Part shown: positions 1 to 52,010 of the stretch, piece by piece | Layout of the letters: each line of letters begins with the position of its first letter | Numbering within the stretch: the stretch's first letter is position 1 | NCBI GenBank assembly: GCA_012517875.1 | Contig: JAAYUB010000017.1 | Span: 148,943 to 200,952, forward strand | Source of the DNA: Acidobacteriota bacterium | GTDB lineage: Bacteria > Acidobacteriota > JAAYUB01 | Direction of reading: 5' to 3' | DNA length: 52,010 nucleotides | The notes under the pieces: generated by a model | What the model was told of the DNA's origin: nothing | The model's database searches: none | Seen by the model: only the letters and a program-made list of their open reading frames with translations | Program-made: the position numbers and the translations under genes

Positions 1-1464
1 CAGGGTCTCGGCGCTCTGACCGTCCGCCGGTGCCATGCTGATTCCGATGCTCGCGGCCGTGTGCAGCTCCTGACCGTCGATACTGATTGGCGTCGCGAGT
101 TCCTCGAGGATCCGGCTGGCGATCCGCCGCGCACCGGATTCGTCCACCTCCTGCAGGATGACGGTGAATTCGTCGCCCCCCATGCGCGCGACCGTGTCTT
201 CGCCGCGGACGCACCGCTGGAGGCGCCGGGCGGCTTCCTGCAGCAACCGGTCGCCCACCAGGTGGCCCAGCGTGTCGTTGACCACCTTGAATCGGTCGAT
301 GTCCACGAACAGCACCGCCATGGATCGGCCCAGCCGCTGGCTGTGGGCGAGCGCCAAGGTCAGCCGGTCGGTGAACAGAACCCGGTTGGGCAGGCCGGTC
401 AGAGCGTCGTGGAAGGCCTGGTGCGTGATCAGCGCCTCGCGCTGTTTCTGTTCCGAGATGTCATGGAATACCGACACATACTGGGCCACCCCGCCCTGGT
501 CGTCGAGGATCGAGGAGATCGTCAGCCATTGCGGGTACACTTCGCCGCTTTTGCGGCGGTTCCAGATCTCGCCCTCCCATCGCCCGGTGGCGATCAACTG
601 CTGCCAGAGGCTGCGGTAGAACTCGGGCGGGTGGTGATCGGACTTGAGGATGCGCGGGGTCTGGCCGAGAACCTCGTCCCCCGCATAACCGGTGATGGCC
701 GTGAAAGCGGGGTTGACGAACTGAATCCGTCCGTCGGCGTCCGTCACCACCACGCCTTCCTCGGTGTTCTCGATGATCTTGGCGGTCTGGCGGAGATGCT
801 GCTCCGCCTTCCGGCGCTCCGTCACGTCCTCCGTGATGCACACAGCGAACTGCGGCCGCCCGGCGGCGTCCCGGTGCATGGCGGCGTGCATCCGGGACCA
901 TAGCGTTCGGCCGGACTTCAGGACATAGCGCGCCTCCAGCGTGAACCGGTCGATGCGCCCCTTCAGAAAATCCTGGTAGTAGCGCTCGTGCCGGGTTCGA
1001 TCGTCCGGATGGAGCAGTTCGGCGTGTCCCATGTCGCGCAACTCGCGCTCGGAATAGCCGGTCATGGTCTGAAAATCGTCATTGGCCCGGAGGATCCGCC
1101 CATCGAGACCCACCATGAACACGCCGATGCCGGAACGGGCGAACAGCGTCTCGAAGCGGAGTTTGGAGTCCTCGAGCTCGCGTTCGGCGTCAAACCAGCG
1201 GATCACGTGCCGGATGGCCGGCCGGAACAGGGCGATCACCGGCCCGAGCAGCGCCGTCAGGATGGCCAGCTCCACGATCAGGCTGAGACTGAGGGACTGC
1301 CGGAGAACCGGAATCCACACCTCCAGCAGGCGGGACAGCAGGTGGGCCGACACCGACAGGGCCACCGCCACGGCCAGCAGCAGCTTTACGGAATGCCGCG
1401 GGTCGCGCACGCGGCGCTCCGTTGCGTCTGCCGGATTCCGGATAGGGGCTGCCCTGCGCGCCAT
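1..1464 (-). CDS. Membrane PAS-PAS-GGDEF diguanylate cyclase (3' end outside the window)
   Basis: Likely synthesises cyclic di-GMP in response to a PAS-sensed signal. Reading inward from the ATG at 1464 there are two hydrophobic segments (about residues 25-70), two PAS/PAC units (about 90-320, with the typical VTERR and DISEQ linkers) and a GGDEF domain with an intact MGGDEF active site. An RGED motif five residues before it matches the product-inhibition I-site. The frame is still open at base 1 after 488 codons, so the C-terminus, and any EAL domain, lies outside the window. GAGGA precedes the ATG. The gene begins 14 bases after the esterase gene ends, so it is probably the last member of a truA-esterase-GGDEF operon. 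The sensed ligand cannot be inferred. Confidence 0.9.
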   Translation of the reverse strand, partial: MARRAAPIRNPADATERRVRDPRHSVKLLLAVAVALSVSAHLLSRLLEVWIPVLRQSLSLSLIVELAILTALLGPVIALFRPAIRHVIRWFDAERELEDSKLRFETLFARSGIGVFMVGLDGRILRANDDFQTMTGYSERELRDMGHAELLHPDDRTRHERYYQDFLKGRIDRFTLEARYVLKSGRTLWSRMHAAMHRDAAGRPQFAVCITEDVTERRKAEQHLRQTAKIIENTEEGVVVTDADGRIQFVNPAFTAITGYAGDEVLGQTPRILKSDHHPPEFYRSLWQQLIATGRWEGEIWNRRKSGEVYPQWLTISSILDDQGGVAQYVSVFHDISEQKQREALITHQAFHDALTGLPNRVLFTDRLTLALAHSQRLGRSMAVLFVDIDRFKVVNDTLGHLVGDRLLQEAARRLQRCVRGEDTVARMGGDEFTVILQEVDESGARRIASRILEELATPISIDGQELHTAASIGISMAPADGQSAETL

Positions 1465-1478
1465 GGGCGTTTTCCTCG

Positions 1479-2666
1479 TCACTCAGCGGCGGGGCCGCGG
1501 TCGGCGTTTCGGCCGGCACTCCGTCCGCCGAAACTCCAGCGGAGCCCGTCACGCAGGGTGTCCCGCCACAATCCCCAGCTGTGCCCCTGGGGCAGCACGC
1601 GCTCCATCACGCCGCGGACCGTGGGATTGCGCCGCAGATCGGCGGCGAAGCGCTCGTTGGCCGCAACGAAATCCAGTCCACAGATGGCACGCTCGTAACT
1701 GCCCCAAACGAGGTAGAAGCGCGTGGGGAGGAGCGCCTCGGCCACCTTCAGCCCGAACGGCTCCCGCTCCTGCTTCAGGAAGCGCGAGCGCCTTGCCGGC
1801 GGATAGGCCAGGTTGAAGGCGCCGGACTGGCAGACGCAGCCGCCGAACACGCCCGGGTGGCGATAGGCGGCATAGCCAGCGGCCAGCGCGCCCAGTGAGT
1901 CGCCGGCCATCACCCGCCGGGCCGGCTCGCGCGTCAGGCTGTAGCGTCCGGCCAGCTCCGGCAGCAGCTCCTCGGCGAGAAAATCGGCATAGGCGGCGTT
2001 CACCGTGTAGTCCCGGGTGCGGTCGCCGTGGTGGATGAAGACCCCTACCGCCGCCAGTTCGCCGACTTGCTCCATGTAACCGAGGATCCGGTCGGCCAGG
2101 CCCAGCGCCAGATACTCCGCGCCGTCGTGGAAGCACACCACCGGCCAGCGGCGCCGGGGCGTGTAGGCCGCCGGCAGGCAGACCGTGACGCGGCGCGAGC
2201 CGGCCAGTTGTCGGCTGCGCACCCGGAACGACTCGCGCGGCCCCAATGGCGCCGATGCGTCCAGGTCCGCTTCGGGTGCGGACCGGTACCGGGGCATGCG
2301 CAGTTCCGAGTTCTCACCGCCTCCCTCGGAGATCACTCGGGGGTTGAGCGGATCCATCCGCCACTCCCCGTCAACGACGAACTTGTAGTCCAGACGCGCC
2401 GCCGGCTCGAATGCCATCTCCAGTGTGAACAGGTCGGTGCCGGGAATTCGGGACAGCGGCAGCCGCCGCCGCCAGCCTGTCATGTCACCGGTGACGGCGA
2501 CCCGCCGGGCGGATCCACGAAAGACAAAGACCGCCCGGTCCTCGCCCACTACCGGGAAACCGAGCCGTTCCTGCAGGCCGGGGAAACGCCGGTCGAGATA
2601 CTGCTGGCGATCGGCGCCGGGCTGCCGGGTCAGCTCGTCGATAAACCGGATCCAACGATTGATCAT
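1479..2666 (-). CDS. Enterochelin-esterase-like alpha/beta hydrolase with N-terminal CBM48-like domain
   Basis: Predicted serine esterase of the Fes/IroE-like (esterase D) family. Residues about 45-130 form an E-set/CBM48-like domain (VAVTGDMTGW, then LDYKFVVDGEWRMDP), as in AMPK-type glycogen-binding modules and in bacterial enterochelin esterases. The hydrolase domain follows (about 155-380), with nucleophile Ser257 in GDSLGA and a C-terminal LPQGHSW carrying the likely catalytic His. No signal peptide is obvious. No siderophore biosynthesis genes are nearby, so siderophore hydrolysis should not be assumed and a general ester substrate is as likely. The gene starts 34 bases after truA ends and is followed closely by the GGDEF gene. 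Confidence 0.8.
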   Translation of the reverse strand: MINRWIRFIDELTRQPGADRQQYLDRRFPGLQERLGFPVVGEDRAVFVFRGSARRVAVTGDMTGWRRRLPLSRIPGTDLFTLEMAFEPAARLDYKFVVDGEWRMDPLNPRVISEGGGENSELRMPRYRSAPEADLDASAPLGPRESFRVRSRQLAGSRRVTVCLPAAYTPRRRWPVVCFHDGAEYLALGLADRILGYMEQVGELAAVGVFIHHGDRTRDYTVNAAYADFLAEELLPELAGRYSLTREPARRVMAGDSLGALAAGYAAYRHPGVFGGCVCQSGAFNLAYPPARRSRFLKQEREPFGLKVAEALLPTRFYLVWGSYERAICGLDFVAANERFAADLRRNPTVRGVMERVLPQGHSWGLWRDTLRDGLRWSFGGRSAGRNADRGPAAE

Positions 2667-2700
2667 CGCGGGGCCATTCGGTCAAAGTCGCTCACCGCCG

Positions 2701-3585
2701 TCACCCAGCTTCTGGCCGGGTCGGGCGGCGCGTTGCCGGATTGGATGCACACGGCGCCGTCGGGGATTTGCATGGCTCGTCCGGCAGCCCGGCCCCGCGC
2801 ACCACCCGCTCGAGCCGGAGCACCGGGCGGAGTTCGCCGGGCGGCGGATCATCCGCGAACCGCACGCACTCCAGGAAGAGCCCCGAGGGCGGTGCGGTCC
2901 AGCGGGCGGGCTCAGGCGACGGGCCGTCGAAGTACGCATCAACCTGTTCCCGGGTGAGCCGGCCGGCGCCCACCGCCACCACCGTGCCCACCAGGCGCCG
3001 GACCAGTTTCCACAGGAAATGGGTGCCACTCACCCGAAACAGGATCAGGTCGCCGCACTCGCGGAGCTCGAATTCGCTCAGCTCGATCTTGGTGGATTTG
3101 TCCTCCAGTCGCTTGTCGACGAACGAGCGGAAGTCGTGCCGGCCGACGATTCGGGCGGCCACGGCCCGCATGCGCGGCAGGTCCAGCGGATCCTTGACCC
3201 ACCAGACGTACCGCTTGCCGAACGCCGTTTTCCGACGCGACACCTGGTACAAGTAGCTCCGTGACCGGGCATGGTAGCGAGCGTGGAAGCGGGGCGGCAC
3301 CGGCCACACCTGCAGCACGGTGATGTCCGGTGGGAGAATGTCGTTGAACGCTCGGATGATCTCGTCCGGCGGGCGGGATTTGGATACCTCGATGTGCGCC
3401 ACCTGGCCCAGGGCGTGGACACCCGCATCCGTCCGGCCCGCCCCGAGGAGTTCCAGTTCCTCAACGCCGAATACTGACCGGGCCGCGGCCAGCATTTCAC
3501 CCTGGACGGTGCGTGTGTTCCGCTGCAACTGCCAGCCACCGTAACGGGTGCCGTCGTACTCCAGCAGCAGCTTGTACCTGGCCAT
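2701..3585 (-). CDS. truA: tRNA pseudouridine(38-40) synthase TruA
   Basis: Converts uridines 38-40 of the tRNA anticodon arm to pseudouridine. The family signature GAGRTDAGVHALGQ places the catalytic aspartate at Asp53. Other TruA hallmarks are YDGTRYGGWQ near the N-terminus, FHARYHARSRSYLY and the late FLWKLVRRLVGT motif. I chose the ATG at 3585 because AAGGAGG sits just upstream and the product then begins MARYKLLLEYDGT, like other TruA proteins; an in-frame extension to 3645 has no such support. The 294-residue length is slightly long because of a proline- and arginine-rich C-terminal tail after the conserved domain. It heads the operon with the esterase and GGDEF genes. Confidence 0.95.
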   Translation of the reverse strand: MARYKLLLEYDGTRYGGWQLQRNTRTVQGEMLAAARSVFGVEELELLGAGRTDAGVHALGQVAHIEVSKSRPPDEIIRAFNDILPPDITVLQVWPVPPRFHARYHARSRSYLYQVSRRKTAFGKRYVWWVKDPLDLPRMRAVAARIVGRHDFRSFVDKRLEDKSTKIELSEFELRECGDLILFRVSGTHFLWKLVRRLVGTVVAVGAGRLTREQVDAYFDGPSPEPARWTAPPSGLFLECVRFADDPPPGELRPVLRLERVVRGAGLPDEPCKSPTAPCASNPATRRPTRPEAG

Positions 3586-3693
3586 GCCCGGCCTCCTTGT
3601 GCGCCCCGCCGCGAACCGCCGGGCAGGGACTCCGATGATATGCAATGCATGATCTTAGCGCGCCGCGGCGCCCGGCCCAAAACGAAAAGAATG

Positions 3694-3735
3694 GTAATAA
3701 TATTTAATGTATTATTATTACATGTATGCTATATT
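3694..3735 (+). promoter_or_regulatory. Palindromic operator overlapping an extended -10 promoter
   Basis: A conspicuous AT-rich island in GC-rich DNA. GTAATAAT at 3694-3701 is perfectly complemented by ATTATTAC at 3714-3721, and an extended -10 (TG-C-TATATT, 3727-3735) follows directly. The palindrome sits where a -35 region would be, an arrangement typical of repressor control. The gene downstream (3845) encodes a ribbon-helix-helix-like protein, so autoregulation is a reasonable guess. Sequence supports the palindrome; the regulatory role is inferred. Confidence 0.5.
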
Positions 3736-3844
3736 TCAACAGTTCGTCAAACACGGCTCGTGTACGGCACGCTTAGACGCATCGATTGACTGATTTCGAT
3801 CTGGTGACGACAACCGCCGCGCGACGTCGCAAGGAGAAACCATC

Positions 3845-4195
3845 ATGAAGGATGAAACCCGTCAGAAGGTCAAATCGGATTTCAAGGAGTTCGTGGGCTC
3901 GGCCAAACAGGCGGCCACCGAAATCAGCGAACAGCTGGGGCGCCAGGCCGAGAAAATCATAGATGAGGCGAAGGCCGTGCACCGACAGCTCATCGTGTCG
4001 GTCCGGCTGGACGACGAGTCGGTGCATCGTCTGGAGCAACTGCTGGAAGCCGGCGTCTGCCACACCCGGTCCGAAGCCGTCGCCTTTCTCACCCGCGAGG
4101 GGATCAAGGCCCGGCGCGACCTGTTCGACAAGATCGATCAGAAGATCGAGGAGATCCGGCGCATCCGCGAGGAGTTGCGACAGCAGGCGTTCTGA
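3845..4195 (+). CDS. Small ribbon-helix-helix-like protein with amphipathic helices
   Basis: Unrecognised 116-residue protein. The N-terminal third is a charged helix (KSDFKEFVGSAKQ...). The middle (about 50-85) reads IVSVRLDDESVHRLEQLLEA followed by HTRSEAVAFLTREGI, which matches the strand-helix-turn-helix pattern of MetJ/Arc/CopG-type DNA-binding proteins. The C-terminus is a charged, probably coiled-coil helix. AAGGAG lies eight bases before the ATG. It may bind DNA, possibly its own palindromic promoter at 3694-3721, but the RHH assignment rests on pattern alone. There is no toxin gene beside it: the next 770 bases hold only repeats, so a conventional toxin-antitoxin pair is not supported. 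Confidence 0.7.
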   Translation: MKDETRQKVKSDFKEFVGSAKQAATEISEQLGRQAEKIIDEAKAVHRQLIVSVRLDDESVHRLEQLLEAGVCHTRSEAVAFLTREGIKARRDLFDKIDQKIEEIRRIREELRQQAF

Positions 4196-4280
4196 GGCGG
4201 TGATGATACATCCGCCTCGGCGTGCCTTTCGCCGGGGTGCTCTGGCTCCGATACCCCGCTTTGTGATGTACGGGCGTATG

Positions 4281-4731
4281 CCGCGTTTGACGCACGCGGC
4301 CCGATGTACCGCGCCGCCTGGCGGCCGCGAGTTCAGCCACGGCACGAACGTGCAGTACTCGCGCCACTGCCCTATGCCGCGTTCGCCGAACGCGGCCCGC
4401 GGTACGATCCCGCCGCACCAGCGGCGGCGTGTAGCCAGGACCGACAGGTCCGGGTCCGCCGCGGGTCCGTGCGGCCGAGCTCTGCAGGAGCAACGGGGAA
4501 AGGCTGACGATGGGGGGCCCCATGTATGGCCCCATTCCGGGTTGTGCCGAACGGCACAGGGGAACAGCCATATTCTCCCAAGGGTCATTGGCTCTGTCAC
4601 GTGTCCTTGGCTTCGTCTCGTGTCCTTGGCTCTGCCCCATTTCCACCGCCCCGGCGCGGCCGGGCCGCGGGAGCGAGCGATCCGATCCCACGGATCGTGC
4701 AGATTCAGCGAACCGCGTCCGGCGGACGCGG
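4281..4731. repeat. Three copies of a CCGCGT-hairpin repeat
   Basis: Three 19-base hairpins share CCGCGTNN-loop-NNACGCGG: 4281-4299 (imperfect, six-base arms), 4377-4395 (eight-base perfect arms, loop GCC) and 4713-4731 (eight-base perfect arms, loop GGC). Each is followed within about 10 bases by GTAC. A perfect 19-bp inverted repeat also brackets much of the gap: 4316-4334 is the reverse complement of 4844-4862. The 770-base interval between the genes at 4195 and 4967 shows no credible coding sequence and looks like decayed or clustered extragenic palindromes. Confidence 0.65.
4582..4638. repeat. Three tandem copies of a 19-bp repeat
   Basis: Bases 4582-4600, 4601-4619 and 4620-4638 are successive 19-bp units sharing the core TGTCCTTGGCT; the first unit is the most diverged (GGTCATTGGCT). 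The run lies in the non-coding repeat-rich interval. The period is not a multiple of three and no function is apparent. Confidence 0.7.
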
Positions 4732-4781
4732 CGTACGGTTAGTCGCGGAAAGCCAGATCCCGGCGCTCGCTCCGCAGAAAA

Positions 4782-4809
4782 CCAGAGCGCAGACGTATCG
4801 ACGCACTCC
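4782..4809 (-). repeat. Distant REP-like unit of the 49-50 kb family
   Basis: On the minus strand this 28-base unit begins GGAGTGCG and ends CGCTCTGG, the same frame and length as the units flanking the transposase at 49493-50023. The homology continues past the unit: the minus-strand sequence goes on with a TTTTC-GCGGAGCG-GCGCCGGGATC tract (about 4752-4781) that matches 50250-50277. It shows that the repeat family is dispersed and not confined to the transposase locus. Confidence 0.75.
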
Positions 4810-4889
4810 AGGCCGGCGCCAGATCACCGCGGTCGTGCAGCGCGAACTCGCGGCCGCCAGGCCGCGAGGTGCTTCGGGCCCACCCGAAG

Positions 4890-4918
4890 TTGCATTTGCC
4901 TCCGGGAATTCCTACAAT
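4890..4918 (+). promoter_or_regulatory. Sigma-70-like promoter for the DUF218 gene
   Basis: TTGCAT (4890-4895), a 17-base spacer and TACAAT (4913-4918). It lies 48 bases before the chosen GTG start at 4967 and just after the repeat cluster. Confidence 0.55.
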
Positions 4919-4966
4919 AGCCGCACCCGCGCCGACGGCGGCAATCGCGGGCCGGAGACAGCGCCG

Positions 4967-5719
4967 GTGTTTTTCCTGAAAAAACTGCTCAGAGCCGTGA
5001 TCCTGCCGCCCGGGCTGTTGGTGGCGGTGTTCGCCGCCTGGGGCATCTGGCGGCTCGCCCACCGCCGCCGCTCGGGCTGGTGGTTGCTGGGCGGGGCGCT
5101 GCTGCTCTATCTGCTGTCCATCGGCGCCACCGCCAACCGGTTCCTGGACCTCGTCGAGATGCAGGGATGGGATGCGGCCGCGGTCGTCGCGGCCGACGTG
5201 ATCGTCCTGCTGGGCGGGGGACTCGTGGAGGGCGTGCCCGATTTTTCCGGCACCGGCACGCCTGCGCCCGACGCCATGGGCCGCGTGGTGGACGCCGTGC
5301 GCATCCACCAGCAGCAACCCCGGCCCATCATCTTCTCCGGCGGCGCAGTGGCCGGCTGCGAGCCGGAAGCGCCGGTGGTCCGGCGACTGCTCATGGATCT
5401 GGGCGTACCCGCCTCAGATATCATCCTGGAATCCGAAAGCCGCGACACCGCCGAAAACGCCGTGAACGTCCGCCGCCTGATGGATGCGCACGGTTTCCGC
5501 CGGGCCGTGCTGGTCACATCGGGCTACCACTTGCCGCGCGCGCTGTATCTGTTCCGCCGGGTCGGCGTCGACTGCACCGGCTACCCGGCCAACCTCCAGG
5601 CCGAGCGCAAGCGGCGGCTGAACTACCTGGATTTTTTCCCCAGCGCCGACAATTTCCGCAAGAGCGTAACCGCCATGACCGAACTGCTAGGGATGGCGTT
5701 CTACCGCTGGCTCGCTTGA
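4967..5719 (+). CDS. Membrane-anchored DUF218 (YdcF/SanA-like) protein
   Basis: Member of the DUF218 family, which includes ElyC, SanA and YdcF and is linked to envelope integrity; the biochemical activity is unsettled. The product has two N-terminal membrane segments (about residues 5-22 and 32-52). The DUF218 core follows: ADVIVLLGGG, IIFSGG, then ESRDTAENAVN and VLVTSGYHLPRAL, the usual conserved blocks. I start it at GTG 4967 because GGAGA lies eight bases upstream, a good promoter lies at 4890-4918, and the product then begins with a normal N-in anchor (MFFLKKLLRA). The longer open frame upstream runs through repeats. The 250-residue length is typical of ElyC-like members. Confidence 0.85.
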   Translation: MFFLKKLLRAVILPPGLLVAVFAAWGIWRLAHRRRSGWWLLGGALLLYLLSIGATANRFLDLVEMQGWDAAAVVAADVIVLLGGGLVEGVPDFSGTGTPAPDAMGRVVDAVRIHQQQPRPIIFSGGAVAGCEPEAPVVRRLLMDLGVPASDIILESESRDTAENAVNVRRLMDAHGFRRAVLVTSGYHLPRALYLFRRVGVDCTGYPANLQAERKRRLNYLDFFPSADNFRKSVTAMTELLGMAFYRWLA

Positions 5720-5747
5720 GCCGTCGCGCCGCATATCGCCGCCGCGC

Positions 5748-5776
5748 TTGATTCCCGGACTGAAAAACGATAATCT
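5748..5776 (+). promoter_or_regulatory. Sigma-70-like promoter for cydAB
   Basis: TTGATT (5748-5753), exactly 17 bases, then TAATCT (5771-5776), ahead of the cydA start at 5842. No FNR- or ArcA-like palindrome was recognised around it. Confidence 0.55.
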
Positions 5777-5841
5777 GTTATTCGACCCAACGGTATCCGA
5801 GTTTCACCGGCCGTCCGCAATCCGGACGCATGGAGCGCACG

Positions 5842-7191
5842 ATGGACGTACTGTTCCTGTCCCGACTGCAGTTCGCCCTGACCATCGCTTTCCACTATCT
5901 GTTTCCGCCCCTGAGCATCGGCCTCGGTGTCATCCTCGTGGCCATGGAGGGGATGTATCTGAAGACCAAAAATCCACTGTTTCACCAGATGACCCGCTTC
6001 TGGGTGCGCATCTTCGGTTTGATTTTCGCCCTGGGCGTCGCGTCGGGCATCGTCATGGAGTTCCAGTTCGGGACCAACTGGTCGGCCTATTCCCGCTTCG
6101 TGGGCGACGTGTTCGGCAGCGCCCTGGCCGCCGAGGGTGTGTTTGCGTTTTTCCTCGAATCCGGGTTCCTGGCCATCCTCCTGTTCGGCTGGGACAAGGT
6201 CAGCCCGCGCATGCATTTCATCTCGACGATTTTGGTCGCTGCCGGCGCCCATTTCAGCGCCGTCTGGATCATCGTGGCCAACTCGTGGCAGCAGACCCCT
6301 GCCGGGCATCACGTCGTCATGGGCCCCAACGGCCCCCCGGCCGAGATCGTCGCTTTCTGGCAAGTCGTTTTCAATCCGTCCACCCTGGACCGGCTGAGCC
6401 ACGCGGTGCTGGGCGGCTGGCAGGCGGCGGCGTTCTTCGTGCTCAGCGTGAGCGCGTGGTACCTGCTGCACCGGCGCCATACGGAGTTTGCGAAAATCTC
6501 GATGAAGGTGGGACTGGTGGTGGCGGCGTTCGCCTCGCTGATGCAGCTGGCGACGGGCCATTCCAGCGCCATGGGAGTGAGCCGGAACCAGCCGGTGAAG
6601 CTGGCGGCGTACGAAGGGCACTTTGAGGCGTCCGCCCCGGCACCTCTCTACCTGTTCGGCTGGGTGGACGAGAACGCGGAGACTGTTCGCTTCGGCGTCC
6701 GCGTGCCCGGCTTGCTCAGCTGGATGATCCACGGCGACCCGGCTGCGCCGGTGGCGGGGCTGCGGGCGGTGCCGCCCGGTGAGCGGCCGCCGGTCAACCT
6801 GGTGTTCCAGACGTACCACCTCATGGTGGCGCTGGGCATGGCGCTGTTGGCGCTGTCCTGGTTCGGCCTGTTCATGTGGTGGCGGGGCCGGTTGTTCGAG
6901 ACGCGCTGGCTGCAGTGGATTCTGGTCTTCGCTGTGCTGGGTCCCCAACTGGCCAATCAGGCCGGCTGGGCGTCGGCCGAAGTGGGCCGCCAGCCGTACA
7001 TCGTCCACGGTCTGCTGCGCACCACCGACGCCCTGTCGCCGGTGGTCGGCGCCGGCGAGGTGCTGACGTCGATCATCCTGTTCGGCCTGGTCTACCTGCT
7101 GCTCTTCATACTCTTTATCTACCTGCTCAACGAGAAGATCCAGCACGGGCCCGTCGAAGACGACACCGCGGGGGAGGGACAACGGGCATGA
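5842..7191 (+). CDS. cydA: Cytochrome bd ubiquinol oxidase subunit I
   Basis: Quinol-oxidising, haem-bearing subunit of the bd-type terminal oxidase in the cytoplasmic membrane; it reduces O2 to water with high affinity. The start [27 protein letters not shown] is diagnostic, with His18 as the haem b595-side ligand. [10 protein letters not shown] and the late [20 protein letters not shown] block are also conserved. The Q-loop contains [10 protein letters not shown], keeping the Lys and Glu used for quinol oxidation, and the 449-residue length indicates the short-Q-loop class. ATG 5842 is preferred over 5830 because GGAG sits six bases before it. The stop overlaps the cydB start by four bases (ATGA). 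Confidence 0.95.
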
Positions 7192-8216
7192 GCACGCTGC
7201 TTGACCTGAACACGATCTGGTTCATCCTCGTGGGCGTCCTGTTCGCCGGCTACGCCGTCCTGGACGGGTTCGACCTGGGCGTCGGGGCCCTGCATCTGTT
7301 CACCCGAACCGACACCGAGCGCCGGATCATGATCAACGCCATCGGCCCGGTCTGGGACGGCAACGAGGTCTGGCTGGTCACCGGGGGCGGCGCGCTGTTC
7401 GCGGCGTTTCCGGAGGTGTACGCCACGGCCTTTTCCGGATTCTATCTCGCGTTCATGCTGCTGCTAGTGGCGCTGATCTTCCGGGCGGTGGCCATCGAGT
7501 TTCGCTCCAAGCAGCCCGGGCGGCGGTGGCGGCAGATGTGGGACATCAGCTTCGCGGTGAGCAGCGTCGTCTCCAGCCTGCTCATCGGGATCGCGCTGGG
7601 CAACATCGCCTGGGGCATCCCGCTGACCGAACGGTACGAGTTCGCCGGCTCGTTTCTCGCCCTGCTGCACCCGTATGCGTTGCTGGTGGGCGTCACCACT
7701 GTGGCGCTGTTCATGATGCACGGCGCCATCTACACGGTGATGAAGACCGACGGCGAGCTGCAAGCCAAGGTCCGCGGCTGGGTGAACCACACCATCATCG
7801 GCTTCATCATCTGTTACGCGACCACCACCATGGCCACCCTGCTGTACGTACCCAACATGACCGACACCATCAAGCGCTACCCGGTTCTCTTTCTCGTGGC
7901 GCTGCTGAACATGCTGGCCATCGCCAACATCCCCCGCGAGATCCATCACGGCCGCGAGTTCCACGCCTTTCTGTCGTCGTGCGCCGCCGTACTCGCCCTG
8001 CTGACCCTGTTCGGCATCGGCATGTATCCTAACCTGATCTTCTCCAACCCGGCCGCGGCACACAGTCTCACGGTGTACAACGCCGCCTCCTCGCCCCAGA
8101 CGCTGGGGATCATGCTGGTCATCGCGCTGCTGGGGATGCCGCTGGTGATCGCCTACACGATCAGCATCTACTGGATCTTCCGCGGCAAGGTGAAACTGAC
8201 CGCTACCAGCTACTGA
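7188..8216 (+). CDS. cydB: Cytochrome bd ubiquinol oxidase subunit II
   Basis: Second membrane subunit of the bd oxidase, structurally required for haem assembly. It begins with the family pattern [27 protein letters not shown] and has the conserved [23 protein letters not shown] block, followed by six or more further membrane helices; 342 residues is normal. Translation is coupled to cydA through the ATGA overlap. No cydX-like small ORF and no cydDC transporter genes are visible immediately downstream, where a convergent gene follows after about 50 bases. Confidence 0.95.
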
Positions 8217-8220
8217 GCGG

Positions 8221-8259
8221 CACCGCTGCGCCGATGCGCCCTTGCCCGGTCCAGCGGTG
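8221..8259. terminator. Possible bidirectional terminator hairpin
   Basis: CACCGCTG (8221-8228) pairs perfectly with CAGCGGTG (8252-8259) across a 23-base loop in the 49-base gap between convergent genes. No T-run follows, so termination is a guess from placement. Confidence 0.3.
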
Positions 8260-8265
8260 TTGCGG

Positions 8266-9693
8266 CTACAGCAATCGCTTGAGGATCGTCAGATCGACCG
8301 CATCGATGGCGCCGTCCTGATCCAGGTCCGCGGCGGCGGCGGCCAGGTCGTCTGACCGGAGATTTCCCGCCAGGTAGTCAGCCAGCAGGATGGCATCCGC
8401 ATTGTCCACGGCGCCGTCCCCGTTCAAGTCGCCGACGAGCGCGCCGGCGGGCCGCTCGTAACAGCCGATATCCGAGGCGGCTCCCTGGGGCCGGGCCACG
8501 CCGTCGAGGTCGTCCGCGACCCCAACAAGCGTCAGCCCGTGATCCACCGCCCAGGCCGGTTCCGGCAGGTGGTGGTCGCCGCCGGGATCGATGAAAAGCT
8601 CCGCTGCCGTGTGCGACGCCGAGTGGACATCCTGGCCGGAGCCCGACTGCCACGCCGCCAGCGTCAGGAAGGCGTCGTCCAGGCTGATGCGGGTCATGAT
8701 GTTGTAGTCGCTCACCAGGCCGCTCAGGCTGCCCGTGTCCGTTTCCAAACCGCCGCGGGAACCGTCGTGAATGAGGATGTTGTTGAGGATCTGATTGCCG
8801 GTGGAGCCGTTGATCATGTTGAGCGCCCATCGCGCCGACGACGGCATGTGCACCGTGTTGTGGGCGATCAGGTTGTTCCGGCAGCCCCATTGGGTGCCCT
8901 GGCCGTCGTCCCACAGGGCGATCCCGCCGGCCTGATTCCCATAGATCAGGTTGTTGGTGATGCGGGACGTCCGCACCGACGCGAGGTTAATCCCGGCCCC
9001 GCCGCCCGCGCCGTTGGCGGTGACCACGTTGTACTCCACGCGGGCCTCCGAGCAGATCCCGTCGCCGCCCATGGACGGGTCGGCGTTGATCTGGATCCCG
9101 CAGCCGCGATTATGATGGCAGTAGTTGTGGCGGATGACCGCGTCGTCGCCACTGTTGCTGTGGTAGATGCCGTGCTCCTGGCTGGAGTAGGCGCACTCGT
9201 TGAACTCGGCGGTGAACGCCTCGGCGAAACCGGTGAAGATGCCCCACTTCTGGTTGTGGTGGCAGTGGCAGTTGCGGATGACCACGTGGTCCGCCTCGCG
9301 GATGTCGATGCCGGCCGATCCCGTGGCGCCCGTGACCTCGAATCCGTCGACCAGCCACCAGTCGTGGTTTTCGATGTTGATGACGCTGCCGTGCCAGTTG
9401 TCCGGCCCCGCCGTGTTGATCACCACGGACGCGCCGGCTTCGGCCCTGAATTGCACGGGCTGCCCCGCCGCGCCGGAGGATTTGGAACGGAAACCGGCAT
9501 AGGCCCCGCTGCGGACGAGCACGACATCCCCCGCCTGGACTTGGTCGGCGGCGCGCTGCAGGGTACGCCACGGCTGGGCGGACGACCCGGGACCGCCGTC
9601 GCTTCCGGCGGGCGAGACATAGTACGTCGCCGGCAAGCAGAATGCTCCCGCCACTACCAGCATGATCAGAATCAACCAACGGCGGCAACACAT
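8266..9693 (-). CDS. Secreted right-handed beta-helix protein with C-terminal dockerin-like module
   Basis: Exported protein of 475 residues. A cysteine-bearing N-terminus (MCCRRWLILIMLVVAGAF) acts as a signal peptide. The body has repeated short beta-strand turns rich in N, G and I (INIENHDWWLVDG, HVVIRNCHCHHNQ, ARVEYNVVTANG, SRITNNLIYGNQ, NNLIAHNTVHM), as in parallel beta-helix (NosD/pectate-lyase-like) proteins. The C-terminus carries two Ca-binding loops of dockerin type I form: GDLNGDGAVDNADA and DLDQDGAIDAVDL. GGAGGAAGC precedes the ATG. No cohesin or scaffoldin gene is present, so the dockerin may act as a generic calcium-stabilised tail or export-sorting module. Possible polysaccharide binding or lyase activity is unproven. 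Confidence 0.85.
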   Translation of the reverse strand: MCCRRWLILIMLVVAGAFCLPATYYVSPAGSDGGPGSSAQPWRTLQRAADQVQAGDVVLVRSGAYAGFRSKSSGAAGQPVQFRAEAGASVVINTAGPDNWHGSVINIENHDWWLVDGFEVTGATGSAGIDIREADHVVIRNCHCHHNQKWGIFTGFAEAFTAEFNECAYSSQEHGIYHSNSGDDAVIRHNYCHHNRGCGIQINADPSMGGDGICSEARVEYNVVTANGAGGGAGINLASVRTSRITNNLIYGNQAGGIALWDDGQGTQWGCRNNLIAHNTVHMPSSARWALNMINGSTGNQILNNILIHDGSRGGLETDTGSLSGLVSDYNIMTRISLDDAFLTLAAWQSGSGQDVHSASHTAAELFIDPGGDHHLPEPAWAVDHGLTLVGVADDLDGVARPQGAASDIGCYERPAGALVGDLNGDGAVDNADAILLADYLAGNLRSDDLAAAAADLDQDGAIDAVDLTILKRLL

Positions 9694-9755
9694 GGATCGC
9701 TTCCTCCGTTCAATTCCTGGCCCGGTTCCCGCGTCCGCTACGGTTGCGCCGGCGC

Positions 9756-11339
9756 TCAGTTCCAGTGCCTGATCCGGGGCCAGAGTTCACCGAGCGGGAT
9801 CTTCGGATCGCGGCCCACCCGGATGGTGAAGTGCTCCTCGGCCATGGCCCACGGATGCCCCACCCGCTCGGCCTCCTCCACCCGGCTGAACACTTCCAGG
9901 GCGTCCTCGCGGCTCACCTGAAGCAGGATGACCACCGCGCCGGTGCAGTCGCGCGGACCCCAGATAAAGTAGTTCTGGTGGGCGGAAATGGCTTTGGGCA
10001 GGCCGTGACGGCCGCCGAAGAAATCGATCGCCCCGGCCTCGCCGTAGTTGCCGGCGAAGATGCAGGTTCGCGCTCGTTCCGCCGCCGGCAGGCCGTGGTA
10101 CACCCGGGCCACCGTCGCCACCATCTCCGGCCAGCCGAACATGTCCCCGAAGTGCTGGGGCAAGGGGCCTTCATGGGCCACCTCGGTCTTGAGTCGCTGC
10201 AGGCCCAGGGCCGCCATGTAGGGCGGGATCGCCGCCACAGGCAGGACGGGCAGAACCAGCGGGGCTAACGCCGCCCCCGTGGCCGCGAGCAGCGCGGGGT
10301 ACGCCGCCCGCAGCCAACGCAACCCGCGGACGCGTTCCAGCCGGACGGCCCACCAGACACCTCCGGCGGCCAGCAGCATCGGGTAGGCGGGGGCCAGGTA
10401 ATAGTGCTTGGCGTGCATGACGATCATCAATCCCAAGAATATAAGGAACGCCAGACCGAGGTGACGGTGGCGCCGGCCCTCCCGGTCGGCGAGGTAGAAC
10501 CAGATCCCGGCGAGCCAGAGCGGCAGGGTGACTGGGTTGAGGATCAGCACCTGCTGGATCAGAAACTCGAGCGGGGGGTGGATCACGTTCTTCCCCGTGG
10601 CGCGAACGTTCTTCAGCAGCTCGAGGGTCGCCCAGCCATGGCGCCATTCCCAGATCACGTTGGGTAGGATGATGACGACCGCCAGCGCCGCGCCAATCCA
10701 AAACCATCGGCTGGCGAGTGCCCGCCGCGCGCGGGTCAGAAGCAATCCCGCCACCAGAGCCGCGGCAAAGAAGATGGTCGAGTGCTTGTTCATGAAACCG
10801 AGACCGAGCAGCACGCCGAATCCCGCCCAGTAGCGCGGCTCGCTCAGCCGGACCGCCCGCAGCGCGCACCAGACGGCGCCCACCCAGAACAGCGGCTCCA
10901 GGGCGTTCATGGACAGGAGCGTGTCGATGCCGAAGTAGATGGTCGCCGCCAGAGCGCCCAGCCCGGCCAGAAACACCGCCAGCCGCCCGCCCCCCAGCTC
11001 GTGCGCCATGGCGCCGGTGAAGAAGACCTTGGCCGCGCCGGCCACCGCCGGGAAGAACCGGATGGCGAACAGGGAGTCGCCCAGCAGCGCGCGGCTCAGC
11101 CAGGCCATCCACGCGACCATGGGGGCGTGGTCCACGTATCCCCAGTCCACGTGTTCACCGCAGGCGAGAAAGTACAACTCGTCCCGGAAATAGCCATATT
11201 GGCCGTTGGTAAAGAAATGGATCAGCAGCTTGGTCAGTGCCAGCCAACCGGCGATGGCCAGCGGGGACGACCAGGCAAGCCGGGACGGCAAGACGGCTTG
11301 GCCCGTCGGAACAGCCGGTTCAGCAGGATGGGGGTCCAT
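9756..11339 (-). CDS. GT39-type membrane glycosyltransferase (PMT/ArnT-like)
   Basis: Integral membrane protein of 527 residues, resembling the PMT_2/ArnT-like family that transfers sugars from polyprenyl-phosphate donors to lipids or proteins outside the cytoplasmic membrane. About ten hydrophobic segments follow residue 28. The first extracytoplasmic loop has the family motif YFRDELYFLACGEHVDWGY with its acidic residues, followed by DHAPMVAWMAW. The C-terminal region (about 430-527) is soluble. The ATG at 11339 coincides with the predicted transcription start of a strong promoter (11346-11373), so either the message is leaderless or translation starts at a later codon. Acceptor and donor are unknown; no lipid A or arabinose genes lie nearby. 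Confidence 0.85.
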   Translation of the reverse strand: MDPHPAEPAVPTGQAVLPSRLAWSSPLAIAGWLALTKLLIHFFTNGQYGYFRDELYFLACGEHVDWGYVDHAPMVAWMAWLSRALLGDSLFAIRFFPAVAGAAKVFFTGAMAHELGGGRLAVFLAGLGALAATIYFGIDTLLSMNALEPLFWVGAVWCALRAVRLSEPRYWAGFGVLLGLGFMNKHSTIFFAAALVAGLLLTRARRALASRWFWIGAALAVVIILPNVIWEWRHGWATLELLKNVRATGKNVIHPPLEFLIQQVLILNPVTLPLWLAGIWFYLADREGRRHRHLGLAFLIFLGLMIVMHAKHYYLAPAYPMLLAAGGVWWAVRLERVRGLRWLRAAYPALLAATGAALAPLVLPVLPVAAIPPYMAALGLQRLKTEVAHEGPLPQHFGDMFGWPEMVATVARVYHGLPAAERARTCIFAGNYGEAGAIDFFGGRHGLPKAISAHQNYFIWGPRDCTGAVVILLQVSREDALEVFSRVEEAERVGHPWAMAEEHFTIRVGRDPKIPLGELWPRIRHWN

Positions 11340-11345
11340 GCATCC

Positions 11346-11373
11346 ATGATACCGCCCCGCCAGCGGATGTCAA
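11346..11373 (-). promoter_or_regulatory. Near-consensus sigma-70-like promoter for the GT39 gene
   Basis: On the minus strand: TTGACA (11373-11368), a 16-base spacer, then TATCAT (11351-11346). Transcription would start near 11339, the first base of the predicted coding sequence, leaving no leader. Confidence 0.6.
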
Positions 11374-11469
11374 CGGGCCGATCCGGCGCGACCCAGCCCA
11401 CATTTTCCATGACGGCACCGCCAAACCGGCCTATCATCAGATGTTGGAATCGGAGATGGTAGACGGAAC

Positions 11470-12450
11470 ATGCCCCATCTGAGCGCCAGCTCCTACCGCC
11501 CCCCCGTGTGGCTGCGCAGCGGCCACCTCCAGACGATCTACCCCGCCCTGTGCCGGCGCGTGGACGGCGTGGTGTATCGGCGCGAACGGGTGGAGCTCCC
11601 CGACGGCGACTTCGTGGACGTGGACTGGCGCCGCACCGGCGCTCCCCGGGCGGCGCTGATTCTGCACGGGCTGGAATCCAGCAGCCGGTCCCACTACGTG
11701 CTGGGCATGGTGCGCGCCCTGGGCCGACGGGGCTGGGACGTGGCGGCGCTGAACTTCCGCGGCTGCAGCGCCGAGCCGAACCGCCTGCTCCGCTCCTACC
11801 ACAGCGGTGACACCGACGACGCGGCGGCGGTCCTGGCGCGGATGGCCGCAGCAGACTACCGGGATCTCGCCCTGGTGGGTTTCAGCCTGGGCGGCAACGT
11901 GACACTCAAGTACCTTGGCGAAGCCTCCTCCGCCTTGCCCGACCGTCTGCGGATGGCGGCGGCCGTGTCGGTCCCGTGCGACCTGGCGGCATCGGCCCGC
12001 CGCCTGGCCCGGCCGACCAACCGGCTCTACATGCGCCGGTTCATCCGCCGGCTCATTGGGAAAATCGCCGCCAAGGCCGTCCGGTTCCCCGACCAGGTGC
12101 GATTGGCGGATTACAAAGGCATCATCAACTTCGAGGAATTCGATGATCGTTACACGGCGCCCGTCCACGGCTTCGCCTGCGCCGCCGACTACTGGGCGCG
12201 TGCGTCCAGCCTGCCGTTTCTCCCGGCGATCCGGGTGCCCACGCTGGTGCTCAACGCGCGGGACGACCCTTTTCTGACCCCCGAGTGCCACCCGGTCGCC
12301 GCCGCCGCAACCAATGCCAACCTGTTCCTGGAAACCCCTCGCTGGGGTGGCCATGTGGGATTCATCCGTCCGGCCGGGGAGTATTACCACGAAACCCGGG
12401 TGGGCGAATTTTTCGAACAGATGCTCCCCGTCATTAAAGGGACCAGCTGA
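11470..12450 (+). CDS. YheT-like alpha/beta hydrolase
   Basis: Cytosolic alpha/beta-hydrolase of the YheT/ABHD1-3 family (326 residues). The family start PPVWLRSGHLQTIYP is clear. LILHGLESSSRSHYV forms the oxyanion region, LVGFSLGGNVTLKYLGE supplies nucleophile Ser139, NARDDPFL holds the probable acid, and WGGHVGFI carries His295. The natural substrate of the bacterial members is unknown; carboxylesterase activity is expected. It is encoded divergently from the GT39 gene and ends 28 bases from the convergent M48 gene. Confidence 0.88.
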   Translation: MPHLSASSYRPPVWLRSGHLQTIYPALCRRVDGVVYRRERVELPDGDFVDVDWRRTGAPRAALILHGLESSSRSHYVLGMVRALGRRGWDVAALNFRGCSAEPNRLLRSYHSGDTDDAAAVLARMAAADYRDLALVGFSLGGNVTLKYLGEASSALPDRLRMAAAVSVPCDLAASARRLARPTNRLYMRRFIRRLIGKIAAKAVRFPDQVRLADYKGIINFEEFDDRYTAPVHGFACAADYWARASSLPFLPAIRVPTLVLNARDDPFLTPECHPVAAAATNANLFLETPRWGGHVGFIRPAGEYYHETRVGEFFEQMLPVIKGTS

Positions 12451-12478
12451 CGATGTCGGTGGATCCGGAGCGAAAGAG

Positions 12479-14284
12479 TCACTCCGCGAAACGGACCACG
12501 GCACGGACTCGGTTTTCCGCGATATCCAGGGCGAAGGTGCGGTACACCGCCAACTCCCCGCCGCCCACACGGATCAACCGGTCGGGCGGCCCGAAACGGT
12601 CCAGCCAGGCCTGGCGGTCGGACACGCCCACGGCGCCGTCCTCGACCAGTTCGACGAAATAGTCCAGCTCCAGGATCCGCAAGCCGTCCCCGCGGTAAAC
12701 GTTGCCGGCGAAATCCCCCACGTCGAACGGGATCCTCCGCATCGGCTTGAGCCGCCGCTCGATCTCGTCTGTCACCTCGCCCACGGGCACCCGCTCGGTG
12801 TAAAACACCTGCAAACCGGGACTCTGGCGGGCGGCCCGTTCCGGATGCGGCAGGCCCAGGACACGGCGCACTTCGTCAGCGTGCGGTCCCGTCGTCTCGA
12901 TCCGGAGGAACGCCTGCCGGGCCTCGCGAGCCGAGGCAGCCCGTCCCCGCTCGGCGAGGATGGCCGCCAGGTTGTACACGGCCGCCGCGCTGTCGGGACG
13001 ACGTTCGATGATCCCCTTGAGCAGCTCAATGGCGGCGCCGGAGGTGCTCAACCCGCTGTTGTCGCCCAGCAGGTAAAGCGCCACGGCCTTGGCCACGCCG
13101 ACGGCGGCGTCCGCCGGGTCCAGTTTCGATGCGTCTTCGGCGGCGGCCAGGGCCCGGGCGTACTCCCCCTTCAGGATGAACGCCGACGCCAGGTTCACCC
13201 GCGCCGGCACGTAGAACGGGTCCCGGTCGGCCGCTTCGCGCAGGCACCGGATCGCCTGGTCGAGCCGGCCGCTGAAGAGGGGGTCCTGCCGGTACTCCGG
13301 TCCCTCCTGGCGCCGGAGCTCGTAGCGGCCCGCCGGCGTGTACGGGTCCAGCAGTGCCGGCAGCTTGAAGCGCAGACTGTCGGCATGGCTCTGGAACGCC
13401 GGCGTCTGCCTCGCCAGCTCGTAGTAGCAGAAGCCCAAATTGTTGAACACCTCGCGTCCCGGAAAACGGTGGCTGAAGCGTTCCAGCAGCCGTACAGCGT
13501 CCTCGTAGCGGCCCAGTTGGGCGAGCCGGACGCCGAAGTGGAACAAATCCAACTCTTCAACCACCTGAACCATCTGGCTCCTCAGAAAAACGGCCCGGTC
13601 CGCCGGGGAGGGATGCTCGCCGCCTTCGGCGGCGGCGTGCGGCAGTTGACGGACCCATTGTTCGAAGAACGACTGGCCCCCGCCCAGGATGACCGCCGGA
13701 TCGTAGCCGGCGATGGTCATGTAGACGAGACCATAGCTGTCCGCTTGGAGCTCCTTGACCCGGACGACGCTACGGATAGACTCGCCCGAGTCGGCTGCGC
13801 CGCCGGCCTGGCCCAGCAGCTCCTCCAACAGCTGGCGCCGGTCTTCGGCGCCCGGATACTTCTGAAGCGCCATGAATGCGGAACGATGCCAGAAATCGTC
13901 CTTAGCCAGGTGGGCCAGTTCGTGCCCGAGGAGGAAGGCCAGCCGCGCGTCGCCGTCGGCGGGTGGGACATCCCGGTAGCACAGGCGCAGGCCGCCGGCA
14001 GACATGACGATGCTGCCGTCGGGTAGAGCGACGGCATGGGGGTCGCCGTCACCTCGAATCACCACCAGACCGGGCAGGCGGTTCCCTTTCTTGTCGGCGG
14101 CGGCTGCCACCCGCCCGAACACCTGTTCCGCCCGGCCCACCAGCGGTTCCTCCTGGATGGTCAGCAAGCCGAAGTTCCGGATCCACCAACCCGCCGAATC
14201 GGCGGGGTTGGCGTCCTGGGCGGAAAGTGTCATCGCCCAGCCGGTCAGGATGACGCTCGCGAGCAGAAGTCGGCGCATGGTCAT
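12479..14284 (-). CDS. Secreted M48-family metalloprotease with TPR repeats
   Basis: Zinc metalloprotease of the M48 (BepA/LoiP-like) type, exported by a signal peptide (MTMRRLLLASVILTGWAMTLSAQ). The catalytic block GHELAH (His121, Glu122, His125) is intact. The matching downstream zinc ligand should be the glutamate in KELQADSYG (about residue 180). From about 260 to 500 there are TPR-like helical repeats, and the last 100 residues are unassigned. The start codon overlaps the anti-sigma stop (ATGA), implying translational coupling. It is the last gene of the CHAT-sigma-anti-sigma cluster. In known systems M48-TPR proteins (BepA) perform outer-membrane quality control; here the linkage suggests a role in the sigma pathway. 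Confidence 0.85.
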   Translation of the reverse strand: MTMRRLLLASVILTGWAMTLSAQDANPADSAGWWIRNFGLLTIQEEPLVGRAEQVFGRVAAAADKKGNRLPGLVVIRGDGDPHAVALPDGSIVMSAGGLRLCYRDVPPADGDARLAFLLGHELAHLAKDDFWHRSAFMALQKYPGAEDRRQLLEELLGQAGGAADSGESIRSVVRVKELQADSYGLVYMTIAGYDPAVILGGGQSFFEQWVRQLPHAAAEGGEHPSPADRAVFLRSQMVQVVEELDLFHFGVRLAQLGRYEDAVRLLERFSHRFPGREVFNNLGFCYYELARQTPAFQSHADSLRFKLPALLDPYTPAGRYELRRQEGPEYRQDPLFSGRLDQAIRCLREAADRDPFYVPARVNLASAFILKGEYARALAAAEDASKLDPADAAVGVAKAVALYLLGDNSGLSTSGAAIELLKGIIERRPDSAAAVYNLAAILAERGRAASAREARQAFLRIETTGPHADEVRRVLGLPHPERAARQSPGLQVFYTERVPVGEVTDEIERRLKPMRRIPFDVGDFAGNVYRGDGLRILELDYFVELVEDGAVGVSDRQAWLDRFGPPDRLIRVGGGELAVYRTFALDIAENRVRAVVRFAE

Positions 14285-15321
14285 TCCCCGCGCACCAGCA
14301 GTCCGATATCCACCAGGGCGCGATCGATCCGGCGGAACGACGCGGTGTTCGGCAGCCCGGCATCGATCTGGCGGCGGATTTCTTCGAATGCGGCGGCGAC
14401 GCCCGGCGGTCCGCCTGCGGCACTCACATCGGCCACGAGGCGATCGATCTCGGCGTGCTTGAAATATGCGCCGCAGCCGGTTCGCACGGCGATTCGGCCG
14501 CCGCCGACCCAGGCGCCGAGTTCCATCCGGGCCGCGCCGCGGGCGCCGCCGGCGGTGAGGGTCCGGTCGAAGAGTGCCTCAGGCAGTTCCGTCATCTCGT
14601 TTTGGCGCAGGCCGACTTCGGCGCGGTCGTACCCGGACCGCAGTTCGGCCGTTCCACCCAGTCGATCCAGATCACGGCGGATGTGGGCCAGCGTTTCGGC
14701 GGCCGCCACCGGGTCGCCCGCCCGCAGGTGCAGCTCAGCCTCCACCCAGCGCAGGCCGAGCGCAAACCAGCCGTCCGCCGGCGGAGCGCCGAATCCGTAC
14801 GCCGCACCGTCCGGCAGCCGGATCTCCGCCGCCCAGGCAGAGGGAACCGTAGCCGGTCCAGCCATTGCCGCCCGGACAGAAGACAGGACAGTTGCCGGGT
14901 GCTGGACTTCCGCCAGACGATCCTCGCCGACAGTGTCACGACCGGATGGCGCCGGCACTGCCTGGTCCGGTGCGGCGACGGGCGTCGCCGGGACAACCGG
15001 GACGACCGCTGTCGGCGTCGGACCCGCCATCCGGATGGGCGCGATCGCGATGAGGACGGCGGCCAGCAACAGCGCGGCCGCAGCCGCGGCCGGTACGGCC
15101 CAGCGGGGCGCGGCCCGGAAGTCGCGGACCGGGGCCGCCGCCGGCGTCTGCCAGGCGGAAACGACCTCCTGGTTGAACGCGATGGCCCCCGCTGCCAGGT
15201 CGTAGCAGTCGGGGCACTGGTCCAGATGATCCACGATCATTCGCTGCCGGTCCTCGGCCAGGCGGCCGTCGGCCCAGGCGGCGATCTCTTCCAAATCTGG
15301 ACAGTTTGTGTGTTCCCGCAT
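14281..15321 (-). CDS. Membrane-anchored zinc-finger anti-sigma factor
   Basis: Predicted anti-sigma factor. The N-terminal zf-HC2/ZAS domain has Cys7 and His32-x3-Cys36-x2-Cys39 (DHLDQCPDC). One membrane segment follows (about residues 74-96, alanine- and leucine-rich), then a 250-residue extracytoplasmic part with no recognised domain, rich in charged helices. The topology, cytosolic sigma binding plus an outside sensor, is that of RsiW- and RskA-like anti-sigma factors removed by regulated proteolysis. It lies 67 bases after the sigma gene and overlaps the M48 protease gene by four bases, so sigma factor, anti-sigma factor and protease are probably co-transcribed. No separate site-2 protease was seen in the window. 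Confidence 0.82.
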   Translation of the reverse strand: MREHTNCPDLEEIAAWADGRLAEDRQRMIVDHLDQCPDCYDLAAGAIAFNQEVVSAWQTPAAAPVRDFRAAPRWAVPAAAAAALLLAAVLIAIAPIRMAGPTPTAVVPVVPATPVAAPDQAVPAPSGRDTVGEDRLAEVQHPATVLSSVRAAMAGPATVPSAWAAEIRLPDGAAYGFGAPPADGWFALGLRWVEAELHLRAGDPVAAAETLAHIRRDLDRLGGTAELRSGYDRAEVGLRQNEMTELPEALFDRTLTAGGARGAARMELGAWVGGGRIAVRTGCGAYFKHAEIDRLVADVSAAGGPPGVAAAFEEIRRQIDAGLPNTASFRRIDRALVDIGLLVRGE

Positions 15322-15388
15322 TTCTCTGATCCTCCCCCGGCGACAGCCGGTGTGGCGCTCATCGCATTAGACGGCCGCGCCCGACTGT

Positions 15389-16258
15389 TTAACCGGGTTT
15401 TTCCCCCGGATCCTCCCCGCCGCCCGCGTCTCCGCGGTCGGCGACGGCGTCGTCGAAGAAGTTCAGCGATTTACGGGCGTCCGCGCAGCCCAGCATCTCG
15501 TCTACGGACTCCCGCACCATGCGCCGGCGCACCAGGAGCCTGCGCAGCTGCTCCTGGATCTTCTCGAACCGCCGGTAGAGGGCGACCTGGTTGCCGCCGA
15601 ACGACCGGGCGAGCTGGGCCACGGTCAACCCGTCGACGTAGCGCAGCCGGATGAGCAGACGATCCTCGGCCGGCAGGTCCGCCAGCGCGTCGCGCAGGGC
15701 GGCGCTGAGCCGGGCGGACTGTTCCACGTGCCGGATCCGGCCCAGCTCCTTCTCCGCCGACTGGCTCCGCGCCGCCAAGTTCTCCACCAACTCCAGGGGC
15801 ACCAGCGTCGTCATCCGGCGCAGCGGCAACTCCGCCGCCAGCCGGAACAGCTCGTCCCGGTCGAGGGACTCCCCGTGGCGCGCGCGCAGGGCCGCGAATG
15901 CCTCTTCGAACGTGCGCCGGCCCCGCACCATGAGCTTTTCCAGCTCCACCGCCAGCGCGCCACGCTTGAGCGCGGCGGCCGACGGCCGCCAGCGGCCCTG
16001 CTCCTGGGCGATGTAGTCGAGGAGCAGGCGCTGGATCACCGTCACCAGGAAGGTCTGGACACTGCTCAACCCCCTGAATTTCCGCAGGACGTCGTAGTCA
16101 TTCTCCACGAGCCGGACCAGCACGCGCGAACGGAATTCCTCGAGCTCGTCCGCCGGCAGCCCCCGGCGGCGGCCCACCCACCGGATCACCCGCTCCACCT
16201 GCGGCAGGTTGCGGGTGAGGAAATCCTCGGGATCATGGATGGGAGGGTCTAGCGCCAT
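15389..16258 (-). CDS. Sigma-70 family (ECF-like) RNA polymerase sigma factor
   Basis: Alternative sigma factor of 289 residues. The region 2-like part (about 40-95: VLVRLVENDYDVLRKFRGLSSVQTF, then LLDYIAQEQGR) matches the core-binding and -10 recognition helices. Region 4 (about 190-240: LADLPAEDRLLIRLRYVDGLTVAQLARSF) ends in a helix-turn-helix. The linker between them is longer (about 90 residues) than in a minimal ECF factor. A 40-residue acidic tail (FFDDAVADRGDAGGGEDPGEK) follows. Its ATG lies inside the last codons of the CHAT gene, a 10-base overlap that favours co-translation. The zinc-finger anti-sigma gene follows. Target promoters are not evident. Confidence 0.87.
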   Translation of the reverse strand: MALDPPIHDPEDFLTRNLPQVERVIRWVGRRRGLPADELEEFRSRVLVRLVENDYDVLRKFRGLSSVQTFLVTVIQRLLLDYIAQEQGRWRPSAAALKRGALAVELEKLMVRGRRTFEEAFAALRARHGESLDRDELFRLAAELPLRRMTTLVPLELVENLAARSQSAEKELGRIRHVEQSARLSAALRDALADLPAEDRLLIRLRYVDGLTVAQLARSFGGNQVALYRRFEKIQEQLRRLLVRRRMVRESVDEMLGCADARKSLNFFDDAVADRGDAGGGEDPGEKPG

Positions 16259-19200
16259 TGTCCGTTCAACACGAAGCCCGCCCAGAAATAGGGGTGGCTG
16301 AGGTCCGGCGGTTCTCCGGTTGGTACCGTCGCCGCGATGCGGACCTTGCCGTCGATGAACTCCCGCTGGGCGAGCCGGGCGGCTTCGGTTTTGGCTCGGC
16401 CAGACTTGAGCTGGCGGTAGTAGAGTTTCTGGAATTCCGCCGTCGATGCGTCGGCGACGCTCCAGAGCGTAGACATCACCGTGCGCGCCCCGGCGTACAG
16501 GAAGGACCGGTTCAACCCCACCAGTCCTTCGCCGCCAAGCTCCCGGCCCCGGGCGGTATCGCAGGCGGACAGACTCACCTGCTCGGCATCGATCCGCACG
16601 TTCTCAAAAACCTCCCAGGCCTGGAGGAAGCCGTTGTCGCGGTCGTCACCTCCTTCCGCCGGGATGGTCAGGAGGAGCCCACTGTCCATAGGGCTCACCG
16701 GATTGTAAAAACCGTGGCAGGCAAAGTGGAGGTAGCCGGGTAGCCGATCCAGCGACTTCACCCGTTCCTCGCGGGCCTCGGCGCCCAAATACGCCACGTG
16801 GGCGCCGGGATACAAGGCGGCAATCCCCTGCACCTCGTCGCGCGACGCGGGCAGAGGCGGCACCGGGTCATCGCGGAGCACCCATCGGAGCAGTCGCCCG
16901 GCCGGCCCGCCGGCGGCCTGGCCCGGATAGTCCGGATCGCCGAACAGCACCACCGGCCGCGCAGTGCGCGGCGGCTCGTCCTGCAAGCCATCGGCGAATA
17001 CGGTCGCGGAGATCACGTATGAAACCGGTTTCTCTTCGATCAGGTAGCGGTTCGTGGCCAGACCCAGCGCGGCGAACGGCAGCATGTGCAGTGGTCCGTC
17101 GGGGCACACCACGATGCGCTGCGAGCGTCGCACCAGATCATCGACGGGCGCCACGAATTGCCGGTACAGGGCGTGAGCCCGGCCCATCAGCCGAACTTTT
17201 CGGCTGGCGGGATTGCTGAGCATGGCGAGATAGTATTCCACCGCTTCCTGCACCTGCTGCCGGCCGAGCGGAACGGACTCCACCCGCAGCTGGCCGTTCA
17301 GAAGGGCGAACAGGTGGGTGGCTCGCTCGCTCACCGCGTAGGACAGAAACAGGGTGTCCCGTCCCATCACCGCGGCGACCTGCTCCGCCGTCAGCGTCTC
17401 CGGCGCCCGCAACGCCGCCAGGCGGGGAGACGCTTTGCGAATGGCCTCCCAGACCAGGGCCTGCTCGCGGCGACGCTCCGCCACCAGGCGCCGGCGCTCC
17501 GCGATGCGTTCCGGCTCCCTGTCGGGGCTGAGCTGCATCAGCTCATCCTGCGCCTCGCGGCAGCGGGTGCGCGCGGTCTCCAGGCGCTCCAGCAGTTCGC
17601 CCGGCACATCGCGGGAAAAGTCCAGATCGCGCTCGGCCATCATGGCCAGCAGGCTGCGCGCGCGGAAGCGCTCCAGGACGTCGAACGCGCCCCGGGGGTC
17701 GTTCAACAGCAGTTTCAATTCCAGCACATCTTTGTAAAAGCCGGCATACTCGGCGGCGAAGGCTTCGGCAATCTCCCGGCTGCCGCCGAGCTTCTCCAGC
17801 TGTCCCTCGAGCGCGGCCACGGCGCGCTCGTAGCAGGCCAGAGCGTCTGGCAGCCGATCCTGGCGGCGGCGAAGGTCTCCCAGCAGGTGTTGGGCCGCGG
17901 CCTCGTCGATGGTCAGAGGCGCGATGGCGGCGAAGATTTTCAACGCCGGCTCCAGCGCCGGCTCGGCGGCCACCAGGTCGCCCCGCCGCAGGCAGGCGTC
18001 GCCCAGTCCCCGGAGGCAGCGGGCCTCATAGAGGCTGGCCGGGGCAACTTGCCGCGCCATGTTCAGCGCGGCCTGGTAGTGGGTTTCCGCCTGGACCGGG
18101 TCGCCGCTCTCCAGGCGAATGGCGCCCAGAGTGATCAGTGTGCGGAGTTGATCCAACGGATCGTTCGATACCTGTTTTCGGATCGCCGTCGCTTCCTGGT
18201 GGCGCGATTCGGCCAGGTCAAACTTGTTTTCCAGGCGGGCCAGATTGCCGAGTTGTTCTTGGCAGTCCGCGTATTCCCGTGAGCGCGGAGCCTTCCGCTC
18301 CAGAATTTGCAGGGCGTGGTTGAGGTATTCCGCCGCGGCCGGGAGATCCCGGCGTGCCATGTAGATCTGACCGATGTTGTAGTAGGAACGGGCCAGGCTG
18401 ATGCTGTCCGGCTCCAACGCCAGCTTGATTTTCAGAGCCTGCCGGTGGTAATCCTCCGCCAGCGCCAGATCGCCCCGCAAGCGGGCCACGGCGGCCAAGT
18501 TGTTCAGGGTGTACGCCACCGCCATCGAATCCGGATTCTGCGACTGCTTGAGTCGGAGGGATTCCTCAAAATACTGCTGGGCCTTGATCTGATGGCCGGC
18601 CTTGGACGCGTTGACGCCCAGCGTGTTCAGGATGTTCGCTTCCGCGGCATGACCCGGCAGGTGGCGCCGGTGGATCGCCAGCGCTTCCAGGAGGCAGCGG
18701 TCGGCGGCGGCCAGGTCGCCGGTATTGGAATATGCCGTGGCCAATGTCGTCAGGGAGACGGAAACGATCATGGAATCGGACGCTACTTCCCGGCGGATCG
18801 CCAAGGCGTTCTCGTAATATTGGACGGCTTCAGGCCAGCGGACCATTTGCCAAGCGCAGTGGCCCAGGCCGGTCATGCTGTTGGCGCGGCCCAGCTCCCC
18901 GCCGTCGTGCGCCCACGCGGCCAGCGCCTTCCGATGGACCTCCATGGACAATTCCGGCCGTTTGTCCTGGCGCAGGAGTTCGCCCTGCATGTCCCAGATG
19001 ATGGGTTGGAACCGCCCGGCGGCCACGGCGGCCAGCGCGTCGGCGCACCGCCCCAGGGCACCGACGGCGGCCGTCCACCGTTTGGCCTCAGCCAGAGCCT
19101 GCCCGGACCGGAAATGCAACCAGGCCGCCGTCACCTGGTCGCCCCGCGTGGCCGCTTCAGCAGCCCCGGTGCTCCACCGCGCCACGGCACCGTCCACGTC

Positions 19201-19611
19201 CCTGGCTTCAAGCAATCGTTCCCCCTCCTCCTGCGCCACACCGGCCTCGCCGGATAGCGCAGGGCGAACCGAGAGCCGCCACTCGTATGCCGGAATCGCC
19301 ACCCAACGCTCGGTTTCGCCGCGACGCACCAGGATGTCAACGCCGCCGCGGGGTGCGTGCAGGATCTCCACCTCGCGGAGATGGAAGTATGAGGTCAGCG
19401 ACTCATCCCTGCCCGCCACGCCCGCCACACGCCGCCAGCGCAGCAGCACGTCGGCGGGCTGGACGCCGGCCTTGGCCATGGCGAAGCCCGCCTCGGCCTT
19501 CACGACGGTCAACCCCGCAGCCGCCGGCGGCGAATCGCCCGCCCGGACTCCCGCGGTCCACATCAACCAGAATAATCCCAGACCAATCGCCGTCCCGATC
19601 ACTCTGTTCAC
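16249..19611 (-). CDS. Secreted PDZ-TPR-CHAT peptidase-like protein
   Basis: Large (1120-residue) exported protein. The order is: signal peptide (MNRVIGTAIGLGLFWLMWTAG); a PDZ-like domain, about 33-115 (GFAMAKAGVQPADVLLRWRRVAG); a long array of tetratricopeptide repeats, about 125-640 (repeated A-Y-N-G motifs such as MAVAYTLNNLAAVARLRGDLALAEDYH); a coiled helical linker; and a C-terminal CHAT domain, about 750-1120. The clostripain/caspase-like dyad is present as His966 in YLHFACHGFYNP and Cys1017 in VSLSACDTARG, so it should be catalytically competent. GTG 19611 is used because AAAGGAG precedes it. CHAT proteases include separase-like enzymes and the TPR-CHAT partner of gRAMP/type III-E CRISPR, but no CRISPR element occurs here. 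The overlap with the sigma gene ties it to that pathway. Confidence 0.88.
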   Translation of the reverse strand: MNRVIGTAIGLGLFWLMWTAGVRAGDSPPAAAGLTVVKAEAGFAMAKAGVQPADVLLRWRRVAGVAGRDESLTSYFHLREVEILHAPRGGVDILVRRGETERWVAIPAYEWRLSVRPALSGEAGVAQEEGERLLEARDVDGAVARWSTGAAEAATRGDQVTAAWLHFRSGQALAEAKRWTAAVGALGRCADALAAVAAGRFQPIIWDMQGELLRQDKRPELSMEVHRKALAAWAHDGGELGRANSMTGLGHCAWQMVRWPEAVQYYENALAIRREVASDSMIVSVSLTTLATAYSNTGDLAAADRCLLEALAIHRRHLPGHAAEANILNTLGVNASKAGHQIKAQQYFEESLRLKQSQNPDSMAVAYTLNNLAAVARLRGDLALAEDYHRQALKIKLALEPDSISLARSYYNIGQIYMARRDLPAAAEYLNHALQILERKAPRSREYADCQEQLGNLARLENKFDLAESRHQEATAIRKQVSNDPLDQLRTLITLGAIRLESGDPVQAETHYQAALNMARQVAPASLYEARCLRGLGDACLRRGDLVAAEPALEPALKIFAAIAPLTIDEAAAQHLLGDLRRRQDRLPDALACYERAVAALEGQLEKLGGSREIAEAFAAEYAGFYKDVLELKLLLNDPRGAFDVLERFRARSLLAMMAERDLDFSRDVPGELLERLETARTRCREAQDELMQLSPDREPERIAERRRLVAERRREQALVWEAIRKASPRLAALRAPETLTAEQVAAVMGRDTLFLSYAVSERATHLFALLNGQLRVESVPLGRQQVQEAVEYYLAMLSNPASRKVRLMGRAHALYRQFVAPVDDLVRRSQRIVVCPDGPLHMLPFAALGLATNRYLIEEKPVSYVISATVFADGLQDEPPRTARPVVLFGDPDYPGQAAGGPAGRLLRWVLRDDPVPPLPASRDEVQGIAALYPGAHVAYLGAEAREERVKSLDRLPGYLHFACHGFYNPVSPMDSGLLLTIPAEGGDDRDNGFLQAWEVFENVRIDAEQVSLSACDTARGRELGGEGLVGLNRSFLYAGARTVMSTLWSVADASTAEFQKLYYRQLKSGRAKTEAARLAQREFIDGKVRIAATVPTGEPPDLSHPYFWAGFVLNGQWR

Positions 19612-19661
19612 GGCCCCACGCTCCTTTCGCGCCGTCGACGTTGCATCCTTGCCGCTTCTTC

Positions 19662-19670
19662 ACTATAGCA
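19662..19670 (-). promoter_or_regulatory. Extended -10 promoter for the CHAT-sigma cluster
   Basis: On the minus strand TG-C-TATAGT (19670-19662) forms an extended -10 element about 50 bases before the GTG at 19611. No convincing -35 was found, which is usual for extended -10 promoters. Confidence 0.4.
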
Positions 19671-19783
19671 AATGCCGCCGCAAGAGAACACCGGCAAAAC
19701 AGCCGCGGGCGGCGGCAGCCCATGGCCGCCGTCGCCTGCCGTACACTGGCATCTGTGCGCCTGCCGCCCGACACGGGACGGGG

Positions 19784-20707
19784 CTATTTGTCGATGTTCT
19801 CCGCGGGGATGGAAATCTTGCGACCCTGGTCGGTCAGCTCCAGCGTCCCGAACCCGCCGGTGATGAGCTTGCGCTGTTCGAATGTGCAGAGCCGATAGTA
19901 GTACTTGCCATCCGTGTCCTTGTACAGCGCCGCTGCGGCGATGTGGCGCCCGACGATGGGGCTGTCGCCGCCCGATGCCCGGTCGTACCACCAGTCCTTG
20001 TCCACGATGTGGATCCGATGCACGCCCGGCCAGCCGCCGTTGAGCAGGAGCTTTCGCATGGCGGCCTCCAGCTGCTTGTCGGTCATCTTGGCCGGCGGCA
20101 GAGTGGCGGCCTGGGCGTCGGCATTGAGGTACTTCTGGTTCAGGCCGGTGTAGTAGGCGTAGTTGTTCCCTTGAATGGTGAATGATCCTTCGGCGTGCTT
20201 GGTGCCGAAGTCGCGCACGTAAATCTGCACGGTGTGGGACCCGGTCGCGAGCTCACCCAGGCGGAAGGTGAAACCGATGGGGCCGATCTTGCGGTTGCCC
20301 TTCCCCTCGCCGAAGACCATATTCGGGTCCTTGTAAGCGGTCATCCGGGCCGGTTCCGGGGCAATGTCGAGGACCATGAACCGGTTGTTGACCAGCGGGC
20401 CCTTGAGGGTGATGTACTGATACTCCAGCATGTCCTGGTCGTCGATGGCCATGACCACCATCACCGGGATTTCCGTCTTGCCCGAGTACAATTCCCGCCA
20501 CGTTTTGTCCACCACCATCAGGCCGTAGATGGGATCACCGGCCTGAAAACTCTTCGTCAGGTTGGCTGGGTTGTTCGGGTCGATGGGCGTCTTGGAGAAA
20601 TAGACGCCGGCGCCCGGCAGCGTGGCCGAGGCCGCCGGATACACTGCCAGCACGGATACCAGCACCACGACGGCGCCGAGTCGTTTACATATCGTTAACT
20701 TGTTCAC
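19784..20707 (-). CDS. Secreted protein of unknown function
   Basis: I do not recognise this 307-residue protein. It has a signal peptide (VNKLTICKRLGAVVVLVSVLAVYPAASA), a beta-rich middle with repeated hydrophobic strands (VMVVMAIDD, HTVQIYVRDFGTK) and an alpha segment (TDKQLEAAMRKLLL). The C-terminal block, about 230-307, contains VHRIHIVDKDWWYDR, a conserved-looking GRHIAAAALYKDTDGKYYY and CTFEQ. GTG 20707 is preferred over the ATG at 20734 because GAGAGG lies upstream and the signal peptide then has the normal length. It follows the lipoprotein gene by 23 bases, so the two probably form one operon, and it precedes the CHAT operon by 172 bases. Confidence 0.7.
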   Translation of the reverse strand: MNKLTICKRLGAVVVLVSVLAVYPAASATLPGAGVYFSKTPIDPNNPANLTKSFQAGDPIYGLMVVDKTWRELYSGKTEIPVMVVMAIDDQDMLEYQYITLKGPLVNNRFMVLDIAPEPARMTAYKDPNMVFGEGKGNRKIGPIGFTFRLGELATGSHTVQIYVRDFGTKHAEGSFTIQGNNYAYYTGLNQKYLNADAQAATLPPAKMTDKQLEAAMRKLLLNGGWPGVHRIHIVDKDWWYDRASGGDSPIVGRHIAAAALYKDTDGKYYYRLCTFEQRKLITGGFGTLELTDQGRKISIPAENIDK

Positions 20708-20730
20708 GCTAATTGCCTCTCTGGAACCGC

Positions 20731-21255
20731 TCACTGAATGCCGAGACGCTGGGCTTCCGCCGCGCTCTGCTTCTTCAACAAATCAAAGTTGAAATATTGC
20801 GTGAGAATGTTGAAGCTGGCGATCTGGTTGGCCAACTCGTTGTCCAGGCTCATGTAATGCTGCTGGATGTCGGAGTACGCCTGGAAAGACGGGCCCGCCG
20901 CCCGTTCGAGGCCGAGACTTACCCGCATGTCGGCGGTGGCGCGGTCCGCTGCCCCCAGCGCCTCCCGCTGGCGTCCCAGGCTCACCAGCTTCTGCACATA
21001 CGCCTCCTTGAGTTGCACCACCTTGTCCTTGACCGCCGCCGGTGCCGGCTTGTCCTTGAGCAGCGCCACCAACTCGCTCATCGCCTGGCCGTATAGATCG
21101 GCGGCCGCGTTGCCCAGGTCAGCCGGCGACCGGGGCTGGTCCAACGCGGACGCATCGTTCGCCGCCGTCTTGGTGGCGGGTGGCCCTCCACAGCCGATCA
21201 TCACCACCGCTGCCAAGACCAGGGTCATCAGGGTGAGGCACATTTTTCGATTCAT
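20731..21255 (-). CDS. Predicted lipoprotein of unknown function
   Basis: 174-residue lipoprotein. The N-terminus MNRKMCLTLMTLVLAAVVMIGCGG ends in a lipobox (MIGC) with Gly at +2, suggesting outer-membrane sorting. The mature part is almost entirely helical and charged (LYGQAMSELVALLKD, VKDKVVQLKEAYVQKLVSLGRQREAL), so it may form a helical bundle; no domain is recognised. AAGGAGG lies just upstream of ATG 21255. It sits directly upstream of the secreted 307-residue protein and is probably co-expressed with it. Confidence 0.75.
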   Translation of the reverse strand: MNRKMCLTLMTLVLAAVVMIGCGGPPATKTAANDASALDQPRSPADLGNAAADLYGQAMSELVALLKDKPAPAAVKDKVVQLKEAYVQKLVSLGRQREALGAADRATADMRVSLGLERAAGPSFQAYSDIQQHYMSLDNELANQIASFNILTQYFNFDLLKKQSAAEAQRLGIQ

Positions 21256-21595
21256 GAATCCTCCTTGCGTCAGATGGGGCGAGCCCCACGATTTGAACAG
21301 CCCGGCACACGGATCCGTTGCGTCGGAAGTCACCGCCACGTCGGGTCATTCATTGGCCAATAGACGGGCCGTAGGTTCGGGATTATCACTATTTTTTGAT
21401 GGAATTCCGGGCCGGATTGCGCTCGTGCCGGTGGACCCGGGAGTCGGTGACACCTGCCAAGCTCTGAGGCGGAACCGTTCGGCCAACCGGCCGTTGACCG
21501 CCACCCGCATCTCCTGAGTTTTGCGTTTCACTCTTCATCGCCTCTCGCGGCGGTAGGAGGCGTGACAGCTCTTCCGGCGAGCGCCGGTTTCAACG
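21256..21595. other. 340-base intergenic region without a supported gene
   Basis: Gap between two lipoprotein genes on the minus strand. It contains the ribosome-binding site of the 20731-21255 gene. A TGATAAT-like -10 on the minus strand (around 21384-21391, next to an A/T run) could serve that gene but lacks a -35. A short minus-strand frame of 61 codons (21346-21531) has no ribosome-binding site and no recognisable features. I see no RNA gene. Confidence 0.4.
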
Positions 21596-22540
21596 TCAGT
21601 GCGGATAGGTTTGCTCGCCGGCCCGGATGGCCACCGGCAAGCGGTTCTCCGCCGGTGGGATGGGGCAGTTGTAGGCCGGCGAATAGTTGCACAGCGGATT
21701 GTAGGCCCGGTTGAAATCCAGCACCAGGGTCTCGCCGGCGGGCTCGTCCAGATCGAGAAAACGTCCGGCGGGATAAGTCTCGTTCCCCGTCGTGGCATCG
21801 GTGAACGGCACAAAGAGGGTGCGGTCGTCCGACGCACCCGTGGCGGACTTGAACGCCGCCAGCACACAGGCCGCGCCATCCAAGGTGAAGTGGAGCCGGG
21901 CGTAGCGGACGAACCGCTTCTCCATGTTGCGGCTGGTCAGCATGACCACCGTTTCGGGATCGGGCAGCCGCTCCAGGCGCGCCGGCACGGCGAATGCGCG
22001 GTCCGGCGGGAAGTACAGGAGCCGGCGGAACTCGCGGCGCTCGCGCCGGGCGGGATCGAACACGATCAGGGTCAGTCCGTCGGCGCCGGGGTACGCCGCG
22101 AGGGTGAATCGCTCCAGTCGGAAGCGGATCCCGTCGCTCAGCGGACCGGGCGGAATCGGACTACGCGCCACCTCGGCCCAGCCGCCGGGCGCCCGGGATT
22201 CCCACCGCCACTGGCCGTCCGCCAGGCTGAACACCAGCGGATCGTCCGGTCCGGGCGGCGCCGTCGACGCGACCGAGCCGGCCGCCACCCGCAACCCGCC
22301 GCCCGGTGCCGCAAGCGTCAACCGCGCCGCGCCGGCCATGGGCGACAGCGCGTCGGTTGCGAACTCCCGGTCCTTCGCGGTGCGGTCCGCTTCGAGGGCC
22401 TTCCGCCAGGCGGCCGCCTGCTCCGCGGGAATGCCGCTGGAATCCCGGCCGCAGCCGGCTCCGATCACGGCCGTGGCGACCAGCAGCGCCAGCCGGCGGA
22501 TCCCGCAACCGATATTCCCCCGCATCCGGATTGTGTTCAT
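21596..22540 (-). CDS. DUF1684 lipoprotein
   Basis: Lipoprotein of the DUF1684 family, 314 residues, function unknown. The signal peptide ends in a lipobox (VIGAGC). The C-terminal third shows the family pattern: TDATTGNETYPAGRFLDL, VLDFNRAYNPLCNYSPAYNCPIPPAENRLPVAIRAGE, with two conserved cysteines that may pair. The N-terminal half is less conserved (DGQWRWESRAPG, DGIRFRLERFTLAAYPG). ATG 22540 begins MNTIRMRGN, whose cysteine-tailed hydrophobic stretch fits a lipoprotein signal; the longer frame to 22591 does not. It is divergent from the alpha-mannosidase gene. Confidence 0.88.
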   Translation of the reverse strand: MNTIRMRGNIGCGIRRLALLVATAVIGAGCGRDSSGIPAEQAAAWRKALEADRTAKDREFATDALSPMAGAARLTLAAPGGGLRVAAGSVASTAPPGPDDPLVFSLADGQWRWESRAPGGWAEVARSPIPPGPLSDGIRFRLERFTLAAYPGADGLTLIVFDPARRERREFRRLLYFPPDRAFAVPARLERLPDPETVVMLTSRNMEKRFVRYARLHFTLDGAACVLAAFKSATGASDDRTLFVPFTDATTGNETYPAGRFLDLDEPAGETLVLDFNRAYNPLCNYSPAYNCPIPPAENRLPVAIRAGEQTYPH

Positions 22541-22640
22541 GTGGTGCGCCCCCGCAGTGATTCCGTGTTCCGGATGGTACCACGGGGGCACCGCCCAGGC
22601 AATCCGCTCGCTGCGCTCCAGGCGCCGCTGAAAAAAGGGA

Positions 22641-22669
22641 TTGGGTTCGTTCCGCCCCTCGATTAGAAT
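22641..22669 (+). promoter_or_regulatory. Sigma-70-like promoter for the alpha-mannosidase gene
   Basis: TTGGGT (22641-22646), exactly 17 bases, then TAGAAT (22664-22669). The coding sequence begins at 22758, with AAGGAGG immediately before its ATG. Confidence 0.5.
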
Positions 22670-22757
22670 GGTTCTTCAAGCATGACCCCACGCGTCCGGC
22701 GCCGGTGCGGCCGTCTGACGGGCCCGGCCGGCAGCCTGAGCATATGAAGGAGGATGG

Positions 22758-25700
22758 ATGCCAATCGTGCTCCGGCTTCTGCTGATTGCGACTCTTGCCG
22801 CCGCCGGCGCCGTCCTGCCGGCCCAGGATCCAGCCGCCGACATGGCGGCCGCCAAGGCCAGACTCCAGGAGATCGCCGCCGCCGTGAACCTGACGGTGGA
22901 TGGCTGGGCCTGGACGCTCGACGGCCAGGCGTGGGACGATTACAAACTGGGACGGGGCTTGGATGCCTCCCGGGTGGGTGTGCGCGCCCGGATTCCCTGC
23001 CGCGAAGTCGTGGCGGGGGTGCCCGTGCTGGGCACACCCACCGTTCTCAAGCTGAAGCTGTACGCCCGCGGCCTTGTCGACGTGACCGTGCGCCAGGACG
23101 ACCGCGTCGTCCAAGTTATCCGGATCGACGGCGGCGGCGACCAGGGCGTCGAAGTCGTCAAGGAAGTGTTCCTCAACGACCCGCCGCCGATCACCGGTTC
23201 CACGATCGACCTCGAAGCGGTCAACGCCGGCCGGCGGCCCCCCCGCGGCGAGTTCTGGCCGCCCCGGCGCAACCCGCTGCCCGAGACGGGACTTGTCTTT
23301 GCCATCCGGGGCGCCGAGATGGACTATCTGGAGGCCCGCCCCATGGTCGCGGCGCTCCGCGACTGGGTGGACAGCCTGCAGACCGCCGAACGGCTGATCT
23401 GGCCGGAGCTCGTCCGCTACACCTTCACCCGCCGGCCCTACCCCATCGAGGACCGCCGCGGCGTGTCCGCCGAGCGCCTGGCCCAGTTGGGCGCCGCGTA
23501 CGCGCGGGCGGTGCAGGCCCTCGATTTGGACGCCGTCAAGCGCGGGAGCCGCGACCGCCTCGACGCCTCCCTGAAGCAGTCGCTGGCGGAAACCGTCGAG
23601 CTGCGCCGCTACGCCCAGGAGTTCAAGGTCCATCTCATCGGCAACGCCCACATCGACATAGCCTGGCTGTGGCGGATGGCCGAAACCCGGGAGGTGGCCC
23701 GCAACACCTTCGCCACCGTCCTGAAAAACATGGACGAATACCCCGAGCTGGTGTACGCCCAGAGCCAGGCGCTGACGTACCGCTGGATGGAAGAGCGCGA
23801 CCCGCAACTCTTCCGGCAGATCGCCCAGCGTATCGCCGACGGGCGCTGGGAAGTGGTGGGTGGCACCTGGGTGGAACCCGACTGCAACCTGATCTCGGGC
23901 GAAAGCTGGGTGCGCCAGCTCCTGTTCGGCAAGCGGTACTTCAAGGAAAAATTCGGGGTGGACGTCACGATCGGCTGGAACCCCGATTCCTTCGGCTACA
24001 ACTGGAACATGCCGCAACTGTACCGCAAGAGCGGCCTCGACGTGTTCATCACTCAGAAGATCTGGTGGAACGACACGACGGTGTTCCCCCATTTCGTGTT
24101 CTGGTGGGAGGGCCCCGACGGCACCCGCCTGCTGACCTATTTCCCGCCCGAGGGCTACACCAGCCGGGTGGACCTGGCCGAGAACGCCGACGCTATCACC
24201 AAGTACCAGGCCACCACGGGGTGGCAGAACAGCCTGATCCTTTTCGGGCTGGGTGACCACGGCGGCGGACCCAATCGCGAGATCCTCGACCGCGTCCGCC
24301 GCTACGGCCGGCTGCCGGTGGCGCCCCAGTACGTGCATGCCAAGGCAGGCGATTTCCTGAAGCAGATTCCCGGCGCCCTGGGCGAGCGGATCCCCGTCTG
24401 GCGCGATGAACTCTATCTCGAGTACCATCGCGGCACCTTCACCTCCCAGGCCCAGATCAAGCAGAACAACCGGCGGTGCGAGGCGGACCTGGGCGCGGCG
24501 GAAAAGGCGGCCACCTGGGCCCGGCTGCTGGGCGCGGCCTATCCCAAGGCCGACTTGGCCGCGCTCTGGCAGGACGTGCTCACCAACCAGTTTCACGACA
24601 TCCTGCCCGGCTCCTCCATCACCCCGGTCTACCGGGACGCTCTGGAGACCTATACCACCGTCCGGCGGAAGCTGGGGCGGATCGAAGATCAGGCGCTGCG
24701 CCGCGTGGGCGCCGCCGTGGATACGTCGCGGATCGAGGGCATTCCCGTGGTGGTGTTCAATCCGTTGGCCTGGGAACGGTCCGATTTCGTCTCCGCGGAG
24801 TTGCCGGCGGCGTCCGGCGAACTGGCGCTGTGGACGGTGGACGGCAAGCCCGTGCCCGCCGAATTCAGCCGGGATGCGGAGACCGGCACGCTCCGCGTCG
24901 CCTTCGTGGCCGAGAACGTGCCGTCGCTAGGTTACCGGGTCTTTGTGGCGCGGCCCGGGTCGCCCGGACCGGCGATGATTGAGGTCAAGGCCGACCAGAC
25001 CTTCCTCGAGAACCGGTGGCACCGTCTGGAGGTAGATCCCGAGAGCGGCCAAATCCGCAGCTTCCGCGACAAGAAGCTGGACCGCGAGTTTGTCGCCCCC
25101 GGCCAGGCGATCAACGCACTGCGAATCTATGAGGACATACCGGAAAACTGGGATGCCTGGAACCTGGGCTTCACCGGCCGGGTATGGCCGTTGAACCGGG
25201 CGGCCGCCGTGGAGCTGATCCACGCCACGCCGGTGCGCGCCATGCTCCGGGTGCGCCACAACTTCCTGGGCCCCGACAAGGCCCGCTACGCGCCCACCGA
25301 GGACTTCCCGTCATCGACCTTCACCCAGACCATCACCGTGTACCGCGCCCTCGACCGCGTGGACATCGCCACCGAGGCCGACTGGTGGGAATCGCATCTG
25401 ATGCTCAAGGCCGCCTTCCCCGTCGCCGTCACCAGCAACCAGGCCACCTACGAAATCCCGTTCGCCGCCATCGCCCGGAGCACCCGCCGCGAGACGCTGG
25501 CCGAGAAAGCCCGCTTCGAGGTGCCGGCCCTGCGCTGGGCCGACCTGGCGGATGCCGCCGGCGGCATCTCCGTACTCAACGACAGCAAGCACGGCTACGA
25601 CATTCACGGCAGCGAGATCGAACTGTCGCTGCTCCGCGCCCCCATCTGGCCCGATCCCATGGCGGACCGCGGCCGGCACGCGTTCACCTACTCCCTCTAC

Positions 25701-26081
25701 ACCCATGCCGGGAGCTGGGCCGACGGCGCAACGGTGCGCCGCGGTGCCGAGCTCAACACGCCGCTCCGGGCGTGGGCGGAGACGCGGCACCCCGGCAAGC
25801 TGCCCACCGCGCACAGCTTTGCCGCCGTGGACACTGTCGGCGTCGTCCTCGAGACGGTCAAGCTGGCCGAGGACGGCGACGCCCTGATTTTCCGGTTCTA
25901 TGAGTCGCTGGGCCGGCCCGACCGGGCCGTGCTCCAGTTGCCCGTCACCCCGGCGAAGGTATCCGAAACCGATCTGATGGAAAATCCGATCCAGGAGCTG
26001 GCGCCCGCCGGCCCCACGGTCACCCTCGACTTCGGAAAATTTGAAATCAAGACGCTGCGGGTCGTCCTCCCGCCGCGCTGA
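22758..26081 (+). CDS. Secreted GH38 alpha-mannosidase
   Basis: Retaining alpha-mannosidase of glycoside hydrolase family 38, 1107 residues. A signal peptide (MPIVLRLLLIATLAAAGAVLPAQ) makes it an exported enzyme, whereas many bacterial GH38 proteins are cytosolic. An N-terminal beta domain (about 30-270) is followed by the catalytic domain with the zinc and catalytic residues visible: His298 and Asp300 (NAHIDIAWLWRMAET), nucleophile Asp410 (GWNPDSFGYNWNMPQ) and His613 (TNQFHDILPGSS). The C-terminal beta-sandwich (about 700-1107) includes WWESHLMLKAAFPV and NDSKHGYD, standard for GH38. A strong ribosome-binding site AAGGAGG precedes the start. Likely role: trimming of mannosylated glycans scavenged from outside. 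Confidence 0.93.
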   Translation: MPIVLRLLLIATLAAAGAVLPAQDPAADMAAAKARLQEIAAAVNLTVDGWAWTLDGQAWDDYKLGRGLDASRVGVRARIPCREVVAGVPVLGTPTVLKLKLYARGLVDVTVRQDDRVVQVIRIDGGGDQGVEVVKEVFLNDPPPITGSTIDLEAVNAGRRPPRGEFWPPRRNPLPETGLVFAIRGAEMDYLEARPMVAALRDWVDSLQTAERLIWPELVRYTFTRRPYPIEDRRGVSAERLAQLGAAYARAVQALDLDAVKRGSRDRLDASLKQSLAETVELRRYAQEFKVHLIGNAHIDIAWLWRMAETREVARNTFATVLKNMDEYPELVYAQSQALTYRWMEERDPQLFRQIAQRIADGRWEVVGGTWVEPDCNLISGESWVRQLLFGKRYFKEKFGVDVTIGWNPDSFGYNWNMPQLYRKSGLDVFITQKIWWNDTTVFPHFVFWWEGPDGTRLLTYFPPEGYTSRVDLAENADAITKYQATTGWQNSLILFGLGDHGGGPNREILDRVRRYGRLPVAPQYVHAKAGDFLKQIPGALGERIPVWRDELYLEYHRGTFTSQAQIKQNNRRCEADLGAAEKAATWARLLGAAYPKADLAALWQDVLTNQFHDILPGSSITPVYRDALETYTTVRRKLGRIEDQALRRVGAAVDTSRIEGIPVVVFNPLAWERSDFVSAELPAASGELALWTVDGKPVPAEFSRDAETGTLRVAFVAENVPSLGYRVFVARPGSPGPAMIEVKADQTFLENRWHRLEVDPESGQIRSFRDKKLDREFVAPGQAINALRIYEDIPENWDAWNLGFTGRVWPLNRAAAVELIHATPVRAMLRVRHNFLGPDKARYAPTEDFPSSTFTQTITVYRALDRVDIATEADWWESHLMLKAAFPVAVTSNQATYEIPFAAIARSTRRETLAEKARFEVPALRWADLADAAGGISVLNDSKHGYDIHGSEIELSLLRAPIWPDPMADRGRHAFTYSLYTHAGSWADGATVRRGAELNTPLRAWAETRHPGKLPTAHSFAAVDTVGVVLETVKLAEDGDALIFRFYESLGRPDRAVLQLPVTPAKVSETDLMENPIQELAPAGPTVTLDFGKFEIKTLRVVLPPR

Positions 26082-26097
26082 CGAATCCGGCCGCCGC

Positions 26098-26571
26098 CTA
26101 CCGGACGCGTGGCACCGGGACCTCCCGGAGGATCGGCGCCTCCAGCGAGATGAGCGTCTCGGTCGACTGGATCTCGGGGATCGACTGTAGGCGGTCGATG
26201 AGCAGGTCGTGCAATCCCCGGGTGCTGCGGGCCACCACCTTTAGGAAAATGTTGTATTTGCCGGTGGTGTAGTGGGCTTCCAGGATTTCCGGCACATCCT
26301 GAAGCTGCTTTAACACCTTCTTGTAGTCCCGCGCGTTGTGCAGGTTGATGCCCACGAACGCGCAGACGTCATAGCCGATCCGGACCGGATCGATCACCAC
26401 CCGCGTCCCGCGGATCACGCCTTGTTCCCTCAGCTTGTTGACCCGCACGTGAATCGTCCCGCCCGAGACCAACAGGTCTCGCGCCAGCTCTTGGAACGGC
26501 CGGCGGGCGTCCCGCTGGAGGGCGCGCAGAATGTCTCCATCTAATTTGTCGATCTCGAAATTCGGAACCAT
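26098..26571 (-). CDS. asnC: Lrp/AsnC-family transcriptional regulator
   Basis: Feast/famine regulator of 157 residues. The N-terminal winged HTH (about 8-60: LDGDILRALQRDARRPFQELA, then HVRVNKLREQGVI) is followed by an Asp/Asn-type ligand-binding RAM domain (about 70-150: YDVCAFVGINLHNARDYKKVL, AHYTTGKYNIFLKVVARST). It is divergent from asnA across an AT-rich 143-base gap, the arrangement found in E. coli, where AsnC activates asnA when asparagine is scarce. The symbol rests mainly on that context; it could be a more general Lrp paralogue. Confidence 0.85.
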   Translation of the reverse strand: MVPNFEIDKLDGDILRALQRDARRPFQELARDLLVSGGTIHVRVNKLREQGVIRGTRVVIDPVRIGYDVCAFVGINLHNARDYKKVLKQLQDVPEILEAHYTTGKYNIFLKVVARSTRGLHDLLIDRLQSIPEIQSTETLISLEAPILREVPVPRVR

Positions 26572-26714
26572 TTCTCACCTCTGAAAATTCTAAATCTACA
26601 AAATTACGTCTATTTTTATAGTAAAAATATAATAATTATGCCTATTTATAAATTTTACTTTACTAAAATATTTGGATTTCTACAATAACAATAATTTGTT
26701 TTTGGAAGGGTCTC
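26572..26714. promoter_or_regulatory. AT-rich divergent asnC-asnA control region
   Basis: One of the few strongly AT-rich stretches in the window. For asnA there is TTTACT (26659-26664), 16 bases, then TACAAT (26681-26686), with GGAAGGG before the ATG at 26715. Runs such as TTTTTATAGTAAAAATATAAT (partly quoted) fit the flexible AT-rich sites bound by Lrp-family proteins, but no single operator repeat was pinned down. Confidence 0.5.
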
Positions 26715-27740
26715 ATGCACTCACTCTTTGCCCCCGCTCCCGAGCTGGTGAAACTGGAACAGGCCATCTTTTTCATCAAAGATCATTTTCAGCGGTCGCT
26801 GGCGCGGGCGCTGCGGTTGACCCGCGTCACCTGCCCTTTGTTTGTGGATCGGAACTCCGGGCTGCAGGACAACCTGAACGGCGTCGAAACTCCGGTGCGG
26901 TTCCATGCGACGCAGCTGGGTGACCGGCATCTCGAGGTGGTGCAATCGCTGGCCAAGTGGAAGCGATACGCCCTGTTCCGGTATGGCGTGCCGGCGGGCC
27001 GCGGCATCTATTGCGACATGAACGCCCTGCGGCCCGACGAAAGCGACTTGGCCAGCGCCATCCATTCGGTCCATGTGGACCAGTGGGACTGGGAATTGGC
27101 CATCCGCCACGAAGACCGCACCTTGGCGACCTTGCAGCACACGGTGGCGCGCATCTTCGCCGCCCTGCGCCGCACGGAACGGGCCGTGTGCCGCCGGCTC
27201 GGCATGACGCCGCTGCTGCCGCACCGGATCACCTTCGTCCACAGCGAGGATTTGTGTCGCCAGTACCCGCATCTGACTCCGCGCCAACGTGAGGACCTGG
27301 TCTGCCGCCGGCACCAGGCGGTCTTCCTGGTTGGGATCGGCGGCCCCCTGCCTGACGGCGGCAGCCATGACGGACGAGCCCCAGATTACGACGACTGGTC
27401 CACTCCCACCGGTGACGGCCGACAGGGTTTGAACGGCGACATTCTCGTATGGAGTCCGGTGCTGCACCGGGCGCTTGAGCTGTCTTCCATGGGTGTCCGG
27501 GTGGACGCCGAGGCGCTGGTCCGCCAGTGCACCGTTCGCGGATGTCGCGACCGTTTGAATCTGCCCTGGCACCGGCTGCTGCTGGACGGGCGGCTGCCGG
27601 ACAGCATCGGTGGCGGAATCGGCCAGTCTCGCCTGTGCATGTTCCTGCTGCGGCGCCGGCATATCGGCGAAGTCCAGGCCAGTCTCTGGCCGGACCACGT
27701 GCTCGAGCGCTGCCGGCGGGAGCAGATCCACCTGCTGTGA
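26715..27740 (+). CDS. asnA: Aspartate--ammonia ligase (asparagine synthetase A)
   Basis: Makes asparagine from aspartate, ammonia and ATP; a class II aminoacyl-tRNA-synthetase-like fold. The diagnostic N-terminus is KLEQAIFFIKDHFQRSLARALRLTRVTCPLF, then DRNSGLQDNLNGVETPV and VVQSLAKWKRYAL. Later blocks SVHVDQWDWE, VWSPVLHRALELSSMGVRVD and the C-terminal GGGIGQSRLCMFLLRR complete the active site. The 341-residue length matches AsnA. It is expressed divergently from the AsnC-type regulator. Homologues are best known in Gammaproteobacteria and Firmicutes, so the family is worth noting in this kind of genome. Confidence 0.95.
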   Translation: MHSLFAPAPELVKLEQAIFFIKDHFQRSLARALRLTRVTCPLFVDRNSGLQDNLNGVETPVRFHATQLGDRHLEVVQSLAKWKRYALFRYGVPAGRGIYCDMNALRPDESDLASAIHSVHVDQWDWELAIRHEDRTLATLQHTVARIFAALRRTERAVCRRLGMTPLLPHRITFVHSEDLCRQYPHLTPRQREDLVCRRHQAVFLVGIGGPLPDGGSHDGRAPDYDDWSTPTGDGRQGLNGDILVWSPVLHRALELSSMGVRVDAEALVRQCTVRGCRDRLNLPWHRLLLDGRLPDSIGGGIGQSRLCMFLLRRRHIGEVQASLWPDHVLERCRREQIHLL

Positions 27741-27843
27741 CCGGCGGCGGTTTTTCTCCCGACCAAAAATAATCGTCTACTTTTCTGTGGATCCTGTTTA
27801 AACTAGGCACGATCTACTGACCGCTGAATTCGACAGCCGGGCA

Positions 27844-27867
27844 CGATCCGCCGCACCCGGCGGATCG
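27844..27867 (+). promoter_or_regulatory. Perfect hairpin in the symporter leader
   Basis: CGATCCGCC (27844-27852) pairs perfectly with GGCGGATCG (27859-27867) around a six-base GCACCC loop, ending 33 bases before the symporter start. It could be a terminator for asnA read-through or a control hairpin; there is no T-run after it. Confidence 0.35.
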
Positions 27868-27899
27868 CGTCCCCAAACCGGCTGCCTGACGAGGTGTCC

Positions 27900-29465
27900 A
27901 TGGTTGAGTTGAGCTTTCTGGACTGGTTCTGGATCATCGCCTTCATGGTGCTGATGGTGGGCAGCGGCGTTCTGTTCTACCGCCTGGGCAAGCGCTCCGA
28001 GGCGGACTTCTTCCTCGCCGGCCGCGGCCTGCCGTGGTGGCTGCCGGCGTCCTCGGTGTACGCCACCCACACCGCCACCGACACGCCCATGTGGGTGTCC
28101 GGCGTGATCTACAAGCACGGCCTGGCCGGTCTCTGGTACACCTTTTTCTCGGCCTGGTGCGCCATCAGCGCCTTCGTTTCGGCGCGGATCTTCCGCCGGT
28201 CGCTGGCGTACACCCAGGCCGAGTGGCAGACCCTCCGGTTCGGCGGCCTCCCCTCCCACCTGCTCCGGGGCTGGACCGCCGGCTGGCAGGTGTTCATGAA
28301 CATGTTCATCCTGGGCTGGGTGGGCATCGCCATGGGCAAGGTCTGCCATTACCTGTTCGGCTGGCACCCGTTCATCGGCCTGACCGCCTTCTCGGCGGCA
28401 TGCGCCGTCTATGTGCTGGCCGCCGGCTACTGGGGCGTGGTGATGGCCGACTTTCAGCAGGGAATCATCGCCTTCATCGCCATCCTGATCGTCTCGTTCT
28501 GGGGCATCGCCCAGGCCGGCGGCCCGGCGGCGATCGTGGCCAAACTCGAGGCGCTGGGCCAGGCGCACCGGCTCAACCCGTTCGCCTTCACCGGCTGGTT
28601 CGGAGGCGATTTCCCCATCGCCTGGTTCCTGACCATGGTGGTCATCGCGGTGATCGGCGGTTTCGGCATGGGCACCAGCATCGACTGGTACGCCGAAGCC
28701 CAGCGCATCCAATCGGCCCGATCGGTCAAGGACGCCGCCTGGTGCATCTGGAGCGGCACCGCGCTGGTTCTCACCCGCAACGCCATCTGGGGCGCGGCGG
28801 TGCTGGGCTTTTTCGTGCTGTACCCCAACCTGACCGAGGTCAAGGACTATGAGATGGCCTGGTTCCGGCTGGGCTTCGACACCCTGCCGGCCGGGATGCT
28901 GGGTTTCTTCTTCGCCGCCATTGTGGCCATCCACATCTCCACCATCTCCACCCACCTGAACCTGGGTGCGGTGTACATGACCCGCGATCTGTATCACCAT
29001 TACCTGCGGCCCGAGGCGAACGAGTACCAGCTTGTATGGGTGGGCCGGATTTCCACGCTGCTGCTGCTCCTGGGCTCATTTGTCTTCGGCTCCATCATGG
29101 AAAACATCACCGCGTGGCTGATCTTCGCCCTGTGGATCATGGCGGCCGGCGTGTGGCTGCCCAACATTCTCCAGGTGGTCTGGTGGCGGTTCAATGGCTG
29201 GGCCTACCTGGCGTCCTGGATCGCCAACCTGGTCCTGTCGTGGCTCGTGGTCTGGGTGCTGCCGGCCTTCGGAGTCATCCCCGCGCTCCAGGACTATCAA
29301 CAGTTCTGGCTGCTCATGGTGCTGGGGGCGCTGATCTATGTGCCGGTGACGTTCCTGACCAAGCCCGAGGACATGAAACACCTGGTCAAATATTATGCGA
29401 TGTCGCGCCCCATCGGTTGGTGGGGCCCCGTCCGGCGCGAAGCCGAAAAGCTCGGCCTGCTCTAA
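27900..29465 (+). CDS. Sodium:solute symporter (SSS family)
   Basis: Polytopic transporter of 521 residues. It has the SSS features: an opening helix, then LGKRSEADFFLAGRGLPWWL, the sodium-site region ATHTATDTPMWVSG, and the conserved GGFGMGTSIDWYAEAQRIQSARS (partly quoted), with about 13 membrane helices in all. The ATG at 27900 is used because GAGG ends five bases before it; a GTG at 27894 overlaps that site. The substrate is not obvious. Three tiny genes follow at once (29477-30017), which suggests that the transporter works with small membrane subunits, as ActP does with YjcH in E. coli. Confidence 0.9.
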   Translation: MVELSFLDWFWIIAFMVLMVGSGVLFYRLGKRSEADFFLAGRGLPWWLPASSVYATHTATDTPMWVSGVIYKHGLAGLWYTFFSAWCAISAFVSARIFRRSLAYTQAEWQTLRFGGLPSHLLRGWTAGWQVFMNMFILGWVGIAMGKVCHYLFGWHPFIGLTAFSAACAVYVLAAGYWGVVMADFQQGIIAFIAILIVSFWGIAQAGGPAAIVAKLEALGQAHRLNPFAFTGWFGGDFPIAWFLTMVVIAVIGGFGMGTSIDWYAEAQRIQSARSVKDAAWCIWSGTALVLTRNAIWGAAVLGFFVLYPNLTEVKDYEMAWFRLGFDTLPAGMLGFFFAAIVAIHISTISTHLNLGAVYMTRDLYHHYLRPEANEYQLVWVGRISTLLLLLGSFVFGSIMENITAWLIFALWIMAAGVWLPNILQVVWWRFNGWAYLASWIANLVLSWLVVWVLPAFGVIPALQDYQQFWLLMVLGALIYVPVTFLTKPEDMKHLVKYYAMSRPIGWWGPVRREAEKLGLL

Positions 29466-29476
29466 GGAGGTACGCC

Positions 29477-29773
29477 ATGGCTTTCATCCGCAGACACTGG
29501 GATCCCAAAGCGGCGGACGAGTGGACCCGTGAGGACTGGATCGCCATCGTCCTGTCGCCGCTCGCCTACGCGGCGTTGATGGTGGGCACGGCGCTCAGCG
29601 TGATGCTGATGCCGCTGGGCTACATCATCCTCGCCGCCGGGGTGGTGCTGACGGTGGGGGTGTACTGGATCATCAACCCCAAGCTGTCCACCATATCGGA
29701 CGCATACGAAAAAAAGCAGCAGGCCTACATCGAGGAGCTCGAGCGGAAGGTCAAGTGGGAGGACGTGCCATGA
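29477..29773 (+). CDS. Small two-helix membrane protein (98 aa), symporter-associated
   Basis: Starts 11 bases after the symporter with a perfect AAGGAGG ribosome-binding site. The product has a short cytosolic head (MAFIRRHWDPKAADEWTRED), two membrane helices (about 28-45 and 49-66) and a charged helical tail (KKQQAYIEELERKVKWEDVP). No family was recognised. Position, size and coupling to the next two genes suggest an accessory subunit of the symporter. Confidence 0.8.
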   Translation: MAFIRRHWDPKAADEWTREDWIAIVLSPLAYAALMVGTALSVMLMPLGYIILAAGVVLTVGVYWIINPKLSTISDAYEKKQQAYIEELERKVKWEDVP

Positions 29774-29907
29774 ACGAAGGGTTGAAGATGCTCATGGGGA
29801 TGTCGCTGGCGTATGTCACCTCGTTCGCCGGTTTGATCCTGGCCTGGTATGCGTATCGCAAGCGCAACCGCGGCGGCTCCGGCGACACGAAGGAGGGCGA
29901 CCGATGA
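29770..29907 (+). CDS. Single-helix microprotein (45 aa), symporter-associated
   Basis: 45-residue protein beginning MNEGLKMLMGMSLAY with one membrane helix (about residues 8-28) and a basic then acidic tail (AYRKRNRGGSGDTKEGDR). Its ATG overlaps the stop of the previous gene (ATGA), and its own stop overlaps the next start in the same way. This double overlap argues that the frame is real despite its size. Confidence 0.7.
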   Translation: MNEGLKMLMGMSLAYVTSFAGLILAWYAYRKRNRGGSGDTKEGDR

Positions 29908-30017
29908 CTGATTTCTGGTTCGGCATCGTGGTGCCCGGGGCGGTGCTCACGTTTTCGTTCCTGATCACGTGGCTGCTATACCGCCATTTTGCTCGTCAAA
30001 CCGGCAACCGCGAGTAG
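29904..30017 (+). CDS. Single-helix microprotein (37 aa), symporter-associated
   Basis: 37-residue protein, MTDFWFGIVVPGAVLTFSFL then ITWLLYRHFARQ, with one membrane helix (about 5-26) and a basic end. Translation is coupled to the preceding microprotein by ATGA, and AAGGAGGGCGACCG upstream provides a ribosome-binding site. It ends in two successive TAG codons. It is the last gene of the symporter operon. Confidence 0.68.
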   Translation: MTDFWFGIVVPGAVLTFSFLITWLLYRHFARQTGNRE

Positions 30018-30064
30018 TAGCCACCGAACACGCGCTATCGCCGGGTTGGCGAGCCGGCGCTCCG

Positions 30065-30379
30065 TCAAGGCTGAACGGGCGGACCGGCCGGCGCGATCCG
30101 GTTGAACGGGATGTTGGCGATGGCATAACGCCGCCAGTCGCGGTAGTCGAAATGCCACCATTCGTAGGGGTAGACTTCGAAGCCCTCGGCGGCCATGGCC
30201 TGCCGGAGCACTTCGCGCATCTGCCGCGGCGGCGCCGGACTGCCCCGATAATCGACATGGGCTCGCGGGGTCATCTCGTCATTGCCGCTGGGCATGGCCA
30301 CCGCGTCGCCCGAGGCCGGCCGGATCAGGGTCACGTCCGCGCCTTCTGGGATAAGCGGTCGGCGGTGTTCACCGGACAA
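30065..30379 (-). pseudogene. VanX-like D-Ala-D-Ala dipeptidase remnant (M15D)
   Basis: Only the C-terminal half of a VanX/DdpX-type dipeptidase remains. The C-terminal active-site motif EVYPYEWWHFDYRDW is intact, and GADVTLIRPASGDAVAMPSG corresponds to the AVDLTL...G region. The N-terminal part and a clean SxHxxGxAxD zinc motif are missing. The frame has no good start (only TTG at 30379) or ribosome-binding site, and it begins 8 bases after the kinase stop codon. The missing half would fall inside the kinase gene, so this is probably a remnant left by a deletion or rearrangement. It is unlikely to be active. Confidence 0.7.
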
Positions 30380-30386
30380 TGAACCA

Positions 30387-32846
30387 TCAGTTGAGGGCGG
30401 TTGCCGGGGGAAGGACGATCTGGTACTGGTCCAGTACTGGCTGGATCAGCGCCCGTTCCCGGAGACGGCGCGACCTCTGGTTGACCAAACCCTGTTTTCG
30501 GAGCGTCTGGTATTCCGGCGTCCGGCGGACGTTGGCCAACAGGGGATTCCGGTCAAAATAGCTCCAGTCGGTGAAGCCGATATCGACGGTCTGCTGCATG
30601 AACTTCATGGCTTCATCGGTCTGGCCGCTCATCGAAAAACACTCGGCCATGACCAGCGACAAGTCGTAATCGAGTTTGGCGACACGACGAAAACGCTCGC
30701 TCGGGTCGAACGGGGCGCAGTCCCCCTGGAGGCACGCGACCTGATGGCGGATGGCCCGACTCGGCAGCAACTCCGGCATGTTCTTGACGAGACGGTCCGC
30801 CGTACCGATGTCGCCCGACATCATGGCCAGGCGGATGTAATCCAACCGCACAAAGTAGTACTGGGGCGAGTCCCGCAGCAGCTTTTCGAGCATCTTCCGC
30901 GCTTCGGTCGTCCGTCCCGTTTGGGTAAGATTCCGGACCAGACTGAGCCGAATGAAATCGTGGTCGGGATACAGGCTCAGTGCGTACTGGATCAGGGCGG
31001 ATGCCGCTTCGTGGTCGCCGTTGAGGCGGAAGATGGTCGCCGCCTGGTTGAACTGCATCAGCTCCAGCCGGTCGGCCCGGAACTGTTCCACCAGCGTCTG
31101 CATCGCCTCTTCCATCCGGCCCTGCTGGATATCCAGCAGGACACTCAACCGGAGCAGGGGGCCGTAATCCGGCTGAAGCGACCGGCCTTTCTCCAGGTAA
31201 TAGCGACTATACGACAGGCTGTCGGGTTCCAGCGAATTCCAGGTGTTGACCGCCTGGAAGTGCAGTTCCGCCAGGCCGGCATACAAGGTCACCGACGGCT
31301 CGATCTGCAGGCCCCGCTCCAAAAATGCCTTGGCTTCTTCAAACGCACCCGCTTCGCCGTGGCTCATGTCCTGAATCTTGCCGATGCCCTTGAGGTAGAG
31401 TTCATATGCCGTCGGGTTGATCTCCATCTCCGGATTCGCCGGGGGCAGATCCAGCCAGGTCATGTTCTGGCGGTACACCTGTCGCACCATGGTTTGGAGG
31501 TTCCCGGCCGACAGCGGGATGCGGTCCGTCCACAGCCGGCTCCCCGCCGTGCTCATCAGCCGATACTCCAATTCGATCGTGCCGGCGCGCGTCAGCAGCC
31601 GTCCCGACTGGATGAAATCCGCCCCACGAGCTCGGCTGGCCTTCAGCACCTCCTCCGGCCGGACCGGGCCTTGCGCCAGATCTCCGATGGGCACCACGCT
31701 CACAGCGCCGCTCACCGGATAGAGCCGGCTCAATTCGGCCGCCAGTCCCTGGGTGACGAAGTTGAATTCGGATTGTCCCGTTTCATTGACGAACGGCATG
31801 ATAGCGACCGCGACCGGCCGGGGCGATCCGGACCAGAAGACCCACCAACAGGCAGTTGCCGCCGCCGCTGCCACCGCCGCCACGGCCGCCCATTTCCATC
31901 GGGCGCGCGTCGGGACCGCTGGTCGGATGTCCGTCCCGGCTGTGGGGACCTCCGCCCCGAGGTCGGCCAGCAGCGCCTCAACGCGCTGCTGCCGGTCTGC
32001 CGGCGACTTGGCCATGGCTTTGGCGACGGCGGCATCGAGCCATGCCGGCACATCCGGCACCCGCTGGCGCAGCGAGGGCGGCGGCTCGTGCATCACCTGG
32101 AACAGCACGGTCACCAGGTTGGGATCGGTGAAGGGCCGCTGGCCGGCGATCATCTCGTAGGCCATGCAGCCGAGGGCGTAGATATCGGTTCGGCCGTCGA
32201 CGGACTCGCCGCGGATCATTTCGGGCGCCATGTAGGCAGGCGTGCCGATGAGTGAGTCGCTGTGGGTCAGCGTCGCCTTGTCCATGACCCGGGCGGTGCC
32301 GAAATCGCCCAGTTTCACCGTGCCGTCCTGGGCCAGAAACACGTTGGCCGGTTTAAGATCCCGATGAATGACGCCGCCGGCGTGGGCGAAGGCCAGCGCC
32401 GATCCGATCTGGCCGATGATCCGGACCGCAGTGGGAACATCCAGCGGTCCCCGCCGCTGCATCAGGTCGCGCAGCGTCTCGCCCTCGACGTACTCCATGA
32501 TGATGGCCAGGCGGCCGTCTTGCTCCACGACGTCATGCACCGTGACGATGTGGCGGTGCTGAAGCCGCGCCGCGGCCTGGGCCTCGCGTAGGAAACGCTG
32601 CTTCGCTTCGTCGCCTTTGCCGTCGCCGAGTACGTCCTTGCGCAGCACTTTAACGCATACCGCCCGCTCCAGCCGGCGGTCCCATGCGTAAAAAACCTCA
32701 CCGAAGCTGCCGCTGCCCAGCCGGCGGCGGACCTCGTAGCGCGGCGGGATGCCGTCGGGCTGGCGGATCAGTCCGGGATCACCCGGGTCGGGCGCCGGAG
32801 GCACTGGATGGGTGTCGGCAAGCGGATCGGTTTGGTTCCCGTTCAT
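30387..32846 (-). CDS. Transmembrane Hanks-type Ser/Thr protein kinase with TPR sensor domain
   Basis: Receptor-like kinase of 819 residues. The kinase domain, about 35-290, has the glycine loop RLGSGSFGEVFYAWD, catalytic HRDLKPAN with Asp163, metal-binding GDFGTA and GTPAYMAPEM. A juxtamembrane segment and one membrane helix (about 320-342) follow. Next comes an extracytoplasmic TolB-N/CadC-like domain (about 345-470: VAVAIMPFVNETGQSEFNFVTQ) and TPR-like repeats to the C-terminus. ATG 32846 fits; the open frame upstream to 33122 is antisense to the phosphatase. It is divergent from a SpoIIE-type phosphatase gene 178 bases away, a natural partner. Ligand unknown. Confidence 0.92.
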   Translation of the reverse strand: MNGNQTDPLADTHPVPPAPDPGDPGLIRQPDGIPPRYEVRRRLGSGSFGEVFYAWDRRLERAVCVKVLRKDVLGDGKGDEAKQRFLREAQAAARLQHRHIVTVHDVVEQDGRLAIIMEYVEGETLRDLMQRRGPLDVPTAVRIIGQIGSALAFAHAGGVIHRDLKPANVFLAQDGTVKLGDFGTARVMDKATLTHSDSLIGTPAYMAPEMIRGESVDGRTDIYALGCMAYEMIAGQRPFTDPNLVTVLFQVMHEPPPSLRQRVPDVPAWLDAAVAKAMAKSPADRQQRVEALLADLGAEVPTAGTDIRPAVPTRARWKWAAVAAVAAAAATACWWVFWSGSPRPVAVAIMPFVNETGQSEFNFVTQGLAAELSRLYPVSGAVSVVPIGDLAQGPVRPEEVLKASRARGADFIQSGRLLTRAGTIELEYRLMSTAGSRLWTDRIPLSAGNLQTMVRQVYRQNMTWLDLPPANPEMEINPTAYELYLKGIGKIQDMSHGEAGAFEEAKAFLERGLQIEPSVTLYAGLAELHFQAVNTWNSLEPDSLSYSRYYLEKGRSLQPDYGPLLRLSVLLDIQQGRMEEAMQTLVEQFRADRLELMQFNQAATIFRLNGDHEAASALIQYALSLYPDHDFIRLSLVRNLTQTGRTTEARKMLEKLLRDSPQYYFVRLDYIRLAMMSGDIGTADRLVKNMPELLPSRAIRHQVACLQGDCAPFDPSERFRRVAKLDYDLSLVMAECFSMSGQTDEAMKFMQQTVDIGFTDWSYFDRNPLLANVRRTPEYQTLRKQGLVNQRSRRLRERALIQPVLDQYQIVLPPATALN

Positions 32847-32948
32847 GGTCCCAAGTCCTTTCAGGACGTGGGCGTATTCTAACACAGGGACCGAACGATG
32901 TGGCGGGGATCCGGCTGGCTGGTGTCTGTCCGCCGGACGGACCCCGGC

Positions 32949-32977
32949 TTGCCTGTCCGGAAAGGGTAAGGTACAAT
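32949..32977 (+). promoter_or_regulatory. Sigma-70-like promoter for the phosphatase gene
   Basis: TTGCCT (32949-32954), 17 bases, then TACAAT (32972-32977), about 48 bases before the ATG at 33025, in the divergent kinase-phosphatase gap. Confidence 0.5.
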
Positions 32978-33024
32978 CGAGAACAGACCACGGCTTGAAC
33001 CGCCACCCGACACAGAAGCGGCCC

Positions 33025-34140
33025 ATGGGCGAACCGAATTCCTCGAACGTTCCGCCCGGCACCCCGAAGGCCGGCTGGAAACTGACACTGGAAGACCTAT
33101 TCCAGAATGATCTGGTCCGCACGTTTCGTCGGGATTTTTACGACCTGTACGCCTTCTATCTGGACCGGGAGCGACGGGAGAAACTGGCGGCGATGGGCTG
33201 GCTGCGGCGCGGCATCTGGCTGTCGGCCTGGCTCCTCAAGAGCATGTTCCTGAAGCTGACCCCGGCGCGGCAACTCCTGTTCATTCTGTCCGTGTTTTTT
33301 TTCTTCACCCCCCAGATCTCCTGGGATCAGGGCAACTTCCACTTCAACGTGGAAGCGCGTCTGCTCGGCTTTTTTATCATCCTGCTCGTGCTGATGCTGG
33401 AGCTCAAGGACAAGCTGCTGGCCAAGGACGAGCTGGCGGTGGGCCGCGCCGTTCAGATGGCACTGCTGCCCGATCGCGCGCCGGAGATTCCGGGCTGGGA
33501 TGTCTGGCTCTACACCCGCCCGGCCAACGACGTGGGCGGAGACCTCGTGGACTATCTCGACGTGGGCGGCGGGCGGACCGGACTGGCGCTCGGCGACGTG
33601 GCCGGCAAGGGGCTGGGGGCGGCGCTGCTCATGTCCAAGCTGCAGGCCACCCTGCGGGCGTTGGCGCCGGGTGCCCGCGATCTGGCCTGTTTGGGCGGCC
33701 AGGTGAACCGCATCTTCTGCCGCGACGGCCTGCCCAACCGCTTCGCCACGCTGTTGTACCTGGAGCTGACCTCCGGTGGCGGATCGGTCCGTCTGCTGAA
33801 TGCCGGGCACCTGCCGCCGCTTGCTGTCCGCGCGACCGGCGTGGATACTCTGGCGCCCGTCGCCGCGCCCCTGGGCGTGCTCATCGACGAGACGTTCACC
33901 GAACAGACCATCGATCTGGCCTCGGGTGACCTGCTCTTGGTCTATTCCGACGGACTGACCGAAGCACACAATATCCACAACGAGCTCTACGATGACGCTC
34001 GGTTGCTGAGGCTGGCTCCCGAACTCCACGGGTTGTCGGCCGAGGCGGCCGGCCGGCGTCTACTGGCCGACGTCGACCGCTTCGCCGGCGAAGCCCGTGC
34101 CCGAGATGACCTGTCGCTGATCCTCATCCGCCGGAGGTGA
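33025..34140 (+). CDS. Membrane SpoIIE-type PP2C Ser/Thr phosphatase
   Basis: 371-residue protein. Two hydrophobic segments (about 88-106 and 118-140) are followed by a SpoIIE/RsbU phosphatase domain (about 150-371). The metal-binding aspartates are visible in ANDVGGDLVDY, GDVAGKGLGAALLMS, VYSDGLTEAHN and ARDDLSLILI. PP2C proteins of this class dephosphorylate Ser/Thr residues, often of anti-anti-sigma proteins, or oppose a Hanks kinase. The divergent receptor kinase beside it is the obvious candidate partner. ATG 33025 starts just before the conserved helical head; the promoter at 32949-32977 agrees. Confidence 0.9.
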   Translation: MGEPNSSNVPPGTPKAGWKLTLEDLFQNDLVRTFRRDFYDLYAFYLDRERREKLAAMGWLRRGIWLSAWLLKSMFLKLTPARQLLFILSVFFFFTPQISWDQGNFHFNVEARLLGFFIILLVLMLELKDKLLAKDELAVGRAVQMALLPDRAPEIPGWDVWLYTRPANDVGGDLVDYLDVGGGRTGLALGDVAGKGLGAALLMSKLQATLRALAPGARDLACLGGQVNRIFCRDGLPNRFATLLYLELTSGGGSVRLLNAGHLPPLAVRATGVDTLAPVAAPLGVLIDETFTEQTIDLASGDLLLVYSDGLTEAHNIHNELYDDARLLRLAPELHGLSAEAAGRRLLADVDRFAGEARARDDLSLILIRRR

Positions 34141-34191
34141 GCCGGCGACACCACTGGCCGACCAGCCGCCGGTGGATGATATCCGGTCAAT

Positions 34192-36375
34192 TTAAAACGT
34201 CGCCCGAAGTCCCACCTGGAGGGAGATACCCGGCGCCAGCGCGGCTTTTTCATCGGCCGAACCGGGGTAGCAAACGTCGAACAGATTGCGCACCAGCACA
34301 TCCAGCTCCAGGCGGTCCCCCAGCCGGCAGCCGGCCCCGGCGTCGCAGACACCGTAGCCCGGCACCACCCCCTCCGTGGGCCCGGGCCGTTCGTCGCGGG
34401 CATAGGCCGCCGCGCGCACCAGCCACCACCAAGCCCTGCCCGGAGTCCGACGCAGCATCACGAACACGCCCGGCGGCGGCACGTCGTCGGTGGGTTCCCC
34501 GGTGTCGTCGGCCTCCCCCCGCAGATAGTGCGCGCCTGTCTCCAGGAGCAGACCGTCGGTGACCGCCACCTGGGCTTCGACCTCCGCGCCCCGAATGGTC
34601 GCTTCGCCCCGGTTGCGGAAAAAGTAGTCGCTGCCGTTCTTGTACCGCTCGATTAGGTCGTGGATCCGGTACCAGTACCCGTACGCCGCCAGCCGCAGCG
34701 GACCGGACGTCCAGACTGCGCTTCCGTCGAACTGGAGGCTGGTCTCGGGCTCGAGGTCCGGGTTGCCGGTGACGAAGCCGCGCCCCGTCACCCCGCGGTA
34801 GTACCGGTCGGAGAGTGTCGCATCCCGAAACCCGCGGGCCGCCTGCAGGGTGATCGCCAGATCCGACCGGACATTCACACCGCCTGCCAGAAAGCCGGAT
34901 ACGGCCCCGCGGACGCTGTCGCAGTCGCCGAAATAGCCGCCGCGGTTCCGACTGCTCACCCGGTCGGCCCGGATCCCGCCGCCCCACGACCATCGGCCCG
35001 CTCGGCCGTCCAGGGCGGCGAACGCCGCCAGGTCGTCGCGCCGGGCATCCGCCACCGACACCTCGGTTGTGATCGTTGACGGGACGCCGCTCGGACCGTA
35101 GGCGAAGGTGGTGTTGACCGCTCGCAGGCCGTACCTGCCGGCGGCGGCGGCGCCCAGGACCAGCCGGGTCGACTCGCCCCAGCTCCGCTCCGCTTCGAGC
35201 CGGGCTTCATAGTCGCGGGCATCCGTGTCCGACCGGCTCAACTGCCCCGACGCAGCGGCAGTGGGATAGCGGTCCCGGTCCAGCACCAGCCGGTACGCGT
35301 CCCACGCGAAGCTGGCCCCGATCCGGGACCAGGCCCCCGGGCCCGGCCGTTCGAATGCCGCACTGAAGCGGTGCGAGTCCTCGACCGGGTAGACGGTGCC
35401 GGTCGTCTGAGAATCCGTCGCCGGCTTGCCCACGTCCCGAGCCAGGTCGCTCCGCCAGCCCAGCCGAAGCACGCCCCCGCCGAGCAGACTTTGGTAGCCG
35501 ATACGCGCGCCGCCCAGCGTGGCGCTCGAATCGGCGACCGTCCCCGCCGGGCTGCGGTAGTCGGCAGACCGGCGCCAGTGCGCCCCCGCCGTGACCGAGC
35601 CGCCCGCCAGCGGCGCGTTGCCTTCGGCGCTCCCGCCGCCGCCGGCGACGCCGGCGGCGCCGAACACGAACAGCCGGCCGCCCGCGGGCTCACCCGGCGA
35701 CGCCAGGCGGGTTCGCGCCCGGATGATCCCCCCGAACGCGTCGGACCCGTACGCCACCGATCCGGGGCCCCGGATCACCTCGATTTCTCCCACCGTCTCG
35801 GGATCCAGGAAAGGGGCCGACGGGCCGGCGCGCCGTTCGGCTGTCACCCGTCCGTCGTCCACGAGGAGCAGCGTCCGACCCTTGGATAGCCCGCGCAGGG
35901 CGGGCACCGCCGACTGCCCCTCCCCGGTGACGCCGGCGCCCGGGATGCTCTCCAACACATCCGGCACCCGTACCGGCGCCCGTTGCTCCAAATCGCCCCG
36001 CCCGATCACCGCCGCGGCGGCCGCCGGGGGCAGCTCCAGGTCGGGCACGATGCCCGCCACCACGGTGACGGTGTCGCTGGCCGCCGACTCCAGTCGGATC
36101 TCCAGCGGACCGTCCGCCGGAACCGCCCGCACCGTCACGGGACGGAGCGCCACACCGTCGGGGCGCATCACCACAAGTTCGAAGGGAAACGCCGGCGTCG
36201 GCTCCAGCCGGAAGCGACCGTCGGCATCGGCCAGCGCCGTCCCGGTCTGGCCCACCACGACCACCCGGGCGCCGCCGAGCGGCTGTCCATCCGGGCCCAG
36301 TAACCGGCCGTCGAGCGCCAGCGGCCATACGCCCAGCACCATCCACACCAGAACCGTCTGTAGATGTCTTCCCAT
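34192..36375 (-). CDS. TonB-dependent outer-membrane receptor with CarboxypepD-regulatory-like N-terminus
   Basis: Outer-membrane receptor of 727 residues. A signal peptide (MGRHLQTVLVWMVLGVWPLA) leads into a carboxypeptidase-regulatory-like beta domain (about 20-95: DGQPLGGARVVVVGQTGTALADADGRFRLE), then the plug (RVPDVLESIPGAGVTGEGQSAVPALRGL, EVIRGPGSVAYGSDAFGGII) and a beta-barrel ending in phenylalanine (VGLRATF). A TonB box is not clear. ATG 36375 gives a proper signal peptide; the upstream in-frame ATG does not. It could import siderophores, vitamin B12 or oligosaccharides. The neighbours (EamA transporter, phosphatase) do not decide which. Confidence 0.92.
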   Translation of the reverse strand: MGRHLQTVLVWMVLGVWPLALDGRLLGPDGQPLGGARVVVVGQTGTALADADGRFRLEPTPAFPFELVVMRPDGVALRPVTVRAVPADGPLEIRLESAASDTVTVVAGIVPDLELPPAAAAAVIGRGDLEQRAPVRVPDVLESIPGAGVTGEGQSAVPALRGLSKGRTLLLVDDGRVTAERRAGPSAPFLDPETVGEIEVIRGPGSVAYGSDAFGGIIRARTRLASPGEPAGGRLFVFGAAGVAGGGGSAEGNAPLAGGSVTAGAHWRRSADYRSPAGTVADSSATLGGARIGYQSLLGGGVLRLGWRSDLARDVGKPATDSQTTGTVYPVEDSHRFSAAFERPGPGAWSRIGASFAWDAYRLVLDRDRYPTAAASGQLSRSDTDARDYEARLEAERSWGESTRLVLGAAAAGRYGLRAVNTTFAYGPSGVPSTITTEVSVADARRDDLAAFAALDGRAGRWSWGGGIRADRVSSRNRGGYFGDCDSVRGAVSGFLAGGVNVRSDLAITLQAARGFRDATLSDRYYRGVTGRGFVTGNPDLEPETSLQFDGSAVWTSGPLRLAAYGYWYRIHDLIERYKNGSDYFFRNRGEATIRGAEVEAQVAVTDGLLLETGAHYLRGEADDTGEPTDDVPPPGVFVMLRRTPGRAWWWLVRAAAYARDERPGPTEGVVPGYGVCDAGAGCRLGDRLELDVLVRNLFDVCYPGSADEKAALAPGISLQVGLRATF

Positions 36376-36430
36376 GATAAGCAGATTGTAGCCGCAGGCG
36401 CGCCGGATCGCAACCGCACCGTGCCGGATC

Positions 36431-36459
36431 TTGACAAACCCGCCCGGCGGACCAATCAT
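36431..36459 (+). promoter_or_regulatory. Sigma-70-like promoter for the EamA transporter
   Basis: Consensus TTGACA (36431-36436), 17 bases, then AATCAT (36454-36459), about 35 bases before the ATG at 36495; GAGGAG is the ribosome-binding site. Confidence 0.55.
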
Positions 36460-36494
36460 GGCGCCATGACGGGCACCCTTCCCACGAGGAGCCG

Positions 36495-37424
36495 ATGACC
36501 GACCACCGCCGTCCCACGCTGGAACTCATGGCCGGTGCGCTCATCCTGAGTTTCGCGCCCATCTGCGTGAAGCTGGTACACACCGGCCCGACGGTGACCG
36601 CCTTCTACCGCATGTTGTTCGGCGGCGTCATGCTCCTGGCCGCTGCAGCCGCGGCGCGGCAGCGCATCTGGCACGGGCCCGCGCCGGCGCTGCTGGCGGT
36701 CGCCGCCGGCCTGGCGTTCGCTGTGGACCTGGCCGTATGGCATCGGAGCATCCGCCTCGTGGGACCCGGCCTGGCCACACTGCTCGGCAACTTCCAGGTG
36801 TTCCTCGTCGCCGCCTACGGCATGCTGGTCCTGAAGGAGCGCCTGGGGCCGCGCCACCGCGCGGCCATCGCCATGGGTCTAGGCGGCATCGGTCTCATCG
36901 TGGGACCGCGCTGGCAGACCCTCGGCCCCGACTACCGCTGGGGCGTCATCCTGGGACTGATCACCGCGGGTTGCTACGCCGCCTACCTGGTGATCCTGCG
37001 CGCGGCCCAGGCGCACCCCCGGGCGCTGACGCCGCTGGCCAGCCTGAGCGTGGTGTCCCTGTCGTCGGCGGCATTTTGCGGCGCCGGCGGCTGGCTGCAG
37101 GGCGAGCACTTCACGATCGCCGACGGAACCACGTGGTCCGGCCTGCTGGTCTATGCGCTGCTGGGCCAGGTGCTGGCCTGGGTGGTCATCGCGCGCGCGC
37201 TGCCCAAGGTGACCGCGACGCTCGCCGGCCTGATCCTGCTGTTGCAGCCTCTCCTGTCGTTTTTGTGGGACGTCCTCTTCTTCAGCCGCCTCACCGGTCC
37301 GCTGGAGTGGCTGGGCCTGGGCGTGGCACTCGCCGGGATCTATCTTGGCGCGGCACCGCAGCGCCTGTCCGGCGACGACCAGTCGCCGGCCCCGCCCGAG
37401 GCGGCCGCCGGTCGATCCGCCTGA
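36495..37424 (+). CDS. EamA/DMT-superfamily transporter
   Basis: Integral membrane protein of 309 residues with ten predicted helices, made of two EamA repeats (about 10-140 and 155-290). The first repeat has PICVKLVHTGPTVTAFYRM and GPGLATLLGNFQVFLVAAYG; the second has PKVTATLAGLILLLQPLLSFLWDV, both typical of the drug/metabolite exporters. The substrate is unknown. It is divergent from the TonB receptor and followed 101 bases later by an FAH-family gene with its own promoter. Confidence 0.9.
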   Translation: MTDHRRPTLELMAGALILSFAPICVKLVHTGPTVTAFYRMLFGGVMLLAAAAAARQRIWHGPAPALLAVAAGLAFAVDLAVWHRSIRLVGPGLATLLGNFQVFLVAAYGMLVLKERLGPRHRAAIAMGLGGIGLIVGPRWQTLGPDYRWGVILGLITAGCYAAYLVILRAAQAHPRALTPLASLSVVSLSSAAFCGAGGWLQGEHFTIADGTTWSGLLVYALLGQVLAWVVIARALPKVTATLAGLILLLQPLLSFLWDVLFFSRLTGPLEWLGLGVALAGIYLGAAPQRLSGDDQSPAPPEAAAGRSA

Positions 37425-37466
37425 CGGTCCGGCCCCAGTCCGTCGTCACGTATCGCAACCGCGGGA

Positions 37467-37495
37467 TTTACCCACACTGGCGGTTCTGGTACCAT
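37467..37495 (+). promoter_or_regulatory. Sigma-70-like promoter for the FAH-family gene
   Basis: TTTACC (37467-37472), 17 bases, then TACCAT (37490-37495), about 31 bases before the ATG at 37526, which has CTGGAGG upstream. Confidence 0.45.
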
Positions 37496-37525
37496 GTTCC
37501 CGTTCCATCCCCCCTGGAGGCGACC

Positions 37526-38380
37526 ATGCGACTCGTCTCTTACGCCGCTTCCCACGGCCCGGCCGTCGGTGTGGTCCGCGGCGACGCCGTGATCCCCGTG
37601 CCCGGCACGGACATGCTCGCCCTGATTGCGGCGGGTCCGTCCGGCCTGGCCCGCGCCCGTCAAGCCGACGGCCCGCCGCTGCCGCTGGCCGGGCTGATGC
37701 TGCTGGCGCCCATCCCGGCGCCGCGGCGCAACATCTTCTGCGTGGGCCTCAACTACCTCGAGCACGCCCGCGAAGGGGCGCGGGCCCGCGGCCGCGAGTT
37801 GCGGCTGCCGGAGCGCCCCCAGTTCTTCACCAAGGCGACCACGGCGGTCAACGGGCCGTACGGCGACATTCCCCTCGACCCACGGGTCACCGCGCAGCTG
37901 GACTGGGAAGTGGAGCTGGCGGTGGTGATCGGCCGGAGGGGCAAAAACATCCCGAAGGCCGCCGCCATGGACCATGTCTTCGGCTACACGGTGCTCAACG
38001 ATATCTCCGCCCGGGACGTCCAGTCGGGCCACGGCGGGCAATTCTTCAAGGGCAAGAGCCTGGACGGCGCCTGCCCCATGGGACCCTGGATCGTCACCGC
38101 CGATGAGCTGACCGATCCGCATCGCCTCCGCCTCACCAGCCGGGTCAACGGCGCCGTCAAGCAGGATGCCTCCACCGTCGAGTTCATCTTCGATATCCCC
38201 ACCCTGATCGAGTGGCTGTCGCTGGGCCTGACGCTGCTGCCGGGCGACGTGATCGCCACCGGTACGCCCAGTGGCGTGGGCTTCGCCCGCACCCCACCCG
38301 AGTTCCTCCAGCCGGGTGACGTGGTGGAATGCGCCGTTGAGGGGATCGGCGGCATCCGCAACCGGATCGTGTCCGCCTGA
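37526..38380 (+). CDS. Fumarylacetoacetate hydrolase-family protein
   Basis: 284-residue FAH-superfamily enzyme. An N-terminal FAHA-like segment (about 1-70) precedes the catalytic domain. The metal site is visible as DWEVELAVVIG (the two glutamates), and the core motifs NIFCVGLNYLEHA, VFGYTVLNDISARDVQ, GKSLDGACPMGPWI, ATGTPSGVGF and PGDVVECAVEGIG are all present. Members act as acylpyruvate hydrolases, oxaloacetate decarboxylases/tautomerases or 2-hydroxyhepta-2,4-diene-1,7-dioate isomerases. The sequence does not choose between them, and no aromatic catabolism genes are nearby. TGGAGG precedes the ATG. Confidence 0.9.
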   Translation: MRLVSYAASHGPAVGVVRGDAVIPVPGTDMLALIAAGPSGLARARQADGPPLPLAGLMLLAPIPAPRRNIFCVGLNYLEHAREGARARGRELRLPERPQFFTKATTAVNGPYGDIPLDPRVTAQLDWEVELAVVIGRRGKNIPKAAAMDHVFGYTVLNDISARDVQSGHGGQFFKGKSLDGACPMGPWIVTADELTDPHRLRLTSRVNGAVKQDASTVEFIFDIPTLIEWLSLGLTLLPGDVIATGTPSGVGFARTPPEFLQPGDVVECAVEGIGGIRNRIVSA

Positions 38381-38479
38381 CTTCGGACCGGATCGCCCGC
38401 AGGCGTCTGGCCATCCGGAGCCGCGGGAAGCTGGCGCGTCACACCGCCATACGCCGGAAGATTCTCCCGGAGGGGTGCC

Positions 38480-39955
38480 ATGTTTGAAACCGCCGAAGTG
38501 ATTCAGAAGATCGGCAAGGCCGCGTACGAGGAACAGGTGCCGGCGCTCCGGGCGGCGCTGCTCGCGGCGCAGCGGGAGCTGGCCGCGTCGAACCTGGGCG
38601 TGATCGTGCTGGTGGGCGGCGTCGAGGGCGCCGGCAAGACGAGCACCGTGAATCTGCTGCACGAATGGCTGGATGCGCGCGGCATCGAGACCCACGCCAT
38701 GGGCGAGCCCTCCGACGAGGAGCGGATGCGGCCGCCCATGTGGCGGTTCTGGCGGGTGCTGCCGCCCCGCGGCCGGATGGCCATCTTTCTCGGGTCCTGG
38801 TACACCCAGCCCGTCATCGAGCGCGTCTTCGGCCGGATGGGCGGCGCCAGTTTCCAGGCGCGGCTGGACCGCATGGTCGCCTTCGAAGAGCTGCTGGGGC
38901 GGGAGGGCTACCTGGTGGTCAAGTTCTGGCTGCATCTGTCGCGCAAGGCGCAGAAGCGGCGTCTTGAGGCGCTGGAGCGCGATCCGCTCCAGAAGTGGCG
39001 GGTCCGGCCCATCGACTGGAAGTACTTCAAGCGATACGACCGCTTCCGCGAAGTGTCCGAAGTCGCCATCCGGCGGACGAGCACCGGCGCCGCGCCGTGG
39101 CACATCATCGCCGCCGCCGACGAGAACTTCCGCAACCTGTCCGTGGCCAAGGTTCTGCTGCAGGCCTTGACCGACGGTCTGGCCGCCGCCGGCCACGCCG
39201 CCCCGAAGCCGCAACCCGATCGGCCGAAGCCCCCGGCGGCCAGCATCATCCGGGCGCTGGATCTGTCCCGCCACGCCGACGGCAAGGGGTACGACGAACG
39301 GCTGCTGCGCTGCCAGGGCCAGTTCAACCGGCTCACCCGCCGGCTCCACGAGGAAGGTCGCCAGCTCATCCTGGTGTTTGAAGGCCCGGATGCCGCCGGC
39401 AAGGGCGGCACCATCCGGCGCCTCACCCAAGCCATGGACGCCCGCAACTACCAGGTGATCAGCATCGCCGCGCCCACCGACGAGGAGCGCGCCCGTCCCT
39501 ACCTGTGGCGCTTCTGGCGCCACCTGCCGCGACAGGGGCGGGTGACGATCTACGACCGCTCCTGGTACGGCCGGGTGCTGGTGGAGCGCCTCGAAGGTTT
39601 CTGCTCCCGCGCCGACTGGCAGCGGGCCTACGGCGAAATCAACGCCTTCGAAGAGGAACTCACGGACTTCGGTATCATCGTCGTCAAATTCTGGCTGGCC
39701 ATCAGCCCCGAAGAGCAGCTGCGGCGCTTCGAGGACCGCCAGGTCACCCCCTACAAGCAGTACAAGATCACCGAGGAGGACTGGCGCAACCGGGCCAAGT
39801 GGAACGCCTACGAGGCGGCCGCGGTGGACATGATCGAGCGGACCAGCACCACCCGCGCACCGTGGGTGCTGGTCGAAGCCGAAGACAAGCGCTGTGCCCG
39901 GCTCAAGGTTCTCAAAGCCGCGATCCGGCATATCCGGCGCGAGCTGGACCGCTGA
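38480..39955 (+). CDS. pap: Two-domain PPK2, polyphosphate:AMP phosphotransferase type
   Basis: Two fused PPK2 domains in 491 residues, the architecture of PAP (class II PPK2), which phosphorylates AMP to ADP with polyphosphate. Domain 1 (about 10-230) has GGVEGAGKTSTVN and FLGSWYTQPVIERVFG. Domain 2 (about 260-490) has FEGPDAAGKGGTIRRL and YDRSWYGRVLVERLEGF. Domain 2 keeps the canonical Walker A and the DRSWY lid, whereas domain 1 has GSWY and a diverged P-loop, so domain 2 is probably the catalytic one, as in Acinetobacter PAP. It likely links polyphosphate reserves to nucleotide recovery. No ppk1 or ppx lies in the window. Confidence 0.93.
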   Translation: MFETAEVIQKIGKAAYEEQVPALRAALLAAQRELAASNLGVIVLVGGVEGAGKTSTVNLLHEWLDARGIETHAMGEPSDEERMRPPMWRFWRVLPPRGRMAIFLGSWYTQPVIERVFGRMGGASFQARLDRMVAFEELLGREGYLVVKFWLHLSRKAQKRRLEALERDPLQKWRVRPIDWKYFKRYDRFREVSEVAIRRTSTGAAPWHIIAAADENFRNLSVAKVLLQALTDGLAAAGHAAPKPQPDRPKPPAASIIRALDLSRHADGKGYDERLLRCQGQFNRLTRRLHEEGRQLILVFEGPDAAGKGGTIRRLTQAMDARNYQVISIAAPTDEERARPYLWRFWRHLPRQGRVTIYDRSWYGRVLVERLEGFCSRADWQRAYGEINAFEEELTDFGIIVVKFWLAISPEEQLRRFEDRQVTPYKQYKITEEDWRNRAKWNAYEAAAVDMIERTSTTRAPWVLVEAEDKRCARLKVLKAAIRHIRRELDR

Positions 39956-40011
39956 GCCGGCCGAACCGGCCCGGTCGACGTTTTGTTGCCGACATGTATC
40001 GGGAGGACACC

Positions 40012-42036
40012 ATGCGCACGTGGATTCGATGGCCCGTTTTCCTGACTGTCCTGGCCGCCGCCGGCTGGCTGCCGGCCGAGCGACGGAGCGTTCAGCCCGA
40101 AGACCTGTACCGCGTTCTCGAGGTGACCGATCCGCAAGTGTCGCCCGACGGCCGCCACGTGGCCGTCACCGTCACCCGCGTGACGCTGGCCGAGAACACC
40201 GCCGACAGCGACATCTGGCTTGTGCCCATCGACGGCGGCGAGCCGCGCCGGCTGACCACCGGGCCGAAGGCGGATCACTCCCCCCGCTGGTCTCCCGACG
40301 GCCGGGTCATCGCCTTCGTCTCGGACCGGGACGGCGTCGCGGACCTCTGGCTCATTGCCGCCGACGGCGGCGAGGCCCGCCGGTTGACCCATTCCAAGGC
40401 CGACATCCGGTCGCCGCTCTGGCTTCCCGACGGCCGCGGGCTGGTGTGCACGGTGCGCAAAGTGCCGGAGGGGCAGGCGGGGACGGAGAATCCTTTCGGG
40501 GCGGAACTGCCCCAGTGCACCGCCCGCACCATCGACCGGCTGCTGTACCGGCAGTGGGACACCTGGCTCGGCGATGCCCGCAGCCACGTCTTCCATGTGG
40601 AGCTGGCCGGCGGCACGATGCGCGACCTCACCCCCGGCGACTTCGACACACCGCCCGTCTCCCTGGCCAGCCGGCACGACTTCGATCTCTCCCCCGAGGG
40701 CGCCGAGCTGTGTTTTGTCCGCGTCACCGCGCCGGAGCCGGCGCTGAGCACAAACCTCGACCTGTACCGCGTTTCCCTGGCCGGCGGCGATCCGGAACGC
40801 CTCACACCGAACCCGGCTCTGGACAAACAGCCGCGCTACTCGCCGGACGGACGCCACCTGGCGTACGTCGCCATGGCCCAGCCCGGCTATGAGTCGGACA
40901 CCGAACGCCTCGTCGTCATGGACCGTCGGAGCGGCGAGCGCCGCGTCCTCACCGCCGCCCTGGACCGCTCCGTCGTCGAATTCGCCTGGCACCCCGACAG
41001 CAGCCGCCTGTTCTTCACCACGCGGGACGAGGGTCGCACCGGCATCTGTACCGTCGACCTTGCCACCGGCCGGGTGGAGCGGCTGGCCCATGCGGGCACC
41101 GTCACCGCACTGCGGGTGACCCCCGACGGCCGTCGTCTGGTGTTCGTCCGCTCCCACGCGCACCAGCCCGGCGAGTTGTACACGATGCCCGCCGCCGGCG
41201 GAGAGGCCCGACCGCTGACCGCCTTCAACCGCGAACTGCTCCAGGAGGTGGAACTCTCCGCGCTGGAAGATTTCTGGTTCACCGGCGCCGACGGAGCGCG
41301 GGTGCACGGCTTCCTGCTCCGGCCGCCCCGGTTCGATCCCGACCGGAAATACCCGGTGGTGATGGTCATTCACGGCGGTCCCCAGGGCATGTGGGCCGAC
41401 GAATTCCTCATGGACTGGTTCACCCACTCGCTCATCACCGCGCCCGGCTATGTCGGGGTGTTCATCAATCCCCGCGGCAGCGAGGGGTACGGCGCCCGGT
41501 TCCGCGAGGAGGTCAGCCGCGACTACGGCGGCCGCTGTTACCAGGATCTGATGGCCGGCCTGGACCATGTGCTCGCCAGCTACCCGTTCGTCGACACCGG
41601 CCGCCAGGCCGCCGTCGGCGGCTCGTTCGGCGGCTACTCGGTGAACTGGATCATGGGGCACACCACCCGCTTCAAGTGCCTGGTGAGCCACGCCGGCCTC
41701 TACAACCTGGCCGCCTTCTACGGCGCCACCGAAGAGCTGTGGTACCCCGCCTGGGACATGGGCGAGACGCCGTGGACCATGCCCGAGCTGTACGAGCGGT
41801 GGTCCCCCCACATGCGGGCGGCGGCGTTCGCCACCCCCACCCTGGTGACCCACGGCGAGATCGATTTCCGCGTCCCCGTGACCGAGGGGCTGTCGCTGTT
41901 CACCACCCTCCGGGTCAAGGGCGTGCCGGCCCGGTTGCTCTACTTCCCCGACGAGGGACACGTCATCGAGAAACCCCAGAACAACGTCTGCTGGTGGAAG
42001 GAGATCCATCGCTGGCTGGGGGATTACCTGAAATGA
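40012..42036 (+). CDS. Secreted S9 prolyl-oligopeptidase-family peptidase
   Basis: Serine peptidase of family S9 (acylaminoacyl-peptidase-like, S9C), 674 residues. A signal peptide (MRTWIRWPVFLTVLAAAGWLPA) is followed by a seven-bladed beta-propeller (about 30-400; repeated SPDG motifs such as RWSPDGRVIAFVSDRDG). The alpha/beta-hydrolase domain carries Ser538 (GGSFGGYSVNWI), Asp618 (HGEIDFRVP) and His650 (DEGHVIEKP). ATG 40012 has GGGAGGAC upstream. Expected to trim short peptides in the periplasm. It lies 56 bases after the PPK2 gene and may share its transcript. Confidence 0.93.
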   Translation: MRTWIRWPVFLTVLAAAGWLPAERRSVQPEDLYRVLEVTDPQVSPDGRHVAVTVTRVTLAENTADSDIWLVPIDGGEPRRLTTGPKADHSPRWSPDGRVIAFVSDRDGVADLWLIAADGGEARRLTHSKADIRSPLWLPDGRGLVCTVRKVPEGQAGTENPFGAELPQCTARTIDRLLYRQWDTWLGDARSHVFHVELAGGTMRDLTPGDFDTPPVSLASRHDFDLSPEGAELCFVRVTAPEPALSTNLDLYRVSLAGGDPERLTPNPALDKQPRYSPDGRHLAYVAMAQPGYESDTERLVVMDRRSGERRVLTAALDRSVVEFAWHPDSSRLFFTTRDEGRTGICTVDLATGRVERLAHAGTVTALRVTPDGRRLVFVRSHAHQPGELYTMPAAGGEARPLTAFNRELLQEVELSALEDFWFTGADGARVHGFLLRPPRFDPDRKYPVVMVIHGGPQGMWADEFLMDWFTHSLITAPGYVGVFINPRGSEGYGARFREEVSRDYGGRCYQDLMAGLDHVLASYPFVDTGRQAAVGGSFGGYSVNWIMGHTTRFKCLVSHAGLYNLAAFYGATEELWYPAWDMGETPWTMPELYERWSPHMRAAAFATPTLVTHGEIDFRVPVTEGLSLFTTLRVKGVPARLLYFPDEGHVIEKPQNNVCWWKEIHRWLGDYLK

Positions 42037-42107
42037 TCTGCGCCGGTTTCCGGAAGGTTGTCTGCGCCAACCCCTCAGAAATCGTTTGATACGGTGGAGA
42101 ATCGGCC

Positions 42108-43016
42108 ATGAGAATCGGAATGCATCATCTGGCCCGGCTTCCCCGGTGGCTCAACCTGGGCATCACGCTGGCCCTCGTCGGGATCATCGGCTATACCGAC
42201 TACATCACCGGCGTCGAGCTCTCGTTTTCGGTATTCTTTCTGGTGCCCATTTCCCTGATCACCCTGCAAGACCGGGGCAGCGGATATGTTATTGCCCTGC
42301 TCAGCGCGGCGGTCTGGCTGGTCAACGACCTGATCTCCGGAACGGTATACACCCATCCGCTGATCCCATACTGGAACGCCACGGTCCGGCTGATCTATTT
42401 CCTGCTCCATGCCACCCTGCTCTCGATCCTGACCACCATGCTGCGGCATGAACGCAGCCTCGCTCGTCAAGACCCGTTGACCACGGCGGCCAACTGGCGT
42501 CACTTCGAGGAAACGGCCGAGTTGGAGCTGCAGCGGGCCCGTCAGTCCGGCCAACCCATCACCCTGGCCTATCTCGATCTCGACAACTTCAAGCAGGTCA
42601 ATGACACGCTGGGTCACGCGGTGGGCGATGAACTGCTGCAGAACGTCGTCCGCACCCTGCGGCGAGCCACGCGCCAGCAGGATGTGATCGCCCGACTGGG
42701 CGGCGACGAGTTTGCGCTGTTGCTCCCCGGCATCGGCAGCGACGGGATCCAGCCCGTCCTCCAGCGGGTCTGCCGGTCGCTCCATGGAATGTTTGCTGCC
42801 TTGAAAACCGTTGCCGTAACCGCCAGCATCGGCGCGGTCACCTTCACCCGGATTCCCCCGACGCTGGAAGAGATGGTTCAAGAGGCTGACAACCTGATGT
42901 ACACAGTTAAAAGTAGCGGCAAGAACCAATGTCGCCATTCGGTCTGGCCCGATCCGGCGGCCAGGGCTTCGGCGATCCCGCCGGATGGCGCTGCGGCCGA
43001 TCATCCAAAACTGTGA
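42108..43016 (+). CDS. Membrane-anchored GGDEF diguanylate cyclase
   Basis: 302-residue protein. Several N-terminal hydrophobic helices (about 15-110: LGITLALVGIIGYTDYITG, VFFLVPISLITL) form a membrane sensor. A GGDEF domain (about 115-275) follows with an intact LGGDEF and an I-site RQQD five residues before it. No EAL domain is present. The C-terminal tail (SGKNQCRHSVWPDP and on) is unstructured-looking. GTGGAG lies before the ATG. Makes c-di-GMP; the signal is unknown. A PAS-Cys protein gene follows 183 bases on. Confidence 0.9.
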   Translation: MRIGMHHLARLPRWLNLGITLALVGIIGYTDYITGVELSFSVFFLVPISLITLQDRGSGYVIALLSAAVWLVNDLISGTVYTHPLIPYWNATVRLIYFLLHATLLSILTTMLRHERSLARQDPLTTAANWRHFEETAELELQRARQSGQPITLAYLDLDNFKQVNDTLGHAVGDELLQNVVRTLRRATRQQDVIARLGGDEFALLLPGIGSDGIQPVLQRVCRSLHGMFAALKTVAVTASIGAVTFTRIPPTLEEMVQEADNLMYTVKSSGKNQCRHSVWPDPAARASAIPPDGAAADHPKL

Positions 43017-43019
43017 CTT

Positions 43020-43059
43020 GGCTCACAAACTGCGTCCGGCTTTCTCCATATTGTGAGCC
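43020..43059. terminator. Inverted repeat after the GGDEF gene
   Basis: GGCTCACAA (43020-43028) is perfectly complementary to TTGTGAGCC (43051-43059), starting three bases past the GGDEF stop. The 22-base loop and the lack of a T-run make it either a weak terminator or a regulator site for the downstream PAS gene. Confidence 0.35.
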
Positions 43060-43199
43060 CTACAGCGGCATTTGTTAGATAGGCCGATTCAGGGGGTCCC
43101 ACGGATGCCACCCTTCGCGCCCGCGCAGCCGGATGGGAATGTCACCAACCGGACCGGTTCCGGTCATGCAGACGGTGATCGGAACTGTGGGGTACGGCC

Positions 43200-43919
43200 A
43201 TGAATCGCGCGACGGTGACGAAGAGCCAGCTCCAACAGGAACTCCGCCGGCTGAACGCGCAGCTTGCGGCGGCGGAAGCAGACCGGGACGAACTGACCCG
43301 GCAACGGGCCCAACTGCTCGGACTGCTGGAGCACTTGCCGTTCGGCATCGCCCTCATCGACACCGAAGAACGGGTCCTGTACCTCAACGACACCTGCATC
43401 GATATCCTGGGCTACGCCGCGAGCGACCTGCCCACGCTCGGCGAGTCGTACCGCAAGTTCTACCCGGATCCGGCCTACCGCCAGCAGGTCTACGATGCTT
43501 GGGTCCGGGAATTCCGGCGAGACCAAGGGGCTTCGGGCCGGATCTTCCTGACCCGTTGTAAAAACGGCAGCATGAAGGATATCGAGTGGCACACCCAGAA
43601 GCTGGCCCACGGGCAGACGGTCCTGCTCTTCACCGACGTCACCGTCCGTGAGCGCATCACGGCCGAACGGGAACAGCTGATCCACAAGGTGCGCAGCGTC
43701 AACCAGCAGGTCCGGGCCCTGCGCGGTCTGTTGCCCATCTGCGCCTCGTGCAAGAAGATCCGGGACGACTCCGGATACTGGCATCAGGTGGAAAGCTATC
43801 TCCAGAGCCATGCCTGCGTGGAGTTCAGCCACGGCATCTGCCCCGACTGCATGGAGCGGCTTTACCCGGAGTTCCCCGGCGAGGCGATGTCCGGCCATAT
43901 TCAGCCGCCATCCGATTGA
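43200..43919 (+). CDS. PAS protein with C-terminal CxxC/CxxC module
   Basis: 239-residue cytosolic protein. A coiled-coil head (about 5-45) leads to one PAS domain (about 45-165: GIALIDTEERVLYLNDTCIDILGY), a second helix, and a C-terminal module with GLLPICASCKKIRDD and FSHGICPDCMERLYPE. The two CxxC pairs probably bind zinc. This module is widespread at the end of PAS and response-regulator proteins in environmental bacteria, with no defined role. No kinase or output domain is present, so it may signal through protein contacts, perhaps to the neighbouring cyclase. Confidence 0.85.
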   Translation: MNRATVTKSQLQQELRRLNAQLAAAEADRDELTRQRAQLLGLLEHLPFGIALIDTEERVLYLNDTCIDILGYAASDLPTLGESYRKFYPDPAYRQQVYDAWVREFRRDQGASGRIFLTRCKNGSMKDIEWHTQKLAHGQTVLLFTDVTVRERITAEREQLIHKVRSVNQQVRALRGLLPICASCKKIRDDSGYWHQVESYLQSHACVEFSHGICPDCMERLYPEFPGEAMSGHIQPPSD

Positions 43920-44016
43920 TCACGTCGCATCGTGGGAGGACGTTCCTGAGCGTAGGTGCTGACGGGCATCCCGCCGGGGCATCACCCGGACCGGCTCACC
44001 GTCGTGATGGTACCCA

Positions 44017-45273
44017 TCAGTCCAGCAGGCCGCGGGCGGAGAAATCAAACGCCCGCGCTTCGGCCTGCCAGGCGGCCAGGTCCGGGTGGTCCGTGCCGCG
44101 CACCAGGCGCAAGGAGCCGTCCGGCGCACGGACACAGGCGATCACCGCCGCCGCATCCACTGCCGCCAGCACCACCGGCGACTGGCTGGTCAGAATCACC
44201 TGCCCCAGCGGGCTTTCGGCCAGCACCCGCACGGCCGCCGCCTCGGCGCGGGGCGCCAGGTTGCAGACCGCGCCGTCCAGCAGGATCACGGTGGGCCCGT
44301 CGCTCTCCTGCGCCATCAACGTGAGGGCCAGCAGGCGGAGCACGCCGCTGCCCAGCTGCCAGGCGGTCATGACCTGACCGTCGGCGAAGCGCACGGTCAG
44401 GTGGCAGTGCCGGTCGGAAAGCTGTTCCTCGACCCCGACGTCGGCAATCTCGGGACAGATGCCGCGCAGCAGATTCAGCCAGTTCTGAAACCGCTGCGGA
44501 TGCCGGCGGCGCAGGTCGTCCACGGCCCAGGGCAGGTTGGCGCCGTCCGGTCTCAGTTTGACACCCAGGCCGGGCGGGCTCGAGCGGGCCAGGGCGGCAT
44601 TGTCCAGAATCACCCGCACCAGGCCCCGGGCGAGGAGGTCCCGCAACCACGTGGCCACGGGGAACCGGGCCGGGTCGTCGGGCATGTGGCCCAACACCGA
44701 GCGGCGGGGGCCCAACTTGAAGGAGGGCGTCCAGAACTTGCCCTCGGGCCGGTCCACCTCGGCGTAGAAGTTGTCGTTGCCGTGGGGGACCTTGGCCATG
44801 ACGGTGCGGTTGGAGCGCAGGCGGCTGGAGCGTAAAATGGTTTCCGGCTCCGTCACGGGCACGGGGAACAGGTCGCGTTGGCCGGTGTCCGGCTCCGTTT
44901 CCTCGAGGAGCACCTTCTCCTCGATGATGGCTGGGCCGCGCCCCGCGTCGTCGGCGCCCACCGCCACTTCGTAGCGCACCACGGGGTAGTCGGGAAAGGA
45001 GGTCTGGCCCCGCAGCTCGGGGGGGATCTCCGCCTCCACGGCCAGTTCGAATCGGCTGGCTTGCCGGTCGCGGACCAGGTCGTTCAGATCGCCGGCCCGC
45101 CGCAGGACGGCCGCTTCAAGGTCTTCCGCGACCAGGTCGTGGATGAAGCGGATGGCGTCGATGCAGGCGCTTTTGCCGCTCCCTGCAGGACCGGACAGCA
45201 GCTGAAACCGGCTCAGCGGCAGGCTCAGATGCCGGAAACACCGAAAATTCAGGGCCTCCAGGCGGGTGATCAT
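44017..45273 (-). CDS. RecF/AAA_21-type ATPase with degenerate Walker B
   Basis: 418-residue ABC-like ATPase of the SMC/RecF/AAA_21 group. It starts MITRLEALNFRCFRHLSLPL, with Walker A GPAGSGKS. A long insert lies between (about 60-290). The late signature is GSGVLRLLALTLMAQ, then VILLDGAVCNLAPRAEA and VILTSQSPVVLAA. In active members Walker B ends in LIDEPE with LHP; here the catalytic Glu is Gly and the His is Ala, so hydrolysis may be slow or lost. No nuclease (TOPRIM) domain is fused and no partner gene lies next to it. Similar orphans are often predicted abortive-infection or DNA-repair proteins, but nothing here proves that. GGAGG precedes the ATG. Confidence 0.82.
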   Translation of the reverse strand: MITRLEALNFRCFRHLSLPLSRFQLLSGPAGSGKSACIDAIRFIHDLVAEDLEAAVLRRAGDLNDLVRDRQASRFELAVEAEIPPELRGQTSFPDYPVVRYEVAVGADDAGRGPAIIEEKVLLEETEPDTGQRDLFPVPVTEPETILRSSRLRSNRTVMAKVPHGNDNFYAEVDRPEGKFWTPSFKLGPRRSVLGHMPDDPARFPVATWLRDLLARGLVRVILDNAALARSSPPGLGVKLRPDGANLPWAVDDLRRRHPQRFQNWLNLLRGICPEIADVGVEEQLSDRHCHLTVRFADGQVMTAWQLGSGVLRLLALTLMAQESDGPTVILLDGAVCNLAPRAEAAAVRVLAESPLGQVILTSQSPVVLAAVDAAAVIACVRAPDGSLRLVRGTDHPDLAAWQAEARAFDFSARGLLD

Positions 45274-45402
45274 CGCGCCCCCTCCGCACCAAATGGATTC
45301 ACACGGTGACTGTCCGCTAGCATACCAGCAGCGGCGGCGCCGAGCAAGCCTGGAGCGCTCGGGCGACGCCCGTCGCGCGGCCGGTCCGCTCCTCCGGCGG
45401 CG

Positions 45403-46875
45403 TCACTCGCGGTAGTGTTCCATCACCCGCAGCACAGCCCGCTCGCAGACCTTGCAGAACGGCTTGTCGCCCTTGGAGAACATCAGGCAGTCGAGCATGG
45501 GCCGGTAGAGGCCCTGGCTGGAGTAGCCGGCACCCTCGAACGCGCCCACCTTTCCCGCGAAGGCGCTGGCGGCCAGGAACGCGTCCAATTTGTCGGAGTG
45601 TTCTTTGGACTGGCGCTCCGCTTCGGCCTTGAGGCGGGCCACCTCGTCGGCCGGCGCGCCGTCGCGCATGGCCTGGGCGATCCGGGCGTCCAGCTCGCCG
45701 CGCGTCTTCTGCCCGGCGGCGGCCAGCGCGTCATATTCGGCCTTCTCCCATGGCGTGGGGACGGCGGTGCCCGGCGTGACGCAGTCAACCCACTTCAGGC
45801 GCGCCGGATCCAGCAGGGCGGTGATGTTGGGCTCGGTGGGCTCCACGCCGGCGGGGTAGAAATCGTTGTAGGCCACCGCCGACGTGTAGTACTCGTCGGC
45901 CAACCCGGCGAAGGAGTGTCCGAACTCGTGGAGGAGCAGGTAGGCGTGCCACTGGTTGTCGCTGGTGAAGGTGCAGAAGAAGTTGTAAATCCCGCCGCCG
46001 CCGTAGCGCGTCTGGTTCACCATGATCAGGATGGCGTCGTAGGGGACGTGGGCGGCGGTGTCGCGCACCGCCCGGTTCTCCTCGGTGAGCATGTAGCGGT
46101 CCAGCCCCAGCGAGTCGAATGAGGCGCCCAGCGCGTTGCGGCGCCACACGCCGCGGCTCGGCTCGTCGCAGCCCGAGTCGGCCGAGGGGCGGAGCACGCC
46201 GCGGAAGTTGAACCAGTCGCGGCGCGACTTGTACGGCTCGAGGGTGAAGAACACGTCGACAAAGCGGCGCAGGTCGGCGCGGAACTTGTCCGCCTCGGCG
46301 GCGGTGTAGCCGTCGCCCAGCACCACGATGTCCACGGAGCTGTGGGGATCGCCGCCGGTGTGCGCCTCGACGACGATCGCATCGGCGGCCAACGGCGTCC
46401 GGTCGACGGTGACCGCGGTCGGGTCGATCGCGGCGGCGAACAGCGGCCGCAGCGTCCGGTCCCTCCCCCGCACCTCGAGGGTGAAGCGGACCTTCTGCCG
46501 GGGACAGGGGAACAGGGCGGTCTCGTGGAAGGTCCGGCGCACGCCCTCGCCGGCCGGGCCGGTGGTCTTGTACTCGCCGAAGTAGCTGTCGAATCCCTTG
46601 GAGTAGATCAGGAGTCCCGACGCCGCGTCATACACCTTCACGTAGTAGTTCCCGGTGTTGAAGGGATCGATGAGGTGCTTGCGGCTGCCGGCCCAGATCC
46701 CCTGCCGGTAGACCTTGTCCAGGGTGACGAGTTCCTCTGTGGCATGGCCCACGTGGTAGTAGTCCACCCGCAGGGTCTCGTCGACGAAATAGGTGTCGAA
46801 ATCCGGCGCCTCGCCGGCGGCCGGGATCACGCCGGCCAGCGCGGCGACAGCGGCGATGAGGATCAGTGCGCGCAT
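45403..46875 (-). CDS. Secreted M64-family (IgA peptidase-like) metalloprotease
   Basis: 490-residue exported zinc protease. Signal peptide MRALILIAAVAALAGVIPAAG. An N-terminal M64 beta domain (about 25-150) precedes the catalytic domain, with SVDIVVLGDGYTAAEADKFRAD and the zinc site LLHEFGHSFAGLADEYY (His316, Glu317, His320). Family M64 is named for the IgA1 protease of Clostridium ramosum, but most members act on unknown proteins. A charged, coiled segment (about 375-430) interrupts the C-terminal part. GGAG precedes the ATG. It lies 100 bases after the phosphatase gene on the same strand. Confidence 0.92.
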   Translation of the reverse strand: MRALILIAAVAALAGVIPAAGEAPDFDTYFVDETLRVDYYHVGHATEELVTLDKVYRQGIWAGSRKHLIDPFNTGNYYVKVYDAASGLLIYSKGFDSYFGEYKTTGPAGEGVRRTFHETALFPCPRQKVRFTLEVRGRDRTLRPLFAAAIDPTAVTVDRTPLAADAIVVEAHTGGDPHSSVDIVVLGDGYTAAEADKFRADLRRFVDVFFTLEPYKSRRDWFNFRGVLRPSADSGCDEPSRGVWRRNALGASFDSLGLDRYMLTEENRAVRDTAAHVPYDAILIMVNQTRYGGGGIYNFFCTFTSDNQWHAYLLLHEFGHSFAGLADEYYTSAVAYNDFYPAGVEPTEPNITALLDPARLKWVDCVTPGTAVPTPWEKAEYDALAAAGQKTRGELDARIAQAMRDGAPADEVARLKAEAERQSKEHSDKLDAFLAASAFAGKVGAFEGAGYSSQGLYRPMLDCLMFSKGDKPFCKVCERAVLRVMEHYRE

Positions 46876-46975
46876 GGTGTCTCCTTACGGTCGGGCGGCG
46901 GGCCCGGCCCGGGTTGTGATCGTTTCACAGACGCCTTACGGTCGAACGGACACACCAGCCACCGGGACCAGCGCT

Positions 46976-47614
46976 TCACCGCTCGGCCGCCGCGGCCGCC
47001 GGCGCCAGCCCGGCGAGCTCCCGCAGCCGGACCAGGTCCGCGGTGCGGACGTATCCGGCCAGCATTGGCTCGTAGATGCCGTGGAAATGGAACCCGCCGC
47101 GGACCATCTCGTCGATGGCCGCCTCGCGCGGCCAGTCCTGGACCACCACCCGGTACATGGCCACCATCAGCCCGGTGCGGTCGGCGCCGTGCTGGCAGTG
47201 GACGAACACCGGCTGCGCCGCCGGGTCGGCGACCACCCGCAGGAAGCGGGCCACGTCGTCATCGCCGATGGAGGTGGCGGTGACGGGGATCGCCACGTAG
47301 CGGAGCCCGGCGCCCTCGAGCAGCCGGTCGTCCGAGTGGCTGGAGCGCAAGTTCACCACGGTGCGCACCCCCAGTGCCCGTAACTGCGCCATCCCCGCGG
47401 CGGTGGGCTGGGCGCCGCGGTACAGCTCCGGCGACACGCGGTGCAGGTTGGGCAGGCCCGGCCGGGCCAGCGGCTGCGCCCACGCGTGGCCGGCCGCGGC
47501 GTCCGCCGTTGCGTTCGACGGCACCGGCGCTCCGGCGACGGCCAGCCCCACGGCCACCGCCGCCGCGAGCATCACGGCGCCGGTAGCAGCCCATTGCCAT
47601 ACCCGTCGCAGCAT
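46976..47614 (-). CDS. Exported dual-specificity-type protein phosphatase
   Basis: 212-residue phosphatase of the cysteine-based PTP/DSP superfamily. The signature is VHCQHGADRTG (Cys140 and Arg146), with an upstream acid in a P-loop-like arrangement. An N-terminal hydrophobic segment (MLRRVWQWAATGAVMLAAAVAVGLAV, about residues 5-28) is a signal peptide or anchor, so it acts outside the cytoplasm. Similar bacterial proteins hydrolyse phosphotyrosine or inositol phosphates. AAAGGAG precedes the ATG. The gene is divergent from the M20 amidohydrolase gene. Confidence 0.85.
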   Translation of the reverse strand: MLRRVWQWAATGAVMLAAAVAVGLAVAGAPVPSNATADAAAGHAWAQPLARPGLPNLHRVSPELYRGAQPTAAGMAQLRALGVRTVVNLRSSHSDDRLLEGAGLRYVAIPVTATSIGDDDVARFLRVVADPAAQPVFVHCQHGADRTGLMVAMYRVVVQDWPREAAIDEMVRGGFHFHGIYEPMLAGYVRTADLVRLRELAGLAPAAAAAER

Positions 47615-47720
47615 GCCTCGCTCCTTTTGTCGGACTCGGACGCCGGACCACCGGACCCGGCCCGTCCAGTGTAACGGCTCCGGACCCCGATTTCAACATC
47701 CCCGGCGCCCGCCGCCGGGG

Positions 47721-47726
47721 TATAAT
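47721..47726 (+). promoter_or_regulatory. TATAAT -10 element before the M20 gene
   Basis: A perfect TATAAT lies 40 bases before the M20 start, immediately after a GC hairpin (CCCCGG...CCGGGG, 47700-47720). No good -35 was found, so the assignment is weak. Confidence 0.4.
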
Positions 47727-47766
47727 CCGGTCCGAAGACGAAACATTCACGGTCGAGGAGCGCCTC

Positions 47767-49071
47767 ATGAAACGACTGGGAGCGGGGATCGGGCTGGTGC
47801 TGGCCTTGGCGGCGGCCGCGTCCGCCGCGGCGCCGGACGGGCTGGCGGCGGCGGTGGAGCGGGAGTTGCCCGCGCTGGCGGCGCTCTGCCGGGAGCTCCA
47901 CGCAGCGCCCGAGCTGTCGCGGCAGGAGGTGAACACCTCCGCCCGGATCGCCCGGGAGCTGGCCGCCGCGGGCGCCGCCGTGACCGCCGGCGTGGGCGGC
48001 CACGGCGTGGTGGGCGTGCTGCGCAACGGCCCGGGTCCCGTGGTGATGCTCCGCACCGATCTGGACGCCCTGCCCGTCCGGGAAGAGACCGGGCTGCCGT
48101 GGGCCAGCACCGCCACCGGCCGCGACGCCGAGGGGCGCACCGTGCCGGTGATGCACGCCTGCGGCCACGACGTGCACATGGCGGTGTTCGTGGGCGCCGC
48201 GCGGGCGCTGGCGGCGCTCAAAGACCAGTGGTCCGGCACGCTGCTCCTGGTGGCCCAGCCTGCCGAGGAGGTGGGCACGGGCGCCCGGGGCATGATCGAG
48301 GACGGCCTGTTCACGCGGTTTCCCCGGCCGGATTTCGCCGTGGCCCAGCACGTCACTCCCGACCTGGACGCAGGCGTCGTGGGCATCGCCGAAGGGTTCG
48401 CCTTCGCCAACGTGGACACCGCGGACATCACCGTCCGCGGCGTGGGCGGCCACGGCGCCACCCCCCACCTGACCGTGGACCCCGTGGTGATCGCCGCGCA
48501 GCTCGTGCTGGCCCTCCAGACCATCGACAGCCGGGAGGTGGATCCCCTCGAGGGCGTGGTGGTGACGGTGGGGGCCATCCACGGTGGCAGCGCGCCCAAC
48601 ATCATCCCCGACGCGGTGCGGCTGCAGCTCACCATCCGCTCGTACGACGCGGCGGTGCGGGAGCGGATCCTGGCCTCCGTCCACCGGATCAGCCGCCACG
48701 TGGCGCTCGCCGCCGGGGTACCCGAGGACCGGCTGCCGGAGGTGACGCTGCGCGACGAGTTCACGCCGGCGGTCTACAACGACCCGGAGCTGTGCCTCCG
48801 CGCGACGGACGCTTTCCGCGCGGCGCTCGGCGCCGACCGCGTGGTCAGCCGGCGGGCCGAGATGATCGGCGAGGACTTCGGCGCCTACCGGCTGCAACAC
48901 CCGCCCATTCCCAGCCTCATGTTCCGCGTGGGCACCAGCGATCCGTACCGCGCCCCCGGCGCGGCGCCGGCGCCGCTCCACTCCGGGCGCTTCGCCGCCG
49001 CCGTGGAGCCCAGCATCCGCACCGGCGCCACCGCCATGACCGCCCTGGTTCTGGAGCTGCTGCACCGCTGA
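47767..49071 (+). CDS. Secreted M20-family amidohydrolase
   Basis: 434-residue zinc aminoacylase/amidohydrolase (M20D, hippurate hydrolase-like). Signal peptide (MKRLGAGIGLVLALAAAASAA). Zinc and catalytic residues lie in HAAPELSRQE, MLRTDLDALPV, MHACGHDVHMA and VAQPAEEVGTGARGMIEDG. The dimerisation domain has VRGVGGHGATPHLTVDPVV. The late metal ligand is in PAPLHSGRF. GAGGAG precedes the ATG. Members cleave N-acyl amino acids or conjugates; an exported form suggests nutrient scavenging. Confidence 0.92.
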   Translation: MKRLGAGIGLVLALAAAASAAAPDGLAAAVERELPALAALCRELHAAPELSRQEVNTSARIARELAAAGAAVTAGVGGHGVVGVLRNGPGPVVMLRTDLDALPVREETGLPWASTATGRDAEGRTVPVMHACGHDVHMAVFVGAARALAALKDQWSGTLLLVAQPAEEVGTGARGMIEDGLFTRFPRPDFAVAQHVTPDLDAGVVGIAEGFAFANVDTADITVRGVGGHGATPHLTVDPVVIAAQLVLALQTIDSREVDPLEGVVVTVGAIHGGSAPNIIPDAVRLQLTIRSYDAAVRERILASVHRISRHVALAAGVPEDRLPEVTLRDEFTPAVYNDPELCLRATDAFRAALGADRVVSRRAEMIGEDFGAYRLQHPPIPSLMFRVGTSDPYRAPGAAPAPLHSGRFAAAVEPSIRTGATAMTALVLELLHR

Positions 49072-49140
49072 GCGCCGCCGATCGCCACCAGGCTTCACTC
49101 CCTGAGTTTGGAGTGCGCTGGCTCGACTGCACTATGGTTT

Positions 49141-49487
49141 CCCGTTTGGAGTGCGCAGACACGTCTGCGCTTTGGTTTTCCGCGGAGCGGGCGCCGAGAC
49201 ACTCCGGTTTGCGACGGCTCGCACTCCACGATCTTGCCCTGCGCGTCCCGCGCCCATCCAGAGCGGCGTCGTGCCGCCGCACTCCAGACCGTCGTGCCGG
49301 ACCATTGGTTTGAAGTGTACAGACACGTCGGCGCTGTGGTTTCCCGTTTGGAGTGCGCAGACGTGTCTGCGCTTTGGTTTCCCGCGGAGCGGGCGCTGGG
49401 ACCCTCCATTTTGCAACGTCTCGCGCCCCAAGTGCTTGCCCCCCGCGCTCCGCGCCCATCCAGAGCGGCGTCGTGCCGCCGCACTCC
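49141..49487. repeat. 347-bp REP-rich direct repeat, left copy
   Basis: Near-identical and equal in length to 50214-50560, in the same orientation, on the other side of the transposase gene. It is built of 28-base units. Forward units (GGAGTGCG, stem-loop, CTTTGG) lie at 49148-49175, 49312-49339 (decayed) and 49350-49377. Reverse units (CCAGAGC, hairpin, CGCACTCC) lie at 49258-49285 and 49460-49487. A further decayed forward unit starts at 49110. Open frames across it are repeat artefacts. With 49072-49140, this fills the gap after the M20 gene. Confidence 0.9.
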
Positions 49488-49492
49488 ATAAA

Positions 49493-50023
49493 TCAATACT
49501 CATCATAAATCGACAGCCGATCGATCTTCATCCGGCTCACGATTTTGTAGAACGCCCGATTGGCCCTTCGTTCGAACCATGCCGCCGAGCACCAGGGATA
49601 CTCCGTCGCCCGGGTCACCAGGCCGTGATGGACCGGGTTTTCGTGCACGTAGCGCAGACGCGCAAAGTAGGACTCCTGATACGTGATCAGCGTTTCGAAA
49701 TATTGATACCAGACCCGGCGGCCCGGACAACCGTCCGCCGCGTTGATCGCCTTGGCCGTTTGCATATGAAAGCGCGACAGAAAGCTCTTGAGATTAGCGG
49801 GGTCTTTCGGGGACATCGCCACGAAATGATAGTGATTGATGAGGATCGACCAGGCCTGCAGGAGCCATCCGTAATGCTCGGCCAGTTCGAACAAACAGTC
49901 TTGAACCAAGTCCAGCTTGCGGGGTTCGTCCATTCTGTGCGCCTTGAGATAGGTTCCGCCAGTGACGATGTAGGTGCCTTTCTCAATCAGACGGTGCATC
50001 GGCGCATGGGGCCAATCAGCCAT
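49493..50023 (-). CDS. REP-associated tyrosine transposase (RAYT, Y1_Tnp)
   Basis: 176-residue single-strand DNA transposase related to IS200/IS605 TnpA. The HUH metal site is INHYHFVAM (His64, His66), and the probable nucleophile is Tyr125 in RYVHENPVHHGLV, a classic RAYT block followed by EYPWCSA. GGAGG sits just before ATG 50023, which I prefer to upstream in-frame codons. RAYTs are single-copy domesticated transposases that act on REP palindromes. Here REP-like units flank the gene on both sides, and the GGAG at the foot of each hairpin resembles the tetranucleotide guide that RAYTs recognise. All catalytic residues look intact. Confidence 0.92.
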   Translation of the reverse strand: MADWPHAPMHRLIEKGTYIVTGGTYLKAHRMDEPRKLDLVQDCLFELAEHYGWLLQAWSILINHYHFVAMSPKDPANLKSFLSRFHMQTAKAINAADGCPGRRVWYQYFETLITYQESYFARLRYVHENPVHHGLVTRATEYPWCSAAWFERRANRAFYKIVSRMKIDRLSIYDEY

Positions 50024-50144
50024 GGTCTGCCTCCTGTGGTCGAGTGGGGGGTACACTCATACAAACGGATGAGCGGCTGATCGTCCGAATATTTTCTGGG
50101 TATATTTTGCTTTGGCCTACCCACATGCATCTCAGTGTTGGTTT

Positions 50145-50210
50145 GGAGTGCGCAGACATGTCTGCGTGCTGGTTTCCCGTTTGGAGTGCGCAGACACGTC
50201 TGCGCTTTGG
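50145..50210 (+). repeat. Two extra forward REP-like units
   Basis: Units at 50145-50172 and 50183-50210 directly precede the right 347-bp copy and are absent from the left side in this form, so the right array has grown by local duplication. The spacing between unit starts is 38 bases. The unit cores form near-perfect 18-bp palindromes around GCAGACAYGTCTGC. Confidence 0.85.
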
Positions 50211-50213
50211 TTT

Positions 50214-50560
50214 CCCGTTTGGAGTGCGCAGACATGTCTGCGCTTTGGATTCCCGCGGAGCGGGCGCCGGGATCTTCGAGATTGCGACAGCTCGCACTCC
50301 ATGATCTTGCCCTGCGCGTCCCGCGCCCATCCAGAGCGGCGTCTTGCCGCCGCACTCCAGACCGTCGTGCCGGACCATTGGTTTGAAGTGTACAGACACG
50401 TCGGCGCTGTGGTTTCCCGTTTGGAGTGCGCAGACATGTCTGCGCTTTGGTTTCCCGCGGAGCGGGCGCTGGGACCCTCCATTTTGCAACGTCTCGCGCC
50501 CCAAGTGCTTGCCCCGCGCGCTCCGCGCCCATCCAGAGCGGTGTCTTGCCGCCGCACTCC
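50214..50560. repeat. 347-bp REP-rich direct repeat, right copy
   Basis: Same length and layout as 49141-49487, with scattered substitutions (mostly in the 40 bases after the first forward unit). Forward units: 50221-50248, 50385-50412 (decayed) and 50423-50450. Reverse units: 50331-50358 and 50533-50560. The core GCGCAGACATGTCTGCGC in the 50221 and 50423 units is a perfect 18-bp palindrome, consistent with hairpin formation in single-stranded DNA. The remaining bases 50561-50767 hold a decayed stretch and the promoter of the next gene. Confidence 0.9.
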
Positions 50561-50703
50561 TGACCTCATGCCGCTGCACCCCGGACCGTCGTACCGCCGA
50601 TGTCCCAACCGCGTCGACGGACAAATCGCCCGGACCGGATCCCTCCGAACAACCGACTCATTCCCGGCCAAACCAGTTTTCCTGATCTGCGCAATGTTCG
50701 ATT

Positions 50704-50712
50704 TGCTATACT
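50704..50712 (+). promoter_or_regulatory. Extended -10 promoter for the terminal secreted protein
   Basis: TG-C-TATACT (50704-50712) is an extended -10 element, 55 bases before the ATG at 50768. No -35 is apparent. The element has the same form as that before the CHAT gene (TG-C-TATAGT). Confidence 0.45.
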
Positions 50713-50767
50713 AATAAGGGATTTTGGCCCTCAGGACTTTAGCCATACCCTTCAGGGCGGTGAGCAA

Positions 50768-51922
50768 ATGACCCACACTCTATCTATACCCATCTCCAAT
50801 CGGCGGATCCATGGGATTCGGGCTGTTTTACTCCTGTTGGCAATCACCTCGCTGACTGCCTATCTGTCGGCAGGCGGACATCCGGTGACCAAGTTGTCCA
50901 CCAAATTCGACTCCATCGTCTCCACAGCCAAAGGCGATTACATCAGTGCTTCCATTGCAAACGGCGGACTGAACACATACTACTCGTATTGGATTGAAGT
51001 TCCGCAGGGACTGAACAGACTACGGATTTCTGTTTTTGATCCCGATACGGGTGGCACCCATGATATTCAGGGCGGTGTTGGTTGGAACACAACAACCACC
51101 TATAGTATTTATGACCCGGACGGCAATTATAAAGATGGATTGAACACCGAACAACCTTCATACGACAATAGTTGGTTCTCTGGGTGGGGTGATTTTACTG
51201 ATCCAATGGCCGGTCATTGGGAATTGCGCGTGGACACGGCTGGATCAAATGGCGACGACTGCAATGCGTTTGGCGTGAAGGCGGAAGGCTGGACCTTGAC
51301 CAGTACCGTGGCGCATTCATGGAATCTGGACACCGATCCCGGGTGGACCAAAGATCCGGATACACCAGAAAACGAATGGGCTTTCGGCACCCCGGTTGAC
51401 GGGGGCAATGGAGATCCAAACAGCGGTCATACCGGTAACAACGTGTATGGCTATGACAACACCGCAGAAGGGCTCTATGCGACCAGCATGGGCGAGATGT
51501 GCCTGACAACAAGCGCAATCGATTGTTCTTCGCTGCAGAACACCCGTCTTCGATTCTGGCGCTGGTTGGGAGTCGAATACTGGGACAATGCCACGATAAA
51601 AGTGTCGAACGATGGTATCAATTTTACTGAGGTCTCCTTGTTTTACTATATTTTCGATACTTCTTGGACCCAAATCACGGTCGATATCTCCGCATACGCT
51701 GACAACCAACCAACAGTTTACATTCGCTGGGTCATGGGGCCTACGGACGTAGGTGAGATACCAGATCTCAACTCCTACGGCTGGAACATCGATGACATTG
51801 AAATAATACATGGAGGAGAAGAAACCTCGGTCGAACTCAACGTCTACGCCGACTCGTTTGTGAATTACGTGTGGAATAGCATCACATCGTGCACAACTTT
51901 TCTCATGACCGATGTTCACTAA
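50768..51922 (+). CDS. Secreted beta-sandwich protein, possibly 3'-truncated
   Basis: 384-residue exported protein, less GC-rich than its neighbours. The signal peptide is HGIRAVLLLLAITSLTAYLSAG. Residues about 45-170 form a P-domain/pre-peptidase-like beta module (YYSYWIEVPQGLNRLRISVFD, GHWELRVDTAG). Residues about 185-355 resemble a MAM-like or immune-inhibitor-type carbohydrate-binding module (LRFWRWLGVEYWDNATIKVS, ITVDISAYADNQPTVYIRW, SYGWNIDDIEI). Such modules usually hang from secreted proteases or adhesins, but no catalytic domain is here. The last 25 residues run into a short repeat (51874-51895), so the original C-terminus may have been lost. Possible horizontal origin. Confidence 0.75.
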   Translation: MTHTLSIPISNRRIHGIRAVLLLLAITSLTAYLSAGGHPVTKLSTKFDSIVSTAKGDYISASIANGGLNTYYSYWIEVPQGLNRLRISVFDPDTGGTHDIQGGVGWNTTTTYSIYDPDGNYKDGLNTEQPSYDNSWFSGWGDFTDPMAGHWELRVDTAGSNGDDCNAFGVKAEGWTLTSTVAHSWNLDTDPGWTKDPDTPENEWAFGTPVDGGNGDPNSGHTGNNVYGYDNTAEGLYATSMGEMCLTTSAIDCSSLQNTRLRFWRWLGVEYWDNATIKVSNDGINFTEVSLFYYIFDTSWTQITVDISAYADNQPTVYIRWVMGPTDVGEIPDLNSYGWNIDDIEIIHGGEETSVELNVYADSFVNYVWNSITSCTTFLMTDVH

Positions 51923-52010
51923 CATCGTGCACAACTCCCCCCGAGGGGGGAGTTGTTAAGGGTGGCCGAATAGCATCACATCGTGCACACATTCACGATC
52001 TGATGTATCC
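51874..52010. repeat. Short-repeat and hairpin cluster at the window end
   Basis: A 22-bp sequence containing TAGCATCACATCGTGCACA occurs at 51874-51895 and again at 51968-51989. A 15-bp part of it (ACATCGTGCACAACT, 51884-51898) also recurs at 51922-51936. Between them AACTCCCCC and GGGGGAGTT (51933-51954) form a strong hairpin with a CGAG loop. The final copy begins an imperfect 12-bp inverted repeat (51974-51985 with 51994-52005). The array continues past the window edge. Confidence 0.7.

Follow-up and report, generated by a model that had tools for sequence, protein, structure and literature searches.

Four open reading frames lie side by side on the minus strand of the window (the whole stretch of 52,010 nucleotides that was analyzed, from a 4.0-Mb draft genome of an Acidobacteriota bacterium). 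In the direction of transcription, they encode a CHAT protein of 1120 aa (16249–19611), a sigma factor of 289 aa (15389–16258), an anti-sigma factor of 346 aa (14281–15321) and an M48 metalloprotease of 601 aa (12479–14284). The CHAT and sigma genes overlap by 10 nt and the anti-sigma and M48 genes by 4 nt, and a gap of 67 nt separates the sigma gene from the anti-sigma gene; these coordinates agreed with the overlaps and the single gap described in an earlier note on this DNA. The layout is that of one tightly packed operon.

The 67-nt gap (15322–15388) has no known function, and its identity across three species was 94–96%, compared with 82–89% at the third codon positions of the four genes. 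It is possibly a regulatory element; its predicted RNA fold was not significant (z −1.33). Another gap, of 172 nt, precedes the CHAT gene and holds a conserved extended −10-like box, TTTGCTATAGT (19662–19672, minus strand), a candidate that could possibly serve as the operon promoter. Further upstream, three genes conserved in the genus run in the same direction (19784–22591), possibly as part of the operon, and were characterized by sequence, Pfam and synteny as encoding a secreted protein of 316 aa, a lipoprotein of 202 aa and a DUF1684 lipoprotein, the first two without any Pfam match. The flanking genes scanned in the window were metabolic, transport or envelope genes. Among other products encoded in the window are a beta-helix protein that bears a type I dockerin domain (8266–9693), here in an Acidobacteriota genome, and a metalloprotease of the M64 (IgA-peptidase) family including its N-terminal domain (45403–46875).

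The CHAT gene starts with GTG, and its product carries a signal peptide (residues 1–24, MNRVIGTAIGLGLFWLMWTAGVRA, 19540–19611) that was called by eye and hydropathy and that corresponds to a helix at residues 2–23 of the structure model. Residues 121–735 (17407–19251) form a TPR superhelix according to Pfam and the model, and residues 812–1117 (16261–17178) matched the CHAT domain PF12770 with E = 1e-59 and 202.8 bits (cut-off 24). Direct reading of this domain revealed an intact dyad, H966 (FACHG, 16714–16716) and C1017 (LSACD, 16561–16563), which is kept in both sister species. The region between the signal peptide and the TPRs (residues 33–117, 19261–19515) had no Pfam match in the window protein; it appeared as a small alpha/beta domain in the structure model, and PDZ_6 was the best match, sub-threshold and in the same register, in all five more distant relatives, which makes a PDZ-like domain probable. 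Hence, the TPRs, the dyad and the signal peptide of the earlier description stood, with its PDZ-like domain reduced to a probable one. The protein is predicted to be an exported cysteine peptidase of the PDZ-TPR-CHAT type. The structure model, built on an alignment of 8 sequences, was poor over the CHAT part, and its PDB matches were discarded as a guide to structural identity, as they reflected only the TPRs and a separase-like layout. In another genome (G053), CHAT genes were seen in tandem arrays (loci L111, L123, and L125), and this genome gave 37 matches to the window CHAT protein.

The sigma factor is of the ECF type. It passed the TIGR02937 model (64.6 bits, cut-off 42.9), and its sigma2 and sigma4 regions scored just below the cut-offs in Pfam. 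An identical protein (100%) was found in the metagenome-assembled genome JPNA_maxbin.176, and proteins with 92–94% identity in sister species labelled Acidobacteria/Acidobacteriota. When named genomes were scanned with a four-row sigma alignment, the family was detected mainly in Acidobacteriota and Gemmatimonadota. A separate search of 396 Acidobacteriota genomes gave hits in 37. Two variants were observed within the family: a sigma factor with a C-terminal extension of about 600 residues including a hydrophobic segment (L077:6958–9615), and paired adjacent sigma genes at four loci (L188, L189, L168, and L211).

The third gene encodes a membrane-bound anti-sigma factor whose N-terminal head (residues 12–39, 15205–15288) matched zf-HC2 (PF13490) with 26.7 bits (cut-off 22.2) and contains H32-x3-C36-x2-C39. 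In the structure model, the head superposed on ChrR with 0.7–0.8 Å over 49 residues, and also on RsiW. It is followed by a single transmembrane helix (residues 76–98, 15028–15096), by a flexible linker outside the membrane with pLDDT below 50 (residues 100–141, 14899–15024), which is the putative cleavage region, and by an all-helical outer domain (residues 146–343, 14293–14886) for which a PDB search gave no match at E ≤ 0.001. The zinc-finger head, the one membrane helix and the outer part had all been noted before and were upheld here. The HxxxCxxC head, modelled in the anti-sigma fold, together with the transmembrane helix places the protein in class I (zf-HC2) of the anti-sigma factors, and we infer that the head holds the neighboring sigma factor.

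The M48 protein matched PF01435 (36.9 bits, cut-off 20.3) and contains HELAH at 13910–13924. E178 and D182 were invariant in the M48 alignment, and the downstream glutamate ligand was found. The N-terminal signal peptide, MTMRRLLLASVILTGWAMTLSA, was again called by eye and hydropathy, and TPRs are present, in agreement with what had been seen before.

Conservation of this gene set was analyzed, as its absence from related genomes had been named as a reason to give up the idea of a common pathway. The four genes were syntenic in three species belonging to a single genus of Acidobacteriota, with the whole set and its flanks in one sister species (G001) and up to the contig end in the other (G002). 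In the genus, the dN/dS ratio was 0.12–0.20 for the CHAT, sigma and M48 genes and 0.31–0.44 for the anti-sigma gene. G003, another genome from this family, contained CHAT relatives and lacked the sigma factor. The conservation of the M48 gene, which the earlier note had proposed to check, turned out to be limited: M48 genes accompany this sigma family in only three lineages among the 396 Acidobacteriota genomes, all of these loci encoding HExxH, and no copies besides the known ones were found in the classes of the two other genomes concerned (G030 and G171).

The linkage between CHAT and sigma genes was surveyed from both sides. Around the sigma genes of 75 non-redundant loci of the window family, 15 CHAT genes were found within 300 bp, 5 at 0.3–1 kb, 4 at 1–2 kb, 5 at 2–4 kb and none at 4–9 kb; the rate ratio for 0–2 versus 2–9 kb was 11.7, with p = 3e-9, a value that is only indicative because the loci are related. 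Ten of the 75 loci had an anti-sigma factor and neither protease nearby. Conversely, an ECF sigma gene was present within 2 kb of 45 of 83 Acidobacteriota CHAT genes, a sample selected by similarity and not at random, in which the density of ECF sigma genes per kb-side was 0.33 within 300 bp and 0.01–0.03 beyond 2 kb (7.9-fold enrichment, p = 5e-12). In 34 same-strand sigma/CHAT pairs, the product encoded directly after the sigma factor was a zf-type candidate anti-sigma factor (14 pairs), a zinc-less transmembrane protein (11) or a zinc-less fusion (2); two cases whose hydrophobic stretch was the CHAT signal peptide are left out of these counts. It could be argued that these genes are neighbors by chance, since CHAT and ECF genes abound in this phylum and matches to the window CHAT protein can number as many as 37 in a single genome. 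Nevertheless, the 24 CHAT genes within 2 kb against none at 4–9 kb in the same loci, the conservation and the fusions described below leave this explanation almost no probability. Synteny, the dN/dS values of 0.12–0.44 and the linkage statistics indicated an association of the four genes beyond chance.

Quick trees with long branches were calculated for the CHAT and sigma proteins. Most CHAT proteins linked to the window sigma family, zinc-less fusions included, fell in one clade of 27 (97% SH-aLRT). The CHAT protein of the window genus was placed in a separate PDZ-CHAT clade (98%) together with those of loci L040–L045, and the window sigma factor belonged to the common family, nearest to that of locus L075. 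A CHAT protein of a different clade thus stands beside a sigma factor of the common family, and the CHAT partner was therefore probably replaced by a distantly related one with the link to the sigma factor kept.

Furthermore, the anti-sigma factor and the CHAT protein were found in one frame directly after the sigma gene at 11 loci, in the order zf-HC2, membrane helix, TPR and CHAT. Four of these fusions were scanned with Pfam, and in all of them zf-HC2 and CHAT scored above the curated cut-offs and TPR matches were present. Two loci with the anti-sigma and CHAT parts in overlapping frames (L148 and L171) are left out of this count, and the fusions come from several families, so that a single assembly error cannot account for them. 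Locus L075 (G030) has, after the sigma gene, one frame of 645 aa with the order zf-HC2, transmembrane helix, M48 and TPR and with 36% identity to the window M48 protein; a CHAT domain is not proved there, because the next TPR protein is cut off by the contig end. At L142 (G171), sigma, anti-sigma and M48 genes follow one another, and 137 bp from the sigma gene lies a divergent CHAT gene. A second kind of fusion was also observed, in which CHAT follows a zinc-less anti-sigma-like head and a transmembrane segment beside other ECF sigma genes (L128:6680–10348 and L132:4525–8076).

In relatives, either protease is found fused to the anti-sigma factor, and it is therefore very likely that both belong to the switch. 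The functional coupling of the proteases with the sigma/anti-sigma pathway, the broader part of the mechanism proposed in the earlier note, is thus well supported by linkage and by the new pairing with an unrelated CHAT, and most of all by the 11 CHAT fusions and the one M48 fusion. Its narrower part, a site-1 cut of the anti-sigma factor by one of these proteases, is a proposal whose chance we put at roughly one half.

The fusions as such also bear on the possibility that CHAT and M48 are effectors, that is, outputs of an autoregulated sigma factor that degrade damaged or foreign envelope proteins while a generic protease cuts the anti-sigma factor. Autoregulation is common among ECF operons, and an M48 protein with TPRs resembles the BepA-type proteases of envelope quality control, by a weak NCBIfam match. 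However, there would be little reason to fuse an effector to the protein that inhibits its own sigma factor, and such fusions were observed 11 times for CHAT and once for M48; in addition, the box upstream of the CHAT gene resembles a housekeeping extended −10 rather than an ECF box, which is weak evidence. An effector role is, overall, distinctly unlikely.

The topology was consistent throughout, with CHAT and M48 carrying signal peptides when encoded separately and lying C-terminal of the transmembrane helix when fused. For group ECF54, whose genomic context includes CHAT, subtilase and carboxypeptidase genes, it was suggested that CHAT degrades the sigma factor itself (PMC8999054). That suggestion concerns sigma factors without an anti-sigma factor, and one is present here; moreover, a CHAT protein with a signal peptide or beyond a transmembrane helix would be separated from the sigma factor by the membrane. 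Degradation of the sigma factor is accordingly very improbable at this locus.

The catalytic state of the CHAT proteins was then compared. The His/Cys dyad was kept in 25 of the 29 sigma-linked CHAT proteins, the window protein among them, and both residues were lost in four fusions of one clade (L151, L158, L161, and L162); peptidase activity is therefore usually, but not always, retained, and CHAT can remain in the pathway without it. At L161, the adjacent sigma gene is broken by a stop as well. For that clade, the dyad-less fusions favor the explanation that the CHAT-TPR and M48-TPR parts are sensory or scaffold outer domains for a ligand or misfolded protein, with the site-1 cut made by an unlinked envelope protease and the catalytic residues of little importance. 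The four fusions retain their architecture and sigma neighbor, and many anti-sigma factors of the family bear only TPR-like repeats outside. RsgI-type anti-sigma factors, in which fused binding or enzyme domains serve as sensors, provide a precedent. Nevertheless, the retention of the dyad in the great majority and of HExxH in every M48 locus, the recruitment of two unrelated protease folds and the purifying selection on CHAT and M48 in the genus (dN/dS 0.12–0.20) make a purely sensory role rather unlikely as a general explanation.

The best explanation, to which we give an even chance, is an envelope-sensing sigma/anti-sigma switch equipped with its own proteases. At rest, the anti-sigma head would hold the sigma factor. 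An envelope signal would be read by the PDZ and TPR parts, and the CHAT peptidase would then cut the anti-sigma factor in its linker (residues 100–141) or in its outer domain, and M48 would be a second protease, a trimming one or an alternative. Cleavage within the membrane by a generic M50 site-2 protease would subsequently free the sigma factor; M50 proteases are encoded in the genome (best E 2.2e-62). In the fused relatives, the cut might occur in cis or between adjacent copies. A universal catalytic role of CHAT is disfavored by the four dyad-less fusions and by the 10 loci that have an anti-sigma factor and neither protease, and the restriction of M48 to three lineages of the sigma family also counts against the explanation.

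To our knowledge, few pathways have an identified protease for the site-1 cut of a membrane anti-sigma factor, and the switch, if real, would add two further protease types, including a caspase-like, exported one. The function of many uncharacterized CHAT genes of Acidobacteriota would also become testable, and the fusions lend themselves to such tests, as the protease and its presumed substrate share one chain. A literature search that covered only a minority of the subscription papers, and is thus no proof of novelty, gave no account of a zf-HC2 anti-sigma factor with a fused CHAT or M48 domain; nothing was retrieved that joined "CHAT domain" with Acidobacteria, or an anti-sigma factor with a fused peptidase domain in Acidobacteria.

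Compared with known systems, the locus shares with RseA/DegS/RseP-type proteolysis a membrane anti-sigma factor, an envelope protease with a (here probable) PDZ domain and an M50 protease in the genome, but DegS is a trypsin-like serine protease, whereas the candidates here are a caspase-like CHAT and an M48 protein, co-encoded or fused. BepA and other M48-TPR envelope proteases are likewise exported M48 proteins with TPRs, although the NCBIfam BepA match of the window protein was weak (14.9, cut-off 570) and the M48 proteins here are encoded beside an anti-sigma factor or joined to one in a single chain. As in ECF54, a CHAT gene is conserved beside an ECF sigma gene and proteolysis is proposed; that proposal places the action on the sigma factor without an anti-sigma factor (PMC8999054). 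In the type III CRISPR system CalpL/CalpT/CalpS, a dedicated protease also starts a transcriptional response by cutting an anti-sigma factor, CalpT, a cut that is only inferred here, but CalpL is a SAVED-Lon protease of a soluble system responding to cyclic oligoadenylate (PMC11229360, PMC11417357).

The closest parallel is Craspase, the type III-E (CASP) system of Cas7-11, Csx29, Csx30 and CASP-sigma, in which the TPR-CHAT protease Csx29 cuts Csx30, which inhibits an ECF-like sigma factor (PMC10028731). A TPR-CHAT protein, an ECF-type sigma factor and an inhibitor are thus common to both, and the window CHAT domain was detectably related to the solved Csx29/TPR-CHAT chains. Nevertheless, it scored 22.5 bits with the NCBIfam Csx29 equivalog (cut-off 300), neither Cas7-11 nor Csx30 was found beside it, no Cas gene was present among the flanking proteins scanned, and a scan of the locus for defence families matched only generic TPR. 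Craspase is cytoplasmic and RNA-guided and Csx30 is not a zf-HC2 membrane protein, whereas CHAT is predicted to be exported here and the anti-sigma factor to be membrane-bound. The claim of the earlier note that a caspase-like CHAT enzyme acting as site-1 protease in a sigma pathway would be new has to be corrected in view of Craspase (PMC10028731) and of the ECF54 proposal (PMC8999054): cutting of a sigma inhibitor by a TPR-CHAT protease was already known, and what is new here is the envelope location and the anti-sigma/protease fusions. More speculatively, and with more doubt than belief on our part, the locus might represent a large unrecognized class of switches that respond to envelope stress in Acidobacteriota and Gemmatimonadota, and in which an on-board or co-encoded CHAT (or M48) is the activating, partly self-cleaving site-1 protease; the Craspase cascade might then be a specialized offshoot of an older CHAT-sigma partnership. 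The proposed switch, if real, would suggest a background outside CRISPR for the CHAT-sigma logic of Craspase.
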